NCBI RefSeq assembly: GCF_019879105.1
Contig: NZ_CP082249.1
Coordinates: 1,798,001-1,862,000 of the forward strand
DNA from: Natrinema sp. SYSU A 869
Lineage (GTDB): Archaea > Halobacteriota > Halobacteria > Halobacteriales > Natrialbaceae
Direction of reading: 5' to 3'
DNA length: 64,000 bases
Part shown: one piece after another, positions 1-64,000 of the stretch
How positions within the stretch are numbered: position 1 is the first letter of the stretch
Layout of the letters: each line of letters starts with the position of its first letter
The notes under the pieces: model-generated
The model's database searches: none
What the model was told of the DNA's origin: nothing
What the model saw: the letters and a program-made list of their open reading frames with translations, nothing else
Position numbers and translations under genes: made by a program

Positions 1-852
1 TATCCCACCGAGGGAGCCGTCTCCGTCAACGGCTACGACGTTCGAACCGATCCGCAGGCGGTCCGCGAATCGATTGGCTACATGGCGCAGGAGACCAGCG
101 TCGACGAGGAACTGACCGCCCGCGAGAACGTCCGGTTCGCCTGTGAACTGTACGGCGTCCCGAAGGCCGACCGAGCGGACCGCATCGCGGAACTACTCGA
201 GATCGTCGGCCTCGGGGACGTCGCCGACACGCGGGCGGCGAACTTCTCCGGCGGCATGCAGAAGCGATTGGACGCGGCCACGGCACTGGTCCATCGACCG
301 TCCGTAGTGTTCCTCGACGAACCGACCGTGGGCCTCGATCCGGAGGCGCGACTGCGGCTGTGGGACCATCTCGAGGGACTCCTCGAGCGCGGGAGCACCA
401 TCTTTCTTACGACGCAGTACCTCGACGAGGCCGATCGCCGCTGTGATCGGCTCGCCCTGCTCCGGGATGGCGAGGTTGTTGCGACCGATACGCCGGCCGC
501 GCTCAAGTCCCGCGTCGGCGGTGACGTGTTGGCCCTGCAGTTTGCCGACGACGTCGATCACCGGATCGCACGGGCGAAGCGCGTCGTGCGTGAGTCGGAT
601 GCGGTCGATCCCGTGGCGATCGAGACGACAGAGAACGGGCTCACCGTCACGGCGGCGACCGCTCGTCGGAGCGCCCACGACCTGTTCGTCGCGCTCTCCG
701 AGGCGGGGATTCGCGTGACCGGGTTCGACGTCCGATCGCCGACGCTGGACGACGTCTTCCTCTCGCTGACCGGCGACCGCCCCGACCGCTCCGAGTCGGG
801 CGACGGACCGCGCTGGGCGTCCGCGGCCGCAAAACGGGAGGGATCGCGATGA
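1..852 (+). CDS. ABC transporter ATP-binding protein, DrrA-like (5' end outside window)
   Basis: The frame is open from base 1, so the start codon and the Walker A loop lie upstream of the window. Visible in order are the Q-loop (GYMAQETS, bases 82-105), the ABC signature (NFSGGMQKRLD), Walker B (VVFLDEPTVGLDP) and TTQYLDEAD, where Gln stands in place of the usual switch His, as is common in DrrA-type exporters. An acidic C-terminal regulatory segment follows. The stop overlaps the start of the permease gene by four bases (ATGA), so the two form an operon and an exporter. The substrate (drug, lipid or other) cannot be told from the sequence. The protein would act on the inner face of the membrane. 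Confidence 0.93.
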   Translation, partial: YPTEGAVSVNGYDVRTDPQAVRESIGYMAQETSVDEELTARENVRFACELYGVPKADRADRIAELLEIVGLGDVADTRAANFSGGMQKRLDAATALVHRPSVVFLDEPTVGLDPEARLRLWDHLEGLLERGSTIFLTTQYLDEADRRCDRLALLRDGEVVATDTPAALKSRVGGDVLALQFADDVDHRIARAKRVVRESDAVDPVAIETTENGLTVTAATARRSAHDLFVALSEAGIRVTGFDVRSPTLDDVFLSLTGDRPDRSESGDGPRWASAAAKREGSR

Positions 853-1766
853 GTTCGGGACCCGAACCGTCGGCGGGGGTCTCCCGCGACGAGGGACGGA
901 GGGCCGCGGGGAACGGTTTCGTCGCCGATACGCTGGTCTCCCTCAAGCGGTGGCTCGTCAAAACGTCGCGGAGCCCGTTCGTAACGTTCTCCTCGCTCGT
1001 CCAGCCCGTCGTCCTCTTTGTGTTGATGGCGTCGGTCTTCGGAGCCGTCGCGGAGGGCGCGCTCGCTGACGCCTACGGCGACGGCGTCCACTACGTCGCG
1101 TTTCTCACGCCGGCTATCGTGATTCAGTCCGCACTTGCCGCGGCGGCGGTCTCCGGCATCGGGCTGGTCAAAGACATGGAAACGGGGATGTTCGACAAGA
1201 CTCTCGTGTCACCGATCGACCGGGGCGCGATGCTCCTCGGGAAGGTGCTCTCGGAACTGCTCCGCGTCGCCGTCCAGACCGTCGTCATTCTGGTACTGGG
1301 CGCTCTCATGCTTCGCTCCTCCGGCGGGGCCGCTGGCAGTGCGTACCTGGCGACCGGACTGGCGGGTATCGTCGGGATCATCGGGATCACCGTGCTCTTC
1401 AGCCTCGTCTTTGTGGCGTTCTCGAACATCGTCGCGCTTGTCACGCGCGATGAGGAGGCGACGATAATGATCGCGAACCTGCTGACGTTTCCGCTCCTGT
1501 TTTGCTCGAGCGCCTTCCTGCCGCTGACTGTCCTGCCGGACTGGATCCGGACTGTCGCAGTTGTCAACCCCGTCACCTACGGCGTCGACGGGGTTCGAGC
1601 CCTCGTGCTCGGAGCGGACGTGACGACGGTCGTCGACGTGACCGCGTTCGGGGGGCTCTGGAACACCGTCGCGCCCGCGGCAGCGGTGCTCGCGCTCTTC
1701 GCACTGGTGCTGGGTGCGATCGCCGGCAAACTGCTCGAGAGCGCCTGGAAAGCCGAGGTCCGGTAG
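849..1766 (+). CDS. ABC-2 type transporter permease, DrrB/NodJ-like
   Basis: A protein of 305 residues, the usual size for ABC-2 permeases. A hydrophilic N-terminus (about 45 residues) precedes roughly six membrane segments. The segment reading KDMETGMFDKTLVSP matches the conserved cytoplasmic loop of DrrB-type permeases, where the ATPase docks. It overlaps the ATPase gene by ATGA and is therefore translationally coupled to it. The gene ends close to the convergent regulator gene that follows. The family assignment is firm; the substrate is unknown. Confidence 0.93.
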   Translation: MSSGPEPSAGVSRDEGRRAAGNGFVADTLVSLKRWLVKTSRSPFVTFSSLVQPVVLFVLMASVFGAVAEGALADAYGDGVHYVAFLTPAIVIQSALAAAAVSGIGLVKDMETGMFDKTLVSPIDRGAMLLGKVLSELLRVAVQTVVILVLGALMLRSSGGAAGSAYLATGLAGIVGIIGITVLFSLVFVAFSNIVALVTRDEEATIMIANLLTFPLLFCSSAFLPLTVLPDWIRTVAVVNPVTYGVDGVRALVLGADVTTVVDVTAFGGLWNTVAPAAAVLALFALVLGAIAGKLLESAWKAEVR

Positions 1767-1858
1767 CAACGGCCCACGCCGCTCTCGCGTCGATTTCCGA
1801 CGGCCGGGCACCATACTAGCCCGCGGATCGTCTCCACACTACCACTACCTTCAAAGGG

Positions 1859-2560
1859 TCACAGCGGCGTTCGCCCTCCTGGCCCCACTCGATCGCTCGA
1901 GGCGATGGTCGTCTCGACGAGGTGGGTCTGTGCCCGCCGGAGTCGCTCGGAGAGTGACGACGCGGAGATCCCGAGTTCGGCGGCGACGTCCTCGAGCGAC
2001 GCCGTCCGCGGGATCTCAAAGTATCCCATTTCGTAGGCGATTCGGACCGCCTCGAACTGGGGGTCGGTCAGTCCGTCGTCTGTCGCCGCGGCGTCGGTCC
2101 CGCGAGTAAGTCTGCAGAGCCTGAACGCACCGTTCCGTTGCCAGAAGGTGCGAAAGTCGTCCAGTGTCTCCATATCGGCAAATCTCCCGGTCTGGACCCA
2201 GCCGGTCGGCGTGACCCGGATCCGATCGATGATCGAGTCCGTGTGCGCCAGCGCGCGGAGCGCTGCGAGGTCGTCGACCGCCTCTCCGAGTTGGTCCTCC
2301 ATCCCGACGCTCGGCAGTATCTTGTACCGACGTCGCTGGTCCGTTCGGTCGATCAGCGAGTACTCCCCCACGAACGTTGCCGACTCGAAGGCTTGTTCGA
2401 CCCGTTCGGGCGAGTCGTGGATCACAGTGGTGATAAACGGTGGGTGACGGCCCTGATCGGGACCGATCATGGTTTCGAGCGTCGCCTCGGGGAACGTCTC
2501 GGCCACCTCGACGAGCGGGAGCGACTCGCAGATAATCTCGTATTCGGCGACGAGTTCCAT
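1859..2560 (-). CDS. Bat-type transcription regulator (HTH_10 family)
   Basis: A protein of 233 residues. The C-terminal part (about 165-220) is the HTH_10 domain of bacterio-opsin-activator-like regulators: LTDPQFEAVRIAYEMGYF leads into a helix-turn-helix with LEDVAAELGISASSLSERLR. The N-terminal 150 residues form the alpha/beta region typical of short haloarchaeal Bat paralogues, without a recognisable PAS or GAF sensor. Haloarchaea carry dozens of these regulators and their targets are seldom known. It is convergent with the DrrAB genes and lies upstream, on the same strand, of nothing obvious, so its regulon cannot be inferred from context. Confidence 0.9.
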   Translation of the reverse strand: MELVAEYEIICESLPLVEVAETFPEATLETMIGPDQGRHPPFITTVIHDSPERVEQAFESATFVGEYSLIDRTDQRRRYKILPSVGMEDQLGEAVDDLAALRALAHTDSIIDRIRVTPTGWVQTGRFADMETLDDFRTFWQRNGAFRLCRLTRGTDAAATDDGLTDPQFEAVRIAYEMGYFEIPRTASLEDVAAELGISASSLSERLRRAQTHLVETTIASSDRVGPGGRTPL

Positions 2561-2740
2561 ACTCAGTCTGAGTCGACGGCATCGGATATACCGCCCGAAA
2601 TTGATAACTGTCTGTCAGACCGTGCCATTGCTATCGGCGAACCGTCCGCTGGTCAGACGGGCGGCGAGGCGACGGGGCGGCGAGGCGACAAGGTGACGGG
2701 TTGATGGGTAGACAGGAGGGTGAGGCAGCAAGACGGCGAC

Positions 2741-3781
2741 TCAGCGGCCGACCAGATCGTCGTAGCGCGCGCCGGTCTGCTTCAGCGTCTCGGTCGAGTA
2801 GAGCCGTTCGTGATCGACGGGGAGATAGTCGGCAGCGAGTTCGTCGATCTTCGCGTCGACGGCCTCCGAATCGCGGCCGTGGATCATCGTAAACAGGTTG
2901 TACGGCCACTCCTGCTCGGGACGGCGGGGCCGATTGTAACAGAGCGTAACGGAGGGCAGCCCACCCGCTCGCTCGCCCCACTCGTCGAGTTCACCGTCGG
3001 GCACGTCCCAGACGACCATGCAGTTGGCGTCAAAGCCCGTCACGACGTGGTTGATCACGCAGCCGATACGCTTGAGATAGCCACCCTCGAGCAGCCGTTC
3101 GACGGCCGCGAGCACGTCCTCGACGGCGTAGCCGACTTCCCCCGCGATGTCGCGGTACGGCGTCGCCGACAGCGGGAACCCGTCCTGAATTTCGAGTAAG
3201 AGTTCGGCCTCGAGCGCGGAGAGATCGCCCGCCGCTTCCTCGCTGATCCGAGTCGCAGAGGAGTCTAATCGCTCCTCAAGGGATTCGCGGGCGAAGCGAT
3301 CGCCGTTGACGACGGGGAACTCGAGGTCGATGTAGTAATCGGTCAGCATCGGCAGATTCAGGACGCCACAGCCGGTACGGTGCTCGATTTCGGCTAAAAT
3401 GTCGTCGCGGGCGGCCTGCGAGCCGGCGGTGACGACGAACCACATGTTCCATTCGTGATCGCGGGCGTAGTTGTGGTTGACCTGTCGGTAGTCGTTGATG
3501 ATCGCGGCGACCTCCGTGAAGCGGTCCGCGGGTGCCTGCACTGCGGCGAGCGTCGACGAGCCGATCACGGGCGGGTTGAGGACGGCACCGAACCGGCGGA
3601 CGATACTGGCCTCCTGCAGGGCGCGGACGCGGTCGATCGCTTCTGATTCGTCAATTCCGAGATCGGAACCAACGCGGCGGAATGGGCGTTCTTCGATCGG
3701 GAAGCCGCTCTGATAGCCGTCGATCAGCGCTGCGTCCACGTCGTCGATGGCCTCGCGCCAGTTCCCCGACAGGGTACTCAT
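2741..3781 (-). CDS. ahbAB: fused siroheme decarboxylase AhbB/AhbA (Lrp/AsnC fold)
   Basis: A protein of 346 residues consisting of two Lrp/AsnC-like halves, each with a winged helix and an RAM-like domain. The first half carries NHNYARDHEWNMWFV (about 103-117) and the second carries CYNRPRRPEQEWPYNLFTMI, which are the signature segments of the two siroheme decarboxylase subunits. These proteins remove two acetate carboxyl groups from siroheme to give 12,18-didecarboxysiroheme in the alternative (AhbABCD) haem route used by archaea. In many genomes the halves are separate genes; here they are one chain. Such proteins are often mis-annotated as AsnC-family regulators. No other ahb gene is nearby. 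Confidence 0.85.
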   Translation of the reverse strand: MSTLSGNWREAIDDVDAALIDGYQSGFPIEERPFRRVGSDLGIDESEAIDRVRALQEASIVRRFGAVLNPPVIGSSTLAAVQAPADRFTEVAAIINDYRQVNHNYARDHEWNMWFVVTAGSQAARDDILAEIEHRTGCGVLNLPMLTDYYIDLEFPVVNGDRFARESLEERLDSSATRISEEAAGDLSALEAELLLEIQDGFPLSATPYRDIAGEVGYAVEDVLAAVERLLEGGYLKRIGCVINHVVTGFDANCMVVWDVPDGELDEWGERAGGLPSVTLCYNRPRRPEQEWPYNLFTMIHGRDSEAVDAKIDELAADYLPVDHERLYSTETLKQTGARYDDLVGR

Positions 3782-4930
3782 TGGTTACCCTAGGGAGAAG
3801 AGGGCCGTATCGTTTTCGGGTCTGCTCGAGTCGGCCCAGTGGGTCGCGCGGAGACAGCGGGATTTCTCGCAACGGAGTGTGACGCTCGAGCCAATTTCGG
3901 CGGTATCGTGTGTTGCATCAATGCAAGGTGACATCGCGCTTGTGAAATCGAGCAGCCAGTTTTCAGATACTAACCACCAGCCTTGAATAATACTATAGTT
4001 CCAGATAGTTATCGCCGAGTGGGATCGCATCCCGGCACAGAGTAGCCAGGAAATCCATACAGTATTTGGGAGTAAGACAGAGTCCGTCTCCAGTTGTCAC
4101 CGGGACCATAATTTCGACTAGCTAAATCGGCTCATCGAACGACTGATCCGACGGATCGAATTGGGATCGTCACCAAGAAACCGCGCTGTGATTGCGAGAG
4201 TTGCAAGCAGACACCGACAACTGATAGCGGGTTCGGTGAGCGTGGCGGCGTGTCTTTTGCTCCACGAGTCCTCGAACGACCGCTATCGCAGACGTATATT
4301 TTCTGTCTATCCGGTGACGAGGTTCCGGCTTCCCTCTCTCGGTAACAGTCTATCTCCGATACGAAACGAGCGATAATGGACCTCGAGAGAAGCTATCTTA
4401 TAGAATATGTTTCGTAGTACTTCCCAGAACAGGTACCATTCGAAATCGACAAACAATCACTCGTCGAAACGGGACTGTCGCGGATGGCGGCTGTTGCCGA
4501 CTTCGTCTGGTCACGGAGAGGGTATCTGATTTTCGAGGAAATGGGTGTAACACCCCACAACGCCGTCCGCCACGGCGGTCACGAGTGGGTCGGATAGGTC
4601 TCGCAAACGGACCATCCTCGCGGTAGCCGCAGCTGAACGGCGGCGATCGACTGCGACGGAATGGATTACAACCATACGTGTGTAATAATCTTGGCAGTCG
4701 AACGGCCCGAGCAGGGCCTCGTTTGATGGAGGTATTCCAGAGACAGATGGTTTTGAACGAAGGCAATGATTATATAATTATTGTTCATGCCATAACCACA
4801 AAAACACCGCACGAGACGCGCTATAGTTGAGTATCATACTGACAGGCTCATATCATTGATGGGAATAACCGATCCCTATCTCTCGTTACTCACCGCATAG
4901 TTAGATATATTGACAGCGAAGGACGGCTGA
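3782..4930. other. 1.15-kb intergenic stretch without a clear gene
   Basis: This stretch is visibly richer in A+T than its flanks. The open frames on both strands encode basic, Arg/Ser-rich peptides unlike haloarchaeal proteins. The most protein-like reading is on the plus strand from ATG 4376 to TAG 4597, interrupted by TAG at 4415; its second part has acidic, haloarchaeal-looking composition and could be a decayed gene. The last 30 bases hold the promoter of the next gene. I see no tRNA, inverted terminal repeats or transposase signature. Confidence 0.6.
4901..4911 (+). promoter_or_regulatory. TATA box for the DUF4350/MoxR operon
   Basis: TTAGATATATT is centred about 25 bases before ATG 4931, the spacing expected for an archaeal promoter giving a leaderless transcript. 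It supports the choice of 4931 as the first start codon of the operon. Confidence 0.6.
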
Positions 4931-5209
4931 ATGGCGACTCCGCGCCGGATGCGGTTTATCCGTGGACAGCTCGCTTGGATGGTAGCGACGGTACTCCTCC
5001 TGTCAGTGCTCGGCTCGCTCTCCGCCGAACTGTTCTTCGTCTGTTCGCTAATCGGGCTGCTCGTCGTCACCGAGCTCACTGCACCGGTCAGCGTGACGCC
5101 GACGTGGCGATCACGGTTGACGTGGCTCACGCTGCTTGGTCTCGTCGGGTTCACCGCGCTCGTCGTCCACCGGCTTCTCGAGTTGGTCCCACCGGCGGTG
5201 ATCCCGTGA
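4931..5209 (+). CDS. small membrane protein of the MoxR locus
   Basis: A protein of 92 residues with three predicted membrane segments (about 13-28, 32-50 and 66-85) and a basic N-terminus. I do not recognise a family. The start is supported by the TATA box just upstream. The stop overlaps the GTG start of the DUF4350 gene (GTGA), so the two are translationally coupled. In haloarchaea MoxR/DUF58 loci usually include several small membrane proteins, which suggests a role in the same membrane complex, but this is inferred from position only. Confidence 0.75.
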   Translation: MATPRRMRFIRGQLAWMVATVLLLSVLGSLSAELFFVCSLIGLLVVTELTAPVSVTPTWRSRLTWLTLLGLVGFTALVVHRLLELVPPAVIP

Positions 5210-6363
5210 GCTGGCACGCCGGAACGGTCGACGAGGAGGGAATCGTCTGGCCACGTGCCCTGCTGGTCGCGCTCGCACTGGCGACCGTCGTCGCGCTTGG
5301 GGTCCTCGCGGCGACGTCCACTGCGGCATTCAGTCCACACAATCCCGCCTGGGACGGCGCGACCGGCCTCCGCGACGAGATCGAAGCCGATCCCGACGTC
5401 GAGAGCGAACTCGTCCGTGATCCGGACAGATACGAGGCATTCTCGAACGAATCCGCTGCCAACGGGACGGTCGCGTTCGTCGTCGCACCGGACGATTCCT
5501 ACACCGATGCGGAGGCCGCGCGGATCAGGACGTTCGTCGAGAACGGCGGCACGCTCGTCGTCCTCGAGAACGTCGGCGAGAACGGGAACAAGCTACTGGC
5601 CGATGTCGGTGCGGCGGCCCGCACGGACGGACGCCTGCTACGCGACGAGTACGAGAACGACGGGGGGCCGGCGATGCCGGTCGCGACCGGCGTCGAGAAC
5701 CACTCGCTGACCGACGGGGTCGACCAGCTGACGCTCAATTACGCGACAGCGGTCGACCCAGGATCGGAGAATACGACGGTACTCGCCACGACGAGCGATC
5801 TCGCCTATCTCACTGCGGACGATGACCAGCTTGACCAGGAAGACGAACTCGGAACGCACCCGGTCGCGACCGTAGAAAACGTCAGCCGCGGACGAGTCGT
5901 CACAGTCGGCGATCCGAGTCTCGTGATCAACGCGATGCGCGACCGACCGGATAACGATCGATTCGTCCGGGAACTGTACGGCGATGCGGACCGTGTCCTG
6001 CTGGACGTCTCGCACACCGCCGACGTCCCACCGCTGGCCGCCGCGGTCCTGACGATACGCGCCGTCCGACCGCTGCAGCTGCTGCTCGGGGTCGGCGGCA
6101 TCGCCGCGATCGCGGCGGCATCCGGGCGACGCGCCCGCTCAGTCGCGGCGCGCGCTCGGCGACTACTGCCCGGAAACCGCTCCCGACGCGCCGACCCGCA
6201 CGATGGCTCGGCATCATCAGTCCGGTCGTCGTCCTCGGTGTCCGTCCTGTCCGACGCAGAGCGGGAAGCGATTGTTCGACGGCGACATCCCGAGTGGGAC
6301 GATGATCGGATCCAGCGCGTGATAGCGGACGGTAACCGTATCCGACGGGACCACGATGACTAG
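5206..6363 (+). CDS. DUF4350 domain membrane protein
   Basis: The start is GTG 5206, overlapping the previous stop, and gives 385 residues; open sequence further upstream in this frame is a shadow of the small membrane protein. A membrane segment at about 17-40 is followed by a large extracytoplasmic-type domain with DAEAARIRTFVENGGTLVV, the signature of the DUF4350 fold (related to class I glutamine amidotransferase-like domains but without visible catalytic residues). A second membrane segment (about 300-318) and a basic cytoplasmic tail ending in a helical region follow. DUF4350 proteins typically sit beside MoxR and DUF58 genes, as here. The biochemical role is unknown. Confidence 0.85.
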   Translation: MSWHAGTVDEEGIVWPRALLVALALATVVALGVLAATSTAAFSPHNPAWDGATGLRDEIEADPDVESELVRDPDRYEAFSNESAANGTVAFVVAPDDSYTDAEAARIRTFVENGGTLVVLENVGENGNKLLADVGAAARTDGRLLRDEYENDGGPAMPVATGVENHSLTDGVDQLTLNYATAVDPGSENTTVLATTSDLAYLTADDDQLDQEDELGTHPVATVENVSRGRVVTVGDPSLVINAMRDRPDNDRFVRELYGDADRVLLDVSHTADVPPLAAAVLTIRAVRPLQLLLGVGGIAAIAAASGRRARSVAARARRLLPGNRSRRADPHDGSASSVRSSSSVSVLSDAEREAIVRRRHPEWDDDRIQRVIADGNRIRRDHDD

Positions 6364-6471
6364 GATGACTACGATGATGTCGACTGAACGGGTCCAATCC
6401 GCGCGGCGGAACGGAGACGCGACGAACGAACCCGTCCGAAGCTACCCGATAGGCCATACACGAGACTACGA

Positions 6472-7518
6472 ATGAGCGAGAACGATCCAAAATCCGACGG
6501 CAGTCGTACAGACACGGGCGATCCGGAAGCGATCTTCGACGCGTTACGCGCGGAGATCGGCCGCGTCCTCGTCGGCAACGACGACGCGGTCGAACTGCTT
6601 ACGATCACGCTGCTGACTCGCGGCCACCTCCTGCTCGAGGGGGTCCCCGGCGTGGCGAAGACGACGCTCGCGAACCTCTTCGCCCGCGCGAGCGGCCTCG
6701 AGTATAATCGTGTTCAGATGACGCCGGATATCCTCCCGGCGGACATCACGGGGACGGAGATCTACCGCAAGAACAGGGAGACGTTCGAACTCCAGCGAGG
6801 CCCTGTCTTCGCGAACGTTGTCGTCGCCGACGAGATCAACCGCGCGACGCCGAAGACCCAGAGCGCCCTGCTCGAGGCTATGCAGGAGCGTCACGTCACC
6901 ATCGGCGGGAAGACGCTCGAGTTGCCACAGCCGTTTATGGTCATCGCGACGCAGAATCCGATCGAGATGGAGGGCGTCTTCGAACTGCCGGAGGCCCAGC
7001 GCGATCGCTTCCAGTTCAAACACCGGATCGGGCTCCCCGGCGAGGACGACGAACTGGAACTCGTCGACCGCTTCGATGACGAGCCGATGCTCGGGCCGAC
7101 GGCGGTCGAGCAGGTCGTCGACCGCGAGGAAATACTCGAGGCACGGGAGCGTGCCGACGCCGTTCACGTCGCTCGCCCGGTCAAGAAGTATCTCGTCGAT
7201 CTCGTCGGGGAGACGCGAGCCCATCCCGATGTCGCTCACGGAGCGTCACCGCGGGCGACGCTCGCGTCTCTCGACGGGGTCAAGGTACGGGCCGCGATCC
7301 GCGGTCGCGGGTACGTCATCCCGGACGATGTGAAGGCACTGGCCGAGCCGATTCTGGCGCATCGACTCGTGTTGACGACCGACGCCGGACTGAGCGACGT
7401 CGCTGCGGACGAAGTCGTCGCGGATGTCCTCGAGTCCGTCGATGTTCCGGGGACTGAGACCGCGCTCGAACAGGAGGCCGTGAGCGACGGTGGCGACGAC
7501 ACCTACCCGACGGAGTGA
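6472..7518 (+). CDS. MoxR-family AAA+ ATPase
   Basis: A protein of 348 residues, typical MoxR length. Walker A is GVPGVAKT (about 60-67), Walker B is VVVADEINRATPKTQ, and sensor 1 is in VIATQNPIEMEG; arginine-finger region PEAQRDRFQF follows. The C-terminal lid has AHRLVLTTDA. MoxR ATPases act as chaperones that mature or activate partner proteins, often with von Willebrand/DUF58 partners. The gene follows the DUF4350 gene by 108 bases in the same direction and faces the DUF58 operon. Client protein unknown. Confidence 0.95.
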   Translation: MSENDPKSDGSRTDTGDPEAIFDALRAEIGRVLVGNDDAVELLTITLLTRGHLLLEGVPGVAKTTLANLFARASGLEYNRVQMTPDILPADITGTEIYRKNRETFELQRGPVFANVVVADEINRATPKTQSALLEAMQERHVTIGGKTLELPQPFMVIATQNPIEMEGVFELPEAQRDRFQFKHRIGLPGEDDELELVDRFDDEPMLGPTAVEQVVDREEILEARERADAVHVARPVKKYLVDLVGETRAHPDVAHGASPRATLASLDGVKVRAAIRGRGYVIPDDVKALAEPILAHRLVLTTDAGLSDVAADEVVADVLESVDVPGTETALEQEAVSDGGDDTYPTE

Positions 7519-7566
7519 GCCAGTCCGAGAGAACACCGGTCCCGGCAGTCGGACACGCGAGGAGAG

Positions 7567-8445
7567 TCACGCTGGCTCCCATCGACAGGTGATCAGCCAC
7601 TCGGTTCGCTCCTCGCCAGGATCGACCTCGAGTTCGATCGACTGATCGAGGGCGTCGGCGAACCCGGCCGCGAGAAACGAGGCGACGGGATGATCGAACC
7701 GATCGACGTCGCCGAAGGCGGACGATTCGACGGCGATGGTCGCGCGTCCGTCGTCGGCATCAACCGCCGGATCGGCGCTGGTCGCGAGTTCGAACTGTTC
7801 GACGAGTCCGTCAGCGAGCCGTGTCGCAGCGGCCGTCGGCTCGGCCGGGAGCGGCTCGTCGAGCGTCCGCTCGAACTCTGCGAGGAGCCTTCCGCCGGTT
7901 GGTGCGAGGACGAGGCCCCGTTCCGCCGATCTGGTACTGATGGGGCCCGAACGGTCGTCGGGAAGGGTATACTCGGCCCGCTGTGGGACGAACAGACGGA
8001 TCGACGACGCACCGGTTCCGGGGAGATAGAGGCGTTCGTCTCGGAGGGCGAGTTCGTCTGCCAGGGCCTGCGCGTTCGTCGCGGCGGCGGCGTAGACGCA
8101 GTCACCGACATCGGCGGCGACGAACCGACCGGGAGTGAGATAGTAGGTGAGTATCGCGCCGAACAGACCGGTCGCGCCGAGGGCGAACAGGACGTTTCGC
8201 CCGTCGGAAAACAGGCCACCGCCGAGGGCGGCGAGCACGCCAACGACGGCGAGCCATCGGGCGGTTCGGCGGTACGTCCCCCGCATCGCGCGTGCGTACT
8301 CCGCCCGGAGGCGAGCGTTCTCCTCGGCCAGTAGTTCCGCTCTGGCAGCCGCCTCGTCCCGGTCTGAGGACGATCCTGCAGCGGCGTCGTCGCTCTGTGA
8401 CAGTCGTGAGTCGGTCCGATCTAGGTCGTCAGTGCTCTGAGTCAT
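7567..8445 (-). CDS. uncharacterised membrane protein of the DUF58 operon
   Basis: A protein of 292 residues. The first 45 are acidic and Ser-rich, then a predicted helical/coiled segment rich in Ala, Glu and Arg (about 30-57), then two membrane segments (about 64-82 and 86-104), then a soluble domain of about 185 residues with no motif I recognise. Its start overlaps the stop of the upstream membrane-protein gene by one base (TGATG), so it is the third gene of a tight operon headed by the DUF58 gene. Function unknown; position suggests a component of the MoxR/DUF58 membrane system. Confidence 0.82.
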   Translation of the reverse strand: MTQSTDDLDRTDSRLSQSDDAAAGSSSDRDEAAARAELLAEENARLRAEYARAMRGTYRRTARWLAVVGVLAALGGGLFSDGRNVLFALGATGLFGAILTYYLTPGRFVAADVGDCVYAAAATNAQALADELALRDERLYLPGTGASSIRLFVPQRAEYTLPDDRSGPISTRSAERGLVLAPTGGRLLAEFERTLDEPLPAEPTAAATRLADGLVEQFELATSADPAVDADDGRATIAVESSAFGDVDRFDHPVASFLAAGFADALDQSIELEVDPGEERTEWLITCRWEPA

Positions 8446-9128
8446 CAGTAGGTATCAGCGTCGGCTGGCGAGTCCGCGTCCGGCGGCGACGAACCGACGT
8501 GCTCCGTCGCCGCAATCGCTGTGTCGGTGGTCAACTCGCTCGACCGTTGCCGCGAATCGGGACGGTCGCGTTCCCCTCGGTCGAGGACGAAGACGAGTCC
8601 GTATCGATGGAGTCCATAGACGCCACCGGCGAGCGCGGCGAGTGACGCGACGGCGGCCATCCAGAGCGGCCGCCCCGCCGGACCCAGCACGGCCCAGGCG
8701 ATTCCCGCGAGGCCCCCGGCGCTCACGAGTGCGGCTGCAGCGTGGCCGATCTGAGCGCCCCTCGCCGTTCGCGGGGCTGAGGCGAGCACGAGCGCGACGA
8801 ACCCGGCCTCGACGATCGCGAACGGGAACGGGTCAATCCCGGCAGGAAAGAGCCCGATGAGCGCAACGTGGCCGACCGCGACCGCAGATGGCGTCTCGAG
8901 CGCGTACCAGACGGCGACAGTTGCGATGCCGGCGATCGCACCCGGTCGGCCGGCCGCGTGGGAGAACGCCGCGACGAGCGCTGCGAGCCCCAGGACCATC
9001 GACACGTCGAGATCCGTCGACCGGCTGTCGGCGGCTGCGCGTGCGCTCTCGTCGCTCTCGGTCGGCCCCGTTGCGTCGTCGCCGTCGTTGCCGTCGGCCT
9101 CGGCGGCCGCGGGCGGCCGATCGCTCAT
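8445..9128 (-). CDS. uncharacterised polytopic membrane protein of the DUF58 operon
   Basis: A protein of 227 residues: an acidic N-terminus of about 40 residues, then about five to six closely packed hydrophobic segments (roughly 42-165), then a hydrophilic acidic tail. It overlaps the DUF58 gene upstream by four bases (ATGA) and the next gene by one base, so all three are coupled. I do not recognise a characterised homologue; similar proteins accompany DUF58 genes in haloarchaea. It may anchor or scaffold the DUF58 partner in the membrane (inference). Confidence 0.82.
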   Translation of the reverse strand: MSDRPPAAAEADGNDGDDATGPTESDESARAAADSRSTDLDVSMVLGLAALVAAFSHAAGRPGAIAGIATVAVWYALETPSAVAVGHVALIGLFPAGIDPFPFAIVEAGFVALVLASAPRTARGAQIGHAAAALVSAGGLAGIAWAVLGPAGRPLWMAAVASLAALAGGVYGLHRYGLVFVLDRGERDRPDSRQRSSELTTDTAIAATEHVGSSPPDADSPADADTY

Positions 9129-10657
9129 CGTCGCTCACCCCATTCGCGCCCGGCCGCGAGGACGGCCGCGAGTCGATCGCCGGGCCCGACTTCGAACGCG
9201 CGGACCCGGTCGAGTCGCCCGATATCACGGCGCAATGCCTCGAACTCGAGGTAACGGTCGTACGCTCGTTCGACGTCGTCGATGCCGCTGGGTTCATAGA
9301 GCACCGTGGGTGCGAGAAAGACCGTGACGGCGGCGTTGTTCGCGCGGGCCATCGACACCGTCTCGCGAAGTTCGGACGGCTCGGCGTCGTCGGTGAAGAT
9401 GACGGCCCACGTCGAGGACGCGTTCGACGTCAGTGCCGTCTCCACGGCGTCGAAGAGCGGTCGCTCCCGAACACGGCGGTAGTACCGCTGGGAATCGGCG
9501 TAGAACGGACGGAGCGTCTCGGCGAAGGAGTCGCCGTCGGCCTCGAGATCGCGAACTGAGCGACGAGCCGTCGCCCGCGTCGGCCGGTCGTGAATCGACG
9601 GATCGGGGCCGGCGGTCGTCCGAGTCGGGCGTCCTCGCTCGGTGTGCCCGCCGTCGGTCGCTTGTGATGGCGTTCGAGCGGCCGGCTCGGCAGCGCTCCG
9701 GGCGGTCGGTTCCGACGGCGTCGGCTCGATGTCGAGGAGTTCGCGGCGAACCGTCGCATACGTCTCGGCCGTCGCCGTAGGATCGATACGGGTCGTCACG
9801 CCGCGGTCGTCGACGCCAACGAGCCCGAGCGGGTCGTCGAGTTCACGGGCACTTTCAGCCGTCGAGAGCACTACCTCACGGAGGTAGTCGAGTTTCGTCT
9901 CTGCCGGTGGGCCAGTCGAGAGGGATCGGCGGTGATCGACCACGAGGAGGGTCCGACGCGTCGTCTCGGTCTCGTACTCGCGGACGTGGGGCGTCGCGAG
10001 CCGCGCGGTCGCCTTCCAATCGATCCGCTTGGCCGCGTCCCCAGGAACGTGTTCCCGTATTTCGGCCGGCTCGATCCCGCGGCCCGACCGGCGTAGCGTG
10101 TGTGCACCGTACAGGCTCGTGAGCCGATCGCCGCCCTCACCGACGTGAATTTGCTGGGGGCCTCGCGACTCGACCGAGACAGTCGGTTGCTCGGCCGTTG
10201 CGAACGTCTCGACGAACCGACCGTCGGTCGCGGTCACTCGAGCCGCATCGAACCGGTGGCGACCGACGACCGGCCACGTGACGGCCACGGTCTCCGTTGT
10301 GGCCGTCGCATTGGGCTCGAGCGCGACGCCCGTCGCGTCACGGTCCGGCGTCGTCGCCGCGGTCGGCAGGCCAGCGTCCACGTTGAGGGAGAGGAGCGCC
10401 GGGTCCGCGAGCCTGGCGTCCATCGTTACCGGCGTCGACTCGTCGGCTCGAACGGTCGCGGACGGAAGTGATCGCGTCACTGAGAGTCGGCGTCTCGCTC
10501 GGTCGAGCGCAGCGAGAAACGAGTACTGTGACGCGAGGATCCACGCGCCGATCAGTACCGTTCCCGCCAGGGGGAGCGGACGATCGATGACGACCGCGAA
10601 CGCGGCCAGAAACCCCGCGAGGGAGAGGCTAGCCCAGAGTTCACGCGTCAGTCGCAT
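9125..10657 (-). CDS. DUF58 domain protein, MoxR partner
   Basis: ATG 10657 is preferred; a GTG at 10669 is an alternative giving four more residues. The protein has about 510 residues with two N-terminal membrane segments (about 8-40), an immunoglobulin-like region with a LYGAHTLRRSGRGIEPAEIR segment, and then the DUF58 core with REHVPGDAAKRIDWKATAR (about 205-223), the family hallmark. The rest resembles a von Willebrand A-like fold (LLVVDHRRSLSTG) with a long, probably disordered, Thr/Arg-rich insertion at about 330-365. DUF58 proteins are thought to work with MoxR ATPases on cell-envelope proteins. It heads a three-gene operon converging on the MoxR gene. Confidence 0.92.
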   Translation of the reverse strand: MRLTRELWASLSLAGFLAAFAVVIDRPLPLAGTVLIGAWILASQYSFLAALDRARRRLSVTRSLPSATVRADESTPVTMDARLADPALLSLNVDAGLPTAATTPDRDATGVALEPNATATTETVAVTWPVVGRHRFDAARVTATDGRFVETFATAEQPTVSVESRGPQQIHVGEGGDRLTSLYGAHTLRRSGRGIEPAEIREHVPGDAAKRIDWKATARLATPHVREYETETTRRTLLVVDHRRSLSTGPPAETKLDYLREVVLSTAESARELDDPLGLVGVDDRGVTTRIDPTATAETYATVRRELLDIEPTPSEPTARSAAEPAARTPSQATDGGHTERGRPTRTTAGPDPSIHDRPTRATARRSVRDLEADGDSFAETLRPFYADSQRYYRRVRERPLFDAVETALTSNASSTWAVIFTDDAEPSELRETVSMARANNAAVTVFLAPTVLYEPSGIDDVERAYDRYLEFEALRRDIGRLDRVRAFEVGPGDRLAAVLAAGREWGERR

Positions 10658-10750
10658 ACCGTTTGTCACGTCCCATCGGGACAGTGTTGAAGCTACTGGT
10701 CATCACCACCCATTGCAACATCGCGCCGTAAAACAGATCGAACCGAAGAC

Positions 10751-10900
10751 TTACTCCTCGTCGCGGCCCTCGCTGAGGTGTTGCCAAATTTCGACGCAGC
10801 CCACGCCATCATCGATATCGTCAATCAGTTCCTCGTCAGTCGCTTCGCCGGGTCGTTCACACGTCTCTGACGACTCGTCGGAATCGCTTGTCTCAGCCAT
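10751..10900 (-). CDS. small acidic protein
   Basis: From ATG 10900 this gives 49 residues, very acidic, ending DDGVGCVEIWQHLSEGRDEE. A longer reading from 10942 adds a basic, Arg/Tyr-rich N-terminus and is less likely. A TATA-like TTTATTGC lies about 28 bases upstream of ATG 10900, which fits a leaderless transcript. The conserved-looking GCVEIWQHLSE segment and two Cys suggest a real small protein; small haloarchaeal proteins of this type are common and uncharacterised. Confidence 0.6.
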   Translation of the reverse strand: MAETSDSDESSETCERPGEATDEELIDDIDDGVGCVEIWQHLSEGRDEE

Positions 10901-10924
10901 ACGAACCGTGTTGCGACGCCGGTA

Positions 10925-10932
10925 GCAATAAA
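10925..10932 (-). promoter_or_regulatory. TATA box of the small acidic protein gene
   Basis: On the minus strand TTTATTGC lies centred about 28 bases before ATG 10900. It decides between the two possible starts of the small protein. Confidence 0.45.
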
Positions 10933-11076
10933 TTTGCTGCACTAGAATCTTATACTATTATCTTTTCATAACGAAGAAATCTAGGATGGGGAGTAAATAA
11001 TAGTGGTGTGATTATCATAGGGACTTTCCAATGGATACATTTTTTGCTATCGTTCGGCTCACTACCTAATAGCATC

Positions 11077-12249
11077 ATGTCAATGCTGCTCACCGGTGGA
11101 GACGGATATATAGGCTGGCCCACAGCAGTTCGCATCGCTTCCCGAACCGACGATCAAATCGTCCTCGTCGACAACTTCGGGCGACGAGACTGGGTCGAAA
11201 CCGTCGGATCGACGAGCGCAACGCCCGTCGTTTCGATGGCGGAACGGCTCGAGGCGGCCAGCGAGGTCCACGGCGTTCGGAACCTCTCGTTCGTCGAGGG
11301 AGACCTCACTGACGGCGAGTTCGTCGACCGACTGATCCGAATTCACGAACCCGAGACGATCGTCCACACGGCGGCCCAACCGTCGGCACCGTACTCCCAG
11401 ATCAGCCGCGATCGGGCGAATTTCACCCAGCACAACAACCTCCAGGCGACGCGGAACCTCCTGTGGTCGCTGCAGGAACACGGCCTCGAGGACACGCACT
11501 TCATCGAGACCACGACGACCGGGGTGTACGGCGCGCCCGAGTTTCCCATCCCGGAAGGCGGGGCGACGATGGAACACCGTGGCGAGCGCGACGACGTTCC
11601 GTTTCCGGCGATGGCCGGGAGCTGGTATCACCTGACGAAGTCCCACGACGCGGCGAACATGCGGCTGGCACACGACCAGTTCGACATTCCGGTATCAGAC
11701 GTTCGGACGGCGATCACCCACGGCACCGAAACCACCGAGACGGCGGCCGACCCCAGACTCGGGACGCGGTTCGACTTCGACTACTACTTCGGCGTCGTCG
11801 CACACCGGTTCTGCGCGCAGGCCGTCGCCGGCTATCCGATGACCGTCTACGGGCGCGGCGAGCAGCGCAAGCCCTTCATCGCGCTCGAGGACGCCGTCGA
11901 GGGACTGGCGCGACTGGCACTTACGGATCCGAACGAGCGCCCCGACGACCACACTGTCTACAATCAGGTCACGCGATCGATCAGCATCGTCGAGATCGCC
12001 GAGACCGTCGCTGACGTGGCGAATGAGTTCGGGTTGGGCGTCGAGGTCGAGCACTTCGAGAACCCACGGTCGGAGGACGAGACCCACGCAATGGAGATCG
12101 AAAACGATCGCTACGAGGCGTTAATCGATGGCCGCACGACGTCGTTCGAAGCGAGCGTTCGCACGATCCTCGAGACGCTGCTCGAGCACGAGGACGTCAT
12201 CGTCGCGCACGAAGACCGCTTCCTCCCCAGCGTTTTGAGCGAGGGCTGA
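11077..12249 (+). CDS. SQD1-like NAD-dependent sugar epimerase (UDP-sulfoquinovose synthase family)
   Basis: ATG 11077 gives 390 residues; the upstream in-frame extension to 11008 is hydrophobic and lacks a Rossmann start. The N-terminal dinucleotide motif is GGDGYIG. The segment AAQPSAPYSQISRDRANFTQ with HNNLQATRNLLW is specific for UDP-sulfoquinovose synthases (plant SQD1, Sulfolobus Agl3) and is not seen in ordinary UDP-glucose epimerases. Catalytic residues appear intact: Thr147 in TTTGVYG, Tyr184 and Lys188 in SWYHLTKSHD. DYYFGVVAHRFCAQAVAGYP also matches the family. SQD1 joins sulfite to UDP-glucose to make UDP-sulfoquinovose. First of five or six co-directional genes for sugar modification. 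Whether the product is truly sulfonated is inference. Confidence 0.82.
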   Translation: MSMLLTGGDGYIGWPTAVRIASRTDDQIVLVDNFGRRDWVETVGSTSATPVVSMAERLEAASEVHGVRNLSFVEGDLTDGEFVDRLIRIHEPETIVHTAAQPSAPYSQISRDRANFTQHNNLQATRNLLWSLQEHGLEDTHFIETTTTGVYGAPEFPIPEGGATMEHRGERDDVPFPAMAGSWYHLTKSHDAANMRLAHDQFDIPVSDVRTAITHGTETTETAADPRLGTRFDFDYYFGVVAHRFCAQAVAGYPMTVYGRGEQRKPFIALEDAVEGLARLALTDPNERPDDHTVYNQVTRSISIVEIAETVADVANEFGLGVEVEHFENPRSEDETHAMEIENDRYEALIDGRTTSFEASVRTILETLLEHEDVIVAHEDRFLPSVLSEG

Positions 12250-12252
12250 CCT

Positions 12253-13260
12253 ATGCGGATACTGGTCACTGGCGGCTGTGGCTACATCGGAAGTGCACTC
12301 GTTCGTCGCCTCCGCGAGAACGAGGCGGTCTCCGAGGTCGTCGTCCTCGATTCGCTCGCAGGTGGCTCGCCGCGGGCACTGCTTGGAGCGATCGGTGACG
12401 ACCTCGAGTTTCGGCAGGGAGACGTCAGGAACTACGAGGACGTCGAGAGCGCGATGCGTGGCGTCGACCGCGTGATCCACCTCGCGTCGATCACCGGCGC
12501 TGAGAGCACGCACGACCGCCGTGAGGAGACGCGTGCCGTTATCGTCGGCGGCACCGAGAACGTCGTGACTGCGGCGGGTGAGGTTGGCGTCGAATCGGTC
12601 GTGTACGCCTCCTCGTGCAACAGTTACGGCCGCGTTGCGAGCACGAACATCGACGAGACGGCGACGCCAGCACCCCGAAACCCGTACGCTGAGGCAAAAG
12701 TCGAAGCCGAACGGGTGGTCCGCGACGCGGCAGCCGCCAACGACTTCTCGGCGACGTCGCTTCGAATGAGCACGAATTACGGCTCTGCACCCGGGGTTCG
12801 ATTCAACCTCGTCGTCAACCACTTCGTCTTCCGGGGGCTGACCGGCCGGCCGCTGACGGTGTACGGCGACGGCAGGAACTGGCGGCCATTCATTCACGTT
12901 CGCGATGCCGCTCGAGCGTACGAACACGCGGCGATCACGCCGGATCGGTGGCCGCGAGACGTGTACAACGTCGGGAGCACCGAACAGAACTACCGCATCG
13001 AGGACGTCGCTCGCGTCGTCAGAGAGGAACTCGGCCGAGACCTCGAGATCATCTATCTCGAGGACGAACAGCCGGGGCCGTCCTACCACGTCGAGTTCGA
13101 CCGCCTCTCGGAGACGGGGTTCGAACCGTCGTGGACGCTGCGAGCGGGGGTTCGCGAACTCGCCGAACGGTTCACGCAGTCGCATGACGCCGCCGGCGCA
13201 CTGGACGCATCGAAACCGAACCCGTCGTCACAGGAGGTGAACGTCGATGGTCGCCGATAA
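12253..13260 (+). CDS. NAD-dependent sugar epimerase/dehydratase (extended SDR)
   Basis: A protein of 335 residues starting three bases after the SQD1-like gene. GGCGYIGS at the N-terminus is the NAD-binding motif; the active site has Ser in ASSCNSYG and the YxxxK pair in NPYAEAK. FIHVRDAARAYEHA is the conserved segment that follows the sugar-nucleotide site in UDP-sugar epimerases. It overlaps the next gene by 14 bases. It probably acts on a UDP- or dTDP-hexose in the same pathway as its neighbours; the exact substrate and reaction (4-epimerisation or 4,6-dehydration) cannot be read from the sequence. Confidence 0.88.
   Translation: MRILVTGGCGYIGSALVRRLRENEAVSEVVVLDSLAGGSPRALLGAIGDDLEFRQGDVRNYEDVESAMRGVDRVIHLASITGAESTHDRREETRAVIVGGTENVVTAAGEVGVESVVYASSCNSYGRVASTNIDETATPAPRNPYAEAKVEAERVVRDAAAANDFSATSLRMSTNYGSAPGVRFNLVVNHFVFRGLTGRPLTVYGDGRNWRPFIHVRDAARAYEHAAITPDRWPRDVYNVGSTEQNYRIEDVARVVREELGRDLEIIYLEDEQPGPSYHVEFDRLSETGFEPSWTLRAGVRELAERFTQSHDAAGALDASKPNPSSQEVNVDGRR
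13233..13240 (+). promoter_or_regulatory. strong Shine-Dalgarno inside the upstream gene
   Basis: GGAGGTGA, a full match to the archaeal anti-SD, lies six bases before ATG 13247 while still inside the preceding coding region. It fixes the start of the third epimerase gene despite the 14-base overlap. Confidence 0.75.
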
Positions 13261-14284
13261 CGCCGACTCCGGTGTCACATCGACGGGCGATGAATCCCAG
13301 CCGACGGGCGATGAGTCCCAGCAGATCCGCGTCGCGGTCACCGGTGCGGCGGGATACATCGGGAGTCGCGTCGTCGCGCTCCTCCAGTCCGAACGACCGG
13401 CATGGTCGATCACGGCGATCGACGACTTCTATCGCGGCTCACTGCGACGGATCGGCGACGTCACCGTCAAGCACGTCGACGTTCGGAACCGCGACCGTCT
13501 GTGGGAAGCGCTCGAGGGTGCAGACATCGTGATGCACCTCGCCGCGATCAGCGGCGTCGAGGACTGCGAATCGAACCCGGATCTGGCCTACGAGATCAAC
13601 GTGACCGGGACGGGCCACGTCGCGCGGTTCTGTAGGCAACGCGGCGCAGCCCTGATATTCCCCGCGAGCATGGCGGTTGTCGGCGACCCTCAGGAGTTCC
13701 CGATCACGGCCGATCAGCCTCGAGCGCCCCTGAACTGGTACGGGCGGACCAAGTTCGCGGGCGAGCAGCTTATCGACGCCCTCGCCGCTGACTCGTTCCC
13801 GGCGCACCTGTTCCTTAAATCGAACCTGTACGGCGATCACACGATTGACGGAGAGATCATCACGAAGGGAGCGGTGCTCAACTTCTTCGTCGAACGGGCG
13901 CTCGCGGCCGAACCGCTGCCCGTCTACGAACCGGGCACCCAATCGCGGAACTTCGTCCACGTGAAGGACGTCGCTCGAGCCTATCTCCGGAGCGCCGATG
14001 TGCTCGTCGATCGACTGGACGAGGGAGCGACCGGCACCGAGGCGTTCACGATCGCGAGCGACGAGGACCCCAGCGTGATGGCGCTCGCCGAGGTCGTCAG
14101 CGACTGCGTCGACGACGTATTAGGCATCGACGTCCCGACCGAACTCATCGAAAACCCCCGCGGCGACGAGACACTCGTCAACGCCTTCCCGGTCGAGACG
14201 ACGCAGACCCACGACCGCCTCGGCTGGGATCCAACGCACACAGTCGAAGACACGATACGGAGACTCGTCGAACGGAACGCATGA
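13247..14284 (+). CDS. NAD-dependent sugar epimerase/dehydratase (extended SDR)
   Basis: A protein of 345 residues. A hydrophilic N-terminus of about 27 residues holds a twice-repeated TGDESQ unit; the Rossmann motif GAAGYIGS follows. The active site has Ser in PASMAVVGD and the Tyr-Lys pair in NWYGRTKF. FVHVKDVARAYLRS is the usual downstream family segment. It is the third epimerase in a row and overlaps its neighbours on both sides (14 bases upstream, ATGA downstream), so it belongs to one translationally coupled operon. Substrate unknown; likely a nucleotide-activated hexose for the surface glycan. Confidence 0.88.
   Translation: MVADNADSGVTSTGDESQPTGDESQQIRVAVTGAAGYIGSRVVALLQSERPAWSITAIDDFYRGSLRRIGDVTVKHVDVRNRDRLWEALEGADIVMHLAAISGVEDCESNPDLAYEINVTGTGHVARFCRQRGAALIFPASMAVVGDPQEFPITADQPRAPLNWYGRTKFAGEQLIDALAADSFPAHLFLKSNLYGDHTIDGEIITKGAVLNFFVERALAAEPLPVYEPGTQSRNFVHVKDVARAYLRSADVLVDRLDEGATGTEAFTIASDEDPSVMALAEVVSDCVDDVLGIDVPTELIENPRGDETLVNAFPVETTQTHDRLGWDPTHTVEDTIRRLVERNA
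13282..13323 (+). repeat. two 21-base tandem copies inside coding sequence
   Basis: ACGGGCGATGA-TCCCAG occurs twice in tandem with a 21-base period, encoding TGDESQ twice in the disordered N-terminus of the third epimerase. It looks like a recent in-frame duplication. Confidence 0.7.
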
Positions 14285-15315
14285 GTCCGATTCCGCCCGA
14301 CCCGCTCGACGTCGCGTTGCTCGCGCTCACGGTCGCCATCCTCTACTGGGGGTTCGATCGCTACCGGCGACGGTTCGAGCGAAGCGACCTCGCCATCGCG
14401 GTTGCGCTCGCGGGCGGCGTGGCGTCGCTCGTGTTCGTCCCGGAGGCGTTCGACGTCGTCGGGGCTGCACTCGAAATTGAACGGCGCTACGTCGTCGTGT
14501 CGCTGCTCGCGACGCTCGTCCTGCTCTGCGTCGTCCTGTACGCGTTGAGCGTCGCCAGGGCGGCTCGCGACGAGGTCGCGGCGCTGACCCGATCGCTCTC
14601 CGTCGATCAGGCCCCACGGACGGACGGCGGCGCGGAGACGGTGTTCGTCGTGATTCCCGCGTACAACGAGGGCGATACCGTTGGCACCGTCGTGTCGTCG
14701 CTCCCGGAGTCGGTCCGCGGATACGACGTCCAGCCGCTGGTCGTGTCGGACGGCTCCGCCGACGAGACCGCCGCACGAGCCGCCTCGAGCGGCGCGATGG
14801 TCGTCGAGCACCCGATCAATCAGGGTCAGGGCGGTGCCCTGAAGACCGGGTTCGAGATCGCACTCGAAAACGAGGCGGCGATCGTCGTCACGGCGGACGG
14901 CGACGGCCAGCACCCGTCGTCGGAACTGGACCGGCTCGTCGCGCCGATCGTCGAGGACGAGGCCGATTACGTGATGGGATCACGGTACCTCGGTGTCGAT
15001 CGCTCCGGCAACGGCGTCGTTCGACAGACCGGAATTCGGTTCTTTACCGGCCTGATCAACGTCCTGATGAACACCGACATCACCGACTGTACGAACGGCT
15101 ATCGGGCGATTCGGGGCTCGATGCTCAAGCAGCTCACCCTCACCGAGGAGCGCTTCAACGCGCCCGAGTTGATCATCGAAGCCCGGAAGAACGGCCTCCG
15201 ACTCGAGGAGATCCCGATCAGGATCGAGGACCGAAAGGACGGCGACAGCAAGAAGCCCAAGCTGGGATTCGCGGTCGGTCTGACGCGCATCATCGTGGTC
15301 GCGTGGCTGCGATGA
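14281..15315 (+). CDS. DUF2304 membrane domain fused to GT2 glycosyltransferase
   Basis: A protein of 344 residues. Three membrane segments (about 8-25, 37-55 and 70-92) with the RRYVVVSLLATLVLLCVVLY segment form a DUF2304-like N-terminal domain. The rest is a family 2 glycosyltransferase of the dolichyl-phosphate mannose/glucose synthase type: VVIPAYNEGDTV (about 123-134), VVSDGSADET, NQGQGGALKTG, and the metal-binding DGDGQH. The ATGA overlap couples it to the third epimerase. It likely moves a sugar from a nucleotide donor onto a polyprenyl phosphate at the cytoplasmic membrane face. Confidence 0.9.
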   Translation: MSPIPPDPLDVALLALTVAILYWGFDRYRRRFERSDLAIAVALAGGVASLVFVPEAFDVVGAALEIERRYVVVSLLATLVLLCVVLYALSVARAARDEVAALTRSLSVDQAPRTDGGAETVFVVIPAYNEGDTVGTVVSSLPESVRGYDVQPLVVSDGSADETAARAASSGAMVVEHPINQGQGGALKTGFEIALENEAAIVVTADGDGQHPSSELDRLVAPIVEDEADYVMGSRYLGVDRSGNGVVRQTGIRFFTGLINVLMNTDITDCTNGYRAIRGSMLKQLTLTEERFNAPELIIEARKNGLRLEEIPIRIEDRKDGDSKKPKLGFAVGLTRIIVVAWLR

Positions 15316-15389
15316 CGCCGCCGCATTTGGCCGCGCGTGTCCTGGGGACCGGCGGTGAAGCGACTGCGGGACGCGCGGGTTTAGCTATC

Positions 15390-16043
15390 ATGAGAGCGAA
15401 CGAAACACGGAAACGAAACGTCGAACAGACTTTCGAACGCTGTATCGAGCCCCACGTCAAGGATGAGAGCGTCCTCGACATCGGGTGTGTCGCACACGAC
15501 TCCGCCAAGCGACACGACGAGGCGTGGTTGCACGAACTCGTCGTCCAGGTGGCCGACGATGCACTCGGCGTCGACGTCCTCGAAGACGAACTCTCCGCGC
15601 TCGCAGACGCGGGATACGACGTCACCGCCGGCGATGCACAGGATCTCTCGCTCGAGGAGACGTTCGATGTGATCGTCGTCGGCGAACTGATCGAACACCT
15701 GGTCGACTTCGACGGGCTACTAGAGTCGGTTGACGAGCACCTGGCCGACGGCGGCAAACTCGTCATCACGACGCCGAACGCGATGGCGGTCCACTGGACC
15801 GCTCTTCGCCTCTTGGACCAAACGTTCGTCAACACGGGCCATACGTGCTGGTTCGACGCCGTGACCCTGACCCAGCTCCTCGAGAGATACGGGTTCGAGC
15901 CGATCGAGATCACGTACGTCGGCGACTGTCGGCTCACGCTCGACGATCCGCTCCAGATCGGCGGCTGGCTGTGCGAGCGCGCCCTGCCGGATCGAGTCGG
16001 GAAGAGCACGCTCGCCGTCGTCGCCGCCCGCAGCGGCGAGTAG
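15390..16043 (+). CDS. SAM-dependent methyltransferase, class I
   Basis: From ATG 15390 the protein has 217 residues. An earlier ATG at 15312 overlaps the glycosyltransferase stop (ATGA) and would add 26 residues, but those codons lack the G/C third-base bias of the gene. The SAM site is ESVLDIGCVAHDS (about 27-39); GVDVLEDEL gives the acidic ribose-binding loop; EELIEHL-like GELIEHLVD and GGKLVITTPN are standard for methyltransferases. NTGHTCWFDAVTLTQLLERY resembles enzymes acting on sugars or sugar lipids. Last gene of the plus-strand sugar operon, converging on the GT4 operon. It probably methylates the glycan; this is inferred from context. Confidence 0.85.
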   Translation: MRANETRKRNVEQTFERCIEPHVKDESVLDIGCVAHDSAKRHDEAWLHELVVQVADDALGVDVLEDELSALADAGYDVTAGDAQDLSLEETFDVIVVGELIEHLVDFDGLLESVDEHLADGGKLVITTPNAMAVHWTALRLLDQTFVNTGHTCWFDAVTLTQLLERYGFEPIEITYVGDCRLTLDDPLQIGGWLCERALPDRVGKSTLAVVAARSGE

Positions 16044-16213
16044 TCGATCGCGTTCGGAGACGCAACTAGCGGCCGCTCGTCGGTTCCGACTGTTTTCAGC
16101 CGTTCAATCAGTCATCGTCCGCGCTCGCCGACCAGCGACGGCTCGCCGGCCGCACCGCTGCGAGCGGTGTGTCGGACCGTCCGATGAGGAGAGAAAGAGA
16201 GGGAGAGCGACGA

Positions 16214-17554
16214 CTACCGGCGGAGGCCGGCGGCCGCCGCGAGCCGGCCGAGCCGGGCTCGGAGCTCAGAGCCGGCGGTCCCGCGCTCTCGAGCAACCCC
16301 AGAGAGGAGGTCGCCGACTCGGTCACCCAGTTCGTCCCAGCGGTGTTCCCGGTCGACGAACTCGATTCCGCGCCGGCCCATCGATCGCCGCCGCTCCGGA
16401 TCGTCGGCGAGTTCCCGAAGCGCCGCAGCGACGGCGTCCGGCTCGTTCTCGACGGCGAGTCCGGCCCCGGCGTCCTCGGTGACGGCCTCGATCTCCGCGA
16501 CGGCACTGGCGACGTAGGGTGTGCCCAGTGCCATCGTCTCGAGGAACTTCGTCGGCCGCGCGTACTCGAGGGTGCGATCCGTCTCGAGGGGCACCAGGCT
16601 GATCGCCGACGACGCCACCAGCCCCGGGACCTCCTCGCGGGGAACCGGCCCGTTGATCTGAACGCGGTCGTCGATGCCGAGGTCGGCGGCCAGCGCCTCG
16701 AGTTCGGCCCGCCGTTCGCCGAAGCCGTAGATGACGAGGTCGTGGTCGATATCGGCGCGTCGGAACCCACGCAGGAACGGCTCGAAGGCCTGGCCCTCGC
16801 CCAGCTTGCCCGTGTAGATGATTCGGGGTCGGTCCTCGTCCGCGACCGAGGGATCGAAGAGGTCGTCGTCGACGCCGAACGGGACCGTCTCGATCTTCCC
16901 GTCGTCGAGATCGTACGTCTCACGGTAGTAGGCCGCCATCGTCGGGGTGAGCGCGACGAGTCGATCGCAGCGCTCGACGGCGACCCGTTCCATCCACTGC
17001 AGCAGCCGATAAGCGAGCGATCCCTCGTCGGTAAATCCGAAATCGACTGCGTTGTCGAGCCAGCGGTCGTAGACGTCGACGACGAGGCCGCGTCCGGTCG
17101 CCAGCGCCGCGAGTCCGGGCAGGAGCGTCGTGTGCGGGCCGATCTGGACGACGACGCAGTCGTACTTCCGGCCGTGAACGAGCACGTAGATCGTTGCGAG
17201 AATCGCGAAGATTCCGTGGTTCAGGATCCGCTCGAGGTCGGTCCGATCCTCGATGGGCTGGTAGGTGAACAGTCGCGTGACGGGAACGCCGTCGATCCGC
17301 TCGCTCGACCATGGGCTGTATCGCCGCTCGAACTCCCCGACGGGAACGGACGGCTGCGGACAGACCACGCGCGCATTGAGGTGGTCGGGCGCATTCCGGA
17401 GGAGTTTCTCCCACCGATGTGCGCCGGCCATCGACTCCGGCGGAAACAGTTGCGAGACGACCAAGACGGACGGATCGCCACCCTGTCCCGTCCGCTCGCG
17501 CGCTGAACGCCGCTCCGACGGCGGTGACCGTGTTGTCGTGGTGTCCCCGGTCAC
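16214..17554 (-). CDS. glycosyltransferase family 4
   Basis: A protein of 446 residues with two Rossmann halves (GT-B). The N-terminal half has VVSQLFPPESMAGAHRWEKL, typical of WbuB/WcaI-like transferases; the C-terminal half has IIYTGKLGEGQAFE and, for the nucleotide-sugar site, SLVPLETDRTLEYARPTKF followed by ETMALGTPYVAS. An extra basic helical tail ends the chain. Its start overlaps the stop of the UDP-ManNAc dehydrogenase-like gene by four bases, so the two are coupled, which suggests that the transferred sugar is the uronic acid made next door (inference). Confidence 0.9.
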   Translation of the reverse strand: MTGDTTTTRSPPSERRSARERTGQGGDPSVLVVSQLFPPESMAGAHRWEKLLRNAPDHLNARVVCPQPSVPVGEFERRYSPWSSERIDGVPVTRLFTYQPIEDRTDLERILNHGIFAILATIYVLVHGRKYDCVVVQIGPHTTLLPGLAALATGRGLVVDVYDRWLDNAVDFGFTDEGSLAYRLLQWMERVAVERCDRLVALTPTMAAYYRETYDLDDGKIETVPFGVDDDLFDPSVADEDRPRIIYTGKLGEGQAFEPFLRGFRRADIDHDLVIYGFGERRAELEALAADLGIDDRVQINGPVPREEVPGLVASSAISLVPLETDRTLEYARPTKFLETMALGTPYVASAVAEIEAVTEDAGAGLAVENEPDAVAAALRELADDPERRRSMGRRGIEFVDREHRWDELGDRVGDLLSGVARERGTAGSELRARLGRLAAAAGLRR

Positions 17555-18894
17555 GGTTCGATCGGGTTTCCGACGCCGAACTGAAGCAGTTCGATGCCCG
17601 CGTCATCAAGCCACGTTCGGTGCTCCGCGAGGGCGGTCACCGTCTCCTCGTGGGGGACTAATTGGACGACGACGTCCGGGGACTCGCGCTCGAGGACCGA
17701 GCGCAACTCGTCGTAGGCCAACTCGTCGACGTGGCGGTCGTAGTGGCGGACGCAGTAGCCGTCGGCGCGCAGGCCGGCGACGATTCGCTCAGCGGGGCTG
17801 TTTCGGCGGTCATCGACGTTCGGTTTGTACGCGGCCCCGAGCGCAACGACCGTCGGGTCCGCGAGCGGGGCCAGCGTCCGGCGGACCTTTCGCGCGGCGA
17901 CGGCGGGCATCTTGTCGTTGATCCGGCGTGCGGTCGTGATCAGGTTCGTGTGCTCCGGATCGACCTCGTTCAGAAACCACGGGTCGATCGGGAGGCAGTG
18001 ACCGCCGACACCAATCCCCGGCTGCAGGATGTCGACGCGCGGGTGATAGTTCGCGAGGTCGATCACCTCGCTCGCGTCGACGTCGAGTTCCTCGCCGATC
18101 AACGCGAACTCGTTCGCCAGCGCGACGTTGACGTCCCGGTAGGTGTTCTCGACGAGCTTGCAGAGTTCGGCCGACAGCAGGTCAGTGTAGTAGACGCTCC
18201 CCTCGAGGAAGGGTTCATAAAGCATAGCGGCGCGGCGACGGCTTCGCTCGTCGATCCCGCCGATGATGCGGTCGTTGGTGACGAGTTCGTCGAATACGTC
18301 GCCGGGGAGGATCCGCTCTGGCGAGTGGGCGAGCTGGATCTCCGCGCCCGGGTTGAGCCCGGCCGCCTCAAGCGCGGGGACGACCGTCTCCGCGCAGGTC
18401 AGCGGCGGCACCGTCGACTCCACGTTCACGAGGTCGCCCGGCTCGAGATACGGCCGGATCGATTCGAGGGCGGCCTCGAGCGCGGAGAGGTCCGGGCTCT
18501 TGTTCGGCTCGGTCAGCGGCGTCGGGACCGAGACGACGAACGCGTCGCCGTCGGTCGGCTCGGTTCGTGCCTCGAGGTTTCGCTCGACGGCGTCGGACTC
18601 CAACAGCGCCTGCAGTTCGGCCTCATCGACGTTCAGGGTCCCGTCGTTGATCGCCCGGACGAGGTTGCTGTCGATGTCGACGCCGACGACTCGCTTGCCG
18701 CGATCGGCGAGCAACAGCGCTAGCGGCAGGCCAACGAAGCCGGTGCCGACGACGACCACCTCCTCGATCGGCTCGAGGGCCGGTCCCTCGGGGTCGCCAG
18801 GAACGGGTCCGTCGCGGTCCCCGCCTGAGCCGAACTCGTCGTCGGACCGCGCCGATTCCACTGCGCCGTCGCGTCGCGGGTCACTCGAGGTCAT
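17551..18894 (-). CDS. nucleotide-sugar dehydrogenase (UDP-ManNAc dehydrogenase-like)
   Basis: ATG 18894 gives 447 residues; longer readings run through the upstream gene in another frame. After an acidic, Gly-rich leader of 40 residues comes the NAD site VVVVGTGFVGLPLALLLA. VNVESTVPP and the substrate/central helix LVENTYRDVNVALANEFA follow, with the catalytic Cys in GIGVGGHCLPIDP (about 295-308). The Asn-Thr-Tyr-Arg-Asp motif and the overall order match WecC-type enzymes that oxidise UDP-ManNAc twice to UDP-ManNAcA. Together with the 2-epimerase one kilobase upstream this gives a complete UDP-ManNAcA route. Overlaps both neighbours (4 and 14 bases). Confidence 0.9.
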   Translation of the reverse strand: MTSSDPRRDGAVESARSDDEFGSGGDRDGPVPGDPEGPALEPIEEVVVVGTGFVGLPLALLLADRGKRVVGVDIDSNLVRAINDGTLNVDEAELQALLESDAVERNLEARTEPTDGDAFVVSVPTPLTEPNKSPDLSALEAALESIRPYLEPGDLVNVESTVPPLTCAETVVPALEAAGLNPGAEIQLAHSPERILPGDVFDELVTNDRIIGGIDERSRRRAAMLYEPFLEGSVYYTDLLSAELCKLVENTYRDVNVALANEFALIGEELDVDASEVIDLANYHPRVDILQPGIGVGGHCLPIDPWFLNEVDPEHTNLITTARRINDKMPAVAARKVRRTLAPLADPTVVALGAAYKPNVDDRRNSPAERIVAGLRADGYCVRHYDRHVDELAYDELRSVLERESPDVVVQLVPHEETVTALAEHRTWLDDAGIELLQFGVGNPIEP

Positions 18895-19798
18895 AGTGCT
18901 CACGCATCCAGTCGATCGTTCGCGGGATCCCTTCCTCGAGGGAGACGAGCTGTTCGTGGTCGAGATCGCGTTTGGCCTTCTCGACGCTGGCCTTCTTGTT
19001 GAGCGTGTTGTGTTCCTCGGTCCCCCGATACTCGACCTGCTCGTCGTCCTTGCCCAGGTAGCCGAGCACCATGTCGGAGAGCTCCTCGATATCGTAGTAT
19101 TCCTCGCCGGCGATGTTGTACACCTCCCCGGGGTGGAACGAGTCAACGACGTTCGCGAGCGTGCACACGGTGTCGTCGATGTAGGTGAACGAGCGGTGAT
19201 GGTCCTCGTAGACGTGGTACGGCAGGTCGTGTAGCGCCCGATAGCAGAACTTGCAGACGACGCTCCGGTACTCGCTGTAGCGCTCGCCCGGCCCGTACGT
19301 GTTGAAAAAGCGGACCCGCACGGACTCGGTGCCGTGCCGGTCGGCTGCGTTCATAATCTGCTGTTCGTTGACCCACTTCGAAATCGCGTAATCGTTCAAC
19401 TGACGCGGCCCCTCCTCGAGCGGCACGGACTCCGCCATCACGTCGTCGTAGTCGCCGTACACCTCGCTGCTCGAGGAGAAGATCAGTCGGAAGTCATGCT
19501 CGGCCTGCAGTCGGAGCACGTTCTTTGTGCCGACCGCGTTCGACTGCCACATCGTCTCGTAGAAGTCCTCACCGTTCTTGCGGCCGAACTCCGCGCCGAG
19601 GTGATAGACGTAGTCGAACTCGCGGTCCGCGAAGACTCGCTCGAGCTGTCGGTACTCGCTGACGTCACAGCGGTAGTACCGGTCGCGTTCGTTCCACGGG
19701 CGGTCGGCGACCCAGACGTCGTGGCCGCGTCGTTCGAGTTCCTCGGTCAGCGGTGCGCCGATCGCACCTAGTCCACCGGTTACGAGCACTGATGCCAT
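18881..19798 (-). CDS. NAD-dependent epimerase/dehydratase (dTDP-glucose 4,6-dehydratase-like)
   Basis: ATG 19798 is chosen because MASVLVTGGLGAIG starts the Rossmann fold directly; ATG 19813 would add five residues. 305 residues. The active site has SSSSEVYGDYDD and YAISKWVNEQ (Tyr and Lys of the catalytic triad), and RFFNTYGPGERY is the conserved sugar-nucleotide segment. FTYIDDTV follows. It overlaps the dehydrogenase gene downstream by 14 bases. It is the fourth epimerase-type enzyme of the locus. The likely substrate is a UDP- or dTDP-sugar; the exact reaction is open. Confidence 0.88.
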   Translation of the reverse strand: MASVLVTGGLGAIGAPLTEELERRGHDVWVADRPWNERDRYYRCDVSEYRQLERVFADREFDYVYHLGAEFGRKNGEDFYETMWQSNAVGTKNVLRLQAEHDFRLIFSSSSEVYGDYDDVMAESVPLEEGPRQLNDYAISKWVNEQQIMNAADRHGTESVRVRFFNTYGPGERYSEYRSVVCKFCYRALHDLPYHVYEDHHRSFTYIDDTVCTLANVVDSFHPGEVYNIAGEEYYDIEELSDMVLGYLGKDDEQVEYRGTEEHNTLNKKASVEKAKRDLDHEQLVSLEEGIPRTIDWMREHYDLE

Positions 19799-19864
19799 GA
19801 CTCGACGCTCCACGACCAGTGGTAATTATCTTATGACAGTAGTCATTCGAAACGTATCGATACC

Positions 19865-20944
19865 CTACAGTAAGGCGTCCAAAATTCGGTCCGAAGCGTC
19901 GCCGTCCCCGAACGGGTTCGACCACGTGCCGGGCCGATCGACCATCGCCTCGGCCCCCTCAACGATGGCCACCGGATCGGTCCCGACGAGCCGGTTCGCA
20001 CCGATATCGACCGTCTCCGGCCGTTCCGTACTATCGCGCACCGTGACGCACGGCGTCTCGAGGATGCACGCTTCCTCCTGAACCCCTCCCGAATCCGTGA
20101 TCGCGAGGCTCGCGTGGTGTTCGAGCGACAGGAAGTCGAGGAAGTCGAGCGGGTCAACGAGCCGAATCGGCTCCGGGACCGACAGATCGAACGTCGCGAG
20201 GGCCTCCCGCGCTCGCGGGTGAATCGGATAGACGACCTCGCGGTCGGTCCGCGACGCGAACGCGCCGACGCCCTCGAGAATCCCCGCGAAGCGCTCGGGG
20301 TCGTCGACGTTCTCCGCTCGGTGGGCGGTCAGCAAGCAGAACGCTCCGGGCTCGAGGTTGTACGCCGCGAGAACGTCGCTCTTCTCCATCGCCAACTCGC
20401 GGTGCTGAGAGACCGCGTCAACGACGGTGTTACCGGTGACGCAAACGTGGTCGCCGTCGATTCCCTCCGCCGCGAGGAGTCGCGCCGACTCGTCGGTCGG
20501 CGCGAAGCAGTGATCAGCGACGTGATCGACCAGCACGCGGTTGATCTCCTCGGGCATGTCCCGGTCAAAGCTCCGCAGTCCGGCCTCGACGTGTGCCAGC
20601 GAGGACGCGCGTTTGCTCGCCGTGATCGCCCCGGCGAGCGCGGAATTCGTGTCGCCCTGGACGACGACGTGGGACGGTCGCGCTTCCTCGAGGACGGACT
20701 CGATTCCGCGAATCATTGCAGCCGTCTGTTCGCCGTGATCACCCGAGCCGACCCCAAGGTTGTGGTCCGGCGTCGGTAACTCGAGTTGCTCGAAGAAGAC
20801 GGTATCGAGCGATTCCGAGTAATGCTGGCCAGTGTGGACGACGACGTGGGGAATCTCCCGCTCGAGACACGCGCGGACGAGCGGCGAGAGCTTGATGATC
20901 TCCGGTCGAGTGCCAAGCACGAAGGCTATTCGGGGGGTCGCCAT
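19865..20944 (-). CDS. wecB: UDP-N-acetylglucosamine 2-epimerase (non-hydrolysing)
   Basis: A protein of 359 residues, normal for this family. GTRPEIIKLSPL (about 11-22) and TGQHYSESLD are the N-terminal signatures; VQGDTNSALAGAI, HVEAGLRSFD and PEEINRVLVDHVAD follow. Catalytic and binding residues appear in LTAHRAEN (His and Glu), ITDSGGVQEEA and RDSTERPETV. The enzyme interconverts UDP-GlcNAc and UDP-ManNAc. First gene of the minus-strand group that continues with the epimerase, dehydrogenase and GT4 genes, so it supplies UDP-ManNAc to the dehydrogenase. Confidence 0.95.
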   Translation of the reverse strand: MATPRIAFVLGTRPEIIKLSPLVRACLEREIPHVVVHTGQHYSESLDTVFFEQLELPTPDHNLGVGSGDHGEQTAAMIRGIESVLEEARPSHVVVQGDTNSALAGAITASKRASSLAHVEAGLRSFDRDMPEEINRVLVDHVADHCFAPTDESARLLAAEGIDGDHVCVTGNTVVDAVSQHRELAMEKSDVLAAYNLEPGAFCLLTAHRAENVDDPERFAGILEGVGAFASRTDREVVYPIHPRAREALATFDLSVPEPIRLVDPLDFLDFLSLEHHASLAITDSGGVQEEACILETPCVTVRDSTERPETVDIGANRLVGTDPVAIVEGAEAMVDRPGTWSNPFGDGDASDRILDALL

Positions 20945-21029
20945 GTGTGGATTTTACAGTACGTCGACAGTGAAAAATACGCAGTGTGTAACGACCTGCT
21001 TCGTGATGCAAGCTGACCGTTCGCCGTCC

Positions 21030-22214
21030 CTATCGAACGCTTACCGACTCGACCGGTCGCGACGTCAACGACCGCGACAGCGCCGCCTCGTACAGGTCGT
21101 GGTGGCGTTCGACGCATCGGTCGATCGAGAAGCGGGCGGTCGCACGGCGTCGCGCGGCCGCGCCCCGGCGACGCCGTTCCTCAGGAGACGCGAGCGCCTC
21201 GCGGATCGCCGTCGCGAGCGCGTCCGGATCAGCCGGGGGGACAAGCCAGCCGTGTGTGCCGTCCGTGAGCTGTTCGGGCACGCCGCCGACCCGCGTCGCG
21301 ACGATCGCCGACTCCATGGCCATAGCCTCGAGGACGGCTATCGGGCACGCTTCCGTCACAGATGGCAGGACAAACACGTCGAACGACGAGAGGAGCCGTG
21401 GAACGTCCGAGCAGTGACCGAGAAACCGAACGGTCCCTTCGAGATCGAGGCGCGCGCGAAGGCGGCGCAGTCGGTCCGCGTACTCCCGGCGAGACTCGAG
21501 TAGTTTGCCGGCGATCGGAACGACGACCGGCCCGATCCGATCGCGAACGCGGGCGATCGCCCGCAGCAGGTACTCGTGACCCTTGACCGGGTTGACGTTG
21601 CCGACGGTCCCGACGATGGGCACGTCGTCGGCGACACCCAGTTCCGCCCGGATCGCCCCCTCGTCGGCCACCGACGACGGATCGAACGCGTCGACGTCGA
21701 CCGGCGGGTACACCGTCCGCGTCGGGACCGAGTCGTCGAAGAAGTGGTCGCCGACCGCGTCCGCGGCGAGCGCGATCTCGTCCGCGGTGGCTCGAGCGAG
21801 TCGGGCCGCGACACGGTCGAGCGGCCACGGTGTGCCGGTGTCATTGAAAAACCACGCCAGCGGCGTGTCCGTCCGCTGGGCGGCGATCGCGGCCGGAACG
21901 GCGAGCGTCATGCTCGCATGGACCGCGTCGATCTCCCGGCGCTCGATCGTCGACGCGAGCCGGGAGACGGACGGGAGAAAGCGAGCGGCAAAGCGCGCGT
22001 TCGCGAGGCAATTGGGTGGCGGCCGCATCTGTGACGGTCCCGGACGGACGACCTCGAACCCGGCGTCCGTCGCCGTGCGCTCGAACGCATCGTCGCCGTC
22101 AGGCAGGTGAAACACCGTCTCGATACCGCGGTCGCGAAGGCCCTTCGCGACGGCGAGTGCGCGCAACTGGGGACCGCCCACTCGAGGATCGGCGAGGCTG
22201 TTGAGGACCCGCAT
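21030..22214 (-). CDS. glycosyltransferase family 4
   Basis: A protein of 394 residues with the two-domain GT-B fold. The N-terminus has VGGPQLRALAVAKGLRDRG, the acceptor-side loop of GT4 enzymes. The C-terminal half carries VGTVGNVNPVKGHEYLLRA, FLGHCSDVPRLLSS and the donor-binding PSVTEACPIAVLEAMAM (Glu-x7-Glu motif). Encoded 85 bases upstream of the 2-epimerase gene in the same direction. Sugar and acceptor unknown; a cytoplasmic step in assembly of the lipid-linked glycan is likely. Confidence 0.92.
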   Translation of the reverse strand: MRVLNSLADPRVGGPQLRALAVAKGLRDRGIETVFHLPDGDDAFERTATDAGFEVVRPGPSQMRPPPNCLANARFAARFLPSVSRLASTIERREIDAVHASMTLAVPAAIAAQRTDTPLAWFFNDTGTPWPLDRVAARLARATADEIALAADAVGDHFFDDSVPTRTVYPPVDVDAFDPSSVADEGAIRAELGVADDVPIVGTVGNVNPVKGHEYLLRAIARVRDRIGPVVVPIAGKLLESRREYADRLRRLRARLDLEGTVRFLGHCSDVPRLLSSFDVFVLPSVTEACPIAVLEAMAMESAIVATRVGGVPEQLTDGTHGWLVPPADPDALATAIREALASPEERRRRGAAARRRATARFSIDRCVERHHDLYEAALSRSLTSRPVESVSVR

Positions 22215-22346
22215 TCGTGACCGAATCGTTCGATACGACTCGGTATAAAACGTACCGTCGGACCGTGAGAAAAGTCATCGTTTACTCGCGGCCGACGCTG
22301 CGCGAACCGATCGTAGGTCGGCGCTACGCTGGGCGAGCGGACCGCA

Positions 22347-23582
22347 CTACGTGTACCCCAGATCCTGAAGCCGTTGCTCCGCGTCCGCCGAGAGATCGAC
22401 CTGTTCGCCGGTGACCGAATCGGCCGCCACTCGCTCGAGCAATTGCGTCGCCTTGCGTTCGGTGAACGCCGGCTCGCCGTACTCGCTTGCGCCGCCGCTG
22501 GCGTACGCGCCGAACGCGTGCGGGAGGTGTCGGCGGACGTATCCGCGCTTCGCGCTCGCGACCGCCTTCCCGGCGAGGACGAGCAGCCGTTCCGGCAGCG
22601 GCGTCCTGGCGAACGCGTACCCCCCACCGGCGTCCCAGACGCCCTCGTAATGGAGCGATCCGGACCCGAACGGGAGCGACGACGGCAGCACCCGATTTTC
22701 GTACGTGCAGGGACGGGGCTCGTCCGCAAGCGCTCGCGCCGCCGACCGGCCGTCGAACCCCGTCGACTGTTCCATCGTCGGCTCAACGCCGAGCACGTCG
22801 AGAATCGTCGGGAGCAAATCTGCATGGTGGAACGCGGCGTCATTGACCGTCGTCGCCGGCAGTTCCGGATGGAAGAACGCCGTCGGCACGTAGACGAGTT
22901 CGGGCCGCATCGGCGAACTGTGTCCGAGTTCGCCGCCCTCACCGAGCAGTTCACCGTGATCCGAGGTGTAGATAACGAGCGTCTCCTCGGCGAGCCTCGC
23001 CTCCTCGAGGCGCGTTAGCCGCTCGAAGAAGAGATCGATGTCTAGTTCGACGCTCCGTCGATACTCGTCACGAAGCGTCACCGCGTCGGCCCCACCCCGT
23101 CGCTGGAAGTACTCGGAAGCGGTCCCAGCGAAGTCGCCGTACGGCGCGTGTCCGCCGGGCCCCCGTTCCATCGCGACGAACGGCGACTCGAGGCCCTCGA
23201 GCGGATCGTCGACGGCCGGCGGCTCCACGTCGAGGACGGTATGGATCGGATCGACGGCGTTTCCGTGCTCCCGTTGGGCGTATGCGAAGATCGAGTTGAG
23301 AAAGCGCGTCTCGTGTCCCGGCACGTCGAACAGCCGAAACACGTCGGACGGCAGTCGACGATCGAACGTGACGACGCCGTGGTTCATTGCGTAGCGGCCG
23401 GTCGCGAGCGAGGCAAACGAACTCGGGCTGTGCGTCGAGGCGCTCACCGTTCGCACCGTCGCCGCCCGATCGGTTACCCGATCCGGCACGGCGTCCCATC
23501 GGACGGCATCGCCGACGTAGACGAACACGTTTTCGACCTCGAGCGCCTCGAGCGCTGCTGTGAGCGGACGGGCAGCTGACAT
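22347..23582 (-). CDS. sulfatase-like alkaline phosphatase superfamily protein without formylglycine motif
   Basis: A protein of 411 residues. YVGDAVRWD near the start provides the first metal Asp, YTSDHGELLGE the Asp-His metal pair, and ELGHSSPMRPE the downstream His, so the metal site looks complete. Where sulfatases carry C-x-P-x-R this protein reads STHSPSSFASLATG: no Cys, no Arg, with Ser at the nucleophile position. The C-terminal 110 residues are unlike standard sulfatases. No signal peptide is visible. It may be a phosphatase, a phosphodiesterase or a group transferase on glycan intermediates rather than a sulfatase. It lies between two GT4 genes. Confidence 0.8.
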   Translation of the reverse strand: MSAARPLTAALEALEVENVFVYVGDAVRWDAVPDRVTDRAATVRTVSASTHSPSSFASLATGRYAMNHGVVTFDRRLPSDVFRLFDVPGHETRFLNSIFAYAQREHGNAVDPIHTVLDVEPPAVDDPLEGLESPFVAMERGPGGHAPYGDFAGTASEYFQRRGGADAVTLRDEYRRSVELDIDLFFERLTRLEEARLAEETLVIYTSDHGELLGEGGELGHSSPMRPELVYVPTAFFHPELPATTVNDAAFHHADLLPTILDVLGVEPTMEQSTGFDGRSAARALADEPRPCTYENRVLPSSLPFGSGSLHYEGVWDAGGGYAFARTPLPERLLVLAGKAVASAKRGYVRRHLPHAFGAYASGGASEYGEPAFTERKATQLLERVAADSVTGEQVDLSADAEQRLQDLGYT

Positions 23583-23855
23583 TGGCCCAACAGATCACAC
23601 TCTCCGTAAGGAAAGTTTCGGTGAATTGCCCTCGTTCTCGGATGGAAACATGAGTATGATGATGTTACGAATGGTGATGGTGGTGCGTAATGGCACTCGT
23701 ACCGTATCCGAACGGAACTGTGAATTCGCTGAACCAGCTCCGTGTGATCACGTGTTGGTGGTCCGTTGGTTGCGGTTTTGAGTGTCGAGCCTGACGGTAT
23801 CGATTACAAGTAGCACGTTAAGAATTAAGGTGCGGTCGGTGGAAGACTCGGCCAG

Positions 23856-25040
23856 ATGCCCTCGAGTTCGATAGCGCTCGTCGTGTTCGCAGACGAGTTA
23901 GATCGCGAACACGCGGCCTACGGGGCAGTACAGAACTTCGTCGACGTCTACGAGTCTGACGTCGACCGAATCGCCGTCGTCGGCCCGGAGCACATCGATA
24001 TCGATCGATCGGTCGTTGATCCGGTACCGGTTCAGCGCCCGCAATCGAGCGTCCCGCCGGCGGCGGTCACCGAGTACATCGGTTATCAGTTACGGATCGC
24101 AGCGGCGCTCTGGCGGGACCGCGACCGGCTCGACGCCGCGTTCTTCCACATCGGCGGGACCATGCTTCTCCTCCCTCTGCTCGCATGCAAACTCGCCGGC
24201 GTTCGAACGCTGCTGTTCGTGACCGGTACCGTTACCGAAGGCGTGTATGCTCGCCGCGGGACGGGGCCACTCGCCCGAGGACTCGCCGGCATCGTGGACC
24301 TCGTTGAACGCGTCACGTGTACGCTCGCCGACGACGTAATCCTCCTCTCGAGCGGGATGGACCATCCGGCGCTCGAGTGGTCGACGTCGCCGACGGTCCG
24401 GGCCGTCAACGTCAATTACATCGACTGCGAGGAGTTCGCTTCGCGAACGCCGATCGAAGAGCGGGCGGTCGACGTCGTCTTCGTCGGACGGTTCGCGGCC
24501 GTTAAAGGGATCGACGACATCCTAAAGGCGATTCCACTGCTCGTCGAGTCGAATCCGGACATTCGGATCGAGCTGATCGGCGACGGTGAGCTCTCGGAGG
24601 AGGTCGCGGCGTTCGTTGACCGCCACGACCTCTCGGAGAACGTGACCTGCACCGGCTGGGTCGACCACGATGAACTCCCGGTTCACCTCGACGACGCGCG
24701 AACGCTGCTCTTGCCCTCGAAGTCGGAGGGCGTTCCGAAAGCCGTTCTCGAGGCGATGGCCTGCGGAACGGTCCCGGTCGCCGCTGCCGTCGGAGGCATC
24801 CCCGACCTCATCGACGATGGATCGAACGGGTTCCTGCTCCGAGACACGGATCCGGAATCGATCGATCGGACGGTGACTGCCGTCCTCGAGCGCGGCGATC
24901 TGGCCGAGATGAGCGATAACGCTCGCGGCTACATCGAGCACAACTACGCCTACTCGACGATCAGGGATCGATATCGCCGCATCCTCCTGGAGGGCGAGAC
25001 GGAACGAGCGACTGCTGAATCGGGTCGAGACGCCGTATGA
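23856..25040 (+). CDS. glycosyltransferase family 4
   Basis: A protein of 394 residues. The N-terminal half has a hydrophobic stretch (about 94-115, LLLPLLACKLAGVRTLLFVT) as in several membrane-associated GT4 enzymes. The C-terminal half has VFVGRFAAVKGIDDILKAIP, CTGWVDHDELP and PSKSEGVPKAVLEAMACGT, the donor-binding block with both Glu. A TTAAGAATTA promoter-like element lies about 30 bases before the ATG. It is followed after 28 bases by the flippase gene, so the two probably share a transcript. Confidence 0.92.
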   Translation: MPSSSIALVVFADELDREHAAYGAVQNFVDVYESDVDRIAVVGPEHIDIDRSVVDPVPVQRPQSSVPPAAVTEYIGYQLRIAAALWRDRDRLDAAFFHIGGTMLLLPLLACKLAGVRTLLFVTGTVTEGVYARRGTGPLARGLAGIVDLVERVTCTLADDVILLSSGMDHPALEWSTSPTVRAVNVNYIDCEEFASRTPIEERAVDVVFVGRFAAVKGIDDILKAIPLLVESNPDIRIELIGDGELSEEVAAFVDRHDLSENVTCTGWVDHDELPVHLDDARTLLLPSKSEGVPKAVLEAMACGTVPVAAAVGGIPDLIDDGSNGFLLRDTDPESIDRTVTAVLERGDLAEMSDNARGYIEHNYAYSTIRDRYRRILLEGETERATAESGRDAV

Positions 25041-25068
25041 CGACTGACGGAGGAGCGCGGAGGCGACG

Positions 25069-26607
25069 ATGAGCCGAAGCATCGTCCGACGGTTCAGCGC
25101 CATCTTTGGCTCCAAGGTTGGCGTGTTAGCGCTGACGCTCATCACGACACCGATCCTAGTACGCCTGCTCGGAAGTGGCGGCTACGGCGATTACTCGTTT
25201 CTGCTTTCGACGCTGCAGTGGGCGCTTGTGTTCGTCTACGCCGGGGCGTTCAAGGGGACCCGAAAATACATCGCCGAGGACCGATCCGATGACTGGGCGG
25301 ATCACGTGTTCGCGTTCTACTTCCGGCTCGTAGTCGTCCTCGCGGCCGTCGTGGTGTCCGCAGTCTTCTTTCTCTCCCGATCGCAATACGTAGCCTCGTT
25401 CCTCGGTCCGGAATTTTCCCGCTACTTCGTTGTTCTCGCGCTCATTATCCCCGTTCGAGCCGTCTTCCGGATCGGACGAAGCACCCTCATGGGGTTCGGC
25501 CTCGAGTCATACTCGGAACCACTCCAGATCGTCGACCGCGTCCTCTTCGCGGCGATGATCGTCACCGTGAGCGTCGTCGGTGGGGGCGTCGCGGCCGCCC
25601 TGACGAGTCGGGTCGTCTCGACCGGGATCGCGGCCCTCCTCGCGCTCGCGCTCGTCTCGCGTCGGATCGATCTCTCGAAGCTGGCAAGCCGTTCGACAGG
25701 GCCGGTACCGGCGAAACGCCTCGCGATCTACAGCGGATCGACGATGGCGCTGTCGTTCCTGTTGCTCTCGCTGTACCATGTCGACGTCATCCTCCTCAGA
25801 CTGTTCGTCGGGAGTTCGGCGACCGGCTACTACCGCGCGGCCCTCGTCATCGCCGAGTTCCTCTGGTTCGTGCCTACCGCCATTCAGGTCACCCTCTTGC
25901 ACTCGACGTCGCAACTCTGGATCGACGAACGCTACGATCGGCTCACGGAGATCAGTACGCGAGCAGTCCGGTATACCTTCCTCTGTACGGCGTTGCTGGC
26001 CCTCGGCGTCTCTGGACTCGCTGAACCGGTTCTCACGCTCTACTTCGGACCGGCGTTCGACGCGGCCGTCATTCCGCTATTGTTGTTGCTCCCCGGCGCG
26101 ATCGGATTCGCGGTCGCCCGACCCGTCTTCGCGATCAGTCAGGGCCAGGAGAATCTGCGACACCTGATCGGCGTCACGGGCGTCGCGGCGCTGCTGAACG
26201 CCGTGTTGAACGTGGTCCTCATCCCACAATTCGGGCCGAGCGGGGCCGCGATCGCGACGAGTCTTGGCTACGGATCGATGTTTGGACTCCACGTCTGGAA
26301 CGCCCGCCGGCTCGGGTTCGACCCCCTCTCCGATGTCCGCGCCGTTCCAGTCATGGGAACTGTACTGGTTGCCGCGGTACCGATCCTCGGTCTCCCCCAC
26401 CTCCTCGAGTCGGACCTGCTCTCGCTGGTCGTCGTGCCGCCGGTCGGTGCCGCGGCGTTCGCCGCGCTCGCGCTCGCGACTGGAGCGGTACGCTCGGGAG
26501 AGATTCGACGCGTCGCGTCGGCCAGTCCCGTTCCGACGACCCGACTGGCGGTGCTCTGTCCCGATCGAGTTATCGACGCGATCAGTCCGGCGAATCGCGA
26601 GAGGTAG
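25069..26607 (+). CDS. Wzx-type oligosaccharide flippase (MATE/MOP superfamily)
   Basis: A protein of 512 residues with about 12-14 membrane segments across its whole length. The N-terminal SRSIVRRFSAIFGSKVGVLA and the LLGSGGYGDYSFL segment are typical of polysaccharide flippases of the Wzx/RfbX type. GGAGG seven bases upstream supports ATG 25069. Such proteins, for example AglR in Haloferax, move lipid-linked glycans across the cytoplasmic membrane. Its position next to a GT4 gene fits that task for the glycan assembled by this locus. Confidence 0.92.
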   Translation: MSRSIVRRFSAIFGSKVGVLALTLITTPILVRLLGSGGYGDYSFLLSTLQWALVFVYAGAFKGTRKYIAEDRSDDWADHVFAFYFRLVVVLAAVVVSAVFFLSRSQYVASFLGPEFSRYFVVLALIIPVRAVFRIGRSTLMGFGLESYSEPLQIVDRVLFAAMIVTVSVVGGGVAAALTSRVVSTGIAALLALALVSRRIDLSKLASRSTGPVPAKRLAIYSGSTMALSFLLLSLYHVDVILLRLFVGSSATGYYRAALVIAEFLWFVPTAIQVTLLHSTSQLWIDERYDRLTEISTRAVRYTFLCTALLALGVSGLAEPVLTLYFGPAFDAAVIPLLLLLPGAIGFAVARPVFAISQGQENLRHLIGVTGVAALLNAVLNVVLIPQFGPSGAAIATSLGYGSMFGLHVWNARRLGFDPLSDVRAVPVMGTVLVAAVPILGLPHLLESDLLSLVVVPPVGAAAFAALALATGAVRSGEIRRVASASPVPTTRLAVLCPDRVIDAISPANRER

Positions 26608-26818
26608 GCTGGCCGCGAGAACGAGTCGGTCGACGGGGCGTCAACGCGGACCATTCGACGAGAGCCGAGGTCCTCGGCACGCTCGAGAACATCGACCGTC
26701 CTGCTCGAGATCGATGTTCCCGCGAACGCGATTGTCTCGCATTCCGAACGGTGAGTACTCTTTTCCCACCGTTCATCATTGGAGAGAGTAGAACCAACGG
26801 TTCGAGGTAGAAAAACGA

Positions 26819-28159
26819 ATGTCATCGAGTATCCTGTTATCAGTCGATTGCCTCCGATCAGATCACGTCGGGTGCTACGGGTACGACCGCCCGACGACGC
26901 CGAACATCGATTCGTTCGCCGCCGACGCGACGCGCTACCGGTTCAGTTACGCCAACTGCCCCGGGACGCGGTGGGCCTTTCAATCGATCCACACCGGCGT
27001 CTACGCCGGGCAGATCAACGGGCTCGGTATTCCCAACGGATACCGCGATCAGCTGGCGGAACGGTTCCGGTCGGCTGGCTACTCGACGTTCGGAACCGCC
27101 CACAACGGATTCCTGAGCCGAGATTACGGCTACGACGAGGGGTTCGACCAATGGACCGGCGTCGACGACTTCGACGGGGACGACTCGCTGCTGGTCAAAG
27201 CCGGCAAAGAAATCGCGAGTACAGTCGATTCGGACCTACTCAAACGTCGGCTACTGCGACCTGCCTACACGTTCGTCGCTGGCGACGACTCATCCGGCGA
27301 GTACCGGCCGCCGACGACCGACGCCGATGTCGTCGACAGGGCAGTCGAGTGGCTCCGCACACGGCAGTCGGCGGACGACGATTATTTCGCCTGGATTCAC
27401 TTCATGGACGCACATACCCCGTACGGCCGGTACGACGAGCACCTCCGCGCCGTCCGCGGTGACACCGCTGTCGACCACGTCGTCGCACCGAACGAAGCGG
27501 ACGCGGTCATCCACGGTGAACCTCCCGAAGACCGGGTGATCGACACGTACGATGCGTGCATCCGGAGCGTCGACGAGCAACTCGGCCGAATTCTCGAACT
27601 CGTCGACGACGACACAGTCGTCACGATCGTCGGCGATCATGGCGAGGAGTTCGGACGCTACGGGGAGTTCCACGAGGCGTCGCTGTACTCGTCGATGACG
27701 AACGTCCCGATCATCGTCCGTGCGCCCGAACTTGATGCTGACGTCGTCAACGAGCACTTCGCACAGCACGTCGACATCGCACCCACGATGCTGGCGGCCG
27801 CCGATATCTCGGTTCCCGATCGGTACGTCGGCGAGCCGTTGCAACGTGCCGACGACCGCAATCTGTCGACGCCGACGTGTTACTCTCTCGAGGCGGGCCG
27901 CGTCGGAATCCAGACCGACCATTGGAAACTCATTCAGCGCGACGGCGAGCGGACCGGATACGAGATGGAGCGTCCAGAGCGCGAGGGGGAAGCGGCGGCG
28001 GACGATGCCCTTCCCGACGACGTTCACGCACAGTTGGACGCGTTCGAACGCCGACTAGACGCCGACCGGGTCGACGGCGGAACGGCGACCCTCGAGCGCG
28101 ATGACGACCTCTCCGCGTCGGTCGAAGAGAACCTCAGCGACCTCGGCTATCTCGAATAA
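26819..28159 (+). CDS. sulfatase-like alkaline phosphatase superfamily protein, Thr at nucleophile site
   Basis: A protein of 446 residues. LLSVDCLRSDHVGCYGYDRP and TTPNIDSFA are the family start, with the first metal Asp but Cys where a second Asp or Thr is usual. The nucleophile segment is CPGTRWAFQSIHTG, in which Thr takes the Cys place and the Pro and Arg of C-x-P-x-R are absent. IVGDHGEEFG supplies Asp-His, and GEFHEASLY the later His. Acidic C-terminus. No signal peptide. Thr nucleophiles are known in phosphatases and phospho-group transferases of this superfamily, so sulfatase activity is doubtful. Second such protein in the locus. Confidence 0.85.
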   Translation: MSSSILLSVDCLRSDHVGCYGYDRPTTPNIDSFAADATRYRFSYANCPGTRWAFQSIHTGVYAGQINGLGIPNGYRDQLAERFRSAGYSTFGTAHNGFLSRDYGYDEGFDQWTGVDDFDGDDSLLVKAGKEIASTVDSDLLKRRLLRPAYTFVAGDDSSGEYRPPTTDADVVDRAVEWLRTRQSADDDYFAWIHFMDAHTPYGRYDEHLRAVRGDTAVDHVVAPNEADAVIHGEPPEDRVIDTYDACIRSVDEQLGRILELVDDDTVVTIVGDHGEEFGRYGEFHEASLYSSMTNVPIIVRAPELDADVVNEHFAQHVDIAPTMLAAADISVPDRYVGEPLQRADDRNLSTPTCYSLEAGRVGIQTDHWKLIQRDGERTGYEMERPEREGEAAADDALPDDVHAQLDAFERRLDADRVDGGTATLERDDDLSASVEENLSDLGYLE

Positions 28160-28198
28160 CTCTGCGACTGTGCCAGACGGACGGTGCTGGCGGCCGAA

Positions 28199-28254
28199 CG
28201 GTAACTGGGATCGACACGCAACCCCGACGAGTCCTTACGTCGGTAACTGGGATC
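28199..28254 (+). repeat. 14-base direct repeat, 42 bases apart
   Basis: CGGTAACTGGGATC occurs at 28199-28212 and again at 28241-28254, in the 93 bases between two convergent genes. The second copy runs into the stop region of the DUF1616 gene. It may be a slippage duplication or a remnant of an insertion. Confidence 0.7.
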
Positions 28255-29323
28255 AATCGCCGACCGCACTCTCGGAAACTGTACCCCACAGATACGGCGC
28301 GTAGTCGGCGTTCTCGAGGGACGGCTCCGGCGGCACGTCACCGTCTAGATACACTAACCAGACGATCCGAACGGCTTCGCCGGTCATCGTCGGCTCGAGG
28401 TCGTGTCGAAATCGCCACGTCTCGCCGTGAGACAGTCGCGTCTCGAACTGGTCGAGTTCGTTTTGCGCAGTGACGACCGTCTCATTGCCGTCAGTTACCA
28501 CCGTCTGTTCGACGGCGACTACCGTGTACGTCACCGGCCGCTGTTCGTGGTTATCGACGCCGACGATGAGTTCCTGACTGTCACCGCGTTCGAACTCCGT
28601 GGGGAGGTTGCCAGCTACGGGGTTTCCATCGTCGTCTTCCGTCATGAGAGATACCGCCGAGAACTGCTCACCGTGCGTCGGGACCGTCGTGGCGTATCCG
28701 CCAGCGCCGAACGAAGCCACGACTGCGACCACGATGAACACGTTCAACACAGCGTCAGCACCTGTATCGGGTTCTCGAAGTGCCGAACGGATCACGGTGT
28801 ACCACTCGCGATACGGGACCTGAAAGCGGTCTTTCGAGGGGATTTTCGATCGCCTGAATGCCGCAATACCGGTCGTAACGAGCGTGAACACGCTTACAGT
28901 GAGTACGATCGGAGTCAACCGGACACCCCACAGCGTGTAGTTCAATGCGAGTCCGAACAAGACGAAAACCACGATACTCGAGCCGATCGAAAGCGCAATG
29001 CGCTCGAGGCTACCGATCCCGGTCCGTACCGAACGTTTCTCGGACTGCTCACGGAGTCCATTACTCGTTTCCTTGCTCTCGTCCGCATCACTACTTCGGC
29101 GGGATGGTCCGTTTTCGGGAAACAGGGCGGCCACGAACGCGTATCCCGGAACGAACAGTACGAATATGAGGCCGAGCGATAGCCGAACCGGTGACCCCTG
29201 AAAGACCGGTGCGAACACGGTCAGAGTAGTCGCGACGACGACCGCGACGACGGCCGCAAGATCGACCGGCAGTTCGCGGATCGGTCGCGGAAATAGCGTC
29301 CGGAATGACCCCGATTCGAGCAT
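28253..29323 (-). CDS. DUF1616 family membrane protein
   Basis: ATG 29323 gives 356 residues; the longer open frame to 29545 encodes an Arg-rich stretch without membrane character. Four membrane segments lie in the first half (about 22-40, 45-63, 105-125 and 130-148), a fifth near 205-222, and then an extracytoplasmic beta-rich domain of about 130 residues with DNHEQRPVTYTVVAVEQ. This is the DUF1616 layout seen in haloarchaeal glycosylation loci. Biochemical role unknown; an envelope or glycan-related role is inferred from location. Confidence 0.85.
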   Translation of the reverse strand: MLESGSFRTLFPRPIRELPVDLAAVVAVVVATTLTVFAPVFQGSPVRLSLGLIFVLFVPGYAFVAALFPENGPSRRSSDADESKETSNGLREQSEKRSVRTGIGSLERIALSIGSSIVVFVLFGLALNYTLWGVRLTPIVLTVSVFTLVTTGIAAFRRSKIPSKDRFQVPYREWYTVIRSALREPDTGADAVLNVFIVVAVVASFGAGGYATTVPTHGEQFSAVSLMTEDDDGNPVAGNLPTEFERGDSQELIVGVDNHEQRPVTYTVVAVEQTVVTDGNETVVTAQNELDQFETRLSHGETWRFRHDLEPTMTGEAVRIVWLVYLDGDVPPEPSLENADYAPYLWGTVSESAVGD

Positions 29324-29385
29324 ATACAGTCGACTAACAATAGTGGTCCTGAAAAATCGGTCGGTGAAAACGATCGCCACGTGAG

Positions 29386-29598
29386 TCAAGAGGTCGGTGC
29401 TACGCGCTCGTAATCGGTCTGTACTCGCCTTCGAGTGAGTACAGAAGTCACACATCGGTCCAGATCGGACGAGAGCCGACCGGTTCGGACTCGGTCGGAG
29501 AGGTCGCGGGTGAAATCGCAGGCGTAGAGTGGTTCGATGGTCCATCCACCGTCCCGGAACGCCGGTGGTAGTCGCTTCGATAACTGCAACTTGTCCAA
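29386..29598 (-). pseudogene. possible remnant of a coding region
   Basis: The minus strand reads open from about 29655 to a TGA at 29386 with good haloarchaeal third-base bias in its second half, but has no ATG or GTG at a sensible place (only TTG 29598). The peptide includes SKRLPPAFRDGGWTIEPLYA and matches nothing I recognise. It could be the 3' end of a gene lost by rearrangement between the DUF1616 gene and the next operon. Chance open frame is the main alternative. Confidence 0.2.
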
Positions 29599-29599
29599 A

Positions 29600-29607
29600 G
29601 CTATATT
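29600..29607 (+). promoter_or_regulatory. TATA-like element before the small ORF of the GT-C operon
   Basis: GCTATATT lies about 30 bases before ATG 29634, roughly the spacing of a leaderless archaeal promoter. It could drive the small ORF and the two GT-C genes behind it. Confidence 0.4.
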
Positions 29608-29633
29608 CGGTCGTTCATTGTGCCAACAACTAG

Positions 29634-29813
29634 ATGCGCCGGACTATCCAGTGGATGGTCACAGTCGTTGGGTTAGCACTGGGGTGGACCACGCTAACTG
29701 TATGCCGCGCGATGCCCACTGACCCGGCATCGTTCATTCGCGACGTTCCAGCACGACTCCGGTACGATGCGCAACCGCCACGGAGGGCTTCAGCGGCGCG
29801 GGTTCCTGTGTAA
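29634..29813 (+). CDS. possible 59-residue protein with hydrophobic N-terminus
   Basis: ATG 29634 to TAA 29813. The N-terminus (WMVTVVGLALGWTTLTV, about 7-23) is a membrane segment or signal peptide; the rest is short and Arg/Pro-rich. A TATA-like element stands upstream and the next gene starts 17 bases after the stop, so it would lead the GT-C operon. Third-base G/C bias is only moderate, and I know no homologue. It may equally be an untranslated leader. Confidence 0.35.
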   Translation: MRRTIQWMVTVVGLALGWTTLTVCRAMPTDPASFIRDVPARLRYDAQPPRRASAARVPV

Positions 29814-29830
29814 ATGGTGGGGCGCTAAAA

Positions 29831-30472
29831 ATGGATCTGCTGCGAGTTTCAGTGCTCCTCACGATACTCTCGCTTACTCTCGGAGTGGTCGCTGTCTCCG
29901 TCACCGGTCAGATCAGTCCGTTCCTCCAGATCAGCGCTGGTTCCGCAATACTCTCGATCGTCGGTCTCGCAACGATCGACGACCTCTTTGGACGTCAGTT
30001 CTACGGCTATCTCGCGAGTCTTCTCGCCGTCGGGATCGTCTATCGCGCCCTTCCGCTCCTCGTTCTCCCGGGACTCATCGGCATGGATCCACACTGGTAT
30101 GCGGTCCAAACGCAGGCCGTCATCGACACTGGATCAACGGACCCAATCCAGAATCCCTTTTATGAAGGTGCCGCCGGCTACATCGTCTACCTCGCGCTGA
30201 TAGCGGAGATCCTCGGTGTTCAGCCCGAGCGAGCCATCCTCGTACTGCCGCTTATTCTCGGGATCGTCCCACCACTTGTTGGAGCGATCATCACCGAGCG
30301 AATTACTCGTACCCCGATCGCCGCTTTGACTGCGGCCGCGCTGCTCGTCGTCGTCCCGTCACTGGTTCGCGGTGCGTTTTGGCCCACTGCGCAATCGTTC
30401 GCAACCGCCCTGTTTGCCGTGTTTCTCCTCCTCTTTCTCCGGATTTATCGACAACAGGCTGATCCATCATGA
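29831..30472 (+). CDS. GT-C glycosyltransferase-like membrane protein, N-terminal half
   Basis: A protein of 213 residues, almost entirely membrane segments (about seven). The loop after the third segment, LIGMDPHWYAVQTQAVIDTG (about 84-103), with an acidic residue before the next helices, looks like the first extracytoplasmic loop of GT-C enzymes, which holds the catalytic Asp. The stop overlaps the next start by ATGA and the two products read as consecutive parts of one GT-C enzyme of about 569 residues. It may therefore be a natural two-subunit enzyme or a gene split by a frameshift. GT-C enzymes use polyprenyl-phosphate sugars on the outer membrane face. Confidence 0.65.
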   Translation: MDLLRVSVLLTILSLTLGVVAVSVTGQISPFLQISAGSAILSIVGLATIDDLFGRQFYGYLASLLAVGIVYRALPLLVLPGLIGMDPHWYAVQTQAVIDTGSTDPIQNPFYEGAAGYIVYLALIAEILGVQPERAILVLPLILGIVPPLVGAIITERITRTPIAALTAAALLVVVPSLVRGAFWPTAQSFATALFAVFLLLFLRIYRQQADPS

Positions 30473-31539
30473 CTCGAAACCGGGACGTCATCGCTTTCAT
30501 GCTGGTGGTCGTGTCACTGGCACTCGTCCATAAGTTCCCGATCCTCGTTGTGGCACTGCTCTTACTCGGACTCGCGGGCGCATCGTGGCTGGGACTGATT
30601 CGGAAACAGGGATCTCTCACGTGGCTTCTCGCCTTCACAGGCGTTGTATTGCTATCGGTGTGGACAATCGTGACGAGCTTCATGCTCAATGCAGGTATCA
30701 TGGCGACCTCGCTGATTCGCGGAGGGTTCGAGATCGATGCCACGCTCGCAGACCCGGCGGCTGCGACGCGAGTCAAAACGGCGATTAGATATACGGTCGC
30801 ACGGAATTTGCACTGGATCGCACTCAGCAGCGCAGGCGGCGTCGGATGGGCATTTCTGAGTTATCGAGTCTGGAAACGAGAATACGACCGAAAAACGCAA
30901 GCGGAAATCACCGTCATTCTACTCTGCTCGTCGCTTTTGATGATTCTGTTGGCAGCAGGACTCTTCGGCGTCGCCGGCACGCTAAACCCGATGCGAGTGG
31001 TCCTTCTGGCGACCGTCCCGCTCGCCGTTCTCACGGCCAATATCGTCGACATGACCGTCCCGGGCACGCGACAGCGATACGCGACAGTTCTCATGATCGC
31101 CATCCTACTCGTGGTGCAAGTCGCCGCAGTGGGTGTTTTCCCCGACGATGGCACCGGACCGCGTGATCATCTTACGGCCGAGGAACGGGAGGGGAAAGAG
31201 TTCATGTCGACACACGCGCCAGCACCCGTCTATACGGACACCTATTACGTTCACGCGGGTGTGGATCCACAAGATCCCGTTTCGGGATACTGGTCCAGTA
31301 ACCGGGGCCAGTTCCAATCCTACGATCCGGCCGTGTTCAACGGGAGTTTTACCCCCAATGAAACGGAGTACGTTGCATATCGGACGACAGTAGGGATCTA
31401 CGGTCATCTCCCGTGGGGCGGATACTGGTCACTCGACTGGGACCCACGGGACGAGCTGCAAGCGTGTGGGAACAAGGTGTACTCGAACGGAGACGTCGAG
31501 ATGTACGAAACGGAACAGTGCTGGAATGAAAGCACGTGA
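30469..31539 (+). CDS. GT-C glycosyltransferase-like membrane protein, C-terminal half
   Basis: A protein of 356 residues with about seven membrane segments in the first 215 residues, opening with LALVHKFPILVVALLLLGLA, a segment usually found in the middle of archaeal GT-C proteins. The last 130 residues form an extracytoplasmic domain rich in Tyr, Trp and Asn with several N-glycosylation sequons (NGSF, NETE, NEST). It begins inside the stop of the previous gene. Codon use is less G/C-biased than in the flanking acyl-CoA genes, which may mark the end of a transferred region. Confidence 0.65.
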   Translation: MTRNRDVIAFMLVVVSLALVHKFPILVVALLLLGLAGASWLGLIRKQGSLTWLLAFTGVVLLSVWTIVTSFMLNAGIMATSLIRGGFEIDATLADPAAATRVKTAIRYTVARNLHWIALSSAGGVGWAFLSYRVWKREYDRKTQAEITVILLCSSLLMILLAAGLFGVAGTLNPMRVVLLATVPLAVLTANIVDMTVPGTRQRYATVLMIAILLVVQVAAVGVFPDDGTGPRDHLTAEEREGKEFMSTHAPAPVYTDTYYVHAGVDPQDPVSGYWSSNRGQFQSYDPAVFNGSFTPNETEYVAYRTTVGIYGHLPWGGYWSLDWDPRDELQACGNKVYSNGDVEMYETEQCWNEST

Positions 31540-31648
31540 TTGTCTCAGTGGCTCCCAGAGACAGCTGAGGATAGCGCAGTGTTCCCACACGCCTCTCGTC
31601 GTAACATCGCCCCCGTCCGCGAAAAGCACGTTTCTCACTGTCGTTCCG

Positions 31649-33817
31649 TCAGTCGGTATCGTCATCTAAATCCAGATCGCATAACTGCCCCACGGCCTCG
31701 AGCACGCGCTCGGCCTCCGCGGACGAGACATCCGCGATATCGAACGTCGCTCGTTCGTAGCGTTCGGTCACGGTCCGGAGGAGTGCGCGATCCGACCGGC
31801 CACCGTCGCTATCAGGGCCGTCGTCACGGTGCTCGTCCCAGCGCCGATAAAACTCCCAGTGCGTCAGGGCGGAACTCGAGGCGCTCACGTCGATGCGATC
31901 CGATAGTGCATGGCGAACGGCCGCATACGCCAGTTCGACCGCCCTGTCGGGACGGCCATGCGAGAGCGAGTCGCGTCCATGTTCGAGTACCGATTCGGCG
32001 ATCTCGGTTCCGGACCGATCGGAGACCGGGTCCGTCACCGCGTCGGTCGTCGCATCTCCCGCCGACGGACTCGAGCGGGGTGCTCTGCCACGCGACCACC
32101 ATGCGATTGCGGCGGCCCCAAGGAGGGCGATCAGTCCGCCCCCGAATCCGAGCCACGCCCACGCGGGAAGCCCCCACCACGAGCGGCCGTCGACCGAGAA
32201 CGCCACGGTCGACGTCGCGGTGTCGGACGCGAGATTTGATCCGGATCCGTCGTGCGCGGCGACGATCTCTCCGTCGCCGCGGGCGGCCTCATCGGGGATC
32301 TCGACCGTGGCAGTGAACGAACCATCGTCGTCGGTCGTCACCGTCTTAAGTGTGGTTCCATCCGCGTCCAGTCGGACCGGCCGTTCGGCGACCGCCGCCC
32401 CGTCGGCCGTCTCGAGCGTGCCGTCGACCGCGACCGTTCGCTCGGTGTCACCGACGCGACTCGCGGAGACGGTAACGTCGACCTCGGTTTCGCGGACCGT
32501 CACGTCGTTCGTCGCCGCCGTCGCGGCGAGCGCCTGATCCTCGTACTCGAGTCGAACCCCCAGTTCGCGCTCGCCGTCGGGGATCGACGCGGGCACCTCA
32601 ACGTCCGTCTCGAACGATCCGTTCGCGGTCTCGGTCCGCCCGATCCGCTCGTCGCCGAGCGTCACCGCGAGCGGGACGCCGTCGACGGGGGTCCCGTCGA
32701 CATGGAGATCCCCGCCGACGGTCGCGGTCTCGCCGTATGCGATCTCAGTCGTCGTTTCGAGGTCCGAGACGGTGGGTTCGACCTGCTCGATCGAGACGTC
32801 GACGGCCACCTCACTGCCCAGGTAGATCGACTCGTTGGTCGGGACGTACTCGATCGAGAGCTGCTCCGCTGACAGCGGTTCGGCCGTCGGTCGGTACTCG
32901 AACGCGAACGAACCGTCGGCAGCCGTTTCGGTCCGGACGGATCCGTTTCCGACCTCGAGGCGGATCGTCTCGGACCCGATCGGCCGACCGGTCGCCGTTC
33001 GCAGCCGCCCGGTCGCAGTCAGCGGCTCGCGAAACGAGATTTCCTCGCGGCCGGCGTCGACGGTGAGATCGGTCGCCACGAACTCTGTCTCACGGATCGT
33101 CGCCTGTTCGGCCTGAATGTCCTCGTTTACCGCCTCGATCGCCGCGTCGGACTCGGAGAGGTTCGCGTCGGTTTCCGCCTCGAGGTCGTCGTAGTTCGCG
33201 CGGAGCTCGTGGCTCGACTCGTTGACCGACGTCGCGATGGTCTCGAGCTCGCGAGCGAGAGACCGCGCACGTTCCTCGTCGCCGGCCGCCCGCGCTCGCT
33301 CGTACTCGGCTCTGGTCTCGTTGTATCGCTGGGCCGCCTCGATGATCCGCTTCTGATTGTCGCCCGCGAGCTCGAATAGCTCGTCATAGTTTTCGCCGGC
33401 CGTTTCGTCCGCGATCTCCGCGTACCGGTCGAGGGAGTCTATGTACGACTCGTCGACGGATCGAGCCGCACGCTCGTACTCCCCGTCCTCGAGAGTGATC
33501 GCACCCTCCTCGAGGTCATCAATCATTCGAGTCATCAGCCGACTTTCTAGTGCCTCGAGGTCACTGTCCTCGGCGTACTTGCGAGGGTCCCTGTGCCGAC
33601 GGGTGACGTTGTCGTCAGTCTCGTCGTCCGTCTGGAGGAGACGGTGGGACTGGGGCGTCTCGACCACTGGATCAGTCGCGCCTGCCACGGGCGACGCAGT
33701 CGCGGTGCCCGTGATAACACCGACACCGCCGCTCGCGAGCACGACGATGGCGGTGACGAAGACGACGCTACTCGTATGCGAATCGCTCACGGCCTCGCGT
33801 TCACGCCAGGGACACAT
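31649..33817 (-). CDS. surface protein with Ig-like repeats and C-terminal DUF4129 domain
   Basis: A protein of 722 residues from ATG 33817; GTG 33790 (start SDSHTSSVV) would place the signal peptide right at the N-terminus and is plausible. A signal-like hydrophobic segment (about 17-38) leads to a helical, Glu/Arg-rich region (about 70-240), three to four carboxypeptidase-regulatory or Ig-like beta repeats (each with TxGxL...G.F pattern, about 245-535), a membrane segment (WWGLPAWAWLGFGGGLIALL, about 545-566) and a cytoplasmic DUF4129 domain (AVELAYAAVRHALSDR, LTHWEFYRRW). DUF4129 proteins usually accompany MoxR, DUF58 and DUF4350 genes, whose locus lies more than 20 kb away here. Confidence 0.82.
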   Translation of the reverse strand: MCPWREREAVSDSHTSSVVFVTAIVVLASGGVGVITGTATASPVAGATDPVVETPQSHRLLQTDDETDDNVTRRHRDPRKYAEDSDLEALESRLMTRMIDDLEEGAITLEDGEYERAARSVDESYIDSLDRYAEIADETAGENYDELFELAGDNQKRIIEAAQRYNETRAEYERARAAGDEERARSLARELETIATSVNESSHELRANYDDLEAETDANLSESDAAIEAVNEDIQAEQATIRETEFVATDLTVDAGREEISFREPLTATGRLRTATGRPIGSETIRLEVGNGSVRTETAADGSFAFEYRPTAEPLSAEQLSIEYVPTNESIYLGSEVAVDVSIEQVEPTVSDLETTTEIAYGETATVGGDLHVDGTPVDGVPLAVTLGDERIGRTETANGSFETDVEVPASIPDGERELGVRLEYEDQALAATAATNDVTVRETEVDVTVSASRVGDTERTVAVDGTLETADGAAVAERPVRLDADGTTLKTVTTDDDGSFTATVEIPDEAARGDGEIVAAHDGSGSNLASDTATSTVAFSVDGRSWWGLPAWAWLGFGGGLIALLGAAAIAWWSRGRAPRSSPSAGDATTDAVTDPVSDRSGTEIAESVLEHGRDSLSHGRPDRAVELAYAAVRHALSDRIDVSASSSALTHWEFYRRWDEHRDDGPDSDGGRSDRALLRTVTERYERATFDIADVSSAEAERVLEAVGQLCDLDLDDDTD

Positions 33818-34430
33818 AGCTATGCGTTCTGTTCGTGTTCACGGCTCGCCAGCGGACGGTCTCAATACCACCTTACAGCGCCCGTCTCGAGGACCTAAAC
33901 GGACCCGTATTGGCGACGCGGGACGGTTGCGAGCGGGGCTGACTGTGTCGCGGATCGGATCCGATCGAAACCGTCCCATTATCGGCCAGTATTTCTCGTA
34001 GTATCGACCTAAATACCTGCTATCACATAATATATCGTAGTTGTATGGAATACGGAGTCAGAAAAGAGTCTGTGGACGATGAACAGAGGGGAGACGGAGG
34101 ATGAACAGAGAGGAGAGTTATATCGGCCTGAGCGGCGAAGAGGATCCGAATATCTGAGTGAACGTGATCTGGTTTTGTTTCATAAATAATATATATTGTC
34201 GTATATGTCAATATATGTACTATTTTAGCGCGCCGGTCGATGAACCGTCGAACGGCACGTCCAAGCGACCGATGCCGCTGGCACCGACACCGTGAACGAA
34301 ACGCCGCGCTGAAACTGGGTCCACAGTTCGAGTTCGAGTCCCGTCTGTCGCTGGTCGAAACCCCAGTATTCGATGTCGAGGAAGTACTGAAAACGGGGGG
34401 TTTTTGCGCCGGCCGACCCAACGGCTGCAC
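33818..34430. other. 613-base intergenic region with an AT-rich tract
   Basis: No convincing gene. Bases 34165-34216 are strongly A/T-rich for this genome, with repeated TATAT/ATATG units that could hold promoters in both directions. At 34078-34118 an 11-base unit, GATGAACAGAG, occurs twice. Small open frames around 34220-34510 on both strands have Arg-rich products or run across the start of the next gene and are not supported. Confidence 0.55.
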
Positions 34431-35498
34431 ATGGCGCAGGCAACTCAGGAATTCGGCGAATGGCCGTTGAAACGCCTGATGACGGAGGTCGTCGGCTCGG
34501 GCCCAAAATCGGCCGACGACATGAACCGTGAGCAGGCCCGCGAGGCCTTCCAGCGGATTCTGGCCGGCGAACCCGACGCGACCACGCTCGGTGCGTTCTG
34601 GCTGGCCAACCGCTGGAAGCGCAACAACCCCGAGGAGCTGGCGGCCTACACCGACGTGATGCGCGAGGAGTCGGTCGTCACCGCCGAGCCGGACTGCGAT
34701 CCGGTCGACTGCGGCGCGAACTACGACGGCAAGCATAGTTCGGCCGTCCTCGGCGTCGGTGCCGGTATCGTCGCCGCCGCAGCAGGGACGCCGATCGTCG
34801 TCCACTCGGGCGACCGCGTTCCGACGCAGAAGGCAACGGCGTACAAACACGTCCTCGAGGAACTCGGCATTCAGACGGAACTCGAGCCTGCGGAGAGCGC
34901 GGACATGGTCGACGAGACCGGCTTCGGCTTCTACTACCAGCCCACGTTCAACCCCGGGATTCAGGACCTCTACGACCGGCGCGATGAGATGGGCGTTCGA
35001 ACGTTCGTCAACACGATCGAAACCGTTGCCAACCCCGCGAACGCCGACGTCCACCTGGGCTCGTTCTACCATCTCACCTTCGCGAAGAAGATGACCGATC
35101 TCATGGAAGCGAGCGCGCAACTCGACTACTCCCGCGCCATCTTCTTCCAGGGGATGGAGGGCTACGACGACATCCGTCCCGGTTACACGAAGGTGGCCGA
35201 GTGGGACGAGGGCGAGGAGTTAGCGGACTACGAGATCGAGACCGCCGAGTACGGCATGGCGATGGAAAACGAGGACCTCGAGGTCGACGACGTGACCGCC
35301 GACTCCGCCTCGATCACCGAGGCAGTGCTGGCCGGCGACCGCGAGGACCACTTCGCCGACGCCATCGCCCTCAACGGTGCGTTCCGGATGTACGCCCGTC
35401 AGGACGTCGACAGTCTCGAGGACGGCCTCGAGCGGGCCCGCGAGGTCATTTCGGACGGCAGCGCGGAAGCCGTGGTTGAGGACCTCCGAGCGTTCTGA
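34431..35498 (+). CDS. TrpD2/YbiB-like anthranilate phosphoribosyltransferase family protein
   Basis: ATG 34431 gives 355 residues; the nine-residue extension upstream is basic and less likely. The fold is that of nucleoside phosphorylase/TrpD enzymes: an N-terminal helical part with DDMNREQAREAFQRILAGEP, then DCGANYDGKHSSAVLG where true TrpD has the Gly-rich GTGGD loop, and FVNTIETVANPANA. The diverged PRPP loop points to the TrpD2 group, some of which bind nucleic acid instead of making tryptophan, rather than to biosynthetic TrpD. No other trp gene is near. Substrate unknown. Confidence 0.82.
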   Translation: MAQATQEFGEWPLKRLMTEVVGSGPKSADDMNREQAREAFQRILAGEPDATTLGAFWLANRWKRNNPEELAAYTDVMREESVVTAEPDCDPVDCGANYDGKHSSAVLGVGAGIVAAAAGTPIVVHSGDRVPTQKATAYKHVLEELGIQTELEPAESADMVDETGFGFYYQPTFNPGIQDLYDRRDEMGVRTFVNTIETVANPANADVHLGSFYHLTFAKKMTDLMEASAQLDYSRAIFFQGMEGYDDIRPGYTKVAEWDEGEELADYEIETAEYGMAMENEDLEVDDVTADSASITEAVLAGDREDHFADAIALNGAFRMYARQDVDSLEDGLERAREVISDGSAEAVVEDLRAF

Positions 35499-35977
35499 TC
35501 GATCGGAGTTCCCCGGTTCACTCTTGCTCGATTCGGCAAAGCTCGATACCGACCGTTTTAAACTCGGGTATTATATATTTCACTTCGACTGAGAGATCGA
35601 AAATCGAGGGGCCGACTCTGAACGGATTGCGAAACCGATTGAACGTCCAGAAGAGACGCTTTCAGTCCGAAATACGGGACAAGATCGGCTCGCGTCGAAA
35701 CGGGATCCTGATAGGCATGATCGGCTTTAGTGTGCGATATCGACCGCGTTAGACAGTGGCGAGAAAGAGTGATGTCCAAAACAGTTCGAGCCATATATGT
35801 ATGATATTTATTTAAGTTCCATATAGACAGCTATCGGACACTTCCGGAGACGCCTGAGATCGAGGAATCCATGTGGCTCAGTGCATCCAAGCGGCCCCAA
35901 ACGAGCAAGCGGAATCGCGTCGCTCGAGACGGGAGCGAACGGTACACCTTTTTGATCGGTGGCCGTGACCATGGGCC
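35499..35977. other. 479-base intergenic region
   Basis: No gene is supported. AT-rich patches stand at 35565-35580 and 35793-35825. A minus-strand frame of 78 codons (35558-35794) has a promoter-like TTAAATA upstream, but its product resembles nothing I know. Bases 35946-35957 (ACACCTTTTTGA) could serve as the promoter of the enoyl-CoA hydratase gene. Confidence 0.5.
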
Positions 35978-36775
35978 ATGGACGACTCACTGGACACCGT
36001 CTCGGTATCGTTCGACGAGGAACGCGGCATCGGCACGCTCACGATGAACCGCCCGGACGCGTTGAACGCACTGAACGAGCAGCTCAGGGACGACATCATC
36101 GCGGGGCTCGAACTGCTCGAGGAGCGAAACGAGGAGAGCGACGGCGTCGCCCTACGAGCCGTCGTGCTCGAGGGGGCCGGCGAGAAGGCCTTCTGTGCGG
36201 GTGCGGATATCGGTGGCTTCTCCGCGGAGTCGGCCGGTGGCTCCTCGGCCCGCTCGCACTACGATTTCATCCGGGACTTCCCCGCCCCCGTCATCGCGAA
36301 GATCGACGGCTACTGTCTCGGCGGCGGCCTCGAGACCGCGCTAGCCTGTGATTTCCGGCTAGCCAGCGAGGGCTCGACGTTCGGCTTCCCCGAAGTGAAC
36401 CTCGGCATCCTCCCCGGTGCCGGCGGCGTCCAGTACGTCACGAAGCTGGCCGGTCCCGCCGTCGCGAAGGAACTGGCGATGACCGGCGAACACATCTCGG
36501 CTGCGCGAGCGGACGAAGAGGGAATCGTCAACCACGTCTACGCCGACGGTGAGTTCGAGGCAGAAGTCGACGCGTTCGTCACCGATCTGGCCGGCCAGGC
36601 ACCGCTAGCGATTCAGGCGATCAAGCAGTCCGCAGATATGGCGGTTCACTCCGGGCTCGAGGAGGGGCTGGAATACGACCGCCAACTCTTCGAAGGGCTC
36701 CTCCAGACTGAGGACCACGCTGAGGGCGCGGCGGCGTTCTCCGAGGACCGCGAGCCCGAGTTCGAAGGGAAGTAA
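35978..36775 (+). CDS. enoyl-CoA hydratase/isomerase family protein
   Basis: A protein of 265 residues, normal for crotonases. The oxyanion-hole segments are KAFCAGADIGGF and GYCLGGGLETALACDFRLA. Both catalytic Glu appear to be present, in LASEGSTFG and in FPEVNLGILPGAGG. The C-terminal helical region with AIKQSADMAVHSGLEEGLEY is standard. It hydrates trans-2-enoyl-CoA in beta-oxidation. It is the first plus-strand gene of an acyl-CoA block; the dehydrogenase for the next step is encoded 300 bases on, in the opposite direction. Confidence 0.93.
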   Translation: MDDSLDTVSVSFDEERGIGTLTMNRPDALNALNEQLRDDIIAGLELLEERNEESDGVALRAVVLEGAGEKAFCAGADIGGFSAESAGGSSARSHYDFIRDFPAPVIAKIDGYCLGGGLETALACDFRLASEGSTFGFPEVNLGILPGAGGVQYVTKLAGPAVAKELAMTGEHISAARADEEGIVNHVYADGEFEAEVDAFVTDLAGQAPLAIQAIKQSADMAVHSGLEEGLEYDRQLFEGLLQTEDHAEGAAAFSEDREPEFEGK

Positions 36776-37092
36776 CCGGACAAGGCGGACGACCTCTGCC
36801 TCACTCCGGACTGGTTTTTGACGTACGGTGGCGCGCGCTGTTTCGCGGCGAACCGACGGTGAGCCGCGGATCGACGTTGTGCGAGGAGATGAGCGAGCGA
36901 CTCTGGAGCGAGCGTTAGCGCGGAACCTCCGGTCCCGCGCTAACGCTCCCTCCTTTCAGTCAGTCGCTCATCCCTCGCGCAGTGTCATCGATCGACCTTC
37001 CTACCGCTCTGGCCAATCGACAGCGTGCGCCACCGCATACCGGTTCGTCGGTCCGAAACGGAAGAGGTTCGTAAGGTGAAAAAGCCGATCCG
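36776..37092. repeat. intergenic hairpin and dispersed repeat
   Basis: Between two convergent genes. GAGCGTTAGCGCGGAACC (36910-36927) pairs with 36931-36948 over 18 positions with one mismatch and a three-base loop. Outer arms GATGAGCGA at 36888-36896 and its complement at 36964-36972 extend the palindrome. Bases 36850-36914 resemble 58544-58604. It may act as a bidirectional terminator or be a non-coding palindromic repeat element. Confidence 0.75.
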
Positions 37093-37830
37093 TCAGTCCC
37101 ACTCTTCGCCGATGCCGCGCAGCGAGAACGGGCCGACTGGGAGGTTGTACCCCTCCTCGAGCGCTTTGTCGACCTGCGCTTCCGTCGCGATGCCCTCATC
37201 GACGATTTTCTGGGCCTCCTCGCGCATCGCCGCGTGACAGCGGTTGGCAAGGAAGCCGTAGGAGCCTGGAGCATCGTCGATGGTGACGCTGGTCTTCCCA
37301 AGTTCTTCGACGAGTTCCTCTGCCCGCTCGATGACGGCCTCGTCGGTCTGTGGGGCCTGGACGATCTCGACCATCGACATCACTGGGACCGGATTGAAGA
37401 AGTGCGTGACGGCGACGCGCGAGGGGTCGGAGACGCCGTTTGCGATCGACGTCACCGAAAAGCCGCTGGTGTTCGAGTACAGCGGCTGCTCGTCCGTCAC
37501 CTCGTCTAAGTCGCGGAAGACCTGGCCCTTGATCGCGAGATCCTCCGTGACGGCCTCGATAACGAACTCGGTCCCGTTCGTCGCCTCGTCGAGGTCCGTC
37601 GTGAACGTCACCCGCTCGAGGACCTCCGCTTTCTCGTCCTCGGAGAGATAGCCTCCCTCGACGGCGTCCTCGAGGCCATAGTTGCCCGATATGAGTCGTT
37701 CGCGGGCCTCTTCGGCCAGTTCCTCGTTGATCTCGCGGACGGTCACCTCGTAGCCGTTCCGTGCGAGTACCTGTGCGATACCAGCACCCATGATGCCGCC
37801 GCCGACGACGGCAGCACTTTCTCGTGCCAT
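37093..37830 (-). CDS. 3-hydroxyacyl-CoA dehydrogenase, short form
   Basis: ATG 37830 gives 245 residues. VVGGGIMGAGIAQVLARNGY is the NAD site with Glu (REINEE) after the second strand, which selects NAD. VTHFFNPVPVMSMVEIV carries the catalytic His, and VEI its Glu partner region; APGSYGFLANR corresponds to the PGFVxNR segment. The chain ends at NLPVGPFSLRGIGEEWD, about 40 residues earlier than usual forms (near 285), so the last part of the C-terminal dimer domain is missing. No downstream frame restores it. It is divergent from the R2lox gene and converges on the hydratase gene. Confidence 0.9.
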   Translation of the reverse strand: MARESAAVVGGGIMGAGIAQVLARNGYEVTVREINEELAEEARERLISGNYGLEDAVEGGYLSEDEKAEVLERVTFTTDLDEATNGTEFVIEAVTEDLAIKGQVFRDLDEVTDEQPLYSNTSGFSVTSIANGVSDPSRVAVTHFFNPVPVMSMVEIVQAPQTDEAVIERAEELVEELGKTSVTIDDAPGSYGFLANRCHAAMREEAQKIVDEGIATEAQVDKALEEGYNLPVGPFSLRGIGEEWD

Positions 37831-37916
37831 GCCAGCATCCTTCACGGGTATCGACTTAGTTCTTATCGAGATTCGAGACTCTGCCGCCAGCCGCCCGTAC
37901 CCGACAGCCACCGTAC

Positions 37917-37924
37917 ATTTAATA
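37917..37924 (+). promoter_or_regulatory. TATA box of the R2lox gene
   Basis: ATTTAATA lies about 27 bases before ATG 37947, fitting a leaderless promoter. It stands in the 116-base divergent region shared with the 3-hydroxyacyl-CoA dehydrogenase gene. Confidence 0.6.
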
Positions 37925-37946
37925 CTCGAGTCGTCGTTCTTGTGAT

Positions 37947-38879
37947 ATGGCAACGGAGTACACGCCGACTGAGATGATGGATCGGGAGTCCAGATCGAAC
38001 CGCTACTACCGCAACGCGGTCGAGCGCCACTGGGATCCCGGCGAGATCGACCTCGAGAGAGACGTCGAGAACCTGCTGGCACATATCGATGCGTCAGACG
38101 AATACGACCGAGAATCCTGGTACGGAACGCTCAACGGCATCGCGAAGTTCGGAGCGGGCGAGGACGCGGTCACCGAGGACCTCGCGCCGCTGGGGGCCGT
38201 CCTCGATGACATCGACGATCAGCTGTTTCTGACGACACAGATGTACGAGGAGGCCAAACACGCGGACTTCTTCGATCGCTACTGGCGGGAAGTCATCTGG
38301 ACTGTCGAAGACGAACTGGGCTGGGACCGATCGAATCCCCGCCATGAGCGATGGTTCAACGACCCGTACATCGAACTGTTCGACCGCAACCGGACGGCGC
38401 AGTTCCGGCTGCTCGAGGAGGACACCCCCGAAAACCGGGCGAACGCCTACTGTCACTACCACCTCACGGTCGAGGGAATCCTCGCCCAGACGGGCTACTA
38501 CGGGATGCAGACCTCCTACGGCGGCGAGTTCGAGGGGCTTCCGCATCTTCCGGGGCTTGTCCAGGGCTTTACGAAGATCCGCAGCGACGAGGGTCGCCAC
38601 GTTGGCTTCGGGATGAACCAACTCAAGAAGCTCATCGCTGAGGGGGTCGATCCCGAACTCATCCGGGAGACGGTCGAGGACCTCGTCCCGCTCGTGCAGG
38701 GAATCACCGAGGACAACCGGTACCAGCCTGACGATCCCGAGGAGCGCGTCGGCTTAGCAGACGGGAAGCTGGCCGAATACGCAGTCGAGAAACATACCGA
38801 CCGAATGCGACAGATCACGGACGCCACGGCGGACATTCCGGACGTCGATGAGTTGGTGGCGCTCGAGGGCGACGACTGA
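37947..38879 (+). CDS. R2-like ligand-binding oxidase (R2lox)
   Basis: A protein of 310 residues of the ferritin-like fold. All dimetal ligands of the R2lox group can be placed: Glu72 (GEDAV), Glu102 and His105 (EEAKH), Glu176 (LTVEG), Glu215 and His218 (DEGRH). Val75 and Tyr171 occupy the positions of the Tyr-Val ether cross-link that marks R2lox off from ribonucleotide reductase R2. R2lox proteins assemble a Mn/Fe centre, bind a long-chain fatty acid at it and activate oxygen; the natural reaction is unknown. Here the gene is divergent from a 3-hydroxyacyl-CoA dehydrogenase and 82 bases ahead of a racemase-like gene, which suggests an acyl or lipid substrate. Confidence 0.92.
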   Translation: MATEYTPTEMMDRESRSNRYYRNAVERHWDPGEIDLERDVENLLAHIDASDEYDRESWYGTLNGIAKFGAGEDAVTEDLAPLGAVLDDIDDQLFLTTQMYEEAKHADFFDRYWREVIWTVEDELGWDRSNPRHERWFNDPYIELFDRNRTAQFRLLEEDTPENRANAYCHYHLTVEGILAQTGYYGMQTSYGGEFEGLPHLPGLVQGFTKIRSDEGRHVGFGMNQLKKLIAEGVDPELIRETVEDLVPLVQGITEDNRYQPDDPEERVGLADGKLAEYAVEKHTDRMRQITDATADIPDVDELVALEGDD

Positions 38880-38961
38880 GGGGAAACGGACGCACCGCCG
38901 TCCGTGTCCGCCGGATGATCGGTGACAGTACACTTTTGATACCCGAACGGGACGTGATACC

Positions 38962-40125
38962 ATGCAGCTCGATTCGGTTCGAATACTCGATCTCTCGCGC
39001 CTGCTACCGGGGCCGTACGCGACGCAACTGCTCGCCGACGCAGGTGCCGACGTGGTGAAAGTGGAGGACACCGACACGGGCGATTACGCCCGCCACACGC
39101 CGCCGATGACCGAGCGCGACGTCGGCGCACTGTTCGACAGCGTCAATCGCGGCAAGCGGAGCATCGCGCTCGACCTGAAATCGGGGGCGGGGCGGACCGC
39201 CTTCTACCGACTTGTCGAAGAGGCAGACGTCGTCTTCGAGCAGTTTCGGCCCGGTGTCGCAGAGCGCCTCGAGATCGACTATGAGACGCTCACGGAATAC
39301 AACGAGGACCTCGTCTACTGCTCGCTGTCGGGCTACGGCCAGACGGGCCCGGACGCCGAGCGCGCGGGTCACGACCTCAACTACATCGGTGTTGCGGGTC
39401 TGCTGGATATGACCCGCGAGAACGAGTCGATGGCCCCACAGATCCCGGGTTACCAGATCGGCGACCTCGGCGGCGGCCTGTTCGCCGCCTTCTCAATCGT
39501 CGGTGGCCTCCTGTCTCGCGAACTGGGCAACGGCGGCGAGTACGTCGACGTGGCCATGACCGATGTAGTCGCCTCCTTCTCGCAGGCGATTTCCTTCGAG
39601 GCGCTGACCGGCGACGATCCGCGACCGGGTGAGACGGCACTTACCGGAAAATTCCCCTGGTACGACGTCTACGAGACCGCCGGTGGGCGATACGTGACCC
39701 TCGCCGCACTCGAGCCGAAGTTCTGGACCGCCTTCTGCGAGGAGGTCGGCCGGGAGGAACTCCTCGACGCTCACGGCACCGACGACCCGGCCGAACTGGC
39801 GGCCGTCCGCGAGGAACTCGAGGCGCTGTTCGCGAGCCGCTCGAGAGATGCGTGGCTCGAGGACCTGAGCGACGAGACGATGGTCGGACCGGTGTGTACG
39901 CCGGCCGAGACCGTCGAACACCCACAGCTCGAGGCCCGCGAGTTGATCGAGCGGCCGGACGACGCGCCGCCGCGGGTCGGCTTCCCCGCGATGGGAACGA
40001 ACGCCCCGGAGAGCCGCGACGAGTCGGTACCGGAGCACGGGGAGCATACCGACGAACTGCTCGCGTCGGTCGGGTACGACGAGAGCGAGCGGGACGCCCT
40101 CCGCGAGTCGGGGGCCGTCCGCTGA
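38962..40125 (+). CDS. alpha-methylacyl-CoA racemase-like protein (CoA-transferase family III fold)
   Basis: A protein of 387 residues. LDLSRLLPGPYATQLLADAG and VVKVEDTDTGDYAR start the family III CoA-transferase fold. The residues expected in alpha-methylacyl-CoA racemases appear: His137 in AGHDLNYIGVAG, Asp168 in YQIGDLGGG and Glu251 in LAALEPKFW. True CoA-transferases have a nucleophilic Asp here and lack this His, so a racemase is favoured. Such enzymes invert 2-methyl-branched acyl-CoAs so that beta-oxidation of isoprenoid chains can continue. The gene is preceded by TGATACC direct repeats at 38937 and 38955. Confidence 0.85.
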   Translation: MQLDSVRILDLSRLLPGPYATQLLADAGADVVKVEDTDTGDYARHTPPMTERDVGALFDSVNRGKRSIALDLKSGAGRTAFYRLVEEADVVFEQFRPGVAERLEIDYETLTEYNEDLVYCSLSGYGQTGPDAERAGHDLNYIGVAGLLDMTRENESMAPQIPGYQIGDLGGGLFAAFSIVGGLLSRELGNGGEYVDVAMTDVVASFSQAISFEALTGDDPRPGETALTGKFPWYDVYETAGGRYVTLAALEPKFWTAFCEEVGREELLDAHGTDDPAELAAVREELEALFASRSRDAWLEDLSDETMVGPVCTPAETVEHPQLEARELIERPDDAPPRVGFPAMGTNAPESRDESVPEHGEHTDELLASVGYDESERDALRESGAVR

Positions 40126-40198
40126 GAGCCGTTCGGTCGGGAGGGCGGCGTACGCACCCTAAATCATAAGGTACTGGACGAAATCAGTGGAGACGACT

Positions 40199-41839
40199 AT
40201 GATGGGTGTCGAGTTAACACTTGACAAGATACTCGAGCGGGCGGTCGACCTGTTCCCCGACCGGGAACTGGTGACGAAACTGCCCGACGGGAGCACGCAC
40301 CGGTATACGTACGCTGACGCGTACGGACGGATCAACCAACTCGCGGGCGCGCTTGACGACCTCGGTCTCGAGGCCGGCGACCGGGTCGGCGTCGTCGCGA
40401 CGAACCACTACCGCCACTTCGAACTCTACTTCGGCCCGGCGTGTTCGGGGCGGTCGATCCACATGTGCAACATGCGGCTGCCCGACCACCACTTCGTTCA
40501 CACGGTCGAGGACGCCGAGGATCGGGTGATCTTCGTCGATCCAGAACTCATCGAGAAAGTCGAAGCTAACGCCGACGACCTCGAGACGGTCGAGCAGTAC
40601 GTCGTCCTCGACGACGAGGTGCCCGAGACGAGTCTCGAGCCGGTGACGGACTACGAGTCGTTGCTCTCCGGCCAGTCGACCGAGTACGAGTGGCCAGACA
40701 TCGACGAGGATGCGGAGTACGGCATGTGTCACACCTCGGGGACCACGGGGCTGCCGAAGGGTGTCCCCTACTCCCACCGGGCGATGTACCTCCATAGCAT
40801 CATGTGCGGCCATACGGATGCCAATGGGATCGGCGAGGACGACGTCGTCCTGCCGGTGGTTCCGATGTTCCACGCCAACGGCTGGGGGACACCCTACGCC
40901 GCGACGTTCGTCGGCGCGAAACAAGTCTTCCCCTCGGTCCAAACCGATCCCGAATCGATCGCCCGCCTGATCGACGAGGAGGACGTGACGTTCTCAGCGG
41001 CGGTGCCGACCATCTGGCTCGAGATGGCCGAATTCTTAGACGAGAATCCCGAGGTCGATATCTCGAACATCGACCGGCTGACGGTCGGCGGCTCCGCGCC
41101 GCCCGAGTCGCTCATCCGGACGTACGACGAGAAGTACGACGCGCCGATCATTCAGGGGTGGGGGATGACCGAGACCTCACCGCTCGGTACGCTCAGCACA
41201 CTCCGCACGGAGGTCGCCGACCTCCCGAAGGACGAGCAGTACGAGTACCGCGCGAAGGCCGGCCTTCCCGTCCCGGGGATGCAGACGCGGATCATCGACG
41301 ACGACGGCGAGGCGGTGCCCGCCGACGGGGAGACGATGGGCGAGTTGCAGGTTCGCAGCCCCTGGGTAACCGACCACTATCACAACCGGCCCGAGGAGAA
41401 CGAGCAGGCGTTCACCGAGGACGGCTACCTCCGGACCGGCGACATCGCTACCCGCGACGAGGTGGGCTACGTCGACGTCGTCGACCGCGATAAGGACGTG
41501 ATCAAGTCCGGCGGCGAGTGGATCTCCTCGGTGCAACTCGAGAACGAACTCATGGCCCACGAGGACGTCAGCGAGGCGACGGTCATCGCGGTCGAGCACG
41601 AGCGCTGGCAGGAGCGACCCATGGCGATCGCGGTTCCGCGAGATGGGGCCGAACTCACCGCGGACGACCTCGAGGCCCACCTCGGCGAGACGTTCCCCTC
41701 GTGGTGGCTGCCCGACGTCTACGAGTTCATCGACGAGATTCCGAAGACATCCACCGGAAAGTTCGACAAGAAGACGCTCCGGGACCAGTTCGACGTGGTC
41801 CTCGAGGCCGAGGACGACGAATCGGCACCCCAGCAGTGA
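40199..41839 (+). CDS. AMP-forming acyl-CoA ligase
   Basis: ATG 40199 (or 40202) is preferred to GTG 40187; about 546 residues. The ATP site is TSGTTGLPKGVPYSHR (about 177-192), the acyl pocket region QGWGMTETSP, and the hinge YLRTGDIATRDEVGYVDVVD; the catalytic Lys is in TSTGKFDKK near the end. Full-length ANL-superfamily enzyme activating a carboxylic acid with ATP and CoA. Medium- to long-chain or branched acids are likely given its neighbours, but chain preference cannot be read. Follows the racemase-like gene in the same direction. Confidence 0.93.
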   Translation: MMGVELTLDKILERAVDLFPDRELVTKLPDGSTHRYTYADAYGRINQLAGALDDLGLEAGDRVGVVATNHYRHFELYFGPACSGRSIHMCNMRLPDHHFVHTVEDAEDRVIFVDPELIEKVEANADDLETVEQYVVLDDEVPETSLEPVTDYESLLSGQSTEYEWPDIDEDAEYGMCHTSGTTGLPKGVPYSHRAMYLHSIMCGHTDANGIGEDDVVLPVVPMFHANGWGTPYAATFVGAKQVFPSVQTDPESIARLIDEEDVTFSAAVPTIWLEMAEFLDENPEVDISNIDRLTVGGSAPPESLIRTYDEKYDAPIIQGWGMTETSPLGTLSTLRTEVADLPKDEQYEYRAKAGLPVPGMQTRIIDDDGEAVPADGETMGELQVRSPWVTDHYHNRPEENEQAFTEDGYLRTGDIATRDEVGYVDVVDRDKDVIKSGGEWISSVQLENELMAHEDVSEATVIAVEHERWQERPMAIAVPRDGAELTADDLEAHLGETFPSWWLPDVYEFIDEIPKTSTGKFDKKTLRDQFDVVLEAEDDESAPQQ

Positions 41840-41971
41840 GCGGTTCCGAGGATATATTTCAGTATGGTAGCAAACACCACAAGCGGCGTGCATTTCGACA
41901 CTGGGGAGACCGAGTCGATCCGCGACGGTCCTGACGAGTCGCGTTCATCAAGCATAGCGAGCTGATCCGAC

Positions 41972-43408
41972 ATGGTCACACACCTCACAGACACGACTGC
42001 CGCCGGGCTCGCGAGAGCGATTCGGGACGGCGAGTATACACCGACCGAGGTCGTCGACGCCACCCTCGAGCGCATCCACGAACGGAACGATCGGACGAAC
42101 GCCTTCATCACCGTCACGGACGACCTGGCCCGCGAGATGGCCGAAGAGGCCGAACGAGCGATCGCGGACGGCGAGCCGCTCGGGCCGCTCCACGGCGTCC
42201 CCGTCGCGATCAAGGACCTCGACGACGTCGAAGGGGTCCGGACGACCTCCGGCTCCCTGCTCTTCGAGGACCGCATCGCCGACTCGGATTCGCCGTTCGT
42301 CGCTCGGTTGAAGGCGGCGGGCGCGATCGTCGTCGGGAAGACGAACACGCCCGAGTTCGGGCTCGGGACGACGACCGACAACCGTATCGTCGGGCCGACG
42401 GGAACGCCGTTCAACCTCGACCGCGTCTCAGGCGGCTCGTCCGGCGGGGCCGGCGCGGCGCTCGCCGACGGGCTCGTACCGCTCGCACCAGGCTCGGACG
42501 CGGGCGGCTCGGTCCGGATTCCGGCGAGTTTCTGCGGCGTATACGGACTCAAGCCCACGCAGGGAGTGATCCCGAACGTCAGCCGGCCGAACGGGTTTGC
42601 GAGCCACACACCGTTTTCCACTGTGGGACCGATGGCACGGACGGTCGAAGACGCGGCCCTCTCGCTGGACGTGATGGCGGGGACCCATCCGCGCGATCCC
42701 TTCTCGGTCCCGAAGCGGAGCGAGTACCGCGCCGCCATCGACCGTCCCATCGACGAGCTGTCGATCGCCTACAGCCCGGATATGGGTACCTATCCCGTCG
42801 ATCCCGACGTGCGCGAGGTGCTCGACGACGCTGTCGCGGCGTTCGAGCGTGCCGGCGCGACCGTCGACGCGGTCGATCCGGCTCTAGGACACGATAACGA
42901 GGAGATACTGGATGCCTACTACGCGATGGCGACCGTCCGGTGGCAGTCGCTGCTGGACGGTCTCGAGAACGAGGGCTTCGACCCGCGAGGCGAGGATCGC
43001 GACCGCCTGCGGCCGTATCTCGTCGACCTTATCGTGGACGCCGACGAACCGACTACGCGGGAGTACAAGCGCGCGGACGTCGTTCGGACGCGGGTTCTCG
43101 ACGGGTTGGCGGAGCTCTTCGCGGAGTACGAACTCCTCGTGACGGCGACGGTGGGGACGACGCCGTTCCCCCACGGCGAGGAACCCGAGGCGATTGACGG
43201 CGTCGAGATCGAACCGCTCCGGGGCTGGGTGCTCACGCAGCCGTACAACCTCACCGGCCATCCGGCGGCCTCGATTCCGGCCGGCTCCGTCGACGGGCTC
43301 CCCGTCGGGATGCAGATCGCAGGCCGGCGACACGCCGACGATGAGGTTATCGCCGCCAGTGCCGCCCTCGAGCGCCAGCGGCCGTGGCGCGACGAGTATC
43401 CCGAGTGA
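41972..43408 (+). CDS. amidase signature family hydrolase
   Basis: A protein of 478 residues. The Ser-cis-Ser-Lys triad is visible: Lys81 in VAIKDLDD, the GGSSGG loop at about 154-159, and nucleophile Ser180 in SDAGGSVRIP. VVGKTNTPEFG is also typical. It lacks the GatA context (no gatB or gatC), so it is a catabolic amidase rather than the tRNA amidotransferase. It may release a carboxylic acid from an amide for the CoA ligase encoded just upstream (inference). Confidence 0.92.
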   Translation: MVTHLTDTTAAGLARAIRDGEYTPTEVVDATLERIHERNDRTNAFITVTDDLAREMAEEAERAIADGEPLGPLHGVPVAIKDLDDVEGVRTTSGSLLFEDRIADSDSPFVARLKAAGAIVVGKTNTPEFGLGTTTDNRIVGPTGTPFNLDRVSGGSSGGAGAALADGLVPLAPGSDAGGSVRIPASFCGVYGLKPTQGVIPNVSRPNGFASHTPFSTVGPMARTVEDAALSLDVMAGTHPRDPFSVPKRSEYRAAIDRPIDELSIAYSPDMGTYPVDPDVREVLDDAVAAFERAGATVDAVDPALGHDNEEILDAYYAMATVRWQSLLDGLENEGFDPRGEDRDRLRPYLVDLIVDADEPTTREYKRADVVRTRVLDGLAELFAEYELLVTATVGTTPFPHGEEPEAIDGVEIEPLRGWVLTQPYNLTGHPAASIPAGSVDGLPVGMQIAGRRHADDEVIAASAALERQRPWRDEYPE

Positions 43409-43438
43409 AAGTCGGCGACGGTCTCCCTTCGTCCGCGA

Positions 43439-44223
43439 TTAGAAGCTGAAGAGGTCGATTCCGCCGGTCACGCCGACTACCTGCCCGGTGACGTAGGAGG
43501 CCTGCTCCGAGCAGAGGTAGGTAACCATGTTTGCGACGTCTTCTTCCGTCCCGAGGTGGCGCATCGGGGTGGCCGCGGCGATGCGAGCGTAGTACTCATC
43601 GACGTTTTCTCGGAGTTCGTCGGGACTCATATCGGCCCAGTCGCCGACGACGATGTTGGGCGCGATGACGTTCGAGGTGACCCCCGATTGGGCCCCTCGA
43701 GGGCCATCGTTCGCCCGACGCCGATCATAGCGGCCTTCGTCGCGGAGTAGGAGAACTGGCCGAAGCCACCGTACCAGCCGGCCATCGAGGACATATTGAT
43801 GATCCGTCCCCAGCCTCGCTCGCACATTCGGGGGAACAGTTCCTTGCTGATGTTGTACGTCCCCGTCAGGTTGATTTCGACGTCGCGGTCCCAGATTCCG
43901 TCGTCGTAGTCGCCAATCCGCGAGCGCGCGTCGACCATCGCCGCGTTGTTGACGAGGATGTCCACGCCGCCGAAGGCGTCGCGAACCTCGGCCATCGAGT
44001 CAGCAACGTCCTCGCGATCGGTGAGGTCGCACTCGAGCGCCATCGCTTCACCGCTATCAGCGGTTTCGTTGATTTCGTCGGCGACCTCCGCCGCGCCGTC
44101 CGCGTCGACGTCGAGGACGACGACGTTCGCGCCCTCAGCCGCGAGGAGTCTGCAGTCGGCGCTTCCGATTCGACCGGCACCGCCGGTGACGACGGCAATC
44201 CTGTCCTGAATTCCGAGATCCAT
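43439..44223 (-). pseudogene. short-chain dehydrogenase/reductase, interrupted by a one-base frameshift
   Basis: From ATG 44223 the frame reads a standard SDR: VVTGGAGRIGSADCRLLAAE, VLVNNAAMVD, INMSSMAG with the catalytic Ser, and YSATKAA with Tyr and Lys. At the run of four C (plus strand, 43693-43696) the frame is lost; from there another frame continues smoothly as AQSGVTSNVIAPNIVVGDWA through GHLGTEEDVA-like sequence to TGGIDLFSF. Adding one base to the run restores 261 residues, the normal SDR length. Either a sequencing error or a recent loss. As an intact enzyme it would be a 3-hydroxyacyl-CoA or similar NAD(P) oxidoreductase of this block. Confidence 0.88.
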
Positions 44224-44384
44224 CTCCCGAGCAAATACTTCGGTATTTGACTTAACAATTGTGGGGCGGTAACGATGTTCGGATCGAGTCCCGACTCGGA
44301 TCACGCCGGAAAGAGTCCAGTACGGACGATCACGAATTTATGCACAACATCTATGATGAATCGCAAAATACTCAATCACACATC

Positions 44385-45590
44385 ATGAACTCCGCAGTCA
44401 TCGTCGACGCCGTCCGAACGCCGTTCGGGAAACGCGGCGGTTCGTTCAGGGATACGCATCCACAGGATCTCGCCGCGGAACCGCTCGAGGCGCTGCGCGA
44501 ACGCAACGGGTTCGAGCCGGAGACGATCGAGGACGTCATCTACGGCTGTGTGACGCCGGTCGACGAACAGGGACTCAACATTGGTCGGCTCGCGCCGATG
44601 GTCGCGGGCTGGGGCGATATTGTTCCCGGGGTACAGCTCAATCGGATGTGTGGGTCGGGCCAGCAGGCGGCCAACTTCGCCGCGGCGAACGTCATGGCCG
44701 GCCAGCACGATGTGCTCATCGCCGGCGGCGTCGAGCACATGACCCGCGTCCCGATGGGGTCGGACGGCGACAAGCCGACGGACACGTACTTCGAGCACTT
44801 CGACGAACTGACGACGCAGGGCGAAGGTGCCGAACGCATCGCCGAGGAGTACGACCTGACGCGCACGGAACTCGACGAAATCGCCGCCGATTCCCAGCGG
44901 CGCTGGAAAGAGGCCTGGGACGAGGGCCGCTACGACGACCAGATCACGCCGGTCGAGACCGAACTCGGCGACGAGGGTAGCGAGTCGCAAAACGACACGG
45001 ACAGTCGAACGGGGAGTGAAACGACCCGTGAGACGGTAGTCGTCGAGCAGGACGAACACCCCCGTCCCGGTACCGACGAGGAGACGCTCTCCGAACTGCC
45101 GCTGTCGTTCCGCGAGGAGGGTGAGGGCTTCCATCATCCCGGAAACTCCTCGGGGATCGTCGACGGCTCCTGCGCGCTGCTCATCACGAGCGAGGAGGCC
45201 GCCGAGGAACACGGCTGGGAACCGATGGCCCGCATCGTCCAGACCGAGGTCGTCGGCGTCGATCCCGTGACGATGTTGAAGGGGCCGATTCCCGCGACCG
45301 AGAACGTCCTCGAGAAGGCCGACATGACCGTGAGCGACATCGACCTGTTCGAGGTCAACGAGGCGTTCGCGTCGGTCGTCGGAGCCTGGCTCGAGGAAAC
45401 GGGCGCGTCGTGGGAGGACGTTAACGTCAACGGCGGCGCGATCGCCCACGGCCACCCGCTAGGCGCGACCGGCGCAATGCTCCTGACGAAACTGGCCCAC
45501 GAACTCGAGCGAACCGGTCAGGACACCGCGCTGTCGACGATGTGTATCGGCTTCGGCCAGGGCGTCGCGACGATCCTCGAGCGGGTCTGA
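44385..45590 (+). CDS. acetyl-CoA acetyltransferase (thiolase)
   Basis: ATG 44385 gives 401 residues and lies behind an AAAATACT promoter-like element; the open frame upstream to 44259 covers the divergent promoter region. Nucleophile Cys89 is in NRMCGSGQQA; the second active-site residues are in AIAHGHPLGATGA (His near 357) and TMCIGFGQG (Cys near 387). An acidic insertion of about 35 residues (roughly 205-240) sits in the loop domain. It cleaves 3-ketoacyl-CoA with CoA, the last step of beta-oxidation, or condenses acetyl-CoA. Divergent from the SDR gene. Confidence 0.94.
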   Translation: MNSAVIVDAVRTPFGKRGGSFRDTHPQDLAAEPLEALRERNGFEPETIEDVIYGCVTPVDEQGLNIGRLAPMVAGWGDIVPGVQLNRMCGSGQQAANFAAANVMAGQHDVLIAGGVEHMTRVPMGSDGDKPTDTYFEHFDELTTQGEGAERIAEEYDLTRTELDEIAADSQRRWKEAWDEGRYDDQITPVETELGDEGSESQNDTDSRTGSETTRETVVVEQDEHPRPGTDEETLSELPLSFREEGEGFHHPGNSSGIVDGSCALLITSEEAAEEHGWEPMARIVQTEVVGVDPVTMLKGPIPATENVLEKADMTVSDIDLFEVNEAFASVVGAWLEETGASWEDVNVNGGAIAHGHPLGATGAMLLTKLAHELERTGQDTALSTMCIGFGQGVATILERV

Positions 45591-45683
45591 TCCGAACGCG
45601 ATCGGTATCAGCGACGGGGCTCGAGTCCGAGCGAGCGACGGAGCGACCGAGGTGTCTCGGGGACGAAGAGCCGGCCGGTTCAC

Positions 45684-45719
45684 CATTGGTTGCCAATGTA
45701 TGCAATCTCTTACCTATAG
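45684..45719 (+). promoter_or_regulatory. palindrome and TATA box of the acyl-CoA dehydrogenase gene
   Basis: CATTGG-TTG-CCAATG (45684-45698) is a perfect six-base inverted repeat. It lies 15 bases before the TATA-like CTATAG (45714-45719), which is itself about 25 bases before ATG 45742. The position just upstream of the TATA box suits a regulator site, most simply an activator. Confidence 0.55.
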
Positions 45720-45741
45720 CTTTACAATGCTGTATGCGATC

Positions 45742-47001
45742 ATGGGTGATATGGAGTACCACGACTCCGAGAAAGCGACGGAGGTCGCGAGTCGCGTAGC
45801 GGACTTCATGGACGAAGTCGTCATTCCGCGCGAGCGAGAGGCGCTCGCCACGGACGAGGACATCACCATGGACGAGATTGAGGACATGTGGGAGATGGCC
45901 AAAGAGCGCGATCTGTTCGCGCCGCAGGTGCCCGAGGAGTACGGCGGGCAGGGCCTGGACTTCAGCGACATGCTGCCGTCGTTCGAACAGGTCGGTCGTT
46001 CCCTGATCGGCGCGCTCGCGATCCGCGCGAACGCGCCTCAGGAGGGGAACATGCACACCTTAGAGATGGTCGGCACTGAGGAACAGAAAGAAGAATATCT
46101 TGGCCCACTCGTGCAGGGCGAAATTTCCTCGGCGTTCGCGATGACCGAGCCGAAGGTCGGTGCCGGCTCGGACCCGAAGATGCTCCAGAGCACTGCCATC
46201 AAGGACGGCGACGAGTGGGTCATCAACGCCCACAAGTGGTGGACCTCTGACGGACTAGACGCCGACTTCTATCTGTTGATGGCCCGGACCGATCTGGATG
46301 CCCACCCCTACGAGGGCACCTCGATCATTCTGGTGCCGCGCGACGCCGACGGCGTCGAAGTCCAGCGGAACATCCCCCACCTCGGCGGTCACGGGATCAC
46401 CGAACGAGAGGGCGGCCACGCCGAAGTGAAGTTCGACAACGTCCGCGTCCCCGTCGAGAACACCATCGGCGAGGAAGGGGAAGGGTTCCGCATCGCCCAG
46501 ATGCGACTCGGCGGCGGCCGACTGACCCACTGCATGCGCTACTCCGGGATGGCCGAGCGCTCACTCGACATCGCGAAGGCCTACCTACAGGAGCGCGAGG
46601 CCTTCGGCACGAAACTCGAGGACAAGCAGGCGCTGCGCCATCGTATCGCTGACGCCGAGACGCGCCTGCACGCCGCTCGCTGTATGGTCCGCCACGCCGC
46701 GCGCGAACTCGACCGCAACGATGCCCGTATCGAGGTCGCGATGTCGAAGATGTTCACCGCGAACGTCACCAACGAGACCATCGATCTCGCCCTGCAGTGT
46801 TGTGGCGGCAACGGGATCGGCAAGGACCTGCCGATCGCTCACTTCTACGAGAACGTCCGCGCGTTCCGCATCGTCGACGGAGCCGACGAGGTCCATCGCC
46901 GCTCGATCGCCCGCTGGGCATTCGAGGACGTCGACGAGAGCGAAATCGAGAACACCCTGCAGTTCGACGAGGAGCTGCGGATCGACGCGCTCGACGAGTA
47001 A
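45742..47001 (+). CDS. acyl-CoA dehydrogenase, ACAD10/11-like
   Basis: ATG 45742 fits the TATA box and gives 419 residues; 45727 and 45751 are alternatives. FAD and substrate segments are FAMTEPKVGAGSDPK and HKWWTSDGLDADF; RLTHCMRYSGMAERSLDIA and CCGGNGIGKDLPI follow. Near the end FRIVDGADEVHRRSIARWAF replaces the usual IYEGTxEI, as in the ACAD10/11 group, which works on very long or 4-hydroxylated acyl-CoAs in animals. It catalyses alpha,beta-dehydrogenation. Same direction as the thiolase. Confidence 0.92.
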   Translation: MGDMEYHDSEKATEVASRVADFMDEVVIPREREALATDEDITMDEIEDMWEMAKERDLFAPQVPEEYGGQGLDFSDMLPSFEQVGRSLIGALAIRANAPQEGNMHTLEMVGTEEQKEEYLGPLVQGEISSAFAMTEPKVGAGSDPKMLQSTAIKDGDEWVINAHKWWTSDGLDADFYLLMARTDLDAHPYEGTSIILVPRDADGVEVQRNIPHLGGHGITEREGGHAEVKFDNVRVPVENTIGEEGEGFRIAQMRLGGGRLTHCMRYSGMAERSLDIAKAYLQEREAFGTKLEDKQALRHRIADAETRLHAARCMVRHAARELDRNDARIEVAMSKMFTANVTNETIDLALQCCGGNGIGKDLPIAHFYENVRAFRIVDGADEVHRRSIARWAFEDVDESEIENTLQFDEELRIDALDE

Positions 47002-47200
47002 CGCAGTCGACTCGAGCCGTCCGTTTCGGACTGCGATAGTAGCCGTTGAAACGAGTGACACGCTGATCGAACAGTTGTCATGCGAGCAGGTGTGCAGTGA
47101 CTGTCAGTGACCACTATCGGTTCGATCGGGCTTCTATCGCCACTCGCCACTCCTCGACACCCATAGCTATTTACGCTCGGACAGGGATAAACCGTTACAT

Positions 47201-47482
47201 ATGAGTGGAGACACGACTCGACGGGGTTCGGAGAGCGCCGGACTGGAGAACATCCGCGAGGCGTCGGATACGGTAGAGAAGTCCGGGGCGGCGGTGACCA
47301 TCGAGAAAGTTCGAGAGCGGTGGCGGACCGCCGGTGCCATCGTCGTGCTGGCGGTCACCAGCGTCCTGCTGTACCGCGTGGACGGCTACCTATCGATCGA
47401 CTCACAGGTGTTCGCTGGGATCACTCTCTTCCTGTTACTCTACTTCCTCGCGACGCTCCGAACGGACGTCAGGATGGAGTGA
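47201..47482 (+). CDS. small two-helix membrane protein
   Basis: A protein of 93 residues: a hydrophilic, partly helical N-terminus of about 44 residues, then two membrane segments (AGAIVVLAVTSVLLYRV and VFAGITLFLLLYFLATL). ACATAT stands shortly before the ATG. I do not recognise a family. It precedes the RDD gene in the same direction by 85 bases, with which it might be cotranscribed. Confidence 0.65.
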   Translation: MSGDTTRRGSESAGLENIREASDTVEKSGAAVTIEKVRERWRTAGAIVVLAVTSVLLYRVDGYLSIDSQVFAGITLFLLLYFLATLRTDVRME

Positions 47483-47567
47483 TCCCGGCCGTCGGAATCG
47501 GCGGTGGGGGAGGTATTTTGTGTCTCCTGGTGAATGACTCCGCCATGAACGGCGAGGCGGTGGTACC

Positions 47568-48143
47568 GTGATCGACTGGAAGCTAGACGGGTTCCTGCCG
47601 ACCCGACGGCAACCGGCACCGATACTGGAAACCGCGGGTGACCGCGACGTGGTGCTCGCCCGCGGAAGTGCGGCGGCGATCGACCTGTTCGTCTGCTACG
47701 TCCTGATCGAATTCCCCGCGATCTACGTGCTGGGAACGGCGTTCAGCGATCCCTACGAGGCACTCGGGGGGTACGTTATCATCCTGTCGCTGCTCGTCCT
47801 CCTCCCGCTCTACGCCACCTACTCGTTCGTCTTCGAGTGGCGATACGGCCGGACGCCAGGGAAGGTCAATCGTGGCCTGCTGGTCGTCATGGCGGACGGG
47901 AGCCCGTGTACCTACCGCGCCAGCGCCGTCCGGAACCTTCTGCTGTACATCGATCTGCTCGGCATCCCGCCGCTCGTACTCGGATTTGTGTCGGCGCTCA
48001 TGACCGGCGGCCGTCGCCTCGGCGACCACGCTGCCGGGACGATCGTCGTCCGCTCGACGGCCCCGACCGATCGCGATACGGCAGTCTCGGCCGACACGGA
48101 CACGAGTGCGGCCGCTCGAGCGGACGGCTCACGCGAGAACTGA
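47568..48143 (+). CDS. RDD family membrane protein
   Basis: From GTG 47568, 191 residues. The RDD domain is clear: VVLARGSAAAIDLFVCYVL (Arg and Asp of the motif), membrane segments near 37-58 and 67-88, RYGRTPGKVNRGLLVV, and GRRLGDHAAGTIVV at the end. RDD proteins are small membrane proteins, some linked to ion exchange, mostly of unknown function. The C-terminus is acidic and Thr/Ala-rich. It converges on the sugar transporter genes, ending 10 bases before them. Confidence 0.9.
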   Translation: MIDWKLDGFLPTRRQPAPILETAGDRDVVLARGSAAAIDLFVCYVLIEFPAIYVLGTAFSDPYEALGGYVIILSLLVLLPLYATYSFVFEWRYGRTPGKVNRGLLVVMADGSPCTYRASAVRNLLLYIDLLGIPPLVLGFVSALMTGGRRLGDHAAGTIVVRSTAPTDRDTAVSADTDTSAAARADGSREN

Positions 48144-48153
48144 CCGCGCGGGG

Positions 48154-49239
48154 TCAGGCGATTCGGACACCGGAGTCGGCGTCGAACAGCTGGATAGAAT
48201 CAACCTGGAAGACGAGGCCGTACTGCTTGCCGCCGCCCTCGAAGTCCGGGTTGGTGACGACAACGATTTCGCCGAACTCGGTCTCGAAGAAGCTGTGCGT
48301 CGCATCCCCCAGGGGCTCGTCCAGCAGGTGTGTCGCCGGGATGCCGGCTTCGGGATCGTCGCTGACCTCGATGTACTGCGGCCGGAGGCCAACGCGAACG
48401 TCGTCACCGGCCCACCCCTCGAGACCGTCGCGGACGAGATCGTATTCGTAGTTGCCGACCACTAGCTCTGCGGTCCCGTTGACGGCCCTGACGGTCCCGT
48501 CGAAGAACTGGGTCGACGGCTGGCCGATGAACTGGCTGACGAACTGTGAACCCGGTTCGTCGTACACCTCCTTTGGCGGGGCGACCTGCGCCAGTTCGCC
48601 GTCGTTGATGACCGCGACGCGGTCGGACATCGTCATCGCCTCCTCCTGGTCGTGGGTCACGTACAGCGTCGGACAGCCGATCTCGTCGGTCACCTTCTCG
48701 ATGACCGGCCGCAGTTCGGCTTTGAGCTTGGCGTCTAAGTCCGACATGGGTTCGTCGAACAGGAAGACTTCCGGGTCCCGCACGAGCGACCGGCCGAGCG
48801 CGACGCGCTGTTGTTGCCCGCCGGAGAGGTCGGCAGGCATCTTCTCGAGTTGGTCGGTGATCTGGAGCAACTCTGCGGCCTCCTCGACGCGGGCGAGGCG
48901 TTCCGACCGCGAGAACCCCGTGATCTTGAGTCCGTAGGCCATGTTCTCTTGGACGCTCATGTGGGGGTACAGCGCGATGTCCTGGAAGAGCAACGCGATG
49001 TTGCGCTCCTGGACCGGTTTGGTCGTTACGTCGCGGTCGCCGAAGTGGATTGTGCCGCTGGTCGGCTTGTTCAGCCCCGCAACGCACCGGAGTGTCGTAG
49101 TCTTGCCACAGCCCGAGGGCCCCACCAGCGTCACGAACTCGCCGTCGGCGATGGTCAGGTTTACGTCGTCTACTGCAACGATTTCGTTGCCCGATTCCTT
49201 GTACACTTTCGTCAGGTTCTGAATCTTGATGTCTGGCAT
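48154..49239 (-). CDS. sugar ABC transporter ATP-binding protein (MalK/UgpC-like)
   Basis: A protein of 361 residues. Walker A is GPSGCGKTTT (about 38-47), signature LSGGQQQRVALGRSLV, Walker B VFLFDEPMSDLDAKL, and the switch His is in YVTHDQEEAMTM. The C-terminal 120 residues form the TOBE regulatory domain of the MalK group (GLRPQYIEV). Such ATPases energise CUT1 importers for di- and oligosaccharides or glycerol-3-phosphate. It is the last gene of a four-gene operon with two permeases and a binding protein. Confidence 0.95.
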   Translation of the reverse strand: MPDIKIQNLTKVYKESGNEIVAVDDVNLTIADGEFVTLVGPSGCGKTTTLRCVAGLNKPTSGTIHFGDRDVTTKPVQERNIALLFQDIALYPHMSVQENMAYGLKITGFSRSERLARVEEAAELLQITDQLEKMPADLSGGQQQRVALGRSLVRDPEVFLFDEPMSDLDAKLKAELRPVIEKVTDEIGCPTLYVTHDQEEAMTMSDRVAVINDGELAQVAPPKEVYDEPGSQFVSQFIGQPSTQFFDGTVRAVNGTAELVVGNYEYDLVRDGLEGWAGDDVRVGLRPQYIEVSDDPEAGIPATHLLDEPLGDATHSFFETEFGEIVVVTNPDFEGGGKQYGLVFQVDSIQLFDADSGVRIA

Positions 49240-49285
49240 ATGGTAGTGTATCTCGTGGTATTAGTTGTAAACGTGGTGCACGATC

Positions 49286-50158
49286 TCAGAGGGCCCTGAC
49301 CTGGAACCCCTTTAGCAGGTAGCTCTGCATGAAGTAGGCGAACAACAGCGGTGGCAGCGTCATGGCCAGCGAGATCGCCATCAGATAGGCGTCCGGCAGG
49401 AACTGGGCCTGCCCCATCGCCCGGAGGATCCCGGGAGCGAACGTCGTGGTGTCGGTCTGGGGCAGGAGGATCTGTGCGAACGTGAAGTCGTTCCAGGCGA
49501 GCGCGAAGGCGAACAGGGCCGCGGCGATGATCGCCGGTCGGCACTGCGGCACGACGACGTCGCGGAAGCCCCGCCAGCGCGAGGCCCCGTCGACCCACGC
49601 CGCCTCCTCGTGAGCCTCGGGGATTGTCATAATGTACTTCCACATCAGCCACACCGCGAAGGGCATCGAGACCGCCGACAGCGCGATGATGAGCCCAATA
49701 CGGGTGCCGAGCAGCCCGATGCTCCGCCAGATCTGGTAGAGCGGGATGCCGATGACGATGGGACTGAAGAGGTAGCCGATCAGGAGGATCCGCGCGAAGT
49801 TCTCCTTCTGCGGGAAGTCCAGTCGCGCGAGGCCGTAGCCGGCGACCAACGAGACGATGACGACCGTGACGATGGTGCCGATGGCCACCACGACCGTGTT
49901 GAACATATAGGTGTACATCTCCGGGTCCGTCAGAACCGTGAAATTACTGACCGTGAATATCTCGGGCGTGGGGAAGACGGTGACGGCGTCCTCAACGGTC
50001 TCGTACTCAGTGAACGCGAGCTGGGTCATCCAGTAGATCGGCCAGGCGCCGACGAGGACGATGATCGCGGTGCTGACGAGCTTCAGTGCTTCGAAGGCCC
50101 GAGTCTCGCCGTCGTACGAGAGGCCGAAGATGCCTCCCGGTGGTTCGCTCTGACTCAT
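49286..50158 (-). CDS. sugar ABC transporter permease (MalG-like)
   Basis: A protein of 290 residues with six membrane segments. The EAA loop that contacts the ATPase reads EEAAWVDGASRWRGFRDVV. IYWMTQLAFTEYETVED before the first extracytoplasmic loop is typical of MalG-type permeases. The start overlaps the stop of the MalF-like gene by ATGA, so both permeases are made in coupled amounts, as expected of a heterodimeric channel. Confidence 0.94.
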   Translation of the reverse strand: MSQSEPPGGIFGLSYDGETRAFEALKLVSTAIIVLVGAWPIYWMTQLAFTEYETVEDAVTVFPTPEIFTVSNFTVLTDPEMYTYMFNTVVVAIGTIVTVVIVSLVAGYGLARLDFPQKENFARILLIGYLFSPIVIGIPLYQIWRSIGLLGTRIGLIIALSAVSMPFAVWLMWKYIMTIPEAHEEAAWVDGASRWRGFRDVVVPQCRPAIIAAALFAFALAWNDFTFAQILLPQTDTTTFAPGILRAMGQAQFLPDAYLMAISLAMTLPPLLFAYFMQSYLLKGFQVRAL

Positions 50159-51108
50159 GTGGTCGTCTCCACCTCCTCACTGGGATTGAAGAGTTTGAAG
50201 TAGACGATCGCTGACGCGAGGAGGAACAGGAACATGACGACGGAGATAGCGTTGGCGAGACCGTAGGCCTGATCGGTGTAGACGGTCTTGTAGGCCAGCA
50301 CGGGGAGCGTCGTCGTGGCGTTACCGGGGCCGCCCTGCGTGAGCTGCCAGATGATGTCGAACTTGTTGAACATGAAGATTGACCGGAGCAAGACGACGAC
50401 CAGGACGATCCCCATGAGACGCGGCAGCGTGATGTCGCGGAACATCTGCCACCGGTTCGCGCCGCAGACCTTCGCCGCCTCGTAGAACCGGTCGGGAATC
50501 GCGCGTAACTGTGCGAGCGTGAAGATGGTCACGAAGACGGCGAACTTCCAGCTTCCGATGAGGATCAGCAGGCGCATGGCCCAATCGCGCGAGCCCAGCG
50601 GGGCCGTCTGGCTGCTCCACAGGCCGAACCACTCGGCACCCATCATCTGGAACACGCCGCCGAGCGGGTCGAACACCCGAAGCGCCACCAGTGAGACGAT
50701 GATCGTCGGAATTAGGTAGGCCGTGAAGACCACCGCGGTGAGCAGCTTCTGGCCGCGGGTGATGCGGTTGAGCACGAGCGCCATCCAGAGCCCGACGGCG
50801 AGCTGGAGGAGGGTGCTGCCGACCATGTACACGATCCCGCGCCACAGCGACCCCCAGAACGTGGAAATGTTCAGGACCTCAGCGTAGTTCGCGAAGCCGA
50901 CCCATTCCCACTCGGGGTTGAGCGTGTGGATGTCGTGGAGCGACGCCCAGAACGCGAAGGCAATCGGGAACACCGCGATGAGTGTATACAGTACGACGAC
51001 GGGGAGAACGGTTCCGACCCCGACGACGGTCTCCCGCTCCACGGGCAACTCGTCCCACGGGATATACGTCCCGCGAGGTCGAATCGATTCTCCGGTTTCA
51101 CTGGCCAT
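50155..51108 (-). CDS. sugar ABC transporter permease (MalF-like)
   Basis: A protein of 317 residues with six membrane segments. The EAA loop is YEAAKVCGANRWQMFRDIT. After a hydrophilic start with RPRGTYIPWDELPVERE, the first helix (VLPVVVLYTLIAVFPIAFAF) and the following LHDIHTLNPEWEWVGFANY match MalF/UgpA-type permeases. It pairs with the MalG-like protein. A 107-base gap with some inverted symmetry separates it from the binding-protein gene and may allow unequal expression. Confidence 0.94.
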   Translation of the reverse strand: MASETGESIRPRGTYIPWDELPVERETVVGVGTVLPVVVLYTLIAVFPIAFAFWASLHDIHTLNPEWEWVGFANYAEVLNISTFWGSLWRGIVYMVGSTLLQLAVGLWMALVLNRITRGQKLLTAVVFTAYLIPTIIVSLVALRVFDPLGGVFQMMGAEWFGLWSSQTAPLGSRDWAMRLLILIGSWKFAVFVTIFTLAQLRAIPDRFYEAAKVCGANRWQMFRDITLPRLMGIVLVVVLLRSIFMFNKFDIIWQLTQGGPGNATTTLPVLAYKTVYTDQAYGLANAISVVMFLFLLASAIVYFKLFNPSEEVETTT

Positions 51109-51215
51109 ATTTACGTTCCTTCTTCATCCATGTATGTTAATCTCACGGTTGTTCGTAAACGATCGGTTCCGCGCCGAACGCGATCGAATGAGGGACCGAC
51201 GGGGCCCAGGGCTGG

Positions 51216-52628
51216 CTATCCGAACTGCTCTTGTGCGTCCGCGAAGGCGCCCTCGAGCTGTCCGTACCCCCACTCGTAGGCCTCCTGGACGGACATCGAG
51301 TCGGTGACGACGCGGTTGACCATCTCGCCGTAGAACCACTGGCGTTGCATGTACAGCGACTCTGGCGAGGAGATGTCGGCCTCGTCGACGCTGCCGTAGT
51401 GGTTGGCCCAGATCTCGTCCTGACAGTACTGGAGCTTCTCGAGCAGGTGGGGGTGGGCCTGGAAGAGGTCTTGGTTCTGGAACGCGTCGGACCCGATCAC
51501 GTCGGCGTAGGTCGGCAGGAACCGGCCCGGATCCGCCTCGTAGAACTGCACGGTCCGCTCCATGCTGTCGGCGTAGAGCCACTCGAACCACTCCTTGGCA
51601 CCCTCCGAGTTCGTGCCACCCGCGAAGATGTGGTAGCCGTCCGGCGCCGGGGCGGACAGCCAGTTCTCGTCTTTGTCGATCTCGCCCCAGGTCGGGTACG
51701 CCCTGACCTGGGTGGCCTCGGCCAGTCCGCGGAGGGCGTCGCTGTCCTGGGCCTCGGCCTGGGCCGCGGCGAGACCGACCGGCCAGGCGTTGAGGTGGTA
51801 GCACTGGGCGTACTGCCCCTGGAGCCACTGGCTGAGCGACTCCGCCCAGCCGATGCTGGTCGGGTCGGGCGAGTACTGGGAGAGGTCCTTCATGTACTGC
51901 AGGACCGTCGTAACCTCTTCCTCGGGGAAGTGAATCTCGAGTTCCTCGCGGGCGTCCGGGTCCTGCCAGCGGAGGCCGATGCCGGGGACGCCGGCGCTCG
52001 CCAGGAGGACGAGGAACTCGTCCTGGCTCTTGCCGGTCGGCATCCCGGCCAGCCCGTACCCGCGGGCGTCCACGTCGTCCGCCTCGTCGATGGCCCGGGC
52101 GTTATCGAGAACGTCCTGGAAGGTCTGCGGTTCCTCCAGCCCGAGCTGCTCGTAGATGTCCGCCCGGTACTGGAAGTTCGACACGTACAGCCCGTGAGGG
52201 ATCTGATAGATCTCGTCGCCCTCGCCGAGGAACGCGTCGGTGTTTATCTGCCCGTTGACCTCTTCGATCGACGAAACGACGTCGTTGACGGTGTTGAGCT
52301 GTCCGGTCTCCCAGATGTCGGCCACCTGATCGAACGTGGACGTGTTTGCGTCCGGCGGATTGCCAGATTGGATCAGTTGGGCGAGACGGCCCTCCTGAGT
52401 GCCGGACATCCCGCCCTCCTCGATGTTCATGGCGGTGTCGGTCTCGTCCTCGAACTCCGACTCGAGGTCGCCCCAGAGGGACTCCCAGGAGCTGTTGTAG
52501 TAGTCCGTGATGAAGTGGACCTCGTCGTCACCACCACCGCCACCACCCAGGCAGCCCGCTACAGCACCAGTGATTCCCACACCTGCTCCGATAAGCACCC
52601 GGCGTCTATTGAGGGTATTGCGTGTCAT
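51216..52628 (-). CDS. extracellular sugar-binding lipoprotein (family 1)
   Basis: A protein of 470 residues. The N-terminus has a twin-arginine signal (NRRRVLIGAGVGITGAVAG) ending in a lipobox with Cys26 and a Gly run, so it is a Tat-exported lipoprotein, usual in haloarchaea. The mature part is a family 1 solute-binding protein: VHFITDYYNSSWESLWGDLE, then AQLIQSGNPPDANTSTFDQV, and several Trp/Tyr-rich loops suited to sugar binding. First gene of the importer operon. The actual sugar is unknown. Confidence 0.94.
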   Translation of the reverse strand: MTRNTLNRRRVLIGAGVGITGAVAGCLGGGGGGDDEVHFITDYYNSSWESLWGDLESEFEDETDTAMNIEEGGMSGTQEGRLAQLIQSGNPPDANTSTFDQVADIWETGQLNTVNDVVSSIEEVNGQINTDAFLGEGDEIYQIPHGLYVSNFQYRADIYEQLGLEEPQTFQDVLDNARAIDEADDVDARGYGLAGMPTGKSQDEFLVLLASAGVPGIGLRWQDPDAREELEIHFPEEEVTTVLQYMKDLSQYSPDPTSIGWAESLSQWLQGQYAQCYHLNAWPVGLAAAQAEAQDSDALRGLAEATQVRAYPTWGEIDKDENWLSAPAPDGYHIFAGGTNSEGAKEWFEWLYADSMERTVQFYEADPGRFLPTYADVIGSDAFQNQDLFQAHPHLLEKLQYCQDEIWANHYGSVDEADISSPESLYMQRQWFYGEMVNRVVTDSMSVQEAYEWGYGQLEGAFADAQEQFG

Positions 52629-52675
52629 CTGTGATCAAGCCACACTTCCACAGTGATAACAGCTTCGTGCAGTCC

Positions 52676-52710
52676 TATAAAAGTTCACTATTCTTTCGTA
52701 CAAATTACGA
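52676..52710 (-). promoter_or_regulatory. promoter and palindrome of the sugar importer operon
   Basis: On the minus strand CTTTTATA (52676-52683) is a strong TATA box; transcription would start near 52655, leaving a leader of about 25 bases. TCGTA-CAAAT-TACGA (52696-52710) is a perfect five-base inverted repeat beginning 12 bases upstream of that box. It differs from the published TrmB consensus (TACT-N7/8-GAGTA). It is a candidate operator or activator site. Confidence 0.55.
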
Positions 52711-52861
52711 CGCGAGCATATTCTGTTACCGAGTGTGATTTCTATACAATATGCCCCTCGACGAGACCGCCAGCGATGATTTCCGAGCCCATTGATGGAG
52801 CGCGGTGAGACGGACAGCGCCGTGCCGGGCGAAGCGACCATCCCTGAACACCGGCCCGTAC

Positions 52862-54403
52862 TCATTGCAGTCGGACGGTCTCGGTAACCCAGCCAGTGGC
52901 ACCATCAGGCTTCGGGCCGTCCTCGTCGGGGATCTGAAGGGCCCCGTTGCCGTCGCGGGCCCGGACGATCACGTCGTGTGTCCCTGCCGCCCCGTACTCG
53001 TGTCGCCACTGTCGCCAGACGTCCTCACCCGGGAGGGGTTCTGACAGTTCGGCGTCGACCCAGGTATCGCCGCCGTCAGTCGAGACTTCGACGGCCTCGA
53101 TGCCTCTGGTGCCGGCATAGGCGTGACCGGCCACCTCATAGCGGCCGCTTCCGAGACGGTTGATCTGCCAGAGCTTGGCGACCGTCTCGACCGGGCCGGT
53201 GCCGTGCCAGCCGCGGTGCTCCCAGTAGCCCGTAGTCTCCTCGTCGCGAACCTCGATCTCGGTCAGCCACTTCACGTTGATCTCGCCCCAGTGGCCCGGG
53301 ACGAGTGCGCGCACCGGAGCCCCGTGCGCTCGCGGCAGCGGCCGACCATTCATTCGGTAGGCCAACAGCCCCGGCCACAGCGCCTCGATCGGGAACTCGT
53401 TGTAGTAGTCGTCGGCCCCGTGCAAGATGACGCGGTCGCCCTGAGGGTTCGCCACCTCCAAGAGGCGCTCGACGGGCACGCCACTCCAGAGGGCGGTGTC
53501 CATCTGCCACCCATTGAGCTGATCGCCGACACAGCGAAGGGTGACGAACCGGTCCTCGAGGGCCATGCCCTCGATATCCGCGAACTCGTACTCGACCACC
53601 TCCTCGACGGCTCCAGTGATCGAGAGCGTCCACTCGTCGCGGTCGACAGCGGGGTTGACGTTGGCGATGTCGACCTCATAGAAGTCCGTACTGACCAGCG
53701 GCTCGAGCCCCTCGACAGCGAGCGACCGGTCTTTCGCCTGCGTGAGCGACTCTCGAACCGCGGGTCGGGCGTCCTCGGGGATCTCGAGGGCCGACGGAAA
53801 CGACTCCTCGCCAGTTCCGCGGACGAAGAGTCCGAGCGCACTCACGCCGATCGCCGACCCGACGGCACCGAGGACGCGCCGCCGGCCGAGCGAACCGAGG
53901 GCAGCGTCCTCGCCGGTGACGAGGACGGCCGTCCCGGCCGTGACGAACAAGACGAGTCCGGCCCCAGCAGCGGTGCCGGCACTCGAGATCGGCGAGCGGG
54001 TCAGCCCGAACGCGACCGCGCCCGGCAGGACCGTTCCGGCGACGACGCCGACGAGCGCGCCGCCTCGCACGCCCGACGCGCCGGAGACGGGCCCGCGACC
54101 TTGGAGGAGCACCGCGCCGGGCAGGGCCGCCAGCCCGAAGAGCACGGCCGTCAGTGCGATGGCTGTCAGAAAGGCCAACCGGTGGCCGAGCGTCCCCAAC
54201 TGGGTGATCGCGAACGTCACGAGCGCGTCGGGGCTGGCCGCGATGACGAGCCGGTCGATCGGCGTCGCGACGAAGGCCGGCCGTCGACCGACGGACAGGT
54301 ACGACCCCCCAACGGCGGCGAGTCCCGCAGCGAGCGCCACGGCGAACAGGGGGAGCCACGGGCGCACGCGAGCGGCCGCCCCCAATGTACGTGACTTTAC
54401 CAT
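52862..54403 (-). CDS. membrane-anchored sulfite-oxidase-fold molybdopterin protein
   Basis: ATG 54403 gives 513 residues; longer starts to 54565 add a basic stretch overlapping the next gene. Five predicted membrane segments occupy the first 170 residues, then a linker, then the molybdopterin domain (about 270-420) with the metal-binding Cys in FVTLRCVGDQLNGWQMD, VILHGADDYYNEFP and PVRALVPGHWGEINVKWL, and a C-terminal Ig-like dimer domain (GGDTWVDAEL). The usual Cys-x-Gly-Asn reads CVGD here. The fold is that of sulfite oxidase or YedY; whether it oxidises sulfite or reduces another compound is open. The catalytic domain probably faces outside. Confidence 0.88.
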   Translation of the reverse strand: MVKSRTLGAAARVRPWLPLFAVALAAGLAAVGGSYLSVGRRPAFVATPIDRLVIAASPDALVTFAITQLGTLGHRLAFLTAIALTAVLFGLAALPGAVLLQGRGPVSGASGVRGGALVGVVAGTVLPGAVAFGLTRSPISSAGTAAGAGLVLFVTAGTAVLVTGEDAALGSLGRRRVLGAVGSAIGVSALGLFVRGTGEESFPSALEIPEDARPAVRESLTQAKDRSLAVEGLEPLVSTDFYEVDIANVNPAVDRDEWTLSITGAVEEVVEYEFADIEGMALEDRFVTLRCVGDQLNGWQMDTALWSGVPVERLLEVANPQGDRVILHGADDYYNEFPIEALWPGLLAYRMNGRPLPRAHGAPVRALVPGHWGEINVKWLTEIEVRDEETTGYWEHRGWHGTGPVETVAKLWQINRLGSGRYEVAGHAYAGTRGIEAVEVSTDGGDTWVDAELSEPLPGEDVWRQWRHEYGAAGTHDVIVRARDGNGALQIPDEDGPKPDGATGWVTETVRLQ

Positions 54404-54533
54404 GATGATGTGTGTCAATGAGGGTCGGGCGAACATGAAAGCTTCGCGCACGGCGGTCGGGTTCGGAGGGGACGGATCGCGCTGTCGGCCGTCGAGGCCG
54501 CGTTCGCCGTCGCACGGAATGGCGTCGAACCCC

Positions 54534-55829
54534 TCAGTCCGCTCTGACGCCCGTCCTCGAGACATCGGGATTCCGCAACAGCGGAAGCGAGACGATCGTC
54601 AGGCAGCTCAAGACGAGCGCAGCACAGAGCACGTACGTCGTCTGGTAGCCGAACCAGAGATCGACGGCGGGGATCGCTACGAGCGGGCCGAGACTGAGTC
54701 CGACGTCGCCCATCACCTGATAGACGCCGCCCATCCGGCCGAGTTCGTCGCCGGGGGTCAGATCGCCCATGATCGCCAGCATCGCGGGCGCGGCCGCGCC
54801 CATCCCGCCGCCGACGAGGACGATGGCCCCGAGCAGGGCCTCGATCGTCGGCACGTAGGCGATGATCAGGAATCCCGCACCCATCGAGAGAAAGGCGGGG
54901 ACCGTCAGCAGCGTGCGGTCGCTGACCATGTCCGACACCCAGCCGGTGACGATCGTCATCGACCCCGAGGTGAGCACGCCCAGTCCCATCACGATCCCGC
55001 TGATGCCCGCCGCACCGAGCGCCGAGAGCTCGAGGCCGTACTCGTTGGCGTAGCGGGCGAGCGTCGAGAGGATGATCCCGCCCCAGAGGAGCCGCACGGT
55101 GAAGTTCCCGTAGCCGATCAGGACGACGGTGGGATTCGCGGCGAGCAGCGCGGGGACTTCCCGGAGTTTCGCGGCTCGACTCTCCTCTGCGCCGGCGTGG
55201 ACGTCCGGCAGGACCAGCGTCGCGAGGGTGCCGGCGATCAGCGCGAGGACGCCCGCGGCGAGAAAGGCCGTCTGCATGCTGGCGAGATCGGTCAGCACGC
55301 CGCCGACGACGAGCCCGGTCGGAAAGCCCAGTGACTGCCCGCCCCGCATGTAGCCGACCCACCGGCCGCGGTTGTCGGACGTCGTCACGTACGTGATCGT
55401 CGCGAACGCCCCGATAAAGACGAACGCGCTGCCGACGCCCCAGAACAGCCGCGCCAGGATGAAGACGACTCCCGGCAGCGACACCTCGCCGAGCAACGGT
55501 ACCGATCCGAGTTCGGTCGGCGGCGTGTGAAGGCCGACGATGTAGCCGAACGGCGCCAGCGCCTGCGTGAACAGCCCGAAGATCATCGGTTTCCGCGCGC
55601 CGACTCGGTCGATGATCGTCCCCGCCGGCGTGTTCATGAACAGTCGCGCGATCCGATTGGCCGAGAGGATCACGCTCAGCATGACCGCGGAGATGACCAA
55701 CCGCTCGTCGAGCAGCGGCAGCGTCGGGAACGCGACCCCGGTCGCGACGCCGCCGAAGAAGACGCCCGCGATGACCGCGAGCGCGATCGTCCGTATCTCC
55801 GCCGTCGAGTAGGTAGGCTCTTCAGACAT
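54534..55829 (-). CDS. MFS transporter
   Basis: A protein of 431 residues with 12 predicted membrane segments. The loop between helices 2 and 3 reads NRIARLFMNTPAGTIIDRVG, the MFS signature region, and GRWVGYMRGGQSLGF lies in the helix 4-5 region, as in multidrug and sugar exporters of the SetA/TetA type. A central loop (about 200-220) separates the halves. Substrate unknown. It precedes the molybdopterin gene in the same direction and follows the CoA ligase gene, 42 bases away. Confidence 0.92.
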   Translation of the reverse strand: MSEEPTYSTAEIRTIALAVIAGVFFGGVATGVAFPTLPLLDERLVISAVMLSVILSANRIARLFMNTPAGTIIDRVGARKPMIFGLFTQALAPFGYIVGLHTPPTELGSVPLLGEVSLPGVVFILARLFWGVGSAFVFIGAFATITYVTTSDNRGRWVGYMRGGQSLGFPTGLVVGGVLTDLASMQTAFLAAGVLALIAGTLATLVLPDVHAGAEESRAAKLREVPALLAANPTVVLIGYGNFTVRLLWGGIILSTLARYANEYGLELSALGAAGISGIVMGLGVLTSGSMTIVTGWVSDMVSDRTLLTVPAFLSMGAGFLIIAYVPTIEALLGAIVLVGGGMGAAAPAMLAIMGDLTPGDELGRMGGVYQVMGDVGLSLGPLVAIPAVDLWFGYQTTYVLCAALVLSCLTIVSLPLLRNPDVSRTGVRAD

Positions 55830-55871
55830 CGTCGTGATACTCGCCGAATCGGGGCCCCGGGTACAGGTAGT

Positions 55872-57464
55872 TCACGGTTCGATCCCGTGTTCCTCGCAGA
55901 ACTCGTCGCGCAGGGCCGTCTTCCGGATCTTCCCGCTGCCCGTCTTGGGGAGGTCGCGCCGGATCTCGACGATCCGCGGGTGTTTGTAGGGGGCGAGTTC
56001 GTCGAGGACGTACGCCTCGACGTCCGCGGCGGTCAGGTCCGTCCCCTCCGCGGGAGCGACCGCGGCGGCGACGGTCTCGCCGCGTCGCTCGTCGGGGACG
56101 CCGAAGACCGCCGCCTCGTGGATCTCGGGATGCTCGTAAAGCAAATCCTCGATTTCGCGGGGGTAGACGTTGTACCCCGCTGTCAGTATCATCTCCTTCT
56201 CGCGGCCCTTGATGTAGTAGTAGTTGTCCTCGTCGCGGGTCCCGATGTCGCCGGTGCGGAAGTAGCCGTCCTCGGTGAAGACTTCCTCGTTGGCCTCGGG
56301 GTTCTTGTAGTAGCCTTTCATCACCTGCGATCCGGCGATGAGGATCTCGCCCTCCTCGCCGGGATCGACCTCGTTGCCGTCCTCGTCGACGACCTTCGAG
56401 CGCGTGTGGCCGACCGGCTGGCCGACGCTACCGGGCCGGTTTCCGAGCGACGACCACCGGATCGTATGACTCGTCGCGGTCGTCTCCGTGAGCCCGTATC
56501 CCTCGGTGAGGGGCACGTCGAACGCCTCCTCGAACCCCTCCTGGATCGGTTTCGGTAACTTGTCCCCGCCCTGACCCGCCCGGACCAGCGTCGACAGGTC
56601 GTACTCGTCGGGGTCGTGGGCCTCGAGCAGATCGACGAACATCGCGGCGACGCCGGTAAAGGCGGGGATGTCGTGTTCGTCGAGTTTCGCGAGGACGCGC
56701 TCGGGGTCCCACTGGTCCGGTCGCAGCAGGTGCAGCGTTCGGCCGGCACAGAGCGACGCCATCATCCCGATCATCCCCGTGATGTGGTACATCGGCAGGA
56801 CGATGATCCCGTCGCCCTCGATCGGCCCGGCGCTGTAGCTCGAGACGCTCTGTGCGATCTGGACCCGGAAGTTGCGGTGGGTCAGCAGGACGCCCTTCGG
56901 TTTCCCCGTCGTCCCCGAAGTGTACGGCTGGAGGAGGACGTCCTCGTCCTCGCGGTCGACGATTTCCGCCTCGGCGTCGGTCGCGTCGCCGGCGAGGCCC
57001 GGCAACGAGGGATGATCACCGTCGCTCCCGGCCGTCGCGCTGACGATCTCGGTCTCGAGATCGGCGACGGCCTCGCGGACGTAGTCGTCGGCCGCGCCGT
57101 CAATGACCACCGCCTCGGCGTCGGCGTGCTCGAGCTGGTATTCGATCTCGCGGCGGCGATACTCGGGATTCAGCGGGCTCGCGATCACGCCAGCGTGACA
57201 GCAGGCCCAGACGACGGTACAGAAGGGGATGCCGTTGGGCATGTAGACGCCGACCCGGTCGCCCGCCTCGAGGCCGAGTTCCCGGAGTGCGGTCGCGAAC
57301 CGCGCGACGCGGTCGCCCAAGTCGCGATACGTGACGGTCTCGCCGGCGTGTTCGACGGCGATCGTATCGGGATGCTCTGCGACCGCTCGCTCGAGCAAGC
57401 GAGCGACGTTCCCGTCATAGGGCGGCTCCAGGAGGGTCTCCGCGGAGACGATATCGAGCTCCAT
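55872..57464 (-). CDS. AMP-forming acyl-CoA ligase
   Basis: A protein of 530 residues. ATP site YTSGTTGKPKGVLLTHRN (about 178-195); EGYGLTETTATSH; YFRTGDIGTRDEDNYYYIKG; NVYPREIEDLL; catalytic Lys in KTGSGKIRKTAL. It is closely related in architecture to the ligase at 61858, both sharing NPxYRRxExxYQLE in the N-terminal domain. It activates an acid as its CoA thioester. It may be cotranscribed with the SDR gene upstream (127 bases). Confidence 0.93.
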   Translation of the reverse strand: MELDIVSAETLLEPPYDGNVARLLERAVAEHPDTIAVEHAGETVTYRDLGDRVARFATALRELGLEAGDRVGVYMPNGIPFCTVVWACCHAGVIASPLNPEYRRREIEYQLEHADAEAVVIDGAADDYVREAVADLETEIVSATAGSDGDHPSLPGLAGDATDAEAEIVDREDEDVLLQPYTSGTTGKPKGVLLTHRNFRVQIAQSVSSYSAGPIEGDGIIVLPMYHITGMIGMMASLCAGRTLHLLRPDQWDPERVLAKLDEHDIPAFTGVAAMFVDLLEAHDPDEYDLSTLVRAGQGGDKLPKPIQEGFEEAFDVPLTEGYGLTETTATSHTIRWSSLGNRPGSVGQPVGHTRSKVVDEDGNEVDPGEEGEILIAGSQVMKGYYKNPEANEEVFTEDGYFRTGDIGTRDEDNYYYIKGREKEMILTAGYNVYPREIEDLLYEHPEIHEAAVFGVPDERRGETVAAAVAPAEGTDLTAADVEAYVLDELAPYKHPRIVEIRRDLPKTGSGKIRKTALRDEFCEEHGIEP

Positions 57465-57590
57465 GTTGCCCGTGGTTTGTCGTTCCGGCTGAAAAATATG
57501 CGGGTACTGGTAACAGGGTCCACGTTTCGGGGGAATCGGAATCGCCCCGTGCTCGGTGTGACCCGGCCGCGCGAGACGTGAGCCCCGCCG

Positions 57591-58364
57591 TCACTCCTCG
57601 AGGCGCGGGATACCCTTGATCGTGACCGTTTCGCCCACCATGTAGGAGGCGGCCGGGCTGGCGAGGAACTGCGCGAGGTCGGCGACCTCCTCGGGTTTGC
57701 CGATCGTCCGGTCCGGTGTCGTGCGGGCGATCTCCTCGGCGTCGTCCTCGACGCCCATCTGGGTGCGGACGCCCTCGGTCGCGACGAGGCCGGGGGCGAT
57801 ACAGTTGACCCAGATACCGTCTTCCGCCCAGTCGGCCGCGGCGGAGGTGGTGAAGTTGACGACGCCAGCCTTGGCCGCGCCGTAGTGGCTCATCGTCTTC
57901 GAGCCGCGGGTTCCCGCGACGCTGGCGAAGTTGACGATCCGGCCGCCGCCGTGCTCGCGCATGTGCTCGACGGCGATCTGCGAGCAGTGGAACGTGCCGT
58001 GGAGGTTGATGTCGACGATCGTCTTCCAGCCGTTCTCGCTGATATCCGAGAGCGGAGCCTGAAAGCTCGCTCCGGCGTTGTTGATCAGGATGTCGAGACC
58101 GCCAAACGTCTCGACGGTCTCGTCGACGAGGCGCTCGACGGCCGCCCGATCCGTCACGTCGCACTCGATCGCGATGGCCTCGCCCGGCCGGTCGCTCTCG
58201 TTGATCGCGTCGGCGACCGGCTCGACGTTCTCCAGTTCTCGAGAGGTGACGACGACGTTCGCGCCGTCGTCCGCGAACCGCTCGACGATCGTTTTCCCGA
58301 TCCCGCTCGAGGAGCCGGTGACGATCGCGGTCTGACCCGCGACGCTGAACTGGTCGATCGTCAT
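57591..58364 (-). CDS. short-chain dehydrogenase/reductase (3-oxoacyl reductase-like)
   Basis: ATG 58364 gives 257 residues; a much longer open frame reaching 59606 is a shadow of the hydratase gene. IVTGSSSGIGKTIVERFADD is the NAD(P) site; LDILINNAGASFQA, the catalytic Ser in NFASVAG, and Tyr-Lys in HYGAAKAGVV follow, with CIAPGLVATEG near the end. Arg at the end of the second strand (SRELEN) suggests NADP. Likely a 3-hydroxy/3-oxoacyl-CoA oxidoreductase of this acyl-CoA block. Confidence 0.92.
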   Translation of the reverse strand: MTIDQFSVAGQTAIVTGSSSGIGKTIVERFADDGANVVVTSRELENVEPVADAINESDRPGEAIAIECDVTDRAAVERLVDETVETFGGLDILINNAGASFQAPLSDISENGWKTIVDINLHGTFHCSQIAVEHMREHGGGRIVNFASVAGTRGSKTMSHYGAAKAGVVNFTTSAAADWAEDGIWVNCIAPGLVATEGVRTQMGVEDDAEEIARTTPDRTIGKPEEVADLAQFLASPAASYMVGETVTIKGIPRLEE

Positions 58365-58853
58365 CGGCGCCCCTCCGCGACGCGACTCCGTTCGATTGAC
58401 CGTTCTCTCGAGCCGAGTGTGATAGTCACTGGCATAAGCGTGTCCGAGTTCATCGACCGCCGGTATAAGCCATTCGACCACCCGGCTGCGGTGGCGCGCG
58501 CTGGACCGCGGTGAGCCGCGTGAGCGGTGACCGTCGGGAACCCGAACCGACGGCGAACCGCGGGCCGACGATGCGCGAGGGTGAGTGAACGGAGTGAACG
58601 AACGAATCGGCTGGGGAGGGCGTGGCAATCCCCTGTTGCCGGGATAGCAGGACACTCGTCTCCGTTGTGACGGGAGGAAATCGACTGGCGTATCCATATC
58701 GAGCGAGAGCACCGACGAAGAGCGTCCGAGAGGGGTACTGTTATGACGGTCCTGGCCAAACCGTGGTGGCAATGAAACGCGGACAGCACGGACCCGCGGA
58801 CCGCACCGCGACGACCGACCGGCAGACGACCGCTCGAGCCACGGAGGGCCACG
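58365..58853. repeat. 489-base divergent intergenic region with dispersed repeat
   Basis: The region holds no supported gene. Bases 58544-58604 resemble 36850-36914 (GAACCGACGG, then GCGAGG and repeated GA-rich heptamers), so this is one copy of a dispersed non-coding repeat. CCGTCGG/CCGACGG at 58531-58553 forms a small hairpin inside it. GGAGG at 58842-58846 is the ribosome site of the next gene. Confidence 0.6.
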
Positions 58854-59903
58854 ATGCCGACTAGGCCGCTCGCGGACCTCGAGGCGATGGTCGGCGATTC
58901 CCGAGTCACGGTCGAGGAGTTCCGCATCGAGCCCGGCAAGGTCGAGGAGTTCGCGCGGGCGATCACGGCCGAGGACCCGGTCTTCTGGGACGAGACCGCG
59001 GCGGCGGACCGAGGCCACGACCGCGTCCCCGCGCCGCTGACCTACACCCAGGTCGGCCGGTTCCCGCGGTACACGCCCGCCGACGTCGACGGGAAGGGGT
59101 TCGACCTCGGCTTCCGGCCGGAGTACGTCCTCCACGGCGAACAGGCCCACGAGTACGAACGCCCCATCTACGTCGGCGACGTCCTCGAGGGGACGGCCAC
59201 CCTCGCGGACGTCTTCCAGCGCGAGGGCGGCCGCGCGGGGACGATGACCTTCGCCGTCCTCGAGACCGAGTACCGGACCCGGGACGGCGACCTCGTCCTG
59301 ACCGACCGCTCGACGGCGATCGAAACGGAGGGCGCGGTCGACGACGGAAGCGGAGCGGACGACGGCGAGAGCAAGGCGGCCAACGGGGCCGCGGAGCCCG
59401 CGAGCGACGACCCGACCGAAGCCGACGGCGGCACCGCCGCGACGGAGCCGGCGGCTCCCTCGGCGACGGTCGACGAGTTCGAGCGCGTCCGCACCGTCGC
59501 GGAGCTCAAGCCCGGCGACGCCGGCCCCACCGCGGTCGTCGAGGACCTCGAACGCAAGCAGTTCGTCACGTACGCCGGGGCCAGCGGCGACTTCAATCCG
59601 ATCCACTACGATGAGCCCTACGCTACGGCTGCGGGCAACGAGAGCGTCTTCGGGCAGGGGATGTTCACCGCCGGGATCACCTCCCGCGTCGTCGCCAACT
59701 GGTTCGACCTGCGGGACGTCTCGACGTTCGGCGTCCGATTCCAGTCGCGAGTCTTCCCCGACGACACCGTCGTCGCGAGCGGCGAGGTCGTCGAAATCGA
59801 TCGCGACGCGGGAACGGTGGAAACGGAACTCGAGGCGCGGACGGCCGACGGCGAGACGCTACTGACCGGGACGGCGACGGCTCGGCTTTCGTCTGAAGAG
59901 TGA
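58854..59903 (+). CDS. fused FAS1-like dehydratase/MaoC enoyl-CoA hydratase
   Basis: A protein of 349 residues with GGAGG seven bases before the ATG. Residues 1-160 are a FAS1-like (MaoC N-terminal) hot-dog domain with LTYTQVGRFPRYTPADVDGK; 161-205 are an acidic, Ala/Asp/Glu-rich linker; 215-349 are a MaoC domain whose FVTYAGASGDFNPIHYDEPY (about 228-247) contains the hydratase-2 motif with catalytic Asp and His. In many bacteria these two halves are separate subunits of one dehydratase. It hydrates 2-enoyl-CoA to (R)- or branched 3-hydroxyacyl-CoA, giving this block its own hydratase step. Confidence 0.9.
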   Translation: MPTRPLADLEAMVGDSRVTVEEFRIEPGKVEEFARAITAEDPVFWDETAAADRGHDRVPAPLTYTQVGRFPRYTPADVDGKGFDLGFRPEYVLHGEQAHEYERPIYVGDVLEGTATLADVFQREGGRAGTMTFAVLETEYRTRDGDLVLTDRSTAIETEGAVDDGSGADDGESKAANGAAEPASDDPTEADGGTAATEPAAPSATVDEFERVRTVAELKPGDAGPTAVVEDLERKQFVTYAGASGDFNPIHYDEPYATAAGNESVFGQGMFTAGITSRVVANWFDLRDVSTFGVRFQSRVFPDDTVVASGEVVEIDRDAGTVETELEARTADGETLLTGTATARLSSEE

Positions 59904-60018
59904 TGGGACAATACTAGTACAGAATACGCAGAAAGCCCGACGCCCTTTCATTCCCGCCCACGTGGCGGTTGATTGGATAGCTATCGCAGAGTGGCAGCTG
60001 AAATGGACGGATCGATTC

Positions 60019-60444
60019 CTACTCCGGCACGAACACCGGAATCGCAGCCACGTCAGATATTTGCCAGAAGGTGACCGCGACCGATGCGCCGATCTCGAGT
60101 CCCTCGGGCTCGGCGTCGATCAGCGCGAGCAAACGAGGGCCCTCGACGAGGTCAATCGCACCGACGACGTACGGCGTGCGATCGCCAAAGCCGGGTTCGC
60201 CGGGGACGTGGCAGACGGTATAGGTGTAGATCGTCCCGACACCCTCGCTGACTTCGAACGGCGGGTCCTCGTCTCCGCAACTGGTACAGATCGCTCGCGG
60301 GTAGAGCTGGCGGTTGCCACACTCACACTCCTGATAGCGCAGGTCTCCTTCGAGCGTTCCCGCCCAGAAGGGAACCGTCGCGCCGGTCGGGACGGGAACC
60401 GGTCCCTCCCACTTCTCACGGCGGTCTTTCACTGGTGCGCTCAT
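60019..60444 (-). CDS. DUF35 Zn-ribbon/OB-fold protein, thiolase partner
   Basis: A protein of 141 residues. The rubredoxin-like zinc site is CECGNRQLYPRAICTSC (about 39-55); the following OB-fold has TIYTYTVCHVPGEPGFGD and VGAIDLVEGPRLLAL. DUF35 proteins form complexes with SCPx/HMG-CoA-synthase-type thiolases and help to channel acyl-CoA. The start overlaps the stop of the thiolase gene by ATGA once the thiolase frame is restored, a usual arrangement for this pair. Confidence 0.93.
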   Translation of the reverse strand: MSAPVKDRREKWEGPVPVPTGATVPFWAGTLEGDLRYQECECGNRQLYPRAICTSCGDEDPPFEVSEGVGTIYTYTVCHVPGEPGFGDRTPYVVGAIDLVEGPRLLALIDAEPEGLEIGASVAVTFWQISDVAAIPVFVPE

Positions 60445-61588
60445 GATTCCCTCCGGAGGACGACCGTGCTACTCGAGGAGAGGAGTCCGCCGGTGCCGTG
60501 GGCGACCGCGACCTCGGCGTCGTCGACCTGGCGCTCTCCCGTGTACTCGCCGCGGAGCTGTCTGGCGGCCTCGATGAGGACGAAGACGCCAAAGTGTCCG
60601 GGGTGGCAATACGAGAGCCCGCCCCCTGGGTGTTCATCGGCAACTCGCCGCCGGGTGCGGTGGTGCCGCCGGAGACGAACTCGCCGCCCTCGCCCTTCTC
60701 GCAGAAGCCCAGATCCTCGAGGGTGACCAGGGCGGTGTAGGTAAATGAGTCGTAAATTTCGGCGACATCGACGTCGTCGTGGGTAATCCCTGCTTGCTCG
60801 AAGGCCTTCGGTCCCGTTACCGCCGCACCGGTGGTCGTCATGTCCGGCATCTCGCTGATGTCCTGGCGGTGGGTGCTCGTCGAGGCGACGCCCGCGACGG
60901 CGATCTCCGGCACGCCGAGTTCCGCCGCTTTCTCCGCGGAGACGAGCACGACCGCACCGCCGCCATCCGAGACGAGACAGCAGTCGAGCAGGGTGAATGG
61001 CTCCGCGATTTTCCGGGACTTGAGGACGTCGTCAACCGTAATCGGCTCTCGATGCGCGGCCTTGGGATTCATCGCGGCCCACTCGCGGGTCGCGACGGCG
61101 ATTTCGGCGAGCTGTTCCCCCGTGGTGCCGTACTCGTGCATGTGCCGCCGCGCGGCCATGGCGTACGCTCCCGGCGGGCGAAAGAGCCCCGTCGGTCGGA
61201 CGAAGCCGTCGATCGGGTGTGTCTCCTCGAGCGATCGCTCGTCTCTAGGCCCCGTATTTCGGGTTGAGCCGTAGGCGACGACCACCACATCGGCCTCGCC
61301 GCGAGCCATCGCGTCGCGGACGTGGCCACAGAAGTGCTCGAACGACGAGCCGCCGATCTCGGTCCCCTCGAGGAACGAGGGCTCCTCGAGATCGAGGTAC
61401 TCCGAGAGCACCAGTGCGGGCATGTAGTCATCGCCGCCGGCGACCGCGACACCGTCGACATCTTCGAGAGTACAACCGGCGTCCTCGAGGGCACGGACGG
61501 TCGCAATCGCCGCGTTATCCAGCCAGTTTCGATCGGGTGTTTCGCCGAGATTGCTCTCGGCGACGCCCGCGATGATCGGTTCAGCCAC
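60441..61588 (-). pseudogene. SCPx-type thiolase, interrupted by a one-base frameshift
   Basis: GTG 61588 has GGAGG seven bases before it. The frame reads a thiolase of the lipid-transfer/SCPx group: GVAESNLGETPDRNWLDNAA, GTEIGGSSFEHFCGHVRDAM (Ser where classic thiolases have the nucleophilic Cys, Cys nearby), and VDVAEIYDSFTYTALVTLED. At the run of five C (plus strand 60622-60626) the frame is lost. One added base continues it as SYCHPGHFGVFVLIEAARQL and VAVAHGTGGLLSSSSTVVL up to TGA 60441, giving 382 residues and an ATGA overlap with the DUF35 gene. Sequence error or recent mutation. Confidence 0.9.
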
Positions 61589-61655
61589 GGGTGTCCCTCC
61601 GTCGATCGGATCGTCCCATGGTCTCCTGATATCCCGACCGAACGCAAATAGGTTG

Positions 61656-61670
61656 TGGTAGGTGATACCA
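61656..61670. promoter_or_regulatory. palindrome upstream of the thiolase operon promoter
   Basis: TGGTA-GGTGA-TACCA, a perfect five-base inverted repeat, lies six bases upstream of a minus-strand TATA-like TATTTGCG (61643-61650). It includes the nine-mer GTGATACCA, which recurs at the promoter of the divergent CoA ligase and at the start of the racemase-like gene. Confidence 0.5.
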
Positions 61671-61828
61671 TAACAGCCATCGCGCGATCGGCCGTTTCCG
61701 GTGGGCCGCAGTAGGAACGCCGTCCCTGGAAATCGACCGCGATTTGAATACCACTGTTGAGAGATGGTCTCCCTCTAGTTAACGAAGTAATGGAATTCAG
61801 CTCCGTTCCCTGCCAAACATAGATACTA

Positions 61829-61849
61829 TTTTATACCATTCCGTGGTAT
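61829..61849 (+). promoter_or_regulatory. TATA box with overlapping palindrome, CoA ligase gene
   Basis: TTTTATACC (61829-61837) is centred 25 bases before ATG 61858, a leaderless promoter. ATACCA-TTCCG-TGGTAT (61833-61849) is a six-base inverted repeat that overlaps the TATA box and the start-site region, a position suited to a repressor. Confidence 0.6.
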
Positions 61850-61857
61850 CACGGGCC

Positions 61858-63453
61858 ATGGATTTGGCGAGCGTTACCGAGGCTACCAGGGACGGCAACG
61901 TGGCGCGGCTCCACGACGAGACGGCCCGGCTTCACGGCGACGCACGAGCGATCGAGTATCACGGGCGGACGCTGACCCACGCCGAACTCGAGGCCGAGAG
62001 CGCGCGGTTCGCCGGCGGGCTGGCCGATCTCGGCATCGAGCCCGGCGACGTTCTGCTCCAGTACCTGCCGAACTGTCCGCCGTACCTGATCGGTGCCCTC
62101 GGGGCGTTCAAAGCGGGTGCGATCGTCTCGCCGGTCAACCCCCAGTACCGCAAGCGGGAGCTGACCTACCAGCTCGAGGACACCGAAGCGACGGCCGTCC
62201 TCACCCACGAGGCGCTGGAACCTCACCTCGAGGAGGCACTCGCCGAGATCGAGTGGAATCCGATCATCATCTCGGTCGGTACTGATTCCGAGGACAACGA
62301 CATCCACACCTTCGAGAACGTCCGCGGCGAGGAACGGTTCGTCGAGCGGGCCGACGACGACGTGGCGTTGCTGCCCTACACCTCGGGGACGACGGGGAAA
62401 CCGAAGGGCGTCCAACTGACGCATCGAAACTTCCGCGCCCAGACGTTTGCCGTGCTCTCCCAGGACCACGCGCTCGACGACGAGGACGTCAAGAGCCTCG
62501 TCTGGCTCCCGCTGTATCACATCACCGGCTTCACTCACACCGCCTGGCAGCCGCTCGTACGGGGCGGCAGCGTCTCCCTCCGCAGCGCCGCCAACTGGGA
62601 CGGCGACGCCGCGATGGAACTGATCGAAGAAGAGGGGATCACCCACTACGTCGGCGTCACCGCGATGTACGTCGACATGATCAACAGCGAGGAGTTCGGC
62701 GAGTACGACCTGACCAGCCTCGAGTCGGCCGGCGAGGGCGGCGCGAAGCTGTCCGTCGCGGTCCAGAAGGAGTTCGAGGAGACCGCGGGCGTCGAGATGG
62801 CGGAGGGATATGGGCTGACCGAGACGAACGGCGCAACCCACTCCCAGAGCGGCTCGACGTTCGGCCTGCGTCACGGGACGATCGGCCAGCCGACCCGGAT
62901 GACTGAGGCCAAAATCGTCGACTCGAGCGGCGAGACGGTCGTCGTCGGCGAGGAAGGCGAACTCCTCGTCCGCGGGCCGCAGGTGATGAAGGGGTATCAC
63001 AACATGCCCGAGGCCACCGAGCGGGCCTTTACGGAAGATAGCTGGTTTTACACCGGCGACATCGCCCGCCGGGACGCGGATAACTACTACGAGATCGTCG
63101 ACCGGAAGAAGCACATGATCAACTCCGCTGGCTACAACATCTACCCCAGCGAACTCGAGGAACTCTTGGCCGAACACGAGGCCGTCGCCGAGGGCGCAGT
63201 AGTGGGGATCCCCGACGAACGCCGCAACGAGGTCCCGAAGGCGTACGTCGTCACCGCACCAGGCGTCGAGCCTGAGGAGGACGTCACCGCCGAGGAAATC
63301 AGGGAGTTCTTCCTCGACAACGTCGCCTCCTACAAGCACCCCCGCGAGGTCGAGTTCATCGACGAACTCCCCCGCACCACCAGCGGCAAGATCCAGAAGT
63401 ACAAGCTTGAGGACCGGGAGGAAGACGAGGACCGGGAGGAGGGGGAGGCCTGA
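61858..63453 (+). CDS. AMP-forming acyl-CoA ligase
   Basis: ATG 61858 fits the TATA box; ATG 61843 adds five residues. 531 residues. ATP site YTSGTTGKPKGVQLTHRN (about 173-190), EGYGLTETNGATHSQ, WFYTGDIARRDADNYYEIVD, SAGYNIYPSELEELL, catalytic Lys in TTSGKIQKYKL; a short Glu/Asp tail ends it. Third CoA ligase of the window and a likely paralogue of the one at 55872. It is divergent from the thiolase/DUF35 pair with a shared regulatory region of 269 bases. Confidence 0.94.
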   Translation: MDLASVTEATRDGNVARLHDETARLHGDARAIEYHGRTLTHAELEAESARFAGGLADLGIEPGDVLLQYLPNCPPYLIGALGAFKAGAIVSPVNPQYRKRELTYQLEDTEATAVLTHEALEPHLEEALAEIEWNPIIISVGTDSEDNDIHTFENVRGEERFVERADDDVALLPYTSGTTGKPKGVQLTHRNFRAQTFAVLSQDHALDDEDVKSLVWLPLYHITGFTHTAWQPLVRGGSVSLRSAANWDGDAAMELIEEEGITHYVGVTAMYVDMINSEEFGEYDLTSLESAGEGGAKLSVAVQKEFEETAGVEMAEGYGLTETNGATHSQSGSTFGLRHGTIGQPTRMTEAKIVDSSGETVVVGEEGELLVRGPQVMKGYHNMPEATERAFTEDSWFYTGDIARRDADNYYEIVDRKKHMINSAGYNIYPSELEELLAEHEAVAEGAVVGIPDERRNEVPKAYVVTAPGVEPEEDVTAEEIREFFLDNVASYKHPREVEFIDELPRTTSGKIQKYKLEDREEDEDREEGEA

Positions 63454-63456
63454 CTC

Positions 63457-64000
63457 GTGCGCGTCGTCGTCACGCCCCACGTCCTCGGAGGCGGCGGCCC
63501 GATCGTCGCTGACGAGATCCGCGAGCGGCGGCCCGACATCGACCTCGCACACGTCAAGGACGAGGACGACTTGCTCGAGACCGTCGGCGACGCAGATATC
63601 CTCGTTACTCACCGGCTTCCCGACGACGTCCTCGAGGCGGCCGAGGCCCTCGAGTGGGTGCAGGCACTGAGCGCGGGCACTGACGTATACGACGATGGCG
63701 CGCTGACCGATCACGACGTCGTCCTGACGAACGTCTCGGGCATCCACGCGAAGCCGATCGGGCAGCAGGTGCTGGGCTACCTACTGCACTTCGAGCGGGG
63801 CTTCGACCGCGCGGTCGCCCAACAGCACCGCCGGGAGTGGGATCGCTACACGGGTGGCGAACTCGGTGATCGAACCGTCGGCATCGTCGGCGTCGGCGCG
63901 ATCGGCTCGCAGGTTGCCGACTACTGCCGACCCTTCGATGCCCGCGTGATCGGCACCAAGCGCGATCCGACCGACGCGCCCGCGGCCATCGACGAGATCT
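63457..64000 (+). CDS. D-isomer-specific 2-hydroxyacid dehydrogenase, 3' end outside window
   Basis: GTG 63457 is three bases after the ligase stop, with GGGGGAGG ahead of it inside the ligase gene. The 181 visible residues have the N-terminal substrate domain (TPHVLGGGGPIVADEIRERR, LSAGTDVYDD) and the start of the NAD domain with GDRTVGIVGVGAIGSQVADY. The catalytic Arg, Glu and His lie beyond the window. The family reduces 2-oxoacids or oxidises D-2-hydroxyacids, or phosphoglycerate. Coupled to the CoA ligase, which hints at a hydroxyacid substrate (inference). Confidence 0.9.
   Translation, partial: MRVVVTPHVLGGGGPIVADEIRERRPDIDLAHVKDEDDLLETVGDADILVTHRLPDDVLEAAEALEWVQALSAGTDVYDDGALTDHDVVLTNVSGIHAKPIGQQVLGYLLHFERGFDRAVAQQHRREWDRYTGGELGDRTVGIVGVGAIGSQVADYCRPFDARVIGTKRDPTDAPAAIDEI

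Follow-up and report, generated by a model that had tools for sequence, protein, structure and literature searches.

A haloarchaeal R2lox oxidase within a beta-oxidation island and its acyl-CoA ligase companion

The reading frame at 37947-38879 in Natrinema sp. SYSU A 869 encodes a genuine R2lox, a ferritin-fold oxidase, as confirmed by its family identity, residue set and fold. Across related genomes, the most faithful partner of this gene is an acyl-CoA ligase, not the racemase-like gene that directly follows it. The window, i.e. the whole 64,000-nucleotide stretch analysed, places R2lox within a beta-oxidation island, the features of which are listed in Table 1.

Table 1. Features of the window in and around the R2lox gene.
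Feature	Position	Strand	Basis or remark
Enoyl-CoA hydratase	35978..36775	+	Family match
3-Hydroxyacyl-CoA dehydrogenase (HADH), 245 aa	37093..37830	-	Family match
TTTAATA, TATA-like box	37918..37924	+	-29 to -23 from the R2lox ATG; putative function
R2lox gene	37947..38879	+	310 aa, ATG to stop, stop included; reading frame, family match, residue map, model
Ligand E72 (38160-38162) and cross-link V75 (38169-38171) codons	38160..38171	+	Alignment with Gk E69, V72
Ligand E102 and H105 codons	38250..38261	+	Alignment with Gk
Y171 (38457), ligand E176 (38472) and cavity Y184 (38496) codons	38457..38498	+	Alignment with Gk Y162, E167, Y175
Ligand E215 and H218 codons	38589..38600	+	Alignment with Gk
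CaiB/BaiF family III protein (H137, D168, E251)	38962..40125	+	Family match, MCR alignment
Acyl-CoA ligase, long-chain type	40199..41839	+	GTG start at 40187 also possible
Amidase-signature protein	41972..43408	+	Family match
SDR (FabG-like), frameshift-split here	43442..44223	-	261 aa intact in relatives; comparison with relatives
Thiolase	44340..45590	+	Family match
Acyl-CoA dehydrogenase	45727..47001	+	Family match

Identity and distribution of the R2lox protein

The best solved relatives of the protein are GkR2loxI of the bacterium Geobacillus kaustophilus (GK2771, PDB 4HR0) and other R2lox proteins. Residue alignment with 4HR0, at about 29-30% identity over the structure, maps nine key residues one to one. 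The ligands E72, E102, H105, E176, E215, and H218 correspond to GkR2loxI E69, E102, H105, E167, E202, and H205, while V75 and Y171 occupy the cross-link positions V72 and Y162, and Y184 matches Y175, the conserved cavity tyrosine described as an R2lox feature (PMC4118035). This match is not due to chance, since all nine are conserved in every haloarchaeal R2lox inspected at 55-100% identity and are invariant across a 35-row alignment of haloarchaeal R2lox. Two-electron Mn/Fe chemistry, a fatty-acid ligand and the Val-Tyr link are established for other R2lox (PMC4118035, PMC6060897), with the cross-link valine stated as fully conserved (PMC6060897). The present protein is predicted to house a Mn/Fe (or Fe/Fe) site and would be expected to form the V75-Y171 ether cross-link.

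Among family models, the protein best matches five of NCBIfam for R2lox, NF006198-NF006202, scoring 138, 103, 98, 85, and 75 bits, all under the curated cut-offs, with the best reaching 138 bits against the 194 required. These are models of particular R2lox subgroups, and the paralogs in the same genome as well as other haloarchaeal R2lox clades likewise fall under the cut-offs. With the AlphaFold model (pLDDT 88, pTM 0.87) as query, Foldseek ranks 1-34 and VIA ranks 1-27 were all occupied by R2lox, ahead of every ribonucleotide reductase (RNR) R2. VIA Z values for R2lox entries ranged from 27.7 to 30.9, including those of Mycobacterium tuberculosis (3EE4/4AC8), Saccharopolyspora (7QBP), and Sulfolobus (6QRZ, 7QBK), which have the same fold at 22-27% identity, and the best RNR R2 reached 25.3. 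R2lox shares its fold superfamily with RNR R2 and scores weakly against Pfam Ribonuc_red_sm, yet that the product is an R2 subunit is hardly conceivable, given the structural ranking, a PF00268 score of 27.2 bits below the gathering cut-off of 33.6, the presence of the V75/Y171 pair, and a single PF02867 (RNR large subunit) match in the genome (C3:3520820), located 1.7 Mb off.

R2lox-like proteins are present in 133 of 391 sampled Halobacteria genomes and in 39 of 86 genera. This genome contains the window gene, a 58% paralog, a 30% paralog, and one copy broken across two frames. In a quickly built tree, in which the Gk fragment and the far paralogs have long branches and which was used only for the Natrialbaceae clade and the paralog split, the window R2lox lies in a well-supported Natrialbaceae clade separate from the 58% paralog, with haloarchaeal proteins apart from GkR2loxI. 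Members of the window clade occur in 49 of 125 Natrialbaceae genomes.

The other copies have surroundings of their own. The broken copy (L089:8638-9356, genome contig C2), spread over two reading frames, adjoins a zinc-type alcohol dehydrogenase gene, and the 30% paralog (L090:8767-9693), which keeps all nine key residues, adjoins a class V aminotransferase gene. The paralog of this genome that belongs to another clade (L088:8140-8775) and the Halorientalis R2lox (L201/L203:7196-7901) stand directly beside HTH_10 (Bat-like) regulators, suggesting dedicated regulation of these other-clade proteins.

The beta-oxidation island and the companions of R2lox

In the window, the enoyl-CoA hydratase and the oppositely oriented HADH precede R2lox, followed by CaiB, the acyl-CoA ligase, the amidase, the SDR, the thiolase, and the acyl-CoA dehydrogenase. 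The first-pass annotation had described an R2lox with all six ligands and the Val75/Tyr171 pair, set in an acyl-CoA locus between HADH and a racemase-like gene, and this description agrees with the residue alignment, the structural ranking and the gene order. In most other Natrinema genomes, R2lox is immediately preceded by a small membrane protein and an amino-acid-type permease, and the ligase is followed by an acyl-CoA dehydrogenase. HADH possesses about half of the usual C-terminal domain, as do nearly all of its orthologs, which are likewise short. The SDR frameshift represents either a true loss or a sequencing error. In Natrinema, the island almost always includes a TrpD2-like phosphoribosyltransferase-family gene (34431-35498, +), whether R2lox is there or not.

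Since scans for bacterial promoters and terminators say nothing meaningful about archaeal DNA, upstream regions of orthologs were compared instead. A TTTAATA-like box recurs at about the same position in most clade A orthologs, regardless of the upstream gene. The interval from -29 to -23 is the TATA-box spacing of a leaderless haloarchaeal transcript; R2lox therefore probably has its own promoter and is not a mere passenger of an upstream operon, and its mRNA is predicted to be leaderless. Because of this conserved box, R2lox resembles a portable module inserted into beta-oxidation islands.

Orthologs of the acyl-CoA ligase share at least 81% identity and are well separated from the next best proteins at 66%. 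They are found in 26 of 125 Natrialbaceae genomes, each of which also has R2lox at a distance of no more than 6.1 kb; no genome without R2lox has one. Plain hypergeometric values ignore relatedness; stratification within genus, which lessens but does not remove this problem and in which only the listed genomes were assigned to genera, gave 26 observed against 18.5 expected co-occurrences (p about 1e-5). The gap between R2lox and ligase varies from 164 to 6101 bases with differing intervening genes, indicating that the pair was kept while other genes were swapped. Among solved structures, the ligase best matches the long-chain fatty acyl-CoA synthetase 1ULT/1V26, scoring 520 bits along almost its full length, which marks the haloarchaeal ligase as a relative of this enzyme, of putative long-chain type. 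The conserved linkage anticipated for other genomes thus exists for the ligase, and this faithful partnership favours ordinary long-chain acids or alkanes over branched chains.

A second companion is the amino-acid-type permease, whose ortholog (at least 76% identity) is found in 25 of 125 genomes, every one of them with R2lox, adjacent in 21 and elsewhere in the genome in four (permuted within genus, p about 4e-5). The permease (L036:9032-10728) has an 88-aa membrane partner; it is confined to genomes with this R2lox even where unlinked, and is absent from the genome of the window.

One explanation treats R2lox and its companions as accessory genes of a metabolic island prone to recombination, linked by hitch-hiking with no common pathway. 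The patchy distribution of R2lox, its several different settings inside one family and its own promoter-like box are consistent with such a history. We nevertheless consider it unlikely, as the ligase and permease orthologs never occur without R2lox in 125 genomes, the four genomes with an unlinked permease still have R2lox, and the gene order between R2lox and ligase varies.

The CaiB neighbour and the branched-chain substrate

Residue alignment places the catalytic H126, D156, and E241 of MCR (1X74) on H137, D168, and E251 of CaiB, making the racemase-like label of the first-pass annotation a fair one, with the reaction itself putative. The overall best solved match of CaiB is a formyl-CoA transferase entry, MCR ranking third by a small margin, so its overall score is close to those of CoA-transferases.

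From this neighbour, an isoprenoid or branched acyl chain (phytanic/pristanic type) had been proposed as the substrate of R2lox, with the racemase setting the 2-methyl configuration before beta-oxidation. Haloarchaeal lipids are isoprenoid, the three MCR catalytic residues are kept, and CaiB lies 77-244 bases from R2lox in 22 genomes, all of which suit the proposal. The comparative evidence, however, makes it improbable. Among Natrinema genomes, 21 of the 22 that have R2lox carry the racemase ortholog, as do all seven that lack R2lox. Since the R2lox-less genomes all retain it, no association is seen when permuted within genus (p = 0.70). In R2lox-less Natrinema, TrpD2 or HADH stands directly before CaiB. 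The racemase as a specific partner of R2lox was accordingly rejected by the within-genus test and the R2lox-less sites.

Beyond Natrinema and one Halostagnicola genome, the CaiB proteins near R2lox are 64-70% relatives, which are commoner in R2lox-less genomes or unlinked. In Natronorubrum and relatives, R2lox sits in a junction between c9 and a different CaiB gene (L054, L093). Several R2lox-less genomes have c9 and CaiB directly joined (87-108 bases). This adjacency does not depend on R2lox, and the R2lox-CaiB proximity in Natronorubrum and relatives is thereby explained without a shared substrate; the junction alone is compatible with either gain or loss of R2lox. No such CaiB was found beside R2lox in Natrialba, the g5 genomes or the other haloarchaeal R2lox clades inspected, and no PhyH-type phytanoyl-CoA hydroxylase was found in the genome, other routes being possible. 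The proposed branched substrate is therefore not borne out, and the linkage expected across genomes fails for the racemase. The membrane gene c9 (165 aa), a neighbour of R2lox in Natrialba, Natronorubrum and others, was also considered as a partner and set aside as an uninformative core gene (96 of 125 genomes).

Proposed function and published R2lox systems

We propose that R2lox is a Mn/Fe oxidase acting on a long-chain aliphatic substrate, which is thereby readied for activation with CoA and for beta-oxidation; we judge the chances of this reading to be about evenly balanced. R2lox would assemble a Mn/Fe (or Fe/Fe) site, and O2 activation would produce the V75-Y171 ether link. The mature enzyme would then hydroxylate or desaturate a long-chain aliphatic molecule bound in its channel, a two-electron oxidation yielding a fatty acid or a precursor soon converted to one. 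This product could pass to the linked acyl-CoA ligase and on to the surrounding beta-oxidation enzymes. The metal content, the cross-link, the reaction, the substrate chain and the sequential action of R2lox and ligase are the conditional parts of this scheme, while the beta-oxidation setting, the tight ligase association, the conserved promoter-like box, and the existence of similar islands with and without R2lox are direct observations.

The proposal is supported by the residues identical to GkR2loxI, the ligase link, and the distant-clade R2lox of three genomes (L059, L061, L074), whose direct neighbour is an enoyl-CoA hydratase and/or an acyl-CoA dehydrogenase. It also parallels the bacterial cluster, as the GkR2loxI gene clusters with acyl-CoA ligase and beta-oxidation genes (PMC10867098). 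Counting against it, 23 of 49 genomes with window-clade R2lox are without the ligase ortholog, including all seven Natrialba and all four g5 genomes, in which R2lox has other surroundings. Ligase and R2lox can also be inherited together because a DNA block hitch-hikes as a physical unit, none of the genes next to R2lox was recognised as an electron-transfer partner, and the published alkane activity comes from crude lysate. The main unexplained fact is that the permease tracks R2lox equally well, for which fatty-acid chemistry gives no account.

The statement that the R2lox substrate is unknown is partly out of date. Crude extract with GkR2loxI is reported to break down C10-C22 alkanes, a ligand double mutant only partly reducing alkane loss (PMC10867098, 2024), and a haloarchaeal R2lox from Halorientalis is induced by hexadecane according to Kumar et al. 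2020 as cited there. An alkane hydroxylase would convert alkane to alcohol, with unlinked dehydrogenases yielding the acid and the linked ligase its CoA ester; the needs of such a route fit the ligase and beta-oxidation genes, and the broken R2lox copy of this genome adjoins a zinc alcohol dehydrogenase gene. We regard this specific route as unlikely. In the R2lox cluster of the window, neither an alcohol nor an aldehyde dehydrogenase was recognised, whereas the GkR2loxI neighbours include both, and known R2lox structures contain a bound fatty acid. The Halorientalis R2lox, though haloarchaeal and of the same family, belongs to a separate clade, is only about 50% identical in the copies compared here, and lies behind an HTH_10 regulator, unlike the window R2lox in its beta-oxidation island.

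A further reading, which we hold to be doubtful, starts from a transferable catabolic module comprising the permease pair, R2lox and a dedicated acyl-CoA ligase. The Natrialbaceae R2lox may catalyse its initial step, dependent on O2, and the module may serve one particular acid, possibly derived from an amino acid and distinct from both plain fatty acids and alkanes. If true, this would provide a new natural substrate class for R2lox.

The occurrence of R2lox in haloarchaea, its position beside beta-oxidation genes and its tie to alkanes are already published. A search of the literature, which excluded the two most relevant subscription papers, turned up neither the constant association with ligase and permease, nor the islands lacking R2lox, nor the conserved promoter-like box.

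The chemistry of the R2lox family is well studied, while its natural role is thinly supported. Assigning the racemase to the island and not to R2lox removes a misleading cue, and the ligase link provides a useful new lead. With two proteins found only alongside this R2lox across 125 genomes, the substrate question becomes testable on ordinary proteins, the range of the ligase being easy to measure.
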